Origin: Thermoplasmatota archaeon
Lineage (GTDB): Archaea > Thermoplasmatota > JAKEGO01 > JANQNJ01
Direction: 5' to 3'
NCBI GenBank assembly: GCA_028279645.1
Contig: JANQNJ010000146.1
Coordinates: forward strand, 1 to 38,263
Length of the DNA stretch: 38,263 bases
The notes under the pieces are model-generated. The model made no database searches. It was not told where the DNA came from and saw only the letters and a program-made list of their open reading frames with translations. Numbering within the stretch: the stretch's first letter is position 1; each line of letters opens with the position of its first letter. Shown piece after piece: positions 1 to 38,263 of the stretch. A program made the translations under genes and the position numbers.

Positions 1-1
1 T

Positions 2-2470
2 TTAATTTATAGTCACCAAAAATCTCTTTTTTCATGGATTAGCGTGACAGAATCGTTCAACAACCTTAGTGAGATCATTAATAAATATTCGGAGGAAAAG
101 GTTTTTATTATACTGGGAGCACCAGGATCGGGTAAAAGTACTTTATTATGGCATCTGGAAAAACTTAATGCAGAGAATGCAATTAGATTTGAGCCCGAGC
201 AAAACCCATTACCTTTTTATATTTCGTTAAGTAGGTATAGACCTAGTATCATGGATAATTCCTATCCAGATCCACTTGAATGGTTAGAAAACCAGTGGAA
301 GATTCGATATCCAAAAATGCCAACCTTATTAGAACTCTCTAATCATCATCAAATACTGTTATTGTTGGATGGTATAAACGAAATGCCTTGGAAAGATTAT
401 CCTGAATATGTTCGTTTAAATGAGGAATGGCGAGAGTTGGCTTTTAAATTAGAATCAAAGAATATTCGAATATTAATCACGTGTCGCAATCATGATTTCA
501 TTGGCTTATTTGGTTCACAACAACTACCGGTACCTCAAATTCAAATTCAACCATTAACCCCTGAGCAAATTTCCGTCTTTTTGGAGTCATATATCCCAGA
601 ACAGAAACAGCATGTTTGGTTCAGTATTAAAGATGACTCAAAATTATTAGAACTATTGAGCACTCCTTTCTTCTTAAAATTATTCATTGAGCATATCATA
701 AACCGGAAAACGGTTCCTAAAGGAAAAGCTGAATTAATTACAGGATTTATTCGTCAAGGATTAAAAAGGGAAGTACAGAGGAATAATTTTCCATTTCGTC
801 CTGGAGAATTATTAAACGAAAACGAGCATCAAGCCGTTTTACAAAGTAAGATAAATTCTCTCTATACGATTAATGGGGGAGAGAGTATAATGGACAGATT
901 TAGCAGGCTTTCTTTTGGTATGAATGGAGGATTTGATTCTATTGACGGCTTTAATATTAGAATCGAGCGATTTAAAGCTTTAGAAATGATGGATTGTGAG
1001 GATGATATTATAATCCGAGCAGGTATTGCATTACGGATTATTGATGACGATTCTTATAACAGAATCTCGCATACAACGGACGATTCTGTAGCTTTTAGTC
1101 ACCAACTATTTCAAGATTATTTTACCGCTTGTCAATTTGTTAAGATGAAGATTATGGAGGTTACATCACTTGCTCATGTTAACTGGCAGAGCGAATCTAA
1201 TATGGGCAGAGAAATTGATGAAGAACCTGACATCGATGACATTCAAATTCTCCCTCTATTACCTTCGACACTTTGGGAGGAGCCGACACTATTAATGGCT
1301 GCAATGATTGGAAATCCCGACGAGTTTCTAGTTCAATTAATGGAACATAATTTAATTGTAGCTTCAAGGTGTACAACCCAACCAGATGTAGATATCTCGC
1401 ATGAAACTAGAGAATTAATTAAATCTAGATTATTAGAACGGACAAAAGATTCTTCTGCAGATTTACAGCACAGGATTGCTGCAGGTTTTGCATTAGGAGA
1501 TATTGGAGATCCACGCTTTACTATCTCTCAAGGTCAATTTTCAAATTATATTGAACCTCCAATGATACTAATTAAAAAAGATAAATATTTAATCGGAAAT
1601 AATGACGCAAATGCCGACGATGATGAAAAACCAGAGCATTATGTTGAACTCTCTGCCTTTAATATAAGTAAATTTCCGGTTACAAATGCAGAGTGGCAGT
1701 GCTTTATTGCGGCCAATGGATATGATGATGAAAGATGGTGGTTTACTGAAGAAAGTAAGAAATGGAGGAAAGGGATTTATTTAAAGGTTGAAGCGAATCG
1801 AAAACTTTTGAAAGAAAGAGAATGGTTAATTTCAGTTTACGATAAACTTACTCAGTATACAAACTTACCCGAAGATGTGATCAACACATGCCAATTGATT
1901 GCAGAAATGGATGAATCACAATTCAAGTCGGTTTTAGATCAACGAATAAAACCAATTCATAATAAGAAGCCAAAGCATTGGCTTAACAATTATTTTAACA
2001 AAAAAAACCAACCAGTTGTAGGTATTAGCTTGTTTGAAGCTCAAGCATATTGTGAATGGCTATCTTTTCAAACTCAAAAGAGATATCGGATTCCTACCGA
2101 ATTTGAATGGGAAGCAGCTGCAAAAACATTATATGGAAATAAATATGCTCATGGTGATGTGTTTAATCCATACATAGTAAATACCCTTGAAAGCCAGGTA
2201 GGATACACAACACCCGTCGGAATGTTTCCTGAAGGTGACACCCCAGACGGAGTCAGCGATATCATTGGAAATTGTTGCGAATGGACTGATAGCCCTTACA
2301 TCAAATATTGCTCTAAAGAAACGAACACACATACACAATCATTAAAAATTGTGCGAAGGGGGTCAAGCTTCAATTCAACCTCCAAAATTACTACATCATC
2401 TCGATACTGGAATTCACCAGGTCGGAGAAATGATTACCTAGGGTTTCGTATCGTATCTGATGTAGATTAA
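2..2470 (+). CDS. NACHT-type STAND NTPase with C-terminal FGE/C-type-lectin-like domain, 5'-partial
   Basis: Probable signal-sensing NTPase of the NACHT (STAND) class, a family that includes bacterial anti-phage proteins. Numbering from the GTG at 44: Walker A GAPGSGKST at residues 25-33, Walker B ILLLLDGINEMP at about 104-115, then a helical region, and from about residue 510 a formylglycine-generating-enzyme (SUMF1/FGE-sulfatase) fold ending in RRGSSF...NSPGRRNDYLGFR. The frame is open back to base 2, the P-loop would lie only 25 residues from that GTG, and no ribosome binding site precedes it, so the true start and any N-terminal effector domain probably lie upstream of the window. The FGE fold here more likely senses or binds a ligand than acts as an enzyme (inference). 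The gene is clearly AT-rich compared with the DNA after about 4.4 kb, suggesting transfer. Domain calls are firm; the defence role is inferred. Confidence 0.85.
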   Translation, partial: LIYSHQKSLFSWISVTESFNNLSEIINKYSEEKVFIILGAPGSGKSTLLWHLEKLNAENAIRFEPEQNPLPFYISLSRYRPSIMDNSYPDPLEWLENQWKIRYPKMPTLLELSNHHQILLLLDGINEMPWKDYPEYVRLNEEWRELAFKLESKNIRILITCRNHDFIGLFGSQQLPVPQIQIQPLTPEQISVFLESYIPEQKQHVWFSIKDDSKLLELLSTPFFLKLFIEHIINRKTVPKGKAELITGFIRQGLKREVQRNNFPFRPGELLNENEHQAVLQSKINSLYTINGGESIMDRFSRLSFGMNGGFDSIDGFNIRIERFKALEMMDCEDDIIIRAGIALRIIDDDSYNRISHTTDDSVAFSHQLFQDYFTACQFVKMKIMEVTSLAHVNWQSESNMGREIDEEPDIDDIQILPLLPSTLWEEPTLLMAAMIGNPDEFLVQLMEHNLIVASRCTTQPDVDISHETRELIKSRLLERTKDSSADLQHRIAAGFALGDIGDPRFTISQGQFSNYIEPPMILIKKDKYLIGNNDANADDDEKPEHYVELSAFNISKFPVTNAEWQCFIAANGYDDERWWFTEESKKWRKGIYLKVEANRKLLKEREWLISVYDKLTQYTNLPEDVINTCQLIAEMDESQFKSVLDQRIKPIHNKKPKHWLNNYFNKKNQPVVGISLFEAQAYCEWLSFQTQKRYRIPTEFEWEAAAKTLYGNKYAHGDVFNPYIVNTLESQVGYTTPVGMFPEGDTPDGVSDIIGNCCEWTDSPYIKYCSKETNTHTQSLKIVRRGSSFNSTSKITTSSRYWNSPGRRNDYLGFRIVSDVD

Positions 2471-2506
2471 CAGTCACAATCATGAATCCTTACTTATTCG
2501 GACGAA

Positions 2507-2518
2507 TTTATATAAATA
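2507..2518 (+). promoter_or_regulatory. TATA box for the glutamine amidotransferase gene
   Basis: TTTATATAAATA is a near-ideal archaeal TATA box in the 76-base gap after the NACHT gene. A start site about 25 bases downstream would give a very short leader before the ATG at 2547, so this gene probably has its own promoter. Confidence 0.6.
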
Positions 2519-2546
2519 GTTATGGCTATAAACATCGATTAGTAAA

Positions 2547-3257
2547 ATGGAATGTGTAAAAGTGAGGTTACATTACATTCAACATGTACCTTTCGAGGAT
2601 CTAGCAAATATTTGGCAATGGACAGTTAAAAATGGTCATCAGGTTTCTCGCACGTGTTTCTATAAATTTGACCGATTACCTAACCTAGAAGATTTTGATT
2701 TGTTAGTTATCATGGGGGGACCAATGAGTGTTATTGATGTTGATCGCTTTCCATGGCTGAATGCAGAAATTGAATTTATTGAAAAGGCAATAGCCAATGA
2801 TAAAATAATATTAGGTATATGTTTGGGAGCGCAATTAATTTCCAAAGCACTCGGCGCAAATGTATATAAAAACGATTATAAAGAGATCGGGTGGTTTAAT
2901 GTAAAATTAACAGATGACGGATTAGGATTGCCATTGCTTCATAATATACCAACCGAGTTTACCACATTTCATTGGCATGGAGATACTTTTAACATTCCTA
3001 ATAATTCAACACATATTGCTATGTCTGATGGCTGCCTTAATCAAGCATTTATTTACAAGGATCAAGTAATTGGTTTACAATTTCATCTAGAATGTAACTA
3101 TTCGAGTATAAATAAGTTAATTCAAAATTGCAGTAGTGATATATCGAATGACATATATATTCAAAAACCAAATTACATGACATCTCAAAAGGAATACTTA
3201 ATTAAAAATAAAAAATATATAAATTCATTAATGGATAACATATTCCAAATGTTCTAA
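2547..3257 (+). CDS. Class I glutamine amidotransferase (GMP synthase-like)
   Basis: Stand-alone GATase1-fold protein of 236 residues. The nucleophile elbow GICLGAQ carries the catalytic Cys, IMGGPMSV forms the oxyanion-side loop, and FHLE near residue 179 supplies the His and Glu of the triad, so the hydrolase centre looks intact. Members of this group release ammonia from glutamine or cleave gamma-glutamyl bonds; the acceptor cannot be told from the sequence and no synthetase partner is adjacent. A GTG at 2562 (VRLHYIQH) is an alternative start that fits the usual N-terminus of the family. The last 45 residues are AT-rich and poorly conserved in character. Base composition matches the NACHT gene upstream, and a structured repeat begins about 90 bases after the stop. 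Confidence 0.85.
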   Translation: MECVKVRLHYIQHVPFEDLANIWQWTVKNGHQVSRTCFYKFDRLPNLEDFDLLVIMGGPMSVIDVDRFPWLNAEIEFIEKAIANDKIILGICLGAQLISKALGANVYKNDYKEIGWFNVKLTDDGLGLPLLHNIPTEFTTFHWHGDTFNIPNNSTHIAMSDGCLNQAFIYKDQVIGLQFHLECNYSSINKLIQNCSSDISNDIYIQKPNYMTSQKEYLIKNKKYINSLMDNIFQMF

Positions 3258-3346
3258 TATTTGAATGAATATTCTATAATTACGATTATTCAATATTTTA
3301 CTACATGAACAACAACTATTCGATGCTAGCAAATTAAAGACGAATT

Positions 3347-3458
3347 CCCTTCCCCCGCACCATTTCCTTCTCGTTGCTTGTACATTGCCACAGGAAATGA
3401 TGCTCGAAGAAAATGCGATACGGTGTGCTCTTTGGTCAGTAAGTGTTGATATTCGACC
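3347..3458. repeat. Structured intergenic repeat, copy A (3' part missing)
   Basis: Shares CCCTTCCCCCGCACC, CATTTCCTTCTCG and GATACGGTGTGCTC-type blocks with copies B and C. The first stem is GCACCATTTCCT (3357-3368) with AGGAAATGATGC (3392-3403), 11 of 12 positions paired. The second stem is degraded and the third is absent, so this copy is a truncated or decayed unit. It fills much of the 240-base gap between the amidotransferase and the YdeI-like gene; the rest of that gap shows only a TATA-like CTATTATAC at 3464-3472. Confidence 0.75.
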
Positions 3459-3497
3459 CTATGCTATTATACCGAAACAAGTGGTTTCATACTATGG

Positions 3498-4058
3498 ATG
3501 GATTTAAAAACCCTCTATATAGTAGACCGAAAAGACTGGCGTCAATGGTTGATCGAGAATTTTGAGACAGAAAAAGAGATCTGGCTGATCTATCCCAGAA
3601 AGGCTTCCGGGAAGAAAAGGATCAGCTACAATGATGCAGTAGAGGAAGCACTTTGTTTTGGGTGGATCGATAGCATTGTGAAATCATTCGATGAGAATAG
3701 CAGCATTCAACGGTTTTCACCAAGAGATCCAAAAAGCACGTATTCTCAGCAAAATAAGGAAAGATTAAAGTGGCTATTGAAACAAAATATGGTCCATTCC
3801 TCGATAATTGACAAGGTTACGAAGACAGCTTCGGAAGAATTCATTTTCCCATCAGATATTATTGAAGCAATAAAAATGGATGAAACCGTCTGGGAAAATT
3901 ACAGCGCGTTCTCGGATTCCTATAAGCGAATCCGTATTGCCTATATTGAAAGCGCACGTAAACGTCCTGACGAATTTAAAAAACGGTTAAACAATTTTAT
4001 CAAAAAAACCAAAGAAAATAACCAGATCGGTTATGGCGGAATTGAGAAGTATTATTAG
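3498..4058 (+). CDS. YdeI/OmpD-associated (OmdA) family protein
   Basis: The 186-residue protein has the hallmarks of the YdeI/OmdA 'bacteriocin-protection' family: an N-terminal DRKDWRQWL, EIWLIYPRKASGKKRISYNDAVEEALCFG-type block (residues about 28-55), the GWIDS motif, RFSPRDPKSTYS, and a Lys/Arg-rich helical C-terminus where IESARKRPDEF recurs in the family. The molecular function is unknown. A CTATTATAC box at 3464-3472 would place transcription initiation at or next to the ATG, suggesting a leaderless message. It stands alone between repeat copies A and B, and its GC content is intermediate between the NACHT gene and the later region, consistent with a separately acquired single-gene unit. 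Confidence 0.85.
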   Translation: MDLKTLYIVDRKDWRQWLIENFETEKEIWLIYPRKASGKKRISYNDAVEEALCFGWIDSIVKSFDENSSIQRFSPRDPKSTYSQQNKERLKWLLKQNMVHSSIIDKVTKTASEEFIFPSDIIEAIKMDETVWENYSAFSDSYKRIRIAYIESARKRPDEFKKRLNNFIKKTKENNQIGYGGIEKYY

Positions 4059-4192
4059 ATCCCGGAAGATTGATTTAAAATGATATGATCGCGAACACGC
4101 TGAATACAAGCGTGTATCTACTTGGAATCTCTCAGATGAATACCCCGAGGAGATCATTGATCAATAACTAAATAGTAAATTAGTGACAGGAT

Positions 4193-4372
4193 CCCTTCCC
4201 CCGCACCATTTCCTTTTCGACGCTTTTACTATGCTAGAGGAAATGGTGCTCGAAAATATTGGGATACGGTGTGTTCTTTGTTCAGGAAATGTTGATATTC
4301 GAACACGCCTGGACCTAAGCGACTCGCTGATCGTCGCTTAATGGCGTCGCTGAGGTCCCTTCCCCCGCACCT
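4193..4372. repeat. Structured intergenic repeat, copy B (complete)
   Basis: The most complete copy. It is bounded by identical 15-mers CCCTTCCCCCGCACC at 4193-4207 and 4357-4371. Stem 1 is a perfect 12-bp pair, GCACCATTTCCT (4203-4214) with AGGAAATGGTGC (4238-4249). Stem 2 pairs GGTGTGTTC with GAACACGCC (about 4268-4309). Stem 3 has an outer GGACCT/AGGTCC (4311-4316, 4353-4358) and an inner perfect TAAGCGAC/GTCGCTTA (4316-4323, 4333-4340). Positions 4059-4192 before it show no gene. Confidence 0.85.
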
Positions 4373-4379
4373 TTAAATC
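4371..4379 (+). promoter_or_regulatory. Possible TATA box for the MDR oxidoreductase gene
   Basis: CTTTAAATC overlaps the end of repeat copy B and would give a leader of roughly 85 bases before the ATG at 4490. Weak evidence; no other candidate is better placed. Confidence 0.35.
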
Positions 4380-4489
4380 GTTAGTTGTGATGGTTAGCGG
4401 TCGACGCGCTCTTTCACAGATGATAAATATGGATCGCTCCATTGTGAGATCGATCCCATAGTTCGACGAAAACGAGGAGGCCCTGAGTC

Positions 4490-5449
4490 ATGAAGGCAAT
4501 AGTTCAGAACAGATACGGAGATTCCAGCGTTCTTACGACCAAGGATGTCGAAACGCCAGCGATAAAGGATGACGAGGTGCTGATCAAGGTCCATGCTGTC
4601 TCTTTGAACTCCGGAGATGCATTCTCCATGAGAGGTACTCCATACATGATCCGTTTCTATGTCGGATTTCCAAGACCGAAGGACTACATACTCGGATGGG
4701 ATATCGCTGGAATCATAGAGAAGGTAGGCGCCGATGTCACGAAATTCAAACTGGGCGACCGGGTATATACCGCATGCGAGAAAGGGTTCGCTGAATACGT
4801 CAATGTAAAAGAGGAAAAGGTTGGACTCGCACCTGAAAGCCTCTCTTCTTCCGAGGCGGCGTCGATCCCCACTGCGGGACTTACAGCCCTTCAGGGTCTT
4901 AGGGATAGCGGCAAGGTCAAGGATGGTGATATTGTCCTGATCAATGGGGCATCCGGAGGGGTAGGCCATTTCGCGGTCCAGATCGCAAGATCGTTCGGAT
5001 GCCATGTCACTGGGGTCTGCAGCACCAAGAACGTAGATCTGGTAAAGTCGCTCGGAGCCGAAAATGTCGTTGATTACACGAAGGACGATTTCACGAAGGG
5101 ATCGGAAAGGTACGACCTCATCTTCGACATGGCTGCCAGCAAGAAGTTCGGCGAGATGAAGAGGGTGCTTTCAAAGGAAGGCTTTATCGTTCCGAACAGC
5201 GGGCACGGTGGTATGAGTTACGTGCTCAAAGGGGCTCTGTTGGGTGCAATAAGCAAAAAGGTCGGAAAGATGTATATGGCAAAATCGACCACGGCCGACC
5301 TTGATCTCCTTGCTGAGATGGTAGCTAAAGGCGACCTGAGACCCGTGATCGACAGGACCTACGATTTCGATGAGATCCCGAAGGGACTGGATTACGTTGC
5401 TAAGGGGCATGCTCGAGGTAAGGTCGTGGCGACTTTGGATGACCACTGA
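4490..5449 (+). CDS. NAD(P)-dependent MDR-family alcohol dehydrogenase / quinone oxidoreductase
   Basis: Medium-chain dehydrogenase/reductase of 319 residues, normal length for the zinc-free quinone-oxidoreductase-like branch. The GroES-like N-terminal domain holds GWDIAGIIEKVG (residues about 65-76) and KLGDRVY. The Rossmann domain has the cofactor loop INGASGGVGHFAVQIA at about 152-167. The C-terminal RPVIDRTYDFDEIPKGLDYVAKGHARGKVV block is the usual family ending. Catalytic-zinc ligands are not apparent. It should reduce or oxidise carbonyl/alcohol or quinone substrates using NAD(P)H; the substrate is unknown. GGAGG about 10 bases upstream supports the ATG at 4490. The gene is more GC-rich than those before it. 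A second, gutted MDR reading frame occurs at 12963-13151. Confidence 0.9.
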   Translation: MKAIVQNRYGDSSVLTTKDVETPAIKDDEVLIKVHAVSLNSGDAFSMRGTPYMIRFYVGFPRPKDYILGWDIAGIIEKVGADVTKFKLGDRVYTACEKGFAEYVNVKEEKVGLAPESLSSSEAASIPTAGLTALQGLRDSGKVKDGDIVLINGASGGVGHFAVQIARSFGCHVTGVCSTKNVDLVKSLGAENVVDYTKDDFTKGSERYDLIFDMAASKKFGEMKRVLSKEGFIVPNSGHGGMSYVLKGALLGAISKKVGKMYMAKSTTADLDLLAEMVAKGDLRPVIDRTYDFDEIPKGLDYVAKGHARGKVVATLDDH

Positions 5450-5467
5450 GGCCAGCCGGATCCACTC

Positions 5468-5669
5468 TGGTCATCGTCGCTCAATGGATGAGCTGCGGTC
5501 CCTTTCCTGCTCCATTTCCTTATCTATATTGTGAATGCGCTGCAGGAATGGTGCTCGAGGTTGCTTGGATACGATGTGTTCTTAGCTTGAATTTTACTTT
5601 ATTCGAACACATCTGGCCCGAATCACTTGCTGGTCGTCGTCGATAGGAGTTCTTCGGTCCCTTCCCCGT
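5468..5669. repeat. Structured intergenic repeat, copy C
   Basis: Begins with CTGGTCATCGTCGCTCAATGG, matching the 3' part of copy B, then runs through a full unit from GGTCCC (5497-5502) to the next GGTCCC (5656-5661). Stem 1 is GCTCCATTTCCT with AGGAATGGTGC (5509-5520, 5544-5554), imperfect. Stem 2 is a perfect 9-bp GATGTGTTC/GAACACATC (5573-5581, 5605-5613). The outer part of stem 3 is GGCCCG/CGGTCC. Compared with copy B, stem 2 keeps pairing through compensatory changes (GGT..GCC against GAT..ATC). Confidence 0.8.
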
Positions 5670-5698
5670 AGATATCCTGTTTCTCTAGATCATCCATC

Positions 5699-5717
5699 AA
5701 AAAAAAGGAATGCTTCC
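5699..5717 (-). terminator. Hairpin plus T8 terminator for the small Cys/His protein gene
   Basis: On the minus strand GGAAGCATTCC (a short GGAA/TTCC hairpin, 5707-5717) is followed at once by eight T (5706 down to 5699). It lies 16 bases after the stop of the gene at 5733-5894 and supports a transcribed minus-strand unit. Confidence 0.6.
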
Positions 5718-5732
5718 AACATTCTATGGGTT

Positions 5733-5894
5733 CTATTTCCTGGCATTATGAACATGTCCTCTTTCAGAACAAATATTGCATTTTCCAGGATCATGGTCTT
5801 GAATGATCGTTTTCATGTGATATCTCATGACCTGGGTAATTGCGTAAACGGAACCTGCAAAACCGCTGAATGTTATCACGCAATTGATACACAT
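5733..5894 (-). CDS. Small Cys/His-rich protein (53 residues), function unknown
   Basis: I do not recognise a family. The protein begins MCINCVITFSGFAGSVYAI and ends KCNICSERGHVHNARK: two CxxC pairs (CINC near the N-terminus, CNIC near the C-terminus) plus two nearby His suggest metal binding, around a central hydrophobic segment that may be a membrane-associated helix. Start choice: ATG at 5894 is preceded by GGTGGTATA, a good ribosome binding site, whereas the longer frame to 5972 has none. A TATA-like AGGTTTAAGA (5931-5940) lies upstream and a hairpin-T8 terminator follows, so it has the signals of an independent gene. It sits alone between repeat copies C and D, on the strand opposite its neighbours. 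Confidence 0.55.
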   Translation of the reverse strand: MCINCVITFSGFAGSVYAITQVMRYHMKTIIQDHDPGKCNICSERGHVHNARK

Positions 5895-6005
5895 TATACC
5901 ACCGTTGTATGGTCTGTATTGCTTTGTAGGTCTTAAACCTTGATGCTGTGTTGTGAACTCGTGCCTGATCAAAAACCGTGATTATAGGATAGAAAAGCGT
6001 TCCTT

Positions 6006-6058
6006 GGTCCCTTCCCCCCTCATCAATCTTTTAAAGAGCGGACCCTTTCCTGTACTAT
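6006..6058. repeat. Structured repeat, fragment D
   Basis: GGTCCCTTCCCCCCTCATC at 6006-6024 matches the boundary block of copies B and C. About 15 bases later GGACCCTTTCCTGTACTATC (6039-6058) resembles the start of copy C (GGTCCCTTTCCTGCTCCATT). These look like the remains of one or two further units abutting the cyclophilin promoter. Confidence 0.5.
6029..6036 (+). promoter_or_regulatory. TATA box for the cyclophilin gene
   Basis: TTTTAAAG lies 39-46 bases before the cyclophilin ATG at 6075 and is embedded in repeat fragment D. Confidence 0.45.
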
Positions 6059-6074
6059 CAGGATGTGTTGAACA

Positions 6075-6539
6075 ATGACCACCGCAGTGATCGAGACGAA
6101 CAGGGGCGAGATCGTCATCGAGCTCTATGATGACAGAACGCCGAACACCGTCGCGAACTTCGTGAAGCTCGCAAGGGACGGGTTCTATGACGGGCTCAAG
6201 TTCCATCGTGTGATAGACAATTTCATGATACAGACAGGATGCCCTCAGGGTACCGGCACCGGCGGACCGGGCTACCAGTCAGAGTGTGAGATAGTCCCGG
6301 ACATCACACACGAGGCTGGTGTCATCGCCATGGCGCATGCGGGCTCCTGCCAGCATGACCGCGGATCAGGAGACAAGATGGGTGGAAAATGTTCGAACGG
6401 ATCGCAGTTCTACATCACGCACAGGCCTACCCCGCACCTCGATGGTGTTCACACCGTCTTCGGAAAGGTAAGCTCGGGTAAGGAAGTGGTTGACTCTATC
6501 AGACAGGGAGACAGGATGATCAAGGTCACTATTCGATAG
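6075..6539 (+). CDS. Peptidyl-prolyl cis-trans isomerase, cyclophilin type
   Basis: A 154-residue single-domain cyclophilin without signal peptide, so a cytoplasmic proline isomerase assisting protein folding. Seen directly: [30 protein letters not shown] (residues about 29-58) containing the catalytic Arg of FHR and the FMIQ core, GSQFYIT (about 112-118), and [12 protein letters not shown] near the C-terminus. An insertion between residues about 86 and 110 is rich in Gly, Cys and His ([22 protein letters not shown]), which is common in small prokaryotic cyclophilins. It converges with the gene at 6547 with only seven bases between the stops. Confidence 0.93.
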
Positions 6540-6546
6540 ATCCCGA

Positions 6547-7830
6547 TCAAGAGCCGGATTTTGGACCCTCGAACGGTATGCCGGCATCGATCCTATCCGG
6601 CTTTACGTACTGGAACTCCTTCTCGTCCAGCTCGGGCATGTTCGGATCGCCCATCACGACGACCCCCTGCTTCTTGCTGGCGCCCCCATTCCCGATCCAT
6701 GTGACGAGGTCGGTCCTTTTTTCCTGCATCCTGTCATGGGCCATGCAGATCATTTCGACGCCGTGCCCGTTCCAGGGGGATGCGAGGTCTCCGAAGTTGC
6801 CGGCGAGGGTCAGCAGGTATTTGGGACTGGTCGCTAGTTCAATAAGATCATCACGGTGGTCGGCGATCAGCAATCTGCAGGACACCGCCTCCTGGCTCGG
6901 CCAGGCGGAGTACGGATCGAAAAGGACCTTCCGGGATGGATTGAACTCGTGGTACATCGCCTTGAAGTTCACTCCTGCCTGTTCGAAGGCAAGGTTTCCG
7001 GCCTTGTCAAGGTGTCCGTAATGGAGGAACTTGTAAGGGTCCTTGCTGTAGTTGGCGATGTGGTGGGATCCCAGAAGACCGGTCCGTGTCTCGATATTGT
7101 ATTCCTGAACGATCTTTGGGCTAGCAACGACGATGAAGCCGCTGGAATCCACATTGACCCTGGCGCTGTCGCCGAACCTGAACAGACCCCTTTCGGTCAG
7201 TTTCCTCTCACGTTTCTCATCGGGTTGACGCCTTGGTTCCTCGCCGAACTGTTCCTCGTAGGCCCTCTTGCTGTTCACGGCGGATGCGTTGGCGTATCCC
7301 CAGAAATCCGATTTCGTCATGGAGAGCCGGTGCATCAGGAACCCGGCGAACTCCTCGTACAGATCGAGCGGCTTCACACCGTTGTGGATCGCCAAAAGGC
7401 TCTGGATGTAGGCCTTGCCCCTGAGCAGCTTGATCGACTGTATCGCATCATGCGTGACCATGACACCGAGGTCGCAGACCCCGGCGTTGATGTCCTTCAT
7501 CAAGGAGGAGGCTGCTTCGGCGGGGGCTGCCCCGCTGAAGTACAGCGGTTGATCGTTGTCGATGACCTCGATACCGAGCATCGTTGCGATATCAGAGACC
7601 GTCGTGTATGGATTCTCCAACCTGGCAACTCCCATGAACCTGGCGTTGTATCCGTCCTTGACGATGTCCTCGAAGAGCTCGACGCCGTCGCGATGGGCAT
7701 CGATCGCTGGACCTTCGATGGCCTCCTTGATGGATGCCTCGGACTCTCCGACGACGTTCTTCGCCCAGCCGTCCAGACTCCGGACTAGGCTGGCATGAAC
7801 TATCATGGGTGGGCCTGGTACCTCCTTCAT
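6547..7830 (-). CDS. Conserved-looking soluble protein of unknown function (427 residues)
   Basis: I do not recognise this protein. It has no signal peptide or membrane segment and reads like a well-folded cytoplasmic enzyme, with motifs such as NPYTTVSDIATMLG, CDLGVMVTHDAIQS, GLLGSHHIANYSKDPYKFLHYGHLDKAGN, and a C-terminal VVVMGDPNMPELDEKEF. Paired His (GSHH, HYGH) and Asp/Glu clusters could be metal or substrate ligands, but that is speculation. Start: the ATG at 7830 would be leaderless from the T-rich TTTTTTAACTAT about 26 bases upstream. A second ATG at 7806 (MIVHASLVRSL) follows AAGGAGGT by 13 bases and is a serious alternative, giving 419 residues. It is convergent with the cyclophilin. 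Confidence 0.7.
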   Translation of the reverse strand: MKEVPGPPMIVHASLVRSLDGWAKNVVGESEASIKEAIEGPAIDAHRDGVELFEDIVKDGYNARFMGVARLENPYTTVSDIATMLGIEVIDNDQPLYFSGAAPAEAASSLMKDINAGVCDLGVMVTHDAIQSIKLLRGKAYIQSLLAIHNGVKPLDLYEEFAGFLMHRLSMTKSDFWGYANASAVNSKRAYEEQFGEEPRRQPDEKRERKLTERGLFRFGDSARVNVDSSGFIVVASPKIVQEYNIETRTGLLGSHHIANYSKDPYKFLHYGHLDKAGNLAFEQAGVNFKAMYHEFNPSRKVLFDPYSAWPSQEAVSCRLLIADHRDDLIELATSPKYLLTLAGNFGDLASPWNGHGVEMICMAHDRMQEKRTDLVTWIGNGGASKKQGVVVMGDPNMPELDEKEFQYVKPDRIDAGIPFEGPKSGS

Positions 7831-8202
7831 GCCAAGATATTACTCGTGATAGTTAAAAAAGGGAGCGGTTCATACGGTATTAATTGGAGCGCGTGAATCA
7901 TTTTATGCGGACATATTTGTGCGTCAGTTTTATGATTGTAAAGATCTGGAAAATATGTTAATCATGTTGTGATGAGGAACCCAATATTTTACTTCAACGT
8001 GGATCGAGAGGATAACGTTTTTATCCTACTATGACAATGATTCACATTGAGGGCTGTTTCAAGTTGAGGTGTGGTTCACCACATAAGATGATGCTCCAGA
8101 TGTGACCACCTTCCAGGCTTAGACCACCAGAGATTCCATTATCGATCCAAGGTATCGGACCCATCAGCACCAGTCCCTGTTCAGCGATAATAGGTGAGTA
8201 CT
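7831..8202. other. Intergenic region with two short inverted repeats
   Basis: A 370-base divergent gap without a convincing gene. It contains a perfect 7-bp hairpin AGGATAACGTTTTTATCCT (8009-8027) and the palindromic GTGGTTCACCAC (8071-8082), either of which could be a regulator site for the flanking genes. Nothing else is recognised. Confidence 0.4.
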
Positions 8203-8598
8203 ATGCCAATATCGTACAAGGTCATAGATGATGGGCACGGGATCATCGCACATGCGGAAGGGACCGTTTCTGCCAAGGAGTTCATTGACTACGAGGTAGC
8301 TCATGCTACTGATAATCGTATCCGTACACCTGTATCGGAGCTTCTGATCATCGAGAACAAAGCGCTCTCTCTAATAACAAACGGTGACATGGAACGTATC
8401 CTCGAACTTAGACTTGAGATCGAACAGAAACCCACGCCTCATAGACTCGGTATCGTAATACCTGACTCGGATCCACACGCATGGAACCTAGCAAGGTTCT
8501 ATGAGGGTATGGTCGAACTGCACTCTCCCGAGAGCGTTATAGTGTTCGGAGATGAGGTTATTGCCAGGACCTGGCTCGGCCTGGGCGATGGGAGTTGA
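8203..8598 (+). CDS. SpoIIAA/STAS-like fold protein
   Basis: Small soluble protein (131 residues) whose pattern fits the SpoIIAA-like/STAS fold: an opening beta strand pair (ISYKVIDDGHGIIAHAEGTVS), a helix, LLIIENKALSLI, and a second half ending PHAWNLARFYEGMVEL...VIVFGDEVIARTWLGL, which is the usual terminal helix and strand of these proteins. The precise role (ligand binding, regulation) is unknown. Start choice: the frame opens with GTG at 8194, but AGGTGAG at 8192-8198 is better read as the ribosome binding site of the ATG at 8203. It converges with the methyltransferase, seven bases between stops. Confidence 0.65.
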   Translation: MPISYKVIDDGHGIIAHAEGTVSAKEFIDYEVAHATDNRIRTPVSELLIIENKALSLITNGDMERILELRLEIEQKPTPHRLGIVIPDSDPHAWNLARFYEGMVELHSPESVIVFGDEVIARTWLGLGDGS

Positions 8599-8605
8599 GA
8601 AAATC

Positions 8606-9448
8606 CTACTTCTCGGCTACGATGACCCGGAAATATTCCATCTGGTCATCCTCGGCCCCGGTTAGCGATGGATACATTTCTACGTTGTTGAAACCACAAC
8701 CCGACAGGATCGATCTGTACTCTTCATTTGAATAGTCCTGGTAGCTGGCAGAATGAAGCTTGACATCGCCGGTAGCGGGATCGATCAGATAGTAGCGGAC
8801 AACCGCGGCCTTCAGATCAGGGCGCCAATGATTGTCCTGAAGACAGATGTATGGAGAACCAGACCACAGACCAGAGCTCATAGAGCTCCATGAATCTGGA
8901 GCACTACCGTTCGCCTCGATGACACCGGGCCCGTGGACCTCTAGGACCAAACGTCCGTTATTCGCCAGAGATCCCGATATCTTATCGAGAATTGCCTCTG
9001 CATCGGAAGGGGAGAACACGTTCAGTTCGCCGGAGATGAAGAGGACGAGATCCTGATCAAGAGGAAACTCTGCATTCCTTATATCTGCATGAATATATTC
9101 TATCTCAAGGTCCTTTTCTAAGGCGATTTCTTTGGCATAGCTTATCGATGCCGGCGAGTAGTCGATGCCGTTACATTTATGGCCCATTGAGGCCAGACGG
9201 GATGTGTACAGCCCTGGACCGCAGGCGAGGTCGAGTATTCGCGAGGGAGTTCCTTTCAGAATATGGGTATGGATCCATTCGACCTGGCGGTCGATGATAT
9301 CGGACCGGCGGCTGGCTGCATCATGGTCCTGTGACAGATGCTCTCTGAGCATGCGCCTCGAGAAATCGGCGTCGTTCCATGGGATGTTGTCCCCTTCGGT
9401 CCATGGCTTCGGATCCCTATTCCGGTTCACTACATTGTTCAGGTCCAT
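8606..9448 (-). CDS. Class I SAM-dependent methyltransferase
   Basis: Rossmann-fold methyltransferase of 280 residues. SAM-binding motif I is ILDLACGPGLYTSRLA (residues about 69-84), followed by CNGIDYSPASISYAKE with the acidic residue that binds the ribose, and DLVLFISGELNVF as motif IV. The segment VLEVHGPGV and a long beta-rich C-terminal half are typical of small-molecule methyltransferases; the substrate is unknown. It is the last gene of the six-gene minus-strand operon, 31 bases after the TetR regulator, so it is probably under the same control. Confidence 0.85.
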   Translation of the reverse strand: MDLNNVVNRNRDPKPWTEGDNIPWNDADFSRRMLREHLSQDHDAASRRSDIIDRQVEWIHTHILKGTPSRILDLACGPGLYTSRLASMGHKCNGIDYSPASISYAKEIALEKDLEIEYIHADIRNAEFPLDQDLVLFISGELNVFSPSDAEAILDKISGSLANNGRLVLEVHGPGVIEANGSAPDSWSSMSSGLWSGSPYICLQDNHWRPDLKAAVVRYYLIDPATGDVKLHSASYQDYSNEEYRSILSGCGFNNVEMYPSLTGAEDDQMEYFRVIVAEK

Positions 9449-9479
9449 GATATCGGTCCAGCCTCGTTTTGATGAACGT

Positions 9480-10046
9480 TCAGGCCCTGATCATGTCCCA
9501 CATCGTCGGAAAGAGGTCGTCGATGACCTGCTGGTCCTTTATCTTCCTGGATGAGAGATAGAGTATCGTGAAATAGACGTGGGAGGTGGTGGCCTCCATC
9601 AGGTATTCGATGGGAAGGTCCTTGATGACGCCCTCATCGATGGAACGCTGATAGATGTTACCGAGCAGGGCCATGTCCTCTGCAAGCTCGTCCCATGTCA
9701 TCTTCGTGATGTACGGCGACGACTTGTACATGACGATGAACTTCATCTTCTTCGGGTTCTTCAGGCCCCAATTGATGCTCAGATCCCAGAAGACCTTGAC
9801 GACCTCTTCGGTCATAATGATGTCATCAGGCATGGGTGGAAAGATCCCCATGAACTCCATCTTTGTCTCAAGGTATAGATCGTTGATGAGCGACTCCTTG
9901 TTGTCGAAATAGGTGAACAATGTGCCTGTAGCGACACCGGCGCTCCTGCTGATGCTGGCGGTGGAAGTGTTATCGAATCCCTTGCTGGTGAAGAGCTCCA
10001 GGGCGCTCTTCATCAGAGCCTTCCTCTTGTCCTTCGGCTTGCTCAT
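9480..10046 (-). CDS. TetR/AcrR-family transcriptional regulator
   Basis: A 188-residue regulator with a canonical TetR N-terminal helix-turn-helix: ALMKSALELFTSKGFDNTSTASISRSAGVATGTLFTYFDNKESL over residues about 9-52. The C-terminal ligand domain is all-helical and non-conserved as usual. The start codon overlaps the stop of the upstream small gene (ATGA). Because it is encoded within the SDR/hydrolase operon, and three matching inverted sites lie in that operon's promoter region (12834-12954), autogenous repression relieved by a small hydrophobic ligand is likely (inference). Confidence 0.93.
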   Translation of the reverse strand: MSKPKDKRKALMKSALELFTSKGFDNTSTASISRSAGVATGTLFTYFDNKESLINDLYLETKMEFMGIFPPMPDDIIMTEEVVKVFWDLSINWGLKNPKKMKFIVMYKSSPYITKMTWDELAEDMALLGNIYQRSIDEGVIKDLPIEYLMEATTSHVYFTILYLSSRKIKDQQVIDDLFPTMWDMIRA

Positions 10047-10249
10047 CGTGTCCGTATCTCCTTCAAGGTATATTTCGTTGTCCCCAGACCGATCCGTTCG
10101 GCGTGGTCGAAGGTCTTGATCCCTCTGAACCGCTTTCCGTTCTCCCTCCTGATGAAAGTGTCCAGCGATTCGCGGATGATGCTGATGATGCTGATGACCT
10201 CTTCAGGCGAGTCTTGGCAGTTGATTCTGGATAAGTGGAATGTCGACAT
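10043..10249 (-). CDS. Small hypothetical protein coupled to the TetR gene
   Basis: A 68-residue protein of unknown family (MSTFHLSRINCQDS...TKYTLKEIRTR). Support for being real: GAAGGA lies about nine bases before the ATG, only 23 bases separate it from the SDR gene upstream, and its TGA overlaps the TetR start as ATGA, the arrangement expected for translational coupling. The composition is mixed, with a central amphipathic helix (VISIISIIRESLDTFI). It may simply mediate coupling of TetR translation, or be a small partner of the operon enzymes. Confidence 0.5.
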   Translation of the reverse strand: MSTFHLSRINCQDSPEEVISIISIIRESLDTFIRRENGKRFRGIKTFDHAERIGLGTTKYTLKEIRTR

Positions 10250-10272
10250 AGTGTATTCCTTCAGATGGGCAA

Positions 10273-11100
10273 TTAAAGTTTACGAAATGCCCTCACGACC
10301 ATCCTGTCGTAACCTCTGTCTCCAAAGAGTCTGCGCATCCAGATCATTGTCCGTGCCATTTGACCCTTTACATACCTTGGTTTGGGCTTCTTCACAGTTG
10401 CTGCTCTTGCGATTGTCTCGCCAAGGACCGCCGGATCGGTTCCCATCTCCGCCATTCTCGGACTGTCCATCAATTTCATGAAGGGCTCGATCTGGTTCCC
10501 GTACGCCTTGACGCTGTGATATTTCTTCAACTGCTCGCCGAGCACTGCGCCGAAGTTCGTCCTGATCGCTCCCGGTTCAACTATGACGACATCGATCCCG
10601 AAATCCTTCACCTCGATCCGGAGGCAGTCAGAGAAACCCTCGATGGCATGCTTTGTGGCATGGTACCATGCGCCCAATGGTGTGTAGATCTTGCCGCCCA
10701 TTGACGAGATATTGACGATCCTCCCGGAACCCTGCTCTCTCATGTGCGGAAGCACCATCTGGGTCAGTTCCACCAGTCCGAAATAGTTGACGTCAAACTG
10801 ATAGCGACCATCCGCCATGGGTATCAGCTCCACAGGACCGTACAGACCGAAACCAGCGTTGTTGATCAGGATGTCTATCCTGCCCTCGTTCTTCAGGACC
10901 GTTTCAACAGCGTTCCTGTTGTCATCGGTCTTGGATACGTCCATTCCAATAGGCACGATCCGATACTGCTTCAGATCGTTCATCCTTTCGACGCGCCTTG
11001 CGCCGGCGTAGACCTTGTGTCCCTGCTTCGCGAGGACCTTTGCGGCCTCCTTCCCCATACCGGAGGAGGCACCGGTTATCAATACGACCTTTTCAGTCAT
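10273..11100 (-). CDS. Short-chain dehydrogenase/reductase (SDR)
   Basis: Classical SDR of 275 residues: cofactor motif TGASSGMG near the N-terminus, NNAGFG at about 85-90, and the catalytic YHATK around residue 153 preceded by ISSMGGKIYTPLGAW. The C-terminus is rich in basic residues (RTMIWMRRLFGDRGYDRMVVRAFRKL), hinting at membrane association. NAD(P)-dependent carbonyl/alcohol interconversion; substrate unknown. The frame is open further upstream, but the start at 11100 (MTEKVVLITG) fits the family and sits eight bases after the hydrolase stop. It is the second SDR of this operon and similar in layout to the one at 11999-12817. Confidence 0.92.
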   Translation of the reverse strand: MTEKVVLITGASSGMGKEAAKVLAKQGHKVYAGARRVERMNDLKQYRIVPIGMDVSKTDDNRNAVETVLKNEGRIDILINNAGFGLYGPVELIPMADGRYQFDVNYFGLVELTQMVLPHMREQGSGRIVNISSMGGKIYTPLGAWYHATKHAIEGFSDCLRIEVKDFGIDVVIVEPGAIRTNFGAVLGEQLKKYHSVKAYGNQIEPFMKLMDSPRMAEMGTDPAVLGETIARAATVKKPKPRYVKGQMARTMIWMRRLFGDRGYDRMVVRAFRKL

Positions 11101-11108
11101 GATATCAC

Positions 11109-11984
11109 TCACACATATTTCCCGAAGAACTCCAGCATCTTGTCCGGAGTATGATGGAAGTAATCGTACATCGCTAGCCTCTTCTTGATCACTGGCACCC
11201 AGACGATCTCCTTCTCCACCTTGAGGCGGTTGTAGTACTCCTTCACTCGGTTCAGGTCTGTCCATGGATCAAGCTCGGCCTGGACGACCATGGTCGGTAC
11301 GCTGATGTCCTTGATATTGGGCCAGCAGCTCTTGAAGAGCGACACACCTCCCCTGCCCAGGTTGATCTCGTCGGCCTTCTTGACGGTCTTCTCAGAGAAG
11401 CCGAAGGCCTGCAGGAAGGTGGCGTTACTGTACATCGGTTGCAGTGCGATCAGGGCCTTGATCTGAGGGAACTCCCTCAGGCCGTCCTTCGCGCCATAGG
11501 CATATGTTGTGGCGTTCGCTCCCTGACAGTAGCTCAGAAGACCGATGTTGGCATCCTTGTACTCGTCCCGCTCGGTGATGTACTTGACAGCGGCGATGAC
11601 GTCCTTGGACTCCTCGACCCCGCCTGTTATCCATTTGTTGGTCCCCTTTCCGCTGTTGCCGTGATTCCGCTGATCGTACATCAGGATGGTATAGCCCTCT
11701 TTGACAAGGTGTTGAACCGTGTTCAAGAAAACGATCTGCTTGTTGTACGCCTTGATCGGCCCTTTGCCCTTGGGCGTATAACCGCTTCTGCTTCCCTGGA
11801 CGCCGAAGTGGGAGAATATTATCACCCTGTCGTGATCACCCTTCACCAGCCAGCCTGACAGTTCGACGCGGTCGCTCGCCGCGAAGGTAACGTCCTCGTA
11901 CTCGTATCCATACTCGCTTGGATCCCCGATGACGGGTGACTTCCCAGGCGCGGACATGGCATTCGCGGCGAACTTCTGCATCAT
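11109..11984 (-). CDS. Alpha/beta hydrolase with cysteine at the nucleophile elbow
   Basis: The 291-residue protein has the alpha/beta-hydrolase core: RVIIFSHFGVQGSRSGY (oxyanion-side strand), ILMYDQRNHGNSG, a nucleophile elbow LLSYCQGANAT (about residues 149-159), an Asp in QAELDPWTD and a terminal His in DYFHHTPDKM. The elbow reads S-Y-C-Q-G, so the nucleophile would be Cys, as in dienelactone-hydrolase-like enzymes, not Ser. Substrate unknown; the two flanking SDRs suggest one catabolic or detoxification route. Start: the GTG at 11993 lies inside the ribosome binding site GGGTGAT, so ATG at 11984 is preferred. Confidence 0.85.
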   Translation of the reverse strand: MMQKFAANAMSAPGKSPVIGDPSEYGYEYEDVTFAASDRVELSGWLVKGDHDRVIIFSHFGVQGSRSGYTPKGKGPIKAYNKQIVFLNTVQHLVKEGYTILMYDQRNHGNSGKGTNKWITGGVEESKDVIAAVKYITERDEYKDANIGLLSYCQGANATTYAYGAKDGLREFPQIKALIALQPMYSNATFLQAFGFSEKTVKKADEINLGRGGVSLFKSCWPNIKDISVPTMVVQAELDPWTDLNRVKEYYNRLKVEKEIVWVPVIKKRLAMYDYFHHTPDKMLEFFGKYV

Positions 11985-11998
11985 AAGTATCACCCAAT

Positions 11999-12817
11999 TC
12001 AGATGCCCAGCTGTGACTTCACCCCGTTGATGATCGTCTCGTCGTCGTACTTCGACCTGTTCTCCATGAAAATGACGGCGTCATCTCCAGCAGGGTATCT
12101 GATCTTGGAGGTCCCGTCCGTGGCAGCCTCGTAGACGACCTTGGCAACGACCACTGGGTCGGCAGCATTCTCCATCATCGGACCCATTGCGGCCCATAAC
12201 TTCTGCATGAGCTCCTGATACTCGACCAGCTCCTCGTCGTTGAAGAAATCGAACGACCTGCCGCCGAAGTCGGTCTTGATCGCGCCCGGTTCGACGATCT
12301 TCGCCTTGCAGCCGATCTGCTCGAACTCGTAATTGAGGGCCTCGGTGATACCCTCGACAGCGAACTTGGTCCCGTGGTACAAGGAACCGAACGGGAATGT
12401 CATCCTACCGCCTATGGAGGACACGTTGATGAGGACGCCCTCCTTCCGCTCGCGGAAGTGAGGAATGACCGCCTGCGTGACATCGAGCAGGCCGATGACG
12501 TTCGTATCGAACTGCCTGCGGATGCTCTCGGATGATGCCGCTTCGAGCGGACCGTAAGCGCCGTACCCTGCATTGTTCAGAAGCACGTCTATCGACCCGA
12601 ACCTCTCCAACCCCTGGTCGATTGCGCTTGTGATCGAATCCCTGTCGGTCACATCGAGCCTTGTTACCAGGACGTTCTCAAGCTTGTCGAGCTCCTCCTC
12701 CTTCTCGGGGGTGCGCATCGTCGCGATGACGTTCCAGCCCTTCTCCTGGAAGTACTTCGCCGTCGCCCTTCCGATCCCGGTGGATGAGCCTGTGATGAGT
12801 ATCGTTTTAATTTCCAT
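11999..12817 (-). CDS. Short-chain dehydrogenase/reductase (SDR), first gene of the TetR operon
   Basis: A 272-residue classical SDR with TGSSTGIG cofactor motif (residues 9-16), LDVTDRDSI, NNAGYG (about 82-87), INVSSIGG and catalytic YHGTK (about 147-151), then VEPGAIKTDFGG. AAGGAGTG about nine bases before the ATG is a strong ribosome binding site. It heads the operon SDR, hydrolase, SDR, small protein, TetR, methyltransferase, all with gaps of under 35 bases or overlaps. The promoter region upstream carries three related 18-bp sites, so expression is probably controlled by the operon's own TetR protein. Confidence 0.93.
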   Translation of the reverse strand: MEIKTILITGSSTGIGRATAKYFQEKGWNVIATMRTPEKEEELDKLENVLVTRLDVTDRDSITSAIDQGLERFGSIDVLLNNAGYGAYGPLEAASSESIRRQFDTNVIGLLDVTQAVIPHFRERKEGVLINVSSIGGRMTFPFGSLYHGTKFAVEGITEALNYEFEQIGCKAKIVEPGAIKTDFGGRSFDFFNDEELVEYQELMQKLWAAMGPMMENAADPVVVAKVVYEAATDGTSKIRYPAGDDAVIFMENRSKYDDETIINGVKSQLGI

Positions 12818-12833
12818 ATCGTCACACTCCTTG

Positions 12834-12851
12834 AATGACTAATCAGTCATT
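12834..12851. promoter_or_regulatory. Putative TetR operator site 1
   Basis: AATGACTAATCAGTCATT, an inverted repeat with perfect 7-bp arms around four central bases, lies 17 bases upstream of the first SDR start codon, within the predicted 5' leader. It is the best of three related sites. Confidence 0.7.
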
Positions 12852-12876
12852 GTGTTGGGGGTACTTATACTTTTTG

Positions 12877-12894
12877 ATTGAATGGTCAGTCATA
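12877..12894. promoter_or_regulatory. Putative TetR operator site 2
   Basis: ATTGAATGGTCAGTCATA matches site 1 at 13 of 18 positions and abuts the TATA-like CTATATAG, so a bound protein would block initiation. Confidence 0.6.
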
Positions 12895-12910
12895 CTATAT
12901 AGGCTTTAAA
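12894..12910 (-). promoter_or_regulatory. Promoter of the SDR/TetR operon
   Basis: On the minus strand TTTAAAGCCTATATAG holds two TATA-like boxes. Either would start transcription near 12870-12885, giving a leader of roughly 55-65 bases that contains operator 1. Confidence 0.5.
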
Positions 12911-12936
12911 CGATTAAAAACGACAGTTATATCCAA

Positions 12937-12954
12937 ATTCAATGGTCATTCTAT
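12937..12954. promoter_or_regulatory. Putative TetR operator site 3
   Basis: ATTCAATGGTCATTCTAT matches site 2 at 13 of 18 positions. It lies upstream of the operon's TATA region, just beyond the stop of the MDR remnant. Confidence 0.45.
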
Positions 12955-12962
12955 ACCGGATA

Positions 12963-13151
12963 TCAAGCTTGTTCAGTTTCCTCGGAAACGATAGAAATGA
13001 CGACATTCCCCTTCTTGTGCCCCTTGTCGACGTACCTGTGTGCTTCGACGATCTCCTCGAACGAGTGCATCCTATCTATGACCGCCCTTTCGATCTCTAT
13101 GAGCTTGAGATGGTCGGGCGAACCACCTTTTGTGGTCTTGACTATCTTCAT
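12963..13151 (-). pseudogene. Internally deleted MDR dehydrogenase remnant (62-codon ORF)
   Basis: The frame starts [20 protein letters not shown], which resembles the N-terminus of medium-chain dehydrogenases. It passes directly into [18 protein letters not shown] and [13 protein letters not shown], which are the C-terminal signature of the same family. About 260 central residues, including the whole Rossmann domain, are missing without loss of frame. The start overlaps the flavodoxin stop as ATGA, so it would still be translated by coupling. It is most likely decayed from a full dehydrogenase, but an intact short frame leaves a retained micro-protein possible. Catalysis is not possible without the cofactor domain. 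Confidence 0.7.
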
Positions 13152-13615
13152 TTGATCTGCTCTATGATCTGCAGTGCGAACTCCCGTGCATTGTTCAGGT
13201 CCTCCACATTCGGTCTCCCACGGTTCATACCACCGAAATATTTCAGGAAGCTGTTGGTGTTGTATCCCTTGCACGCGAACTCGTCGAGAATGGAATATCC
13301 CTTGGAGGTCAGTTTCTCCCGCATCGCCTTGTGGTCGTTGGCGACCTTGTTCTTCCCCATTATTGCGCTGGTCGAGAAGAGGAACGCCTTGCCGTCGTCG
13401 ACCTGCACGAGCTTGTCGCTGAGATCGAGCATCTCATCATGGAATCGGGCACTGTATATTCCCGACCCGAAACCGATGATATCATATCCAGGAATATCGA
13501 TGGGATCTACCGACGAGGGCGGCATGGCCTCAGCCTCGAGGACCTCGGCCATGGCATTTGCTACCTTCTCGGTGTTCATGTGATGATATGAATAGACGAT
13601 TATCAGCGCTTTCAT
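13148..13615 (-). CDS. Flavodoxin family protein
   Basis: A 155-residue flavodoxin-fold protein. The opening strand and FMN-phosphate loop read [21 protein letters not shown] (residues 4-24), with the usual Thr-rich loop altered to [29 protein letters not shown] is the second FMN-contacting segment and [11 protein letters not shown] the third. It likely carries electrons through FMN or acts as a small quinone/menaquinone-type reductase; no partner is certain. It is upstream of, and coupled by ATGA overlap to, the MDR remnant, so the pair may once have been a two-gene redox unit. Divergent from the protease gene at 13731. Confidence 0.88.
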
Positions 13616-13700
13616 TCATTCCTGGCTCCGAGAGGTTCATTGTGCCTTCTTATCAAAAAACTTACGCAATCTGTGGATTTTGAACCTGTTCTCCACAATC

Positions 13701-13710
13701 TATTTATAAA
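13701..13710 (+). promoter_or_regulatory. TATA box for the subtilisin-like protease
   Basis: TATTTATAAA is centred about 26 bases before the ATG at 13731, which predicts a leaderless transcript. Confidence 0.6.
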
Positions 13711-13730
13711 GTGGTCAGGAATCATTCGTC

Positions 13731-15773
13731 ATGTTCAACAATGCCCGATTGCACGCTGCAGCAATGGCATTCATACTGCTCATGACGATCCCGTCGATAT
13801 CAGGGGTCGACCAGAGCATTTCCGATAAAGCCGGTGATGGTATCACTGTCACCCCTGACGGCCGCGTCTGGACCAGCGTGATCCCGGAGCAGGTCTCAAG
13901 GCCTGCGCCCTCAAACTTGCCCTGGTGGGAGATAACGACCCGTGACTCTAACAGGAACAGGATCGTTGACTCGCTGGAATCACTTCCAGATGGAAAGGAT
14001 GTTCCGCTCATCATCAGTTATTCCAGGGATATCACTGAAGAGGACCTTGACGCTCTGAAAGAGATCGGCATCGAAGGAGGCTATGTCGTCAAGGCCATCG
14101 ACGCCATCAGTGTCGGTATGAGGAAGGTCGGGATGATCACCCAGATCCTCGAGCTCGACGGTGTGATCATGATCGAGCGTTCCGGCATGGTCCATCTTTA
14201 CAGCGACGTTGCCACCCGTGCCCTCAAGGCACGCGGTTCCGACGAGTATTCGCCGAACGCCGCCTGGGAACTGACCAATGTCACCGGATACGGGATCAAC
14301 ATCGCAGTTACAGATACCGGCATCGATGATATGCATCCCAGCCTTGAGTACAAGCAGATCGCCGGCTATGATGCGGTGACCCCTGAAGCGCGAACCGATG
14401 GACAGGATGATCCGGACGATAGGAACGGTCACGGGACATCATGTTCCGGAATGGCGACCGGAACATCCAAAGGTGATCCAGAACTGGCCTATATGGGATC
14501 AGCTCCTGAAGCGACCCTCGTCGATGTCCAGATAGGAACTGATATCGGAGCTGGCCCGTTCGAGAACTACCTCCTGCCAACGACCTACTACGACTCCGCG
14601 CTCCAGGGCATGGAATGGGTGAGGGACAACGCCGATACCGAATGGAGCTGGGTGGAACCTGAGCATTACGGGATCGACATCCAGTCGCTGTCGTGGGGCA
14701 TCACTTCTCACGAGAACGGCGGTTCAGACGGTTCCGATCCGTTCTCGAGGCTCATCGACGAGGTCGTTGCCGCCGGTGTCGTGTGTGTCGGAGCGGCTGG
14801 AAATGACGGCCCGAACAACGATGGATTCTCCGGTATGTCCGCTACCTCCGAAGGGATCGTTGTTGGAGCTACCGATGACGATAACACCATCGACCGGTCG
14901 GATGATGTGATAGCTGGATATTCCAGCCGCGGTCCAAGACGTGATGACGGGGACGGATATCCTTACGACGAGCTGAAGCCCGACGTTTCCGCACCGGGCA
15001 CGGATATCTGGAACACTGACCCGTGTACGACCAGCGAAGGCTGTTATGGGGATGCGGAAGGCAACGGATACCAGGGAAGAGGTTCAGGAACATCTTACGC
15101 GACACCCGCCGTTGCAGGAGTGACTGCCCTGCTGCTTGATGTTAACGGCAACTTCACACCCGCTCTGGTCAAGGGGATCCTCCACCAGACCTCGGAGAGG
15201 ATGGAGCCCGCATCAGCACCCGACCTTGACCCGTTCTGGAACAGGGATCACGGATGGGGAATGGTAGACGCTTACGAAGCTGTGAAGCTTGCACTTGATC
15301 TGTACGAGTACGATCTTGATGCGATCGACGTCGAACTCCAGAGCCATATCATGAACATCACGATGGACGAGTCCGGCGTAGTGGTCATAGAGGGGCTCGC
15401 CTGGGCCAAGATCGGGACCGTCGACCACGTCGAAGTGAACATCAACGGGAAGAAGTGGGTCGAGGTCGAGTACATCCAGGACATCGACGGGATCGATACC
15501 GGCGAGTACATCGAGTGGCGCTACGAGGTCGAACCGAACAAGCTCAAGTTCACCGGAAACCACACGATCCATGTTCGCGCGGTTAGCGATGACATGCACT
15601 CCATGCCGGACACCGACGAGTTCTACGCCGAGAGGAAGGGCGGGAAGAAGTCGGATGACAGCACGAACATTCCCTATGGATTGATAGGTGCAATAGGGTT
15701 GATATCGATCATCGCTCTGGTCTACGTCAGTAAGAAAGCGGCTCCGTCGAAGAAGGACCAGGAATCCTTATAA
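13731..15773 (+). CDS. Membrane-anchored subtilisin-like serine protease (S8 family)
   Basis: Exported protease of 680 residues. A signal peptide covers about residues 1-25 (AAMAFILLMTIPSISG). Residues about 85-155 form a propeptide-like domain (VPLIISYSRDITEEDLDALKEIG). The catalytic triad is complete: Asp in AVTDTGIDDMHP, His in NGHGTSCSGMATG and Ser in GTSYATPAVAGV. A beta-rich domain follows, and a C-terminal helix IPYGLIGAIGLISIIALVYV anchors the protein with a short basic cytoplasmic tail. It probably degrades extracellular protein at the cell surface. There are few Cys, apart from a CTTSEGCYG loop in the catalytic domain that could form a disulfide. Next to it are other surface proteins. 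Confidence 0.95.
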   Translation: MFNNARLHAAAMAFILLMTIPSISGVDQSISDKAGDGITVTPDGRVWTSVIPEQVSRPAPSNLPWWEITTRDSNRNRIVDSLESLPDGKDVPLIISYSRDITEEDLDALKEIGIEGGYVVKAIDAISVGMRKVGMITQILELDGVIMIERSGMVHLYSDVATRALKARGSDEYSPNAAWELTNVTGYGINIAVTDTGIDDMHPSLEYKQIAGYDAVTPEARTDGQDDPDDRNGHGTSCSGMATGTSKGDPELAYMGSAPEATLVDVQIGTDIGAGPFENYLLPTTYYDSALQGMEWVRDNADTEWSWVEPEHYGIDIQSLSWGITSHENGGSDGSDPFSRLIDEVVAAGVVCVGAAGNDGPNNDGFSGMSATSEGIVVGATDDDNTIDRSDDVIAGYSSRGPRRDDGDGYPYDELKPDVSAPGTDIWNTDPCTTSEGCYGDAEGNGYQGRGSGTSYATPAVAGVTALLLDVNGNFTPALVKGILHQTSERMEPASAPDLDPFWNRDHGWGMVDAYEAVKLALDLYEYDLDAIDVELQSHIMNITMDESGVVVIEGLAWAKIGTVDHVEVNINGKKWVEVEYIQDIDGIDTGEYIEWRYEVEPNKLKFTGNHTIHVRAVSDDMHSMPDTDEFYAERKGGKKSDDSTNIPYGLIGAIGLISIIALVYVSKKAAPSKKDQESL

Positions 15774-15795
15774 GCGACAGAAACGATCCACTATT

Positions 15796-16311
15796 GTGTG
15801 GATTAGGTATTGCATGGGCCTATTGATAATTGCATTACTGTTGGTACCGGGCTGTCTGGTCGAAGAGAAACAGACGGATGAGTTGACACCATCGAACGGC
15901 CGGTCTGCTACTGGAAAAATAGCGATCGTGAGCGGGGTCGCAAGAACTGGGGACTCTTCGAACGGGCGGATCGTCATTTCCATCGATCTGATCATTCAGC
16001 TTAAGGCTGGCTCGGAGGTGGTCACCGTTGGAAGTGAAGGAGACGAGCTAGACTTGACCATCGGCAACGGTTCGGTCCAGAGAACTCGCCCGGAGTTCAT
16101 GATCGGGACCATTTCCGACGAGGACGGCGACCCGGCTGTACTCTCAAGGGACGAGATGATGAACCTGACCATCGATCTCGTTGAAAGCGATCTCGGAGTG
16201 GGTCCTGGTGATACCCTCTCCGTGAAGATAGAGTATGAAGATGATGATATGACGATAGGTTCCTACATCATGCCTCAAGATCTGGACGAGGAATACATTC
16301 AAATAACGTAG
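15796..16311 (+). CDS. Lipoprotein-like exported protein with archaellin-like ectodomain
   Basis: Small exported protein (171 residues). The hydrophobic N-terminus ends LLLVPGC, a plausible lipobox whose Cys would be lipidated. The ectodomain, from KIAIVSGVARTG through IDLIIQLKAGSEVV, DLTIGNGS and SVKIEYEDDDMTIGSYIMPQDL, follows the beta-sandwich pattern of archaellins and related pilins (aGS..vdl...ti, acidic turn, tP..L). This resemblance is judged by eye. Start is GTG at 15796, which supplies an Arg before the hydrophobic core; ATG at 15814 is the alternative. It lies 22 bases after the protease gene, probably in the same transcript. Confidence 0.6.
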   Translation: MWIRYCMGLLIIALLLVPGCLVEEKQTDELTPSNGRSATGKIAIVSGVARTGDSSNGRIVISIDLIIQLKAGSEVVTVGSEGDELDLTIGNGSVQRTRPEFMIGTISDEDGDPAVLSRDEMMNLTIDLVESDLGVGPGDTLSVKIEYEDDDMTIGSYIMPQDLDEEYIQIT

Positions 16312-16321
16312 GGCCACCAGC

Positions 16322-17395
16322 TCAGCTGTGGATCCGCCGCCTTCTCGAATACTTGATCAGAATGAACACCGCCAACAGACATGGCGCTGCGAACAATGAT
16401 CCCTTGATGAGGTCCCTCCTGAACGAGGTGTTCCTGGTCCGGACCTCCTTTATGTCCAACCTGTAATCGGTGTCCACATCGGTGGTACCGTATGGATCGC
16501 TGTACGCGCCTCTCGTCATGAAATGGATCCCGGCCCCTCGGGTCAGGATGATGTGGCGGGGATCGGACCTGGCGAAGTTGTCTACCTTGTGGCGTTGGCC
16601 CCATGTGGGATCGACAGGTATCCATCCAAATGGTTCCACGTAGAACTCGGCCCATCCGTGGGCGAACCTCGTGAGCTGTACGGAGGTATAGTCGCTGAAG
16701 CCATGACCCCATCCGGAGATCCTTCTGGCTGGGATGCCGTTGGCCCTCATTAGCGCGACGAAGAGGTTGCCCAGTTCCGCGGAGCCGCCCTCGCCGTTCT
16801 TCAAGGTGGTCGCTGCGTCCCACTCGCCCGCGATCTGTTGATAGTATATGTTCTCGATGATCCACTCATAGGTGTTCCATGCGATATCCACGAGGTTCTC
16901 CGAGTCTGCGGCGATCTCCCTGGCCAGCTCGATGACCCCCGGATCGTTGGCACTGATGAACTGGCTGGGTTCGAGATACCTGCTCATGTTCTCCTTGGGA
17001 GGATATACATCACTGTCACGAATGTTGTAGTCAATGGATACCAGCTTGACCTTGATGGAGATCGTGAAATTGACGGAATCCTGTGGATCGAGCTGGTCGA
17101 TGGTGTAGTGAATGAACTCGTTGCCCCAGGTATCGTTGGTGAGTCTCTCCGGTTCCTGGTGAAAATGTATCGACTTGATCTCCTGAATATCTGAGTGGTT
17201 GTTCGGGAGGGCCAGCCGGAGCGGGATATCCAAAGCGGGAGCAGAGCCGAGGTTCTGGACGGTCACGACGATGTTCAGATCGACCGTGGTGACCTCGTAC
17301 TCGTCCACCTCCGGGCTCTTGGAGAACAGGGCCACCGCCGCCGTCCCCGACAGGAGCACCGCTACTGCCAGGGTTATCGTCAAGGCCTTGCTCAT
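16322..17395 (-). CDS. Membrane-anchored transglutaminase-fold protein, catalytic Cys replaced by Ser
   Basis: The 357-residue protein has an N-terminal signal/anchor (ALTITLAVAVLLSGTAAVAL), an Ig-like domain (about 30-140), a transglutaminase core (about 160-300) and a C-terminal membrane helix (GSLFAAPCLLAVFILIKY) with a basic tail RRRRIHS. In the core the usual Cys position reads EGGSAELGNLFVALMRANGIPAR: the codon is TCC (Ser), while the His (AHGWAEFYVEPFGW) and Asp (PVDPTWG) of the triad remain. Loss of Cys is known in the transglutaminases that accompany RimK-like ligases. Its ATG is shared with the ligase stop (TGATG), so the two are co-translated. Two earlier in-frame ATGs exist at 17419 and 17404; the one at 17395 has the best spacing from GGAGGGG. 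Confidence 0.88.
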   Translation of the reverse strand: MSKALTITLAVAVLLSGTAAVALFSKSPEVDEYEVTTVDLNIVVTVQNLGSAPALDIPLRLALPNNHSDIQEIKSIHFHQEPERLTNDTWGNEFIHYTIDQLDPQDSVNFTISIKVKLVSIDYNIRDSDVYPPKENMSRYLEPSQFISANDPGVIELAREIAADSENLVDIAWNTYEWIIENIYYQQIAGEWDAATTLKNGEGGSAELGNLFVALMRANGIPARRISGWGHGFSDYTSVQLTRFAHGWAEFYVEPFGWIPVDPTWGQRHKVDNFARSDPRHIILTRGAGIHFMTRGAYSDPYGTTDVDTDYRLDIKEVRTRNTSFRRDLIKGSLFAAPCLLAVFILIKYSRRRRIHS

Positions 17396-19020
17396 CACTT
17401 CCATCCCCTCCGGTCCCATTTCCTTGCAAGTGCCACGCGTTCCTCCACTGGATCTAGTCCGTGCTCGACGAGATGTTTCTCGACGAAGCGGACCCGGCGA
17501 AGCAGACCTCCTAGATTGGTGTTCTGGATCTCGAGGCCCGGCCGCTTGTTGACCTCCAGGACGAGTGGCCCCTTTCTATCAAGAACGATATCGACGCCGA
17601 CGTAGCCCAGCCGGCTCGCGGCCTGGGCGAGACAAGCGGTCCTCAGAATGGAACCCCAGTTGGGGACCTTGAGATCGGTCAGTCTCGTGCCGGTGTCCGG
17701 ATGATCATCCACATGGCCGCCATGTCCCCGCCAGTATGGATTCAGGCCTCGTCCGTCATGGATCCTCAGGCCCATCCCGATGGCGCCCTTGTGGAGGTTG
17801 GCCGCGCCGTGGGATTCCTCGGTCGGCAGCCTGGTCATGGCCATGACCGGGAAGCCCTCGAATACGATGACCCGGATATCCGGCACACCACTGGAGTAGT
17901 ACGGCTTAAGACGTCGATCGGTCACCACTTTCTCCTCGATGATGGCGACGTCCTCCCATTCGGAGGTGAAGCCGCCGTCGATGATGTCCACGATATGGGC
18001 ATGGAGCTCGTCATCGTCGACCTTTCGTTCGCCGACCCGGTACGACCTAGGTCCGGTCCGGTCGACGACCCATATCCCCTCCCCGCCAAGCCCTCTCGAG
18101 GGTTTGATGACGAAGCTTTCCAGATCCTTCAACTTGGTCATTGCATCAGGGATCTCCTTCTTCTTCTGGATGATCGCATAGGACCGGGGTGTCGGTATGT
18201 CGAGCTGGTGCATGGTGGTCTTCATCCTGTCCTTCGACATATGGGTGAACAGGTTCCTGGGATTGTGGTCGAAGACCATGTCCCTGTTGCGGTTGTTCAT
18301 GCCCATGACATCGGTTCGGCTGCCACCCTGCCGGGTTATTGGTTTGAATCGTAGATATTCGGAGATACGCAGGTTCACCTTCAATCCAACGACGGCGTTG
18401 ACAAGGATCAGGAGCAGCCATATCTCCGGGTTGAGAGCGACCGTCCTCATCAGGCCGTTGTTCGATATGACCATTACAGCTAGAACGGTGACGCCGAAGG
18501 TTCCGAGAAGCCGCTTAGAGGGCTCGATCCAGTCGACCTCCCTTACGGCGGCCACATAACGATCGGCGATCCACCCTGTTATCAGGACCGGGAACAGGAT
18601 CGCGGATTCGAGAACGCCGATGTGATAGAATTCACCAAGGAGTTCCAGCACCGTGATCGCCAAGGCCGCCACGATGATAAGTATGGCGATCCGATGGCTC
18701 GAGGGGATCCCGAGCGGATAGATGATCACCGCGGTGAGCATGACCACGATGAATATGTCAACATAGAGCACAAGGCCCCATAGGAGACCCGCCTCGACCA
18801 CGCCGAAGGCGATGATGGTCGGTCCGAAGACGCCGAACGTCCGGACGCCACCGACGTTCCTCAGTATCGCTATGATCGTGCAGGCGACGATCAGCTGGAA
18901 GAACAGGGTGGAGTCCTCGAGGATCGGCTCGAACTGGGCGAGATTGGTGCGAATCCAGTATACGAACAATATCGAAAGGACCGCGAAGAGGGCGATCCTG
19001 ACCGTCTCGTCCTTCCTCAT
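17395..19020 (-). CDS. 7TM domain fused to RimK-related ATP-grasp ligase (alpha-L-glutamate ligase homolog)
   Basis: A 541-residue fusion. Residues about 8-215 form seven or eight membrane helices, including RTFGVFGPTIIAFGVVEAG, ESAILFPVLITGW and LLGTFGVTVLAVMVI, in the pattern of the 7TM domain that in bacteria is fused to an inactive transglutaminase. Residues about 240-530 are a cytoplasmic ATP-grasp: NRNRDMVFDHNPRNLF start block, FVIKPSRGLGGEGIWVV (ATP-binding Lys and Gly-rich loop), DIRVIVFEGFPVMAMTRLPT, NLHKGAIGMG and VLEVNKRPGL (metal-binding Glu/Asn). Known ATP-grasp ligases of the RimK type add amino acids to peptides or proteins; the acceptor here is unknown. Overlaps its upstream neighbour by ATGA and its downstream neighbour by TGATG. 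Confidence 0.92.
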   Translation of the reverse strand: MRKDETVRIALFAVLSILFVYWIRTNLAQFEPILEDSTLFFQLIVACTIIAILRNVGGVRTFGVFGPTIIAFGVVEAGLLWGLVLYVDIFIVVMLTAVIIYPLGIPSSHRIAILIIVAALAITVLELLGEFYHIGVLESAILFPVLITGWIADRYVAAVREVDWIEPSKRLLGTFGVTVLAVMVISNNGLMRTVALNPEIWLLLILVNAVVGLKVNLRISEYLRFKPITRQGGSRTDVMGMNNRNRDMVFDHNPRNLFTHMSKDRMKTTMHQLDIPTPRSYAIIQKKKEIPDAMTKLKDLESFVIKPSRGLGGEGIWVVDRTGPRSYRVGERKVDDDELHAHIVDIIDGGFTSEWEDVAIIEEKVVTDRRLKPYYSSGVPDIRVIVFEGFPVMAMTRLPTEESHGAANLHKGAIGMGLRIHDGRGLNPYWRGHGGHVDDHPDTGTRLTDLKVPNWGSILRTACLAQAASRLGYVGVDIVLDRKGPLVLEVNKRPGLEIQNTNLGGLLRRVRFVEKHLVEHGLDPVEERVALARKWDRRGWK

Positions 19021-21881
19021 TTCGAACTCCTCCCGTTGTCATCCGCCTCAAGCCAGTCGTCGGGGCTAGTCCGGCCTTTGTCGGGCCTTCTTCGCACTTC
19101 AGACGTGATCTCTTCGCTCTCATTTTGCCTGACATGAATTAGGAGGATGTAGATAGCGACGATTATGACCAGGGCTAGAATGAAATAATATCTGCCTGAG
19201 CTGTCGTCCTCTTCCTCCTTATCGAGGAGCTTGGTGCCGTCGTAGGAGACAATGACATCCCGATCGCCGACATTGACTATCCAGGCCAGGTCGGACCCTG
19301 ATTGAGAGAGCGATACATCGAGATAGTCGACCTCGGCCCCGTAGGTATCGAGAATGGTCTTCCTGATGATGAGGAAAGTATCCCAGTCGGGCCGGTCAGC
19401 GGTGCGAGGATGTACCGTCAGATGAACGACATCGGATGAGGCGAGATTGACGCCGTCGGAGGTTTCGGCGATGAGCTCGATCTCTCCGGCGGGAAGTGTC
19501 CGTGTGAGGGTTATGGTGTCGCCGGTGATCGTCATCTGGCTAGCGGCTCCTCCCAGGATAGATAGGTTCACGTATTCGGGCGGATCGCCGTCAGGGTCGA
19601 AATATATGGCGGTAAGGGTGAACTCCGTCTCTGTGGTCCCTTCCATAGCGTCGGAGAACAACGAGATGGAGGGTGCGCTTCCATCGGTTGCTGTTATGGT
19701 CGTGGTCGAGGTGTTAGTGGTCGTCGAGGAGAGGCCGTCCGTGGTCGAAAAGGAATAGTTATGATTTCCAACGGATAGGCGCCTGGTCGTGGTGAATGTC
19801 AGCTCGGTACCGTTTGTAGAAGAATGGTCCATCAGATGCCTTACCCCATCAAGGACGAGATGGACATATTCGGGCGCCTGACCCTCCGCGTCGGTGTAAA
19901 CGACGGAGAACCTTGTGGAACCTGTTACGTTACCTTCCTGAGCCGCGCTCGCGTTGAACAGTACAGGAGCGTTGTTCAGGGAAGGATCGAGATTGAACAG
20001 GGCCCAGACCGAGGTGAAGGTCGAGGAGACCTGCGATGTGAAGAACGGGTTGGTTCCGTACCCTAGATCGGGGTTTCTTAAAAGGCCGACATGGGCCTTG
20101 GCGGCACCATCATCGTCCAGGGGTCGGCCCATCCTCTGCAGGGAGAGAATGGCATCGTATGTGTAGTAGGACCTTGAGAAGTTGTTGGGCGCCGTCAAGT
20201 CGGTTGGGGAGCGCCGGAATCCACCGTCCGGGTTCTGGGAATCAAGGATCCAGTCCTCCGTCAAATCCATATCCGTCGGCGAGCCTCCTAGTATCGTCAG
20301 GCCGCGGACGGCACGATATGTAGAGCCGAGATCCGAGTCACCCTCTCCGAAATAGTTTCCGAACCCACCGTCGGCGTTCTGAAGAGAACGGAGGAACGAG
20401 ATCGCTCCCTGCCGATTGAGCGGCCTTGATCCGAGCACGTCAAGCACCCTTACAGCCCTGTACGTGTAGGCGCCCCTCGAAACATATCCGTCTGCGAAGC
20501 CGAACCCGCCGTCCTCGTTCTGGCATGACCGGATATAATCGACGGTAGCCGTGGGATCGTCAAGGGAGATCCCCAGGACCTGAAGGGTGAGGACCGCCCG
20601 AAAGGTCGACTCGACGTTGGAGAGACCGTTCGCACCGAAGCCTCCATCGGAGTTCTTCAGGGTAAGTACGAAATCCGCCGCAGACTGAGGATCGGCGGGC
20701 GTCCTGCCGATGATGTTCAACATGCTAACGGCATCGAAGGTCACCCTCAGCGTCGAGGATATTCCCGGATACTCCCCGAAGCCGCCGTCGATCCTGGAAC
20801 CGATGAACTTCTCTGCGAACGAGACCACGTCGGACCCGTCGTAGGTCGCCCCGAGCATACCTAGGGCGTCCACAGCGAATGCGGCAGTGTGTATCCCCTC
20901 CTGGTTGTCCAGTGCGTGCTCGAGGAAGCCTCCGGATGGAAGCTGGTTGTTCAGGATGAAATCCTCTATGTCATCCGTCCGTGACGCCGCTTCACCAAGG
21001 ATATCGAGAGAGATCAGGGCGTTGTGGGTGTAGGAGACGCGGGGGGAACCGCTCTCGGTGTTGGCGAATCCGCCCTCGGTGGACTGCAGGCCTGTTACAT
21101 AATCCACCGCCTCATCCTCGAAGTCGAGGCCCACGCCGAGTATTCGAACCGCCTGGAGGCCTCTTACGGTGTGAACGATGGTCGACGGCCACTCGATATC
21201 CGATTCACGATTGGTCTGATACCCGAATCCGCCGTCATAGTTCTGATGGTCCTTCACGTAGAAGACCACCTGTGTCCTGTTGGGGATAGGTGATCCAAGA
21301 AGCTCAAGTGCTCTCAAAGCGTTGAAGGTGGAGGTGATATCCGCATCACGCTCCTTGATCGACGACCGGAAGCCGTGGTTGCCGAACTCGAGTCCGGATA
21401 CCTGTAGTCTTTCCAGAAAACGAACTGCTGCGGTAGCGTTCGCAGGAGTTGAATTGAGCATGGTCAGGGTCTCAAGTGCCCTCCTTGTCGATCCTGCTTT
21501 CGAACGATCCCTGTACCAGTCACCGAATCCGCCGTCGGCGTTCTGGAACGAACGTACCGTCTTGATCATGTTGCTCCGCTCGGAGGCATTGATGCCCGAT
21601 AGATAGCCGGTGCCGTTCAGTATGCGAACGTAGTAGTGGATGTCGCTCAACGAGTTCAACCGGTTCGCCTCGATGTTCTGCGAGTTCCGGACGAAGCGGA
21701 AGGAGGCGAATGGATCGACAGAGCTGTTGGTGCCTCCGACCTGTTGAGCGGTGCCGGAACCGTCCCGGCTGGATTCAACGACCTTGTTATCGGTTTCGGG
21801 TAAATGTAAGGAACCGATCAGGAGAAGGGTGATGACTAGGATGAATGGAAAGATTCTACGGATCTCACCCTTGGTCCTCAT
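19017..21881 (-). CDS. Large surface protein with 11 prenyltransferase/squalene-cyclase-type toroid repeats
   Basis: A 954-residue exported protein. Signal peptide at about 10-28 (IFPFILVITLLLIGSLHL). Residues about 90-640 hold eleven repeats of about 47 residues centred on Q-N-x-D-G-G-F-G, the hallmark of the alpha/alpha-toroid of prenyltransferases, squalene cyclases and complement-like proteins. Two Ig/cadherin-like domains follow (each with DA/DG and PEYV motifs), then a domain WDTFLIIRKTILDTYG, an acidic linker, a membrane helix (YYFILALVIIVAIYILLIHV) and a charged cytoplasmic tail. It is not a normal prenyltransferase: it is extracellular and has no obvious zinc site. AGAGGAGA precedes the ATG. 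It heads the three-gene operon with the ATP-grasp and transglutaminase-fold proteins and is an obvious candidate substrate, receptor or scaffold for them (inference). Confidence 0.9.
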   Translation of the reverse strand: MRTKGEIRRIFPFILVITLLLIGSLHLPETDNKVVESSRDGSGTAQQVGGTNSSVDPFASFRFVRNSQNIEANRLNSLSDIHYYVRILNGTGYLSGINASERSNMIKTVRSFQNADGGFGDWYRDRSKAGSTRRALETLTMLNSTPANATAAVRFLERLQVSGLEFGNHGFRSSIKERDADITSTFNALRALELLGSPIPNRTQVVFYVKDHQNYDGGFGYQTNRESDIEWPSTIVHTVRGLQAVRILGVGLDFEDEAVDYVTGLQSTEGGFANTESGSPRVSYTHNALISLDILGEAASRTDDIEDFILNNQLPSGGFLEHALDNQEGIHTAAFAVDALGMLGATYDGSDVVSFAEKFIGSRIDGGFGEYPGISSTLRVTFDAVSMLNIIGRTPADPQSAADFVLTLKNSDGGFGANGLSNVESTFRAVLTLQVLGISLDDPTATVDYIRSCQNEDGGFGFADGYVSRGAYTYRAVRVLDVLGSRPLNRQGAISFLRSLQNADGGFGNYFGEGDSDLGSTYRAVRGLTILGGSPTDMDLTEDWILDSQNPDGGFRRSPTDLTAPNNFSRSYYTYDAILSLQRMGRPLDDDGAAKAHVGLLRNPDLGYGTNPFFTSQVSSTFTSVWALFNLDPSLNNAPVLFNASAAQEGNVTGSTRFSVVYTDAEGQAPEYVHLVLDGVRHLMDHSSTNGTELTFTTTRRLSVGNHNYSFSTTDGLSSTTTNTSTTTITATDGSAPSISLFSDAMEGTTETEFTLTAIYFDPDGDPPEYVNLSILGGAASQMTITGDTITLTRTLPAGEIELIAETSDGVNLASSDVVHLTVHPRTADRPDWDTFLIIRKTILDTYGAEVDYLDVSLSQSGSDLAWIVNVGDRDVIVSYDGTKLLDKEEEDDSSGRYYFILALVIIVAIYILLIHVRQNESEEITSEVRRRPDKGRTSPDDWLEADDNGRSSK

Positions 21882-21967
21882 GTGGCCGTCTCCTCTTTGA
21901 TAGATACTTTGATCTGACTGAATGGGAGCTGGTTCTCCCAGAGCCCACGGGATAGATGAGTGGGCGG

Positions 21968-21977
21968 GTTTTTAAAC
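21968..21977 (-). promoter_or_regulatory. Promoter of the toroid/ATP-grasp/transglutaminase operon
   Basis: Minus-strand GTTTAAAAAC is a TATA-like box predicting initiation near 21945-21950. A GGGAG-CTGGTT-CTCCC hairpin (21924-21939) would then lie in the leader. Confidence 0.5.
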
Positions 21978-22053
21978 TACCCCCATAAGTGTGTGGTAGG
22001 AAAAGAGGTACTTGATCTGAGGTGCCAACACAGATTCCGTTAATAAAGTGTTA

Positions 22054-22950
22054 TCACTTGGTCTTCGTCAGAACTTCACACCCGCCTTCAGTGACGAGCA
22101 CCGTGTGCTCCGCCTGCGAGACGAAGCTGCCGGGAACATCCGATAAGATAGGATATCCGAATATACCCCGGCGCCGATTGAGAAGATGCAGGGGTTGCGC
22201 CGGGTCCGAGATCACGCTCGCGCAGAAGCGCTCGCTGAACGGAAGCGAATGATTTTGCTCCATGATGGCGCCCTGGAGGTCCTCTGCCTCAGGCGCTTTC
22301 ACGCGGACCTTCTTGTTGAAGAGGTAGATGTTTCCGAGGACCTTTCCGCCGACCTTGCCCTCTCCGGTGGAAGCGAAAGGCTCGATTGCGATAACGACGC
22401 CTTCCTCGAGGCGGCCCTTCCCTGCGTTCCTGATGTTGGGGATGTTCAGGCCAGCATGGAGATTGTACCGCTCGAGTCCGTGGCCGGTGAGGTTCTCGAC
22501 GGGTACGAAGCCGTAGGAGCGGATGGTCTGATCGATGTAGTCGCCAATTGTTGATATTGGAATTCCGGGATGGACGAGATCGATAGCGACGTTCAGGGCC
22601 TCCTTCGATGCCCTGATGAGGTCCTTGTGAACGGACGATCCCACTTCGACAGTGATGGCTGTGTCGCCGATATGGCCGTCGACGTGGGCGCCCACGTCGA
22701 GCTTCACCACCTGGCCGCGCTCGAAGACGAGGTCGTCGTCGTGCCTGGGCGTGAAGTGTGCCGCCTGGGAATCTATTGAAATGTTCGTCGGGAATGCAAG
22801 TTCGGCTCCGCCGTCCTTGATCATCGATTCCGTGAGCTCGGCGACACTGAGCAGCGTGGCTCCTTCCTTGATCTGTTTGGAACCTGCAACGCAGGCTGCC
22901 CTGGCCAGGGCGCCTGCCTGTCTGTATTTCTCCTCGGTCTCCTTGTCCAT
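22054..22950 (-). CDS. map: Methionine aminopeptidase, type 2 (archaeal)
   Basis: Removes the initiator Met from nascent proteins. The 298-residue length and sequence fit archaeal type 2 enzymes without the eukaryotic N-terminal extension. The dinuclear metal site is complete: Asp in VKLDVGAHVDGHIGDTA (two Asp), His in LTGHGLERYNLH, Glu in IAIEPFASTGEG and Glu in SQAEHTVLV. AFPTNISIDSQAAHFTP is the typical substrate-pocket loop. A TATA-like CGTTAAAAATG (about 23019-23029) lies upstream, in the 99-base gap after alaS, so it has its own promoter although alaS is on the same strand. Confidence 0.97.
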   Translation of the reverse strand: MDKETEEKYRQAGALARAACVAGSKQIKEGATLLSVAELTESMIKDGGAELAFPTNISIDSQAAHFTPRHDDDLVFERGQVVKLDVGAHVDGHIGDTAITVEVGSSVHKDLIRASKEALNVAIDLVHPGIPISTIGDYIDQTIRSYGFVPVENLTGHGLERYNLHAGLNIPNIRNAGKGRLEEGVVIAIEPFASTGEGKVGGKVLGNIYLFNKKVRVKAPEAEDLQGAIMEQNHSLPFSERFCASVISDPAQPLHLLNRRRGIFGYPILSDVPGSFVSQAEHTVLVTEGGCEVLTKTK

Positions 22951-23049
22951 CTTCGATCAGTCCGTGTGGGTGTAGGAACGGTGTCCACATTGGTGTGAGA
23001 TAAGGTAGTATACGTTCTCATTTTTAACGTTCACGGTGCCCGGAGGGTT

Positions 23050-25773
23050 TTACAAGCGGTCCTTGATGAACTGCAGGCCCGCTTCGCGGGCCTCCTTGAT
23101 ACGCATGACCTGCGGGCCGCCCCCCTGGGCGTACGTCGCCGAGCCCCCGCCGCCCCCGCCGAGATGCTTGACAGCCGCGCGGAGAAGTTCGGTAGCGTTG
23201 ACGGCGTCGACGTTGCTCGACGCAGCGGCCTTTCCGTCCTTGGCGATGAACAGGCCCACGGAGCTCTCGGTCTTCAGAAGCCCCCTGGCCATCTGGGAAG
23301 CCTCCACCATTGAGCTGGCCTCGGTGACGACGACGTTTACATCGGATATCTGCTCGCCGTCGGATGCAAGGCTGGTAAGCTTGAGCTCGGCGTTCTCCGC
23401 CGTGAGCGCCTCCACCTCCTTCTTGAACGACTTCCACTCCTCGAAGAAACGGGCAACGGTCTTCGGCAGGTGTTCTGCTGGGACACTGACAACGCCGGCG
23501 GACTCCTTGAGCAGGTCCTCCATGTGCTGGACCTCGGCAAGAGCAGGTGCGCCGGCGGAGAAGATTATCCGCTCCACGCCGTCCTGGATCCGCTCCCAGC
23601 CCGTGATCTTGATCAGGCCTATCTCCCCAGTGTTGATGCAGTGTGTTCCGCCACAGGCCTCGACGTCGAAGACGTCGTCCTCGGGGCCGGTCCTGACCAC
23701 CCTGATGATGTTCGCCTTCGGCGCTCCGCCCTGGTACAGTCTGAATCCGTACATCTTCTCGGCGTCGTTCCTGTTCAGCCATTCGACGGTGACCGGGATC
23801 ATGTCCAGTATCGCCTTATTGGCAACTCGCTCGATCTCGTGGACCTCGTCAAGTGTGAGGTTCTTGAAGTGGGTGATGTCGATCCTGGCGCTGCCGTCGT
23901 CGAGGCCGGAGCCGGCCTGCCAGACGTGCTCGCCGAGGACGCGCTGCGCCGCGCCTATCACGAGATGGGTGCCCGTATGGTGTCGGGCGTGGGCCATCCG
24001 GCGCTCCCAGTCGATGGAACCAGTGACATCATCGCCGACGCTGATACCATCCGGGAAGGGTTCCAGTCGATGAAGGATCAGGCCCTCCTGCGACATCACC
24101 TCGGTCACAGGGTGCTCTGTTCCTTTGAACGAGATCATGCCAAGATCGGATGGCTGGCCGCCGCCCTCCGGATAGAAGTGGGTTCCGTCGAGTACGACGA
24201 ACGGCTCGGAGACCGCGACGATTTTCGCGCTGAAATCGGAAGCCCGCTCCTCGTAGTAGAGCTGCTTGGTCGGCTCAAGCCCCTGAAAGTCAGGTATCAT
24301 CGACACCAGGTTTTCATCGGATCCGCCAGCTTCTGCCGGTTCGCTCTTGGAATGCATATCAGCAAGGATGGCGTCGAAGTCCCGTGGAACGTCAACTTCC
24401 ATCTGTCGCTCGACGGCGATGTCGCTCACGACCTCCGGGTGTATGCCGTGGGTGTCGTAGAGCTCGATCAGGCCTTCGACGTCGATGGACCCTTTCTTAA
24501 GACGTTTCTCGACGAGGGATGTGCCCTTGTCCAGGGTCTCATGGTATCTGTCGGACTCAAGGTCCAGAAGGGCGCCGATGCGGTCCTTCTGATCTGTGTA
24601 ATATGGAATGTGAAGTTCGATGGCGCTTCCGACGATCTGCGCCAGTGTGAGCTTAGGACAGACGCGCCGGCGCACGCGCTCGGCGCGGCGCAATACCAGG
24701 CGTGCCAGGTAGCCGGCCTTGGCATTCGACGGTACGATGCCGTCGCCGAGCATGTAGGCCAGGGTCCGGGCGTGATCCGCCATCACGTAGATCCCGGCGT
24801 TCTCCGACGCCGTCTTGCGAAGGTCGGTCTCGGGCAGCCCGGTTCGGCCAGCAAGCTCAGTGAGCAATACGTCCTCGGTGTCGTACGCCTCGAGAGCCGA
24901 TAGTATCGAATATCCCGACATGATCCTGTGCTCGTCATTTCCGAAGGAGAGGCCGGCCTCCTCTCTGAGTATCTTGATAAGCGCGCCCAGGTTGGAATCG
25001 TACACCGTCGGCTCGCCGCTGGAAGCCCATACGAAACGCTCAAGCCCATAGCCGGTGTCGACGATGAACTTCGGCATCGGCGAGTACATAGCGCCCTTGA
25101 TCTCCCTGCTCCCGGCAGGGTCCTCGACGTGGTCCATGAACACCAAGGTCGAAAGCTCAAGGCCGCCGACGATCACCTCGAGTGCGTCGCCGCCGTTGCC
25201 GCCCCCCACCCACGGGTTCTCCTTGTACGTGATCTTGCCCGCGTCAATGCCCAGGCCCAGCATCAGTTCCTGGCAGTGGCGGACGGTCCGGTCCTTCCAG
25301 TAGATCTCCGCTTCGTCCCTATTGAAGGCGTGGTGCGCCATCATCTCGAACTCGGACAGATGCCTGCCCGTCCTACCCACAAGATCCAGGTCGTTCAGCC
25401 TGATGCATGGCTGTGATATCACGAGGGGGTTGGCGGGGGGGTCCGCATCGCCTGATGTAGCATGTGGCTGGAAGTCGGCGATGGATGCGATGGTCAGGTA
25501 GATGTCGTTGCGCCAGCGAGCGACCACCGGATACCGGTCCACGACCTCGTGGTCGCGCTGCGCGAAGAAATCCAGATAATACTGGCGCATGGCGTCGATG
25601 TCCATCGGGGTCGTGATGGGAGGAGTGTCGATGAAGCTGTACTCGTCGCATGGAGAGTCGCCGCAGGTGGTCCGGGCCTCGTCGGCCGTCCAGTAGGGAG
25701 AGCTGCACTTAGAGCATTCCTTTCTGACGAATCCCCACTCCGAAAAGGCCGTTATCTCCTCGTTCCTGGGCAT
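23050..25773 (-). CDS. alaS: Alanyl-tRNA synthetase, archaeal type
   Basis: The 907-residue enzyme charges tRNA-Ala. The N-terminal extension MPRNEEITAFSEWGFVRKECSKC with a second Cys pair is the archaeal-type zinc-like start. The class II core includes RWRNDIYLTIASIADFQPH and MPKFIVDTGYGLERFVWASSG. The editing domain shows the HARHHTGTHLV zinc motif and CGGTHCINTGEIG, so mischarged Ser/Gly-tRNA should be hydrolysed. The C-Ala region ends in a Gly-rich HLGGGGGGSATYAQGGG typical of the archaeal protein. No truncation or odd residue noted. Confidence 0.98.
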   Translation of the reverse strand: MPRNEEITAFSEWGFVRKECSKCSSPYWTADEARTTCGDSPCDEYSFIDTPPITTPMDIDAMRQYYLDFFAQRDHEVVDRYPVVARWRNDIYLTIASIADFQPHATSGDADPPANPLVISQPCIRLNDLDLVGRTGRHLSEFEMMAHHAFNRDEAEIYWKDRTVRHCQELMLGLGIDAGKITYKENPWVGGGNGGDALEVIVGGLELSTLVFMDHVEDPAGSREIKGAMYSPMPKFIVDTGYGLERFVWASSGEPTVYDSNLGALIKILREEAGLSFGNDEHRIMSGYSILSALEAYDTEDVLLTELAGRTGLPETDLRKTASENAGIYVMADHARTLAYMLGDGIVPSNAKAGYLARLVLRRAERVRRRVCPKLTLAQIVGSAIELHIPYYTDQKDRIGALLDLESDRYHETLDKGTSLVEKRLKKGSIDVEGLIELYDTHGIHPEVVSDIAVERQMEVDVPRDFDAILADMHSKSEPAEAGGSDENLVSMIPDFQGLEPTKQLYYEERASDFSAKIVAVSEPFVVLDGTHFYPEGGGQPSDLGMISFKGTEHPVTEVMSQEGLILHRLEPFPDGISVGDDVTGSIDWERRMAHARHHTGTHLVIGAAQRVLGEHVWQAGSGLDDGSARIDITHFKNLTLDEVHEIERVANKAILDMIPVTVEWLNRNDAEKMYGFRLYQGGAPKANIIRVVRTGPEDDVFDVEACGGTHCINTGEIGLIKITGWERIQDGVERIIFSAGAPALAEVQHMEDLLKESAGVVSVPAEHLPKTVARFFEEWKSFKKEVEALTAENAELKLTSLASDGEQISDVNVVVTEASSMVEASQMARGLLKTESSVGLFIAKDGKAAASSNVDAVNATELLRAAVKHLGGGGGGSATYAQGGGPQVMRIKEAREAGLQFIKDRL

Positions 25774-25821
25774 AGGACACCACGTTCCTGTTCTAGCTGG
25801 ATATCAGGTAAGAGTGAGAAC

Positions 25822-25832
25822 GCTATAAACCT
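25822..25832 (-). promoter_or_regulatory. TATA box of alaS
   Basis: Minus-strand GGTTTATAGCG lies about 50-60 bases before the alaS ATG, in the gap after asnS. Confidence 0.5.
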
Positions 25833-25894
25833 TTTTAACTCGTGCGTTGGAAGATCAAAGATTCGATCTCGTTCCATGGAGAACTGTAGGGCCC

Positions 25895-27199
25895 TTACGG
25901 TCTGTACCGGGTCAGGGTCCTCGGGAACGGGATCGCGTCCTTGATGTTGTCCATGTTGCAGATCCACGAGACCAGCCGTGCTACTCCAACACCGTATCCG
26001 GAATGCTGCACGGAACCGTACCTGCGTAGATCGAGATACCACTCGTAGCTCGACGGATCCTCGCCCTCGGCCTCAAGCGCAGATGTCAGGCAGTCGATGT
26101 CGGAATCCCGCTCGGAGCCGCCGACGAGCTCGCCGTATCCGCTGGGGGCCAGCATGTCGAAGCACTTCGCCACAGGGCCGGGAGCCTCGGCCTCCTCGTC
26201 CACCGGCTTGTAGAAGGCCATGACCTCCTTCGGGTACTGGATGACGACGATGGGCGTGTCGAAGTGGTTCATCAGCCTGTCCTCCTCGATGGTCCGGAGG
26301 TCCTTGCCCCATTCGACGTCCATCCCCTCCTTCTCCTTGAGGATCTTCAGAGCTTCGGTGTACGTGATCGTGGGCCACTCCTTCTCAACGGCCCTCTCCA
26401 GTTCCTCGATGTCGGCCTCGAGAAGCTCAAGTTCGGCGCGGTTCTCCTCGAGGACGCGCTTGATGATGTGCTTGATCTCCTCCTTGGCGATCTCGCTCAC
26501 TTCGATGTACGAGAGCCAGGCGGCCTCCATCTCGGCCATCCAGAACTCGGTAAGGTGGCGGCTCGTCTTCGACCTCTCCGCCCTGAACGTCGGGGAGACG
26601 TCGTAGACCTTCTCCAGGGCGAAGATCGCGGCCTCGGCGTAGAGCTGCCACGTCTGGGACAGGTAGACCACGTCGTCGTAGTACTTGACCTCGAAAAGTG
26701 TGGAGCCGCCCTCGGCGGCGTTCGGTGTGAAGATCGGCGGGTCGAACTCGTAGTAGCCCCGGGCGCGGAAGAACTCGTGGATGGCGCCCATGACCGTGGA
26801 GCGTATCTTCATCATCGAGGTCAGGTGCCTGGACCTGATCCACAGGTGCCTCTGGTCGCGGAGCCACTCCTCGCTCTGGTCCTTGGTGATGGGGTACTTA
26901 TCGGCGAACTGGATCACTTCGAAGCGCTTCGCCCTGACCTCCTTCCCACCGGGAGCGCGTCCGTCCTCGGCGACCTCGCCCTCGACGATTACGGAGGATT
27001 CGATGAGGGCCTTCTTGGCGCCCTCGAACCCCTCTGTCCCGTCGCGTTCTGCCGTCACCTGGATGATGCCGGTGGAATCGCGCAGGACGATGAAGCGGAG
27101 CTTGGAGGAGCCCCTGGTCCTGTAGATCCAGCCACGTAGCTGCACGGTCGTTCCGGGCTCTGACTCCGAGAGTATCGTATCGATGGGTGTGTACTCCAT
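25895..27199 (-). CDS. asnS: Asparaginyl-tRNA synthetase
   Basis: Class IIb synthetase of 434 residues. The OB-fold anticodon domain covers about residues 15-110 (VQLRGWIYRTRGSSKLRFIVLRDSTG). The catalytic domain has the motif 2 region FRAERSKTSRHLTEFWMAEMEAAW and the motif 3 region SGYGVGVARLVSWICNMDNIKDAIPFPRT. The ending YEWYLDLRRYGSVQHSGYG and GELVGGSERDSD favour asparagine over aspartate. In some archaea Asn-tRNA is made only by amidation, so a dedicated AsnRS is informative. The frame is open to 27328, but ATG at 27199 (MEYTPIDTILS), preceded by GTGGTGG, matches family length. A TATA-like CTTTAAGATAATAATA lies at about 27234-27247. Confidence 0.95.
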   Translation of the reverse strand: MEYTPIDTILSESEPGTTVQLRGWIYRTRGSSKLRFIVLRDSTGIIQVTAERDGTEGFEGAKKALIESSVIVEGEVAEDGRAPGGKEVRAKRFEVIQFADKYPITKDQSEEWLRDQRHLWIRSRHLTSMMKIRSTVMGAIHEFFRARGYYEFDPPIFTPNAAEGGSTLFEVKYYDDVVYLSQTWQLYAEAAIFALEKVYDVSPTFRAERSKTSRHLTEFWMAEMEAAWLSYIEVSEIAKEEIKHIIKRVLEENRAELELLEADIEELERAVEKEWPTITYTEALKILKEKEGMDVEWGKDLRTIEEDRLMNHFDTPIVVIQYPKEVMAFYKPVDEEAEAPGPVAKCFDMLAPSGYGELVGGSERDSDIDCLTSALEAEGEDPSSYEWYLDLRRYGSVQHSGYGVGVARLVSWICNMDNIKDAIPFPRTLTRYRP

Positions 27200-27318
27200 T
27201 TCCACCACTTTTCCTGTACCCCCCTGCAAACCTATTATTATCTTAAAGCTTTTTTCCATGGGCGACGGAGTGAGAAACCTGACGGATCTACCTGAATCCT
27301 CACCATGAGACGGTATTG

Positions 27319-27338
27319 GGTTTCTCATTAGAGAAGCC
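27319..27338. other. Perfect tetraloop hairpin in the asnS / zinc-ribbon divergent gap
   Basis: GGTTTCTCATTAGAGAAGCC pairs over 8 bp (one G-T) around an ATTA loop. It lies between the asnS promoter and the zinc-ribbon gene, in a 239-base gap that holds no other recognised feature, and may be an operator or a leader hairpin. Confidence 0.4.
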
Positions 27339-27438
27339 GGGCAGGGATATTGACCATATCTGATCTAAGAATAAGAATTCCCGACTTCTCATCATACCGA
27401 ATATCAGGCGGGGGTGGATCGCAGATGGTGCATTTCCA

Positions 27439-27930
27439 ATGTACGGTGTAATAGTCTGCTCGGAATGCCGGAAGGCGAGGGGTGTCTCCCTCTCAAGCAA
27501 ATCGACCCAGTGCACGCACTGCGGTGCGAAGCTGGATGTCAGGACAGCCAAGATCATGTTCAAGAGCGAGGACCAAGCGGCGATCAGGGAGGCCATGGGC
27601 ATCATCAACGCCGCCGTCGTAGGCAGGGAGGACGAGTTCGAGGCCGCAATCAGCAAGCTCCAGGAGAAGGCCGCTCCCAAGGACGGCATTCTGGAATACG
27701 CCGACGAGGAGGCCCGGATCGTTGAAGCGGCCATGAAGGTCCCTGACTGGCCGGACAGATATCTAATTGTGGCACGGGAGCTGAGCAGGAAGGGTTCGTT
27801 CACAAGGGAGGAGTATCAGGAGATGGTCGAGCGAATGAAGGGGCCGTTCGATGCAGACGAGGTCCTGGACCAGATGCTCGGTTCCGGAATGATTTTTTCG
27901 CCGAAGGAAGGGCACTATCAGGTCGCTTGA
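27439..27930 (+). CDS. Archaeal zinc-ribbon protein with helical C-terminal domain
   Basis: The 163-residue protein starts with a zinc ribbon: CSEC at residues 7-10 and CTHC at 25-28, with the beta-strand pattern MYGVIVCSEC...TQCTHCGAKLDV found in archaeal DUF1922/DUF5817-like proteins. A helical segment rich in Glu/Lys follows, and the last 50 residues (SFTREEYQEMVERMKGPFDADEVLDQMLGSGMIFSPKEGHYQV) read like a winged-helix domain ending in a beta hairpin. A nucleic-acid-binding role is plausible but unproven. No ribosome binding site is evident before the ATG. Confidence 0.75.
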   Translation: MYGVIVCSECRKARGVSLSSKSTQCTHCGAKLDVRTAKIMFKSEDQAAIREAMGIINAAVVGREDEFEAAISKLQEKAAPKDGILEYADEEARIVEAAMKVPDWPDRYLIVARELSRKGSFTREEYQEMVERMKGPFDADEVLDQMLGSGMIFSPKEGHYQVA

Positions 27931-28007
27931 ACGTCGCTAGTACCTGCTCTCGCTAGGAGATATCAATTTGATACCTGAAAACGGGGGGGGAACCTGGGAG
28001 TGGTGGA

Positions 28008-28394
28008 TCACTTCGACTTGACCAGCTCTTTCGGCCTGAACCGTATCGCCGACCAGTCGTCGTCGACAGCCACCTGGGCCACCGGTCTGATCCCGTGCTC
28101 CAACGACATCTCCCACAGTATGTCCCTGTTCACGTCGGTCTCGATGGACGAGGTCCCCTTGGGGTAGGCGACCCAGAGCAGGCCGTCGTGGACGATGTCG
28201 TCCATGGCCCCTTTGATCCCACCCTCGAACTCGGCGGCGTTCCTGACGAACATCAGGATCATATCGCTGCTCTCGGCACCGGGGATCACCCCCGCCTTGG
28301 TGAACTCCACGGCGATCTCGGCGGGTGCGTTCCGGATGCGGCCGGACATCCCGTCCTTGAATCGCAGCTTCTTCAGAACTGCGCCTGCGTCCAT
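28008..28394 (-). CDS. DUF3052-like protein
   Basis: The 128-residue cytoplasmic protein follows the DUF3052 pattern: KDGMSGRIRNAPAE at the start, SDMILMFVRNAAEFEGGI, then DGLLWVAYPKGTS...DVNRDILWEMSLEHGIRPVAQVAVDDDWSAIRFRP. These proteins are often found beside acylphosphatases or in stress-related operons, and their function is unknown. It begins only six bases after the acylphosphatase stop, so the two are co-transcribed. GGAGGTGATCC just upstream of the ATG is a strong ribosome binding site that overlaps the acylphosphatase end. Confidence 0.88.
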   Translation of the reverse strand: MDAGAVLKKLRFKDGMSGRIRNAPAEIAVEFTKAGVIPGAESSDMILMFVRNAAEFEGGIKGAMDDIVHDGLLWVAYPKGTSSIETDVNRDILWEMSLEHGIRPVAQVAVDDDWSAIRFRPKELVKSK

Positions 28395-28400
28395 GAAGGA

Positions 28401-28679
28401 TCACCTCCTGACCTCGAACCCCTCGAAGGCCAGCGTCGGCTCCTTCCAGTCGATCTTGGTGTAGGTCACGTTCGCCATGGGGATCTTGTGCTTGCAGAAC
28501 TGCACCAGCTCCTTGACCTTGGTCTCCTCTCCCTCGAACAAGGCCTCCACGTTGCCGTCGGACATGTTCCTCACCCATCCGGTCACCCCGAGGCGGCTCG
28601 CCTCACGCTGGGTGTTGGCCCTGAAGAACACGCCTTGGACCCTGCCGTAGAAAATGATCTGCGCTCCTTTCTCTGCCAT
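28401..28679 (-). CDS. acyP: Acylphosphatase
   Basis: The 92-residue protein hydrolyses acyl phosphates. The phosphate-binding loop and catalytic Arg are in IIFYGRVQGVFFRANTQREA (residues 8-27), and the catalytic Asn in VTGWVRNMSDGNVEALFEG. Length and fold pattern are standard. The frame is open to 28724, but GAGGGGAC five to six bases before the ATG at 28679 fixes the start. The TATA-like GCTTAAATATCA at 28711-28722 gives a leader of about 12 bases. Confidence 0.96.
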   Translation of the reverse strand: MAEKGAQIIFYGRVQGVFFRANTQREASRLGVTGWVRNMSDGNVEALFEGEETKVKELVQFCKHKIPMANVTYTKIDWKEPTLAFEGFEVRR

Positions 28680-28710
28680 CTGCGTCCCCTCGTTCAGTTC
28701 AACGTTCGGA

Positions 28711-28722
28711 TGATATTTAAGC
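28711..28722 (-). promoter_or_regulatory. TATA box of the acylphosphatase/DUF3052 operon
   Basis: Minus-strand TGATATTTAAGC complement, read GCTTAAATATCA, lies 32-43 bases before the acylphosphatase ATG at 28679. Confidence 0.6.
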
Positions 28723-28773
28723 ATATATCCAGGACGGTTATCAGATGCTCTGGCATTCGTCCGATCTAATTAT

Positions 28774-28822
28774 CAACAACGTGCGCGCCGGGACGAACGC
28801 CGGCGCGCGGCATCGTTCGTTG
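28774..28822. other. Strong extended inverted repeat between divergent promoters
   Basis: Inner arms GCGCGCCGG (28783-28791) and CCGGCGCGC (28800-28808) pair perfectly over 9 bp around loop GACGAACG. Outer arms CAACAACG (28774-28781) and CGTTCGTTG (28814-28822) add 8 bp with one bulge. The loop ACGAACG can alternatively pair with CGTTCGT at 28814-28820, giving a pseudoknot-like option. It lies upstream of both the acylphosphatase and the regulator promoters, so it is outside both predicted mRNAs. Confidence 0.65.
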
Positions 28823-28875
28823 CTATAGTACTAATAGAGGGAAGTGTGAGGGGACTGTCAAAACACTAAAAGAAA

Positions 28876-28884
28876 GTTTATATC
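28876..28884 (+). promoter_or_regulatory. TATA box of the membrane winged-helix regulator
   Basis: GTTTATATC about 35 bases before the ATG at 28916. GGTGAG at 28908-28913 is the ribosome binding site. Confidence 0.6.
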
Positions 28885-28915
28885 CTCCGAATCGAATATT
28901 TTCCGTGGTGAGCCG

Positions 28916-30160
28916 ATGAGAACAAGGGAGAACATCATCTGTATCCTCATACTCCTCCTCTTTCTAGCATCGGCTCTCGCAGGCATTGTGGCGGCTGACT
29001 CCCTAGAGGAGGACCCGGTCCCCGAGGAGGAGGATGAGAGCGGGGACGACGGAGGGGACCCTGATGGGGACGATGAGGGCGATCCCGAGGGTTCCAGCGG
29101 CGACGATGAGGAGGAGGACGACACCCGGAAGGAGCAGAACGGGAACGGCGGGGAGCCCGACGACGACGTCGAGGGTGAGGATGAAGGTGGCCCCGTGGTC
29201 ATCGAATACGAGGGAGATGTCCTGGTCAAGGTCGTATTCTCCGAGGACCGCCTCGGGGATGCGGAGGATGACGAGATCATCTTCGAGGGGACCGTGACCT
29301 GCTACAAGAAGGTGGAGGAGGAGGTGGAGGTATTCCTGGAGGTCCACATGGAGGAATGGATCTACAGGATACATCCGAACAACATGACGTTCACGGAGAA
29401 CGGTGAGCGGATCCGCTTCACGCTCATCATCGAGCCGGAGGAGGGCTCGGAGCCAGTCACGGTGCAGACGATCACGGTGTCGGGGACATGGGAGTGCGAC
29501 GGCCATCACGGCGAGGTCCTGCCGGACACTGTCGAGGCCGGAGGTCTGGGCAATATAAGACAGCCGACCGGAGGCGAGAACCAGCTGGTCCTGTTCGTCA
29601 TTATCGGAGCCGTGGCAGCAGGGACGGCGGCCGGCGTAGGTTCGGTCCTGACCAGCGAGTGGTTCAGGTACAAGTGGGCGCCGGTGCTCATACCGTTGTA
29701 TTCCAGGTTCAAGCGGGACCAGGTGCTTTCCCACCATCTCAGGTCCGATCTGATGGACAAGATCAACGAGAAGCCCGGGATCCATCTCGAGGGGCTGTCG
29801 CTAAGCGCCAACGAGCATAGAGCGACGATAATGTATCATCTCAAGGTCCTGGAGCGGGAAGCACTGATCAAGTCGGAACGCGACGGCAAGTACCGCCGCT
29901 TCTATCCGATGGATGCGGTACCCGCCAGGGAGGCGATCTCCATCAACAGGACCGAGGAGAGGGTCCTGGAGGAGATCAGGGGCCACCCGGGGATCCCGGA
30001 GACCGATATCTCGGTCCTGCTCGGTATCAGCCGCCAGGTGGTCAACTATCATGTGAAGAAACTGTCCCAGAGGGGTGCGATCTGGGTCGAGCGCAAGGGA
30101 CGGAAGGTCCACTGCTATCCGAATGAGAGGGTGGTGGCGGAGATCTACGCAGAGACGTGA
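28916..30160 (+). CDS. Membrane-bound one-component regulator with tandem winged helices
   Basis: The 414-residue protein is built as a signal-to-DNA device. Signal peptide at residues about 7-27 (IICILILLLFLASALAGIV), then a very acidic low-complexity stretch (about 29-95), a beta-rich extracellular domain (about 96-215), a membrane helix LVLFVIIGAVAAGTAAGVGSVL (about 222-243), and two cytoplasmic ArsR-like winged helices. The first is DQVLSHHLRSDLMDKINEKPG...HRATIMYHLKVLEREALIKSE. The second is TEERVLEEIRGHPGIPETDISVLLGISRQVVNYHVKKLSQRGAI. An outside signal would change DNA binding at the membrane (inference). The neighbouring inverted repeat at 28774-28822 could be its own target site. Ligand unknown. 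Confidence 0.85.
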   Translation: MRTRENIICILILLLFLASALAGIVAADSLEEDPVPEEEDESGDDGGDPDGDDEGDPEGSSGDDEEEDDTRKEQNGNGGEPDDDVEGEDEGGPVVIEYEGDVLVKVVFSEDRLGDAEDDEIIFEGTVTCYKKVEEEVEVFLEVHMEEWIYRIHPNNMTFTENGERIRFTLIIEPEEGSEPVTVQTITVSGTWECDGHHGEVLPDTVEAGGLGNIRQPTGGENQLVLFVIIGAVAAGTAAGVGSVLTSEWFRYKWAPVLIPLYSRFKRDQVLSHHLRSDLMDKINEKPGIHLEGLSLSANEHRATIMYHLKVLEREALIKSERDGKYRRFYPMDAVPAREAISINRTEERVLEEIRGHPGIPETDISVLLGISRQVVNYHVKKLSQRGAIWVERKGRKVHCYPNERVVAEIYAET

Positions 30161-30241
30161 TCCTGCCGTTGCTTGAATTCTGCTGGGATTTATCTCGTTA
30201 GAAGATATATTCGAATATCAGCGTAGCCGATACTGCGAGGG
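30161..30241. other. Convergent gap with perfect 12-bp palindrome
   Basis: ATATTCGAATAT at 30207-30218 is perfectly palindromic and lies between two converging genes. It may be incidental in an AT-rich spacer. Confidence 0.25.
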
Positions 30242-30751
30242 CTAGAACTCCTCGAATCCCGCCAATGCGTCGGCGACGGCCTTTTTCGAATCAGCGTTGA
30301 TCGGAACACAGGCAGCGCCCTTGCCCGGGTATCCGTAGATCGCGACCCAGCCTTCTGGTGCCTGGGCGACCACCGGCAGCATGGCGAGATCCTCCTCCCC
30401 GTCGACGACGATCAGGATCAGATGCGAGGACCCGTTGGTCAACCTCGTGATGGCCGATCCGACCGCATCCCACAGCTCCGGTGTGATCATTTCAGCCGGA
30501 TTGCTGACCTCCGCCACCTCGAACGGATCACGCGGGATCTCGATGACATCACCTCTTTGCGTGTTCCCGTCCACGATTGCCAGGTCCGGGATCTTGCGAT
30601 ATTCGATAAGCGTTGATGTAACGACATCGCCCACTGCGACGATGTGTTCGAAGCCGTCCAGGTACTCGATCAGCGCTGTACCTGTGAGAACTGGGCCGAT
30701 GGTCGCCCTCATGAGGTCCCGGAGGTCCTCGGGCAGCCGATAGCCTGGCAT
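30242..30751 (-). CDS. GTP-dependent dephospho-CoA kinase
   Basis: Last step of coenzyme A synthesis in archaea, phosphorylating dephospho-CoA with GTP. The 169-residue protein matches the DUF359 family: YRLPEDLRDLMRATIGPVLTG at the start, VAVGDVVTSTLIEY, IPDLAIVDGNTQRGD with its acidic residues, and VVDGEEDLAMLPVVAQAPEGWVAIYGYPGKGAACV towards the end. Frames open further upstream, but the ATG at 30751 is shared with the Spt4 stop (TAATG) and has AGGTGAGG before it. The rpo7-spt4-kinase order is a known archaeal cluster; the ribosomal protein genes that often follow are absent here. Confidence 0.93.
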   Translation of the reverse strand: MPGYRLPEDLRDLMRATIGPVLTGTALIEYLDGFEHIVAVGDVVTSTLIEYRKIPDLAIVDGNTQRGDVIEIPRDPFEVAEVSNPAEMITPELWDAVGSAITRLTNGSSHLILIVVDGEEDLAMLPVVAQAPEGWVAIYGYPGKGAACVPINADSKKAVADALAGFEEF

Positions 30752-30930
30752 TACCTCACCTTGAGGGCGTACTTCCCGTTGTAGGTGATGTTCTGCTTCT
30801 TTGCCAGGACCGATCTGGAGTGGTCCAGGATTATGCAGTATCCCTGCCAGTCCTTCTCCACCTCGGAGCTGCAGACCGGACAGACGTTCTGTTCCGTAAT
30901 TATATGGCAGACCTTGCATGCCTTCAACAT
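30751..30930 (-). CDS. spt4: Transcription elongation factor Spt4 (RpoE'')
   Basis: A 59-residue zinc protein that pairs with Spt5 to keep RNA polymerase processive. It reads MLKACKVCHIITEQNVCPVC, with CKVC and CPVC pairs making the zinc site, followed by SSEVEKDWQGYCIILDHSRS and VLAKKQNITYNGKYALKVR, which matches archaeal Spt4. It is short enough to be missed by automatic thresholds. It lies 25 bases after rpo7, and its TAA overlaps the kinase ATG (TAATG), so all three are one transcript. Confidence 0.95.
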   Translation of the reverse strand: MLKACKVCHIITEQNVCPVCSSEVEKDWQGYCIILDHSRSVLAKKQNITYNGKYALKVR

Positions 30931-30955
30931 TCTAGGTCACCTCTGTATGTAGGCT

Positions 30956-31564
30956 TCACTTCTTGGCCTTCCCCTTCTTTCCCTTCCCCTTCTTGGCCTT
31001 GCCGTCGTCCTCCTTCGGCGGCCTCCTCTCCTCCTCCATCCAGTCGAGCTTGCCCAGGCCGACCTGCCTCATTGTGAGGCCGATCTTGGAGTCCCTGGGG
31101 TTCCGCTCGTTGATGCTGATGGCGACGATCCTCGCCCTGACCCTGTCGTTGACCTTGAGGTCGCGCTTCGTCTCCTTTCCGACGAGGCGCTCGTTGGACT
31201 GGTCGACGTCGATGTGGTCGTCCATGATCTGGCTGATATGGAGCAGCCCGTCCAGCGGTCCGAACCGCATGAACGCGCCGTACTTCAGTATCTCGACCAC
31301 GGTCCCCTCGACTATCTCCTGGGGTTCGGGCTTGAATATGAGGGCGTCGTAGTATACCTTCTGGTAGACGCCGCCGTCGCTGTGGAGGATCCGGCCCTCT
31401 CCCTCGGGCTGGATGTCGGTGACAATGAGTGTCAGCTCATGGGTGTTGTTTATCTTCCCCTCGAAGCTAAGCCTGGCGATGTCCTTGATGACATCCTGGA
31501 TGTTCTCGCCGAGGCGGTCTGGAGGGATGCGTATCACACCCTCGCTCCTCATCATCTTGTACAT
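30956..31564 (-). CDS. rpo7: DNA-directed RNA polymerase subunit Rpo7 (RpoE', Rpb7 homolog)
   Basis: Stalk subunit of archaeal RNA polymerase that binds nascent RNA with Rpo4. The 202-residue protein has the N-terminal RNP-like tip domain (MYKMMRSEGVIRIPPDRLGENIQDVI) and an S1 domain at about 82-160 (EIVEGTVVEILKYGAFMRFGPLDGLLHISQIMDD). The C-terminus ends in a Lys/Gly-rich tail (KAKKGKGKKGKAKK) beyond the normal end of the fold, an extension that may add RNA affinity. It starts the operon rpo7-spt4-dephospho-CoA kinase. Confidence 0.97.
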   Translation of the reverse strand: MYKMMRSEGVIRIPPDRLGENIQDVIKDIARLSFEGKINNTHELTLIVTDIQPEGEGRILHSDGGVYQKVYYDALIFKPEPQEIVEGTVVEILKYGAFMRFGPLDGLLHISQIMDDHIDVDQSNERLVGKETKRDLKVNDRVRARIVAISINERNPRDSKIGLTMRQVGLGKLDWMEEERRPPKEDDGKAKKGKGKKGKAKK

Positions 31565-31620
31565 ATCTATCCTAATCTCCGTATTATTATATTAGAAATG
31601 CTTCCCCACTATCAGGCTTT

Positions 31621-31633
31621 TCATATTTAAGCG
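31621..31633 (-). promoter_or_regulatory. TATA box of the rpo7 operon
   Basis: Minus-strand CGCTTAAATATGA predicts initiation near 31600, a leader of about 38 bases. A second AT-rich block CTAATATAATAATAC at 31581-31595 would instead give a leaderless start. Confidence 0.5.
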
Positions 31634-31740
31634 TTGCACATCGGCAATATGCTTGTTCTCTCCCATTTTTATTCCGTGCAACGGCCCGCGCCGGATCAGC
31701 GTCGCCGCGGCAGTTGGATCGATTGTATTATCAGTGTGGA

Positions 31741-32334
31741 TCAAGCGTAATCGCTCAGCTGTCCGTCCTTGCCTAAGCCCATCCCCTTGACCAGGTTGAT
31801 GATGTCCAGGAACTCCGGGTTCCCGGCGCTCTCGAGGAGCTCGTAGATCATCGACTGCACCGTGGTCACCTTGGCGCCGGCGCGGCCCAGCCGCTCAAGG
31901 GCGGTGTGGTGGTCGAAGGGGTTCTGTGACGATATCGCATCGGCGAGGACGAGGACGTCGAACCCCTGCTGGAGGCCGTCGAGCGCCGTCTGCAGGACGC
32001 AGATGTGGGTCTCGATGCCGAGGAGGACCAGGGTCCTTCTCTGAAGGGTGGATAGCTTGTTGACGAAGTCCAGGTTCCGCATGCAGCTGAACTCGAGCTT
32101 CGATATCGGGGTGTAGAGCGGCAGACGATCCTGGATCGTCTGGACCGTCGGGCCGAGGCCCGAAGGGTTCTGCTCCGTAACGATGATCGGCAGGTTGAAG
32201 ATCTTGGCCGCGTTGATCGAATCCTCCATCCGCTGTAGGACCTCGTCGCGGTTCCATACCCGCGGGAAGAGGCGCTCCTGGATGTCCACAACCACCATGA
32301 CGCAGTCGTTCTTCTGTGCGAGACCTGGGCGCAT
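31741..32334 (-). CDS. Isochorismatase-family cysteine hydrolase
   Basis: The 197-residue hydrolase has the family triad: Asp in VMVVVDIQERLFP, Lys in ISKLEFSC and nucleophilic Cys in LGIETHICVLQTALDGLQQG. These place it near the YcaC/isochorismatase-like hydrolases; substrate not predictable, with amides such as nicotinamide among family substrates. A TATA-like CTTTATTAA (32356-32364) about 26 bases before the ATG predicts a leaderless transcript, so the close GAAGGAC is not needed as a ribosome binding site. No obvious partner among its neighbours. Confidence 0.9.
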   Translation of the reverse strand: MRPGLAQKNDCVMVVVDIQERLFPRVWNRDEVLQRMEDSINAAKIFNLPIIVTEQNPSGLGPTVQTIQDRLPLYTPISKLEFSCMRNLDFVNKLSTLQRRTLVLLGIETHICVLQTALDGLQQGFDVLVLADAISSQNPFDHHTALERLGRAGAKVTTVQSMIYELLESAGNPEFLDIINLVKGMGLGKDGQLSDYA

Positions 32335-32394
32335 GTCCTTCGATACACTGATTGGTTAATAAAGATTGACGTTGACCACGCGCGATCCAGCTGC

Positions 32395-34461
32395 TCAGAG
32401 GTTCAACGTGATGAAGAGCGCCGTCATGAGGCCAATGGCGATTGTCATCAGCACCACGAAGATGAAGTTCTTCCGCATGATCTGCGCCTCGAGCTCTCTT
32501 CCCTCGCCGATGAGGACAACGGCGTTTGTGATCTTCGCCGGGGTGATGGCGCTCGCGATGCCGCCTGCGGCGGCGTGGGCGCCGTAGACGGTCATGAAGT
32601 CGGTGCCCGTCTGAGCTGCAGCCTGGCGCTGGACGCCGTAGAACATGACGTTGGACGCGGTCTCGGAACCGCCGACGAATGCTCCGAAGACGCCGAGGGA
32701 GCCTGCGACGTACATGAACTGCGCTCCGAAGGCCACGGCCAGCGCCGAGCCCATGATTAGGTTCATGTTGTAGTCGACGTAGTGCTCCGACCGGACAAGG
32801 GCGCCGTTGACCACCTCCATGGCGGAGAAGAACATGATGAACGCTATTGCGAAGTACATGCTGAAGGCCACGAACGGCTTCCACATACGTTGGAGCCAGA
32901 CCTTGGTGGCCGATCTGAACTGCTTCTTCGTCGGCCTCAGGAATATAAGTGAGGCGAACAGCGACACCAGGATCCAGGTGTAGATCTCCGAGAGCACGTT
33001 CAGATCGATGGTCTGATCGGCGAAGATCGTTATGTTCTCGGCCTCGCCCGGAAGATCTGACAGGTACTCGTCGATGGCGGGCGAGCTGATGATCGATGCG
33101 AGGATCATGAGGATGATCCATGGTGACAGGGCCCACAGAAGGCGCTTTACGTCAAGAGGCTCCTTCTTCCGGTCGAGGGCCTTTTCTATCCCTTCCGGGT
33201 GCTCGGGCTGTCGCTTCAGGAGCCTGTTCACCCGGTCCTCCAGATACTTGTGGTAGAGGAAGATCGCGATCATGGTCACCAGGCCCGCGAAGACGCCCAC
33301 TACCCTGAGAGGAACGATGTCGAAGGCGAGGAAGGCAAGGCACGAGATCGCAATTGCTAGACCGGCCAGAACTGCGGGTACGATCCCGCGCTTCACCGAC
33401 TTCTTCCCGCCTATCATCCACAGCATGGCTATGGAGATACAGACGGAGAGCACTGGCAGGTACAGCGATATCTTCCAGGCGAAGTCGTCGGCGGAGATAC
33501 CTGCGATCCCGGCTGGTAGCGTGATGGGAATGGAGAGGAGCGCGAACGACGTCGTGGCGTTGTATCCGAGAACCGCGATGGCAACGGCAGCGAAAGGCGT
33601 GAAGCCCATCGCCACCAGAAGCGGCGGGAACATCGCCGGCGTCGTCACACCGAGGGATGTCAGGAACGACCCGAAGCCGATCCCGATGAAGAGCGCCTGC
33701 TCCTCCTTGGAGCGGACGGCACGTTTTATCCCGGCCGAGATGACCTCAAGAGCGCCGACCTCCTTCATGACGAAGATCATCCACATCGTGAAGATGACGG
33801 CGATGCTGATACCGAAGGCCTTGACGATGCCGTAGCCGGTGGCGCCCATGATGACCTCGCCAGGGGTGTGGAAGTACAGTGCCGCGAGGGCGGAGGCAAC
33901 GAGCCATCCCACCAGGGACATGACCATGCCGTCGCGCTTGAACAGAGCGATCCCCAGGAAGATCACGATGAGCGGGAAGAGGGCCAGCATGAACTTGGTG
34001 ACGGTCACCTCGGTCTCCGGAGACTCCTCCTCGGCGATCTCGATGCTGAAGAGGACATCGGTGGTACCGTTGCTCACGGACGCGGAGAGGGATAGGTTCA
34101 GTATTCCCTGATCGCTATCGGTCGAGGTGTGAATTATGAAGTTCACGCCAGTGGAGTTCGAGCTGGAGGTTCCCAGAGAGAGGTCGTACGAGGCGGTGTC
34201 GTTCGAGACATCAAATACCCAGTTGTTTATACCGGCATCAAAGGAGGATTCCGATATCTGTCCGGTTATTGTCAGGTTCAGAGGGCCGCCTGATGGACCG
34301 ACATCGTACTCGAATTCCAGCGAAAGATAACCGGTTTCACCTGGATGGATCGTTAGGTCGGAGTGTTTCTCCGATACCGTGAGCTCGGCGGACGCCTGGG
34401 GCGCCAGGAGCAGTAGGAGCGCTAGGACGACGAACCAACGGTATCTCGCCTGGGAACTCAT
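32395..34461 (-). CDS. LctP-family lactate permease with extra exported N-terminal domain
   Basis: A 688-residue transporter. Residues 1-25 are a signal peptide (WFVVLALLLLLAPQASA). About 26-150 form a beta-rich extracellular domain with Asn-glycosylation-type NxS/T sites. From about 155 the protein has a dozen or more membrane helices. The signature GGSETASNVMFYGVQRQAAAQTG and AAAGGIASAITPAKITNAVVL near the C-terminus match the L-lactate permease (LctP) family, as do TSLGVTTPAMFPPLLVAMGF and GYNATTSFALLSIPI. It probably moves lactate, glycolate or a related 2-hydroxy acid with protons or sodium. The N-terminal domain is unusual for this family. A TATA box 26 bases before the ATG implies a leaderless mRNA. 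Confidence 0.9.
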   Translation of the reverse strand: MSSQARYRWFVVLALLLLLAPQASAELTVSEKHSDLTIHPGETGYLSLEFEYDVGPSGGPLNLTITGQISESSFDAGINNWVFDVSNDTASYDLSLGTSSSNSTGVNFIIHTSTDSDQGILNLSLSASVSNGTTDVLFSIEIAEEESPETEVTVTKFMLALFPLIVIFLGIALFKRDGMVMSLVGWLVASALAALYFHTPGEVIMGATGYGIVKAFGISIAVIFTMWMIFVMKEVGALEVISAGIKRAVRSKEEQALFIGIGFGSFLTSLGVTTPAMFPPLLVAMGFTPFAAVAIAVLGYNATTSFALLSIPITLPAGIAGISADDFAWKISLYLPVLSVCISIAMLWMIGGKKSVKRGIVPAVLAGLAIAISCLAFLAFDIVPLRVVGVFAGLVTMIAIFLYHKYLEDRVNRLLKRQPEHPEGIEKALDRKKEPLDVKRLLWALSPWIILMILASIISSPAIDEYLSDLPGEAENITIFADQTIDLNVLSEIYTWILVSLFASLIFLRPTKKQFRSATKVWLQRMWKPFVAFSMYFAIAFIMFFSAMEVVNGALVRSEHYVDYNMNLIMGSALAVAFGAQFMYVAGSLGVFGAFVGGSETASNVMFYGVQRQAAAQTGTDFMTVYGAHAAAGGIASAITPAKITNAVVLIGEGRELEAQIMRKNFIFVVLMTIAIGLMTALFITLNL

Positions 34462-34481
34462 CGGGGTTGGATTGGGCGGGT

Positions 34482-34492
34482 CCTTTTATAAC
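34482..34492 (-). promoter_or_regulatory. TATA box of the lactate-permease-like gene
   Basis: Minus-strand GTTATAAAAGG is centred about 26 bases from the ATG at 34461, predicting a leaderless mRNA. Confidence 0.65.
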
Positions 34493-34608
34493 TTTCGTCC
34501 CGGAGGTAGACCTCGTGGAATGGTGCGAAGGGCCTGGCCAGTCATTTCACGAAAGGCCAGACATTCGTCGATAAAATGGTCCTGGTAGCCGGAAATCCAC
34601 TCAAATTT

Positions 34609-34617
34609 CATATAATA
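34609..34617 (+). promoter_or_regulatory. TATA box of the PQQ/TSP3 surface protein gene
   Basis: CATATAATA lies about 31 bases before the ATG at 34644 and predicts a leader of only a few bases. The rest of the 34493-34643 gap holds nothing recognised. Confidence 0.6.
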
Positions 34618-34643
34618 GATAGGTAATATTATGCGCGGTACCT

Positions 34644-37600
34644 ATGAGGCGATACGCTGCAATTTCTGTGTTCGGGGCAATTCTATTGCTCCTCCTATTA
34701 TGCGCTGTCGGTGCGGCTGCGACCGACTGGCCAGCCCATCAGGGGTCCACATCCAGGGAGGGCGTCTCCGACGCCGAGATCCCCGAGGACCTCGCCGTCC
34801 TCTGGAGCTTCGACGGGCTCAGCGATGTTAACAGCCCGCTCGTGAAGGATGACAGGGTCTATTTCTCGACCAGCGACAAGAAGGTCTACTGCGTATATCG
34901 GTCGAACGGGACCGAGATATGGAAGAAGACCCTTGGCGACTCCATCATCAACCATCCGGCCATGAACGATGTCAACCTCTTCGTTCCATCGGACAAGACC
35001 CTCTACGCTCTCAACCTCACCACCGGCGCGGTCAACTGGACCTACACCGCAGGGGGGAAGATCTCCACGGCGCCCACCTATCACGAGGGGCGCGTGATAT
35101 TCGGGTTCCTGGGACGGATCGTGGTCGTCAACGAGACCGGCGATTTCTACTGGGACGAGTTCCTGCCCACCAGCCCGACCGAGGTCGCCGCCTCCGGCGA
35201 CTTCATCTACTTCGGGAGCGGGGGCTCTTTCTACAGATATTCCGTCCACGGTCTTCTGAACTGGACCATAGGGTCGGACTCGTTCTACAGGGCGGCGCCG
35301 ACCATATACGACGGCAGGATCATCGCCGTTGGCGATGAGCTGCTCAGGGTCATCCAGCCCGACGGTACCCTGGATGTCAACATCACGATCCCGGGCGACG
35401 TATACTCGTCCCCGGCCGCAGAGGACGGCCTGTTCTACTTCGGCAACGAGGACGGCGACCTCCGGTGCTACATGATGAACGGCTCCCTCTCCTGGAAGGT
35501 GGAGATGGGATCGAGGATCAGGTCGTCGCCCATGCTCGCAGACGACAGGATCATCGTGAGCACAGGGCAGGGCGTCCATGTCCTGGACCTCGACGGTGAC
35601 GAACAATGGAACTACACCGCAGGATGGACCTTCACGTCCCCGGCACCTCTGGAAGAGGGGATCCTGGTGGGCTCCGACGATAACTATCTCTATGCGTTCA
35701 CATCGGACAGCGATTCCGACGACGTCGTCGACACGCTGGACGACTTCCCCGACGATATCGCCGCCAGCGTCGATTCCGACGACGACGGCAGGCCGGACGC
35801 CTGGAACCCCGGCATGACCGTGGACAACTCCACGACCGGACTGATGCTGGACGCGTTCGTCCTCGATGCGACGCAGTGGAACGACACCGACGATGACGGC
35901 TACGGCGACAACTGGGGCAATGCGTCCTGGAATGCCACCAGGCTTCCCGGATGGCCCGGCATCTTCTATCCCGGCGCCAACATGGCCGACCGGTTCCCGG
36001 AGAACGGCGACCAGTGGGCCGATAGCGACGACGACACCTGGGGAGACAACCCCAACGGCACCGATGGAGACGCGTTCCCTGCTGATCCAGCGGCCCACAT
36101 CGACACCGACTGGGACGGATATCCCGACGAATGGAACGTCGGCAAGGGTCCCGGTGATTCCACGGAGGACCTGATCATCGACCAGCTCCCGCTGGACAGG
36201 GCGGCCCATAACGATTCCGACGGCGACGGCTTCCCGGACAAATGGAACCCGGGCAAGAACAGCACCGATTCCACCACCGGCCTGTACATCGACGTCTTCC
36301 CGACCGACCCCGCCGCGGCGTCCGATATCGACGACGACGGATATCCGGAGATCTGGAACGCGGGGATGGGTCCGGGGGATTCCACCCTCGGCCTAGAGGA
36401 GGATTTCTTCGCCGTCGACCCGGCTGCGCATGAAGATACCGACGGCGACGGACATCCCGACGCCTGGAACCCGGGCAAGGACGAGAGCGACTCGATCCTG
36501 TTCCTGACCCTGGACGACTTCCCGTACGAGGGGAGCCAGTGGTCCGACACCGACGGCGACGGATGGGGCGACAACTGGGACAACGGCTCCTGGAACGGGA
36601 GCCGCGATGTCGGCATCTGGGTGTCGTACGCGTTCCAGCCCGACAGGTTCCCCAAGGAGATCTCCCAGTGGAAGGACACCGACGGCGACGGGTTCGGCGA
36701 TAACGCCACCGGGGTCGACGGGGACGCTTTCAAGAACGACCCGGCAGCGAGCAAGGACTCCGACGGCGACGGGTTCCCGGACGAATGGAACCCTGGCATG
36801 GGGCCCCTGAACTCCACAACGGCGCTTGAACTCGACGATTTCCCCGACGATATTGCTGCTTCCAAGGACGCCGACGGGGACGGATATCCCGAGGTCTGGA
36901 ACGCCGGAAAAGGTGCTGGTGATTCGACCACCGGACTGACCGTCGACATGTTCCCGACAGATCCCGCTGCCGGCGCCGATGACGACGACGACGGTTATCC
37001 GGACAGCTGGGCGGCCGGCAAGGACGCCGGGGATTCCACCACTGGCCTGGAGCTAGATCATATCGCCAACGATACTGCAGCCCACGTAGACACCGACGGC
37101 GACTACTATCCCGACGAGTGGAACCCGGGGAAGAACGCCAACGACTCCACAACCGGGCTTAGGCTCGACGACTTCCCCTCGGACAAGGCCGCAAGCAAGG
37201 ACAGCGACGATGACGGGTATCCCGACAAGTGGAACAAGGGGATGACCAAGGACGACTCGTCCACCGGGCTCAGGCTCGACGATTTCCCCGACGACCCCGC
37301 TGCCAGCAAGGATTCGGACAACGACGGCTACCCGGACGCGTGGAACGGCAATCTGACACAGGCCGATTCCACCACCGGTCTGACGCTCGATCATCATCCC
37401 TTCGATCCGAACAAGCACGAGAAGGAGGCGGCCGCAAAGCCGCCCTCGGACGAGAAGGATGACGAGATCAGGTTCGGAATAATCGTTGCGATCATCATAG
37501 GTATCCTGGCGGGTGCGCTCATAGCATTCGGAGTCTACATCAAGATGAGCAACCGCAGGATGGCCATCATGAAGAAGATGCACAGCGTCGAGGCGGGCGT

Positions 37601-38263
37601 GGCCTCGGGCAAGAAGAGACGGTACCCGGTCAAGGACGCCGAGAACTACCTGATCGAGGCGAAGCACCACTTCGACAAGCACAGGTACGGGGACACGGAA
37701 GAGGCCCTGGAATCGGCCGAGAAGGCTCTGGTCTACCTCTTCTCCGGCGACGCCATGTACACCAACAGCATCATCCACCTGCGCTATCAGATCAACATGC
37801 TCAAGCGGAACAACATCCCGTCCGAGGAGGTGGAGCTCCTCCTGACCAAGGCCAGGAACCCGAAGGCCAACCTGGAGCTCAGGGCGAACCTGGCCAACCA
37901 GGGGATCGACAAGGCCAACTCCCTCCTGCGTATGCATTCCGACGCGCTGAACGCGATCTCGTTCCTGGAGGAGAGGTACCATTCCGCCGACACTGTGGAG
38001 CAGAGGAGGCTCGAGCGCTTCATCGAGCAGGCCCACCAGGCCTTCGACAAGGGCGATTTCGAGGGCGTCTTCGCCATCATCAACAGGAGCGAGGTGGAGG
38101 TCAAGCGGGACAAGAAGGTGAAGAAGGCGGTGAAGAAGCCCAAGGTCGACGTGCCCGGATACGAGCCCGAGAAGGAAGGGTTCATGGACGAACCGGAAGA
38201 GCCACCGAAGGTGAAACCGGTCAAGAAGGCTGTGAAGAAGAGGAAGGCGGTCAAGGCGAAGAA
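34644..38263 (+). CDS. Giant surface protein: PQQ-type propeller, thrombospondin-3-like repeats, membrane helix, cytoplasmic helical domain; 3'-partial
   Basis: At least 1206 residues with no stop before the window ends. Signal peptide at 1-25 (AAISVFGAILLLLLLCAVGA). Residues about 26-350 form a PQQ-like beta-propeller with repeated VYFSTSDKKVYCV, LYALNLTTGAVNWTYTAGG and YSSPAAEDGLFYFGNEDG blades. Residues 353 to about 922 hold some 16 acidic calcium-binding type repeats (DSDGDGFPDEWNPG). A membrane helix FGIIVAIIIGILAGALIAFGVYI lies at about 943-965. The cytoplasmic part is helical and TPR-like (EAKHHFDKHRYGDTEEALESAEKAL) with a Lys-rich end (VKKAVKKPK). It probably binds calcium as a rigid surface stalk with the propeller outermost. 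The start at ATG 34644, not the ATG at 34631 in another frame, gives the signal peptide. Confidence 0.93.
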   Translation, partial: MRRYAAISVFGAILLLLLLCAVGAAATDWPAHQGSTSREGVSDAEIPEDLAVLWSFDGLSDVNSPLVKDDRVYFSTSDKKVYCVYRSNGTEIWKKTLGDSIINHPAMNDVNLFVPSDKTLYALNLTTGAVNWTYTAGGKISTAPTYHEGRVIFGFLGRIVVVNETGDFYWDEFLPTSPTEVAASGDFIYFGSGGSFYRYSVHGLLNWTIGSDSFYRAAPTIYDGRIIAVGDELLRVIQPDGTLDVNITIPGDVYSSPAAEDGLFYFGNEDGDLRCYMMNGSLSWKVEMGSRIRSSPMLADDRIIVSTGQGVHVLDLDGDEQWNYTAGWTFTSPAPLEEGILVGSDDNYLYAFTSDSDSDDVVDTLDDFPDDIAASVDSDDDGRPDAWNPGMTVDNSTTGLMLDAFVLDATQWNDTDDDGYGDNWGNASWNATRLPGWPGIFYPGANMADRFPENGDQWADSDDDTWGDNPNGTDGDAFPADPAAHIDTDWDGYPDEWNVGKGPGDSTEDLIIDQLPLDRAAHNDSDGDGFPDKWNPGKNSTDSTTGLYIDVFPTDPAAASDIDDDGYPEIWNAGMGPGDSTLGLEEDFFAVDPAAHEDTDGDGHPDAWNPGKDESDSILFLTLDDFPYEGSQWSDTDGDGWGDNWDNGSWNGSRDVGIWVSYAFQPDRFPKEISQWKDTDGDGFGDNATGVDGDAFKNDPAASKDSDGDGFPDEWNPGMGPLNSTTALELDDFPDDIAASKDADGDGYPEVWNAGKGAGDSTTGLTVDMFPTDPAAGADDDDDGYPDSWAAGKDAGDSTTGLELDHIANDTAAHVDTDGDYYPDEWNPGKNANDSTTGLRLDDFPSDKAASKDSDDDGYPDKWNKGMTKDDSSTGLRLDDFPDDPAASKDSDNDGYPDAWNGNLTQADSTTGLTLDHHPFDPNKHEKEAAAKPPSDEKDDEIRFGIIVAIIIGILAGALIAFGVYIKMSNRRMAIMKKMHSVEAGVASGKKRRYPVKDAENYLIEAKHHFDKHRYGDTEEALESAEKALVYLFSGDAMYTNSIIHLRYQINMLKRNNIPSEEVELLLTKARNPKANLELRANLANQGIDKANSLLRMHSDALNAISFLEERYHSADTVEQRRLERFIEQAHQAFDKGDFEGVFAIINRSEVEVKRDKKVKKAVKKPKVDVPGYEPEKEGFMDEPEEPPKVKPVKKAVKKRKAVKAK
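35700..37410 (+). repeat. Thrombospondin-3-like coding repeat array with higher-order duplication
   Basis: About 16 units of 25-45 codons, most carrying D-x-D-x-D-G-x-P-D-x-W-N followed by D-S-T-T-G-L and D-F-P-x-D-P-A-A. Units 2-4 (GDNWGNASWN, DRFPENGDQW, DGDAFPADPAAH) recur as units 8-10 (GDNWDNGSWNG, DRFPKEISQW, DGDAFKNDPAAS), so a block of about six units was duplicated. Late units are nearly identical in layout, suggesting recent expansion. Confidence 0.85.

Follow-up and report, generated by a model that had tools for sequence, protein, structure and literature searches.

A candidate archaeal variant of the RloB/RloC system: a membrane-domain ATP-grasp fusion encoded with a toroid and a transglutaminase-fold protein

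Three overlapping genes of an archaeon of the phylum Thermoplasmatota encode a large toroid protein, an ATP-grasp ligase joined to a membrane domain and a protein with a transglutaminase (TGase) fold. This arrangement poses the question whether the triplet represents a new surface-modification system, as an earlier note on this DNA had suggested, and what such a system might make. The DNA analysed here is a stretch of 38,263 nucleotides (contig JANQNJ010000146.1, below called the window; C31 in our numbering), which belongs to a genome of 2.24 Mb that is 82% complete (G000).

The triplet and its recurrence

All three genes are located on the minus strand. According to the ORF call, the toroid gene (19017-21881) encodes 954 amino acids and the 7TM-ATP-grasp fusion gene (17395-19020) encodes 541. 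The TGase-fold gene (16322-17395) yields 357 amino acids if translation is taken to start at the ATG overlapping the ligase gene's TGA, while its longest ORF starts at 17419. Reading the junctions directly from the DNA gave ATGA between the toroid and ligase genes and TGATG between the ligase and TGase genes, as the earlier note had described. The ORFs and Pfam also bear out its account of a 954-residue toroid, a 7TM-ATP-grasp fusion and a separate TGase-fold protein. The 5' neighbour, a type II methionyl aminopeptidase gene on the same strand, ends ~170 bp away without overlapping, and the genes past the TGase gene are on the opposite strand. The triplet is therefore likely to be an operon of its own. 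Two plus-strand genes converge on it, a membrane-anchored subtilase (PF00082; 13731-15773) and a small lipoprotein-like ORF (15796-16311). The contig with the second complete copy of the triplet (G071, see below) stops just past the TGase gene.

The same triplet, in the same gene order, is present in G000 and in two further genomes, G002 and G071, which speaks against a chance arrangement. G002, a Thermoplasmata MAG of the same taxonomic order as G000 but a different family, carries it on a 3.86-kb contig (JAKEGO010000118.1) that is cut at both ends. Here, the toroid copy is partial and the second half of the TGase is found at the end of another contig (C131); we infer that the two TGase pieces form one gene. 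G071, from another family of the phylum, holds a complete triplet (L026: 4368-7115, 7115-8737 and 8737-9813), which stands behind an unrelated gene and has flanks that differ from those in G000. Identity to the window proteins is 69% (G002) and 56% (G071) for the ligase, 52% (G002, partial copy) and 45% (G071) for the toroid, and 53% (G002, first half) and 56% (G071) for the TGase-fold protein.

The membrane domain PF14402 occurs in 3 of the 390 genomes of the phylum, each time within the triplet, and all three carrier genomes are incomplete (69-82% complete). The alanyl-tRNA synthetases of G000 and G071 share 38% identity, which is below the value for every triplet protein, and the fusion is present in one of the eight genomes of G071's family, G071 itself. 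These sequence comparisons suggest that the triplet probably moved horizontally as a unit, bearing in mind that several of the genomes are incomplete. A scan of viral contigs returned no relative, and a scan of genome contigs with narrow patterns gave the G002 contig alone.

Archaea outside the phylum were covered through plasmid records only. One of these, from Halobacterium sp. DL1, contains the same fusion (L034:7959-9710; 37.7% identical, with 99% of the query aligned), with neither a TGase nor a toroid gene beside it. The 7TM-ATP-grasp fusion is thus not unique to this locus and was already present in a haloarchaeal plasmid record. The genes stay together in all three carriers within the phylum, whereas the haloarchaeal fusion stands without the other two. 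The DL1 protein is 584 amino acids long and is encoded in an unannotated gap of CP007061.1 with transposases around it; the end of its gene is overlapped by a short ORF that encodes hydrophobic segments.

Features of the three proteins

The fusion protein matches PF14402 (7TM_transglut) over residues 44-228 (18337..18891, minus strand; 2.5e-15, 57 bits, cut-off 25) and the ATP-grasp family PF14397 over residues 244-514 (17479..18291, minus strand; 6.1e-59, 199.9 bits); both orthologues likewise match PF14402. TIGR02291 (NCBIfam rimK_rel_E_lig) matches with 4.2e-71 and 239.5 bits, which is under the model's cut-off of 314.2. Eight hydrophobic segments are apparent, as TM0 (residues 5-24) precedes the 7TM domain. 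The distribution of positive residues favours an N-in/C-in orientation, and the ATP-grasp domain is therefore predicted to be cytosolic. K306, D477, E489 and N491 are retained in this domain. The Asp, Glu and Asn align with the metal-binding residues of RimK, and the ATP-binding-type Lys is kept as well; the roles of these residues are established for RimK. Since the catalytic residues are kept in all three aligned orthologues, the concern that the ligase might be dead in its key residues does not hold. An AlphaFold2 model of the fusion, made from a two-row alignment, reached a pLDDT of 33.

The TGase-fold protein matches PF01841 (Pfam, 4e-20). An N-terminal hydrophobic segment (residues 5-23) is followed by a beta-sandwich-like region, the TGase core (156-263), a transmembrane segment (329-347) and an RRRI tail. 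Depending on whether the N-terminal segment is cleaved, the protein may be single-pass or two-pass. The membrane layout proposed earlier is thereby kept in outline, with eight instead of seven segments in the ligase and a single pass as one of two options for the TGase-fold protein. Ser205 (codon 16781..16783, minus strand) replaces the nucleophile Cys of transglutaminases, while H246 and D262 are kept. The same exchange, with His and Asp retained, is seen in all three genomes, which leaves the Cys-His-Asp triad of an active transglutaminase incomplete. The sole Cys of the window protein, C339, lies inside the C-terminal transmembrane segment. Among the phylum's more distant TGases, all those with a readable motif have the Cys. 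These alignments support the view that the protein would be inactive as a cysteine enzyme. The outright inactivity assumed in the earlier note is not supported, because a Ser/His/Asp set remains.

In the toroid protein, a signal sequence is followed by ~12 helical hairpins (PF00432, 1.5e-57; residues 78-629, 19995..21650, minus strand). Next come two Ig-like regions (~640-825), a conserved membrane-proximal segment (830-887) and a transmembrane segment (899-917), and then a variable, predicted cytosolic tail. Judging by this predicted topology, the protein is secreted and membrane-anchored, with its bulk outside the cell. The hairpin count comes from a low-confidence AlphaFold2 model (two-row alignment, pLDDT 39) of which the helix pattern alone was used; a pair of alpha/alpha6 barrels would have about that many. 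We considered a prenyltransferase or squalene cyclase, which is unlikely because the cyclase DxDD motif is missing from the sequence and the whole protein has a single Cys, so that the Zn ligands of prenyltransferase beta are not in place either; its predicted location is also extracellular. A PepSY-like reading of the membrane-proximal segment found no support in Pfam.

PF00432 toroids occur in 11 of the 390 genomes of the phylum, including all three triplet carriers. In five triplet-free relatives, a homologue of the Ig-like part was found but none of the toroid part. A separate observation concerns a 944-residue protein in another genome (L099:5909-8740, minus strand; G360:C55), in which a PF00432 toroid (85.9 bits) is inserted in the first half of what reads, by its sequence, like an OLD-family ATPase-TOPRIM nuclease. 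An RNase III-like ORF adjoins it. This toroid fusion is unusual and is possibly a defence gene.

Relation to bacterial RloB and RloC

The closest known arrangement is the RloA-RloB-RloC set of Pseudomonas aeruginosa PA14 (PMC12239564), also found in Legionella (L036). Both sets share the 7TM domain and an ATP-grasp ligase of the same family, a degenerate TGase facing outward, a secreted partner encoded upstream and overlapping genes. In an alignment with the Legionella and Aeromonas RloB proteins, the archaeal fusion corresponds to RloB without the TGase segment between TM0 and the 7TM domain, continued by RloC. Across four fusions and two RloB sequences, 21 positions are invariant, including R54, P67, P144, R154 and E161. 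In an unrooted ATP-grasp tree of 14 rows, the three fusions group with the haloarchaeal fusion (86/89), and the fusions together with RloC split from the phylum's standalone ATP-grasps (100/98). An attempt to add outgroups, namely RimK and a haloarchaeal ATP-grasp, foundered on long branches. The suspected link to the bacterial ligase/inactive-TGase pair is thus upheld by alignment and tree alike. In Legionella, rloB and rloC are adjacent with overlapping ends, so that an in-frame fusion would be an easy step. An apparent single-piece match in Aeromonas turned out to be two genes, RloB and RloC, that share a frame by chance.

The two sets also differ. In RloABC the 7TM domain is joined to the TGase, forming RloB, whereas in the archaeal triplet it is joined to the ligase. 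The archaeal TGase is a separate PF01841-type protein with its own C-terminal anchor, while that of RloB (PF14400) sits between TM0 and the 7TM domain. Pfam gave no PF14400 match for the archaeal protein, and hhalign placed the two TGases in register but not significantly so (probability 0.45%, E 0.13). Homology beyond the fold is thus not demonstrable from these sequences. The RloB TGase region has neither Cys nor His at the positions that match the archaeal Ser and His. In addition, the toroid takes the operon place of the bacterial secreted retropepsin RloA. RloA (PF05618) was not found in G000, G002 or G071 (69-82% complete), while Haloferax and Methanosarcina controls matched. With no RloA found and the TGase located outside RloB, we do not file the triplet as an rlo operon, and any connection to polyglutamate is indirect.

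Other relatives are more remote. RimK and RimB share the ATP-grasp chemistry residues and the amino-acid ligase superfamily, but RimK is soluble, acts on ribosomal protein S6 and has weak sequence similarity to the fusion. Standalone ATP-grasps in two Thermoplasmatota families (f10 and f28) are ~40% identical to the ligase domain; they have no membrane domain, have different neighbours and form a separate clade. At three f10 loci (L016, L018 and L019), in several genera, the standalone ATP-grasp gene (~370 aa) is convergent to a conserved ORF pair (about 410-460 and 454 aa) that follows a divergent secreted protein of >1000 residues.

As judged from the fusion, which combines the RloB membrane domain with RloC, and from the grouping in the tree, the triplet is an archaeal variant of the rloBC system with its parts rearranged, and not a wholly new kind. 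The published work we consulted that names the 7TM/inactive-TGase family concerns bacteria; 96% of the RloB matches reported are from Proteobacteria and archaea are not mentioned (PMC12239564). Set against this work, three things are new: the fusion, a TGase that is separate and of Ser type, and the toroid as a partner. The earlier claim of a new system is weakened, as the triplet is of RloB/RloC kind.

Possible functions of the triplet

In P. aeruginosa, the secreted RloA proteases cleave polyglutamate, and an rloA1-3 mutant regains hypoosmotic growth fully, and recovers partly from its other defects, when RloB or RloC is lost as well (PMC12239564). As losing RloB or RloC rescues the loss of a secreted protease, their product should be reachable from outside the inner membrane. 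The ligase is predicted to be cytosolic and the protease lies outside the inner membrane, which suggests that the RloC product is carried or presented across the membrane by RloB. That the product crosses the membrane is the simplest reading, and it is ours rather than that of the authors of that study.

We tentatively prefer a model, at somewhat less than an even chance, in which the triplet forms a synthase of peptides or poly-amino acids that is coupled to the membrane and served by two proteins that handle the product outside the cell. Here, on the cytosolic side, the eight-TM ATP-grasp protein would link acidic amino acids to one another or attach them to a peptide or protein. The product would be passed through, or coupled to, the ligase's own membrane domain, and the TGase-fold protein and the toroid would bind, guide or tether it as it emerges. 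That the archaeal membrane domain and ligase form one chain agrees with a coupling of synthesis and passage. We infer the reaction, the export and the roles of both outer proteins around a frame given by the sequences: the gene set and its conservation, the fusion, the homology to the RloB 7TM domain and RloC, the ligase residues, the Cys to Ser exchange and the predicted topology. A more specific form, a single-chain synthase-exporter whose serine-type TGase-fold partner attaches the polymer to the toroid as a surface carrier, is improbable as a whole.

We rank the preferred synthase model above four other readings. Unlikely, though the least so of these, is a transmembrane sensor, in which the toroid and a dead TGase capture a ligand and the eight TM segments relay a signal that switches the cytosolic ligase. 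The binding-type folds of the ectodomains, the lost nucleophile and the covalent attachment of membrane domain to ligase would all suit it, but neither a signalling domain nor a regulator is recognised in the triplet, and different genes flank the complete copy in G071. Nor would a sensor explain why Pseudomonas that lacks a secreted protease recovers when RloB or RloC is lost as well. The earlier suggestion, in which sensing or capture takes place on the outside and ligation on the inside, is weakened: no sign of sensing was seen, and the rlo genetics agree better with a product that is exported. Slightly less likely again is that the ligase aminoacylates a membrane-bound sugar or lipid, with the 7TM domain anchoring or flipping the carrier. 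Such a role would accord with the PF14397 match (Pfam name 'sugar-transfer associated'), the active site fused to a membrane domain and the secreted partners. TIGR02291 and the RimK-type residues instead indicate amino-acid acceptors, and the nine window ORFs scanned with Pfam, a part of the window, included no glycosyltransferase.

The remaining two readings we regard as quite unlikely, and to the same degree. One is a dedicated, RimK-style glutamylation of a cytosolic tail, either the toroid's or that of the TGase-fold protein. Both co-encoded membrane proteins do bear short cytosolic tails, and that of the TGase keeps its RRRI motif; the TGase tails are basic, however, and the toroid tails of the three orthologues vary in both length and sequence and end in Glu in one case of three. 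As a ligase substrate, the toroid tail is for this reason not favoured. The other reading, which could be combined with the preferred synthase model, ascribes activity to the TGase-fold protein: as a serine acyltransferase or hydrolase, it would attach the product to the toroid or trim it there. Retention of Ser, His and Asp in all three orthologues at 53-56% identity speaks for activity, as does the contrast with the RloB TGase region. This reading rests on three sequences, and pseudoenzymes can keep such residues for structure. We know of no serine transglutaminase.

RloB and RloC govern osmotic tolerance, biofilm formation and antibiotic sensitivity in Pseudomonas. The natural fusion points to the membrane domain and the ligase, and not the TGase, as the functional core of RloB/RloC, and it makes a coupling of synthesis to membrane passage testable in a single polypeptide. 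The toroid is a partner that had not been linked to such a system before, and the triplet provides a first lead to the function of such archaeal surface proteins.
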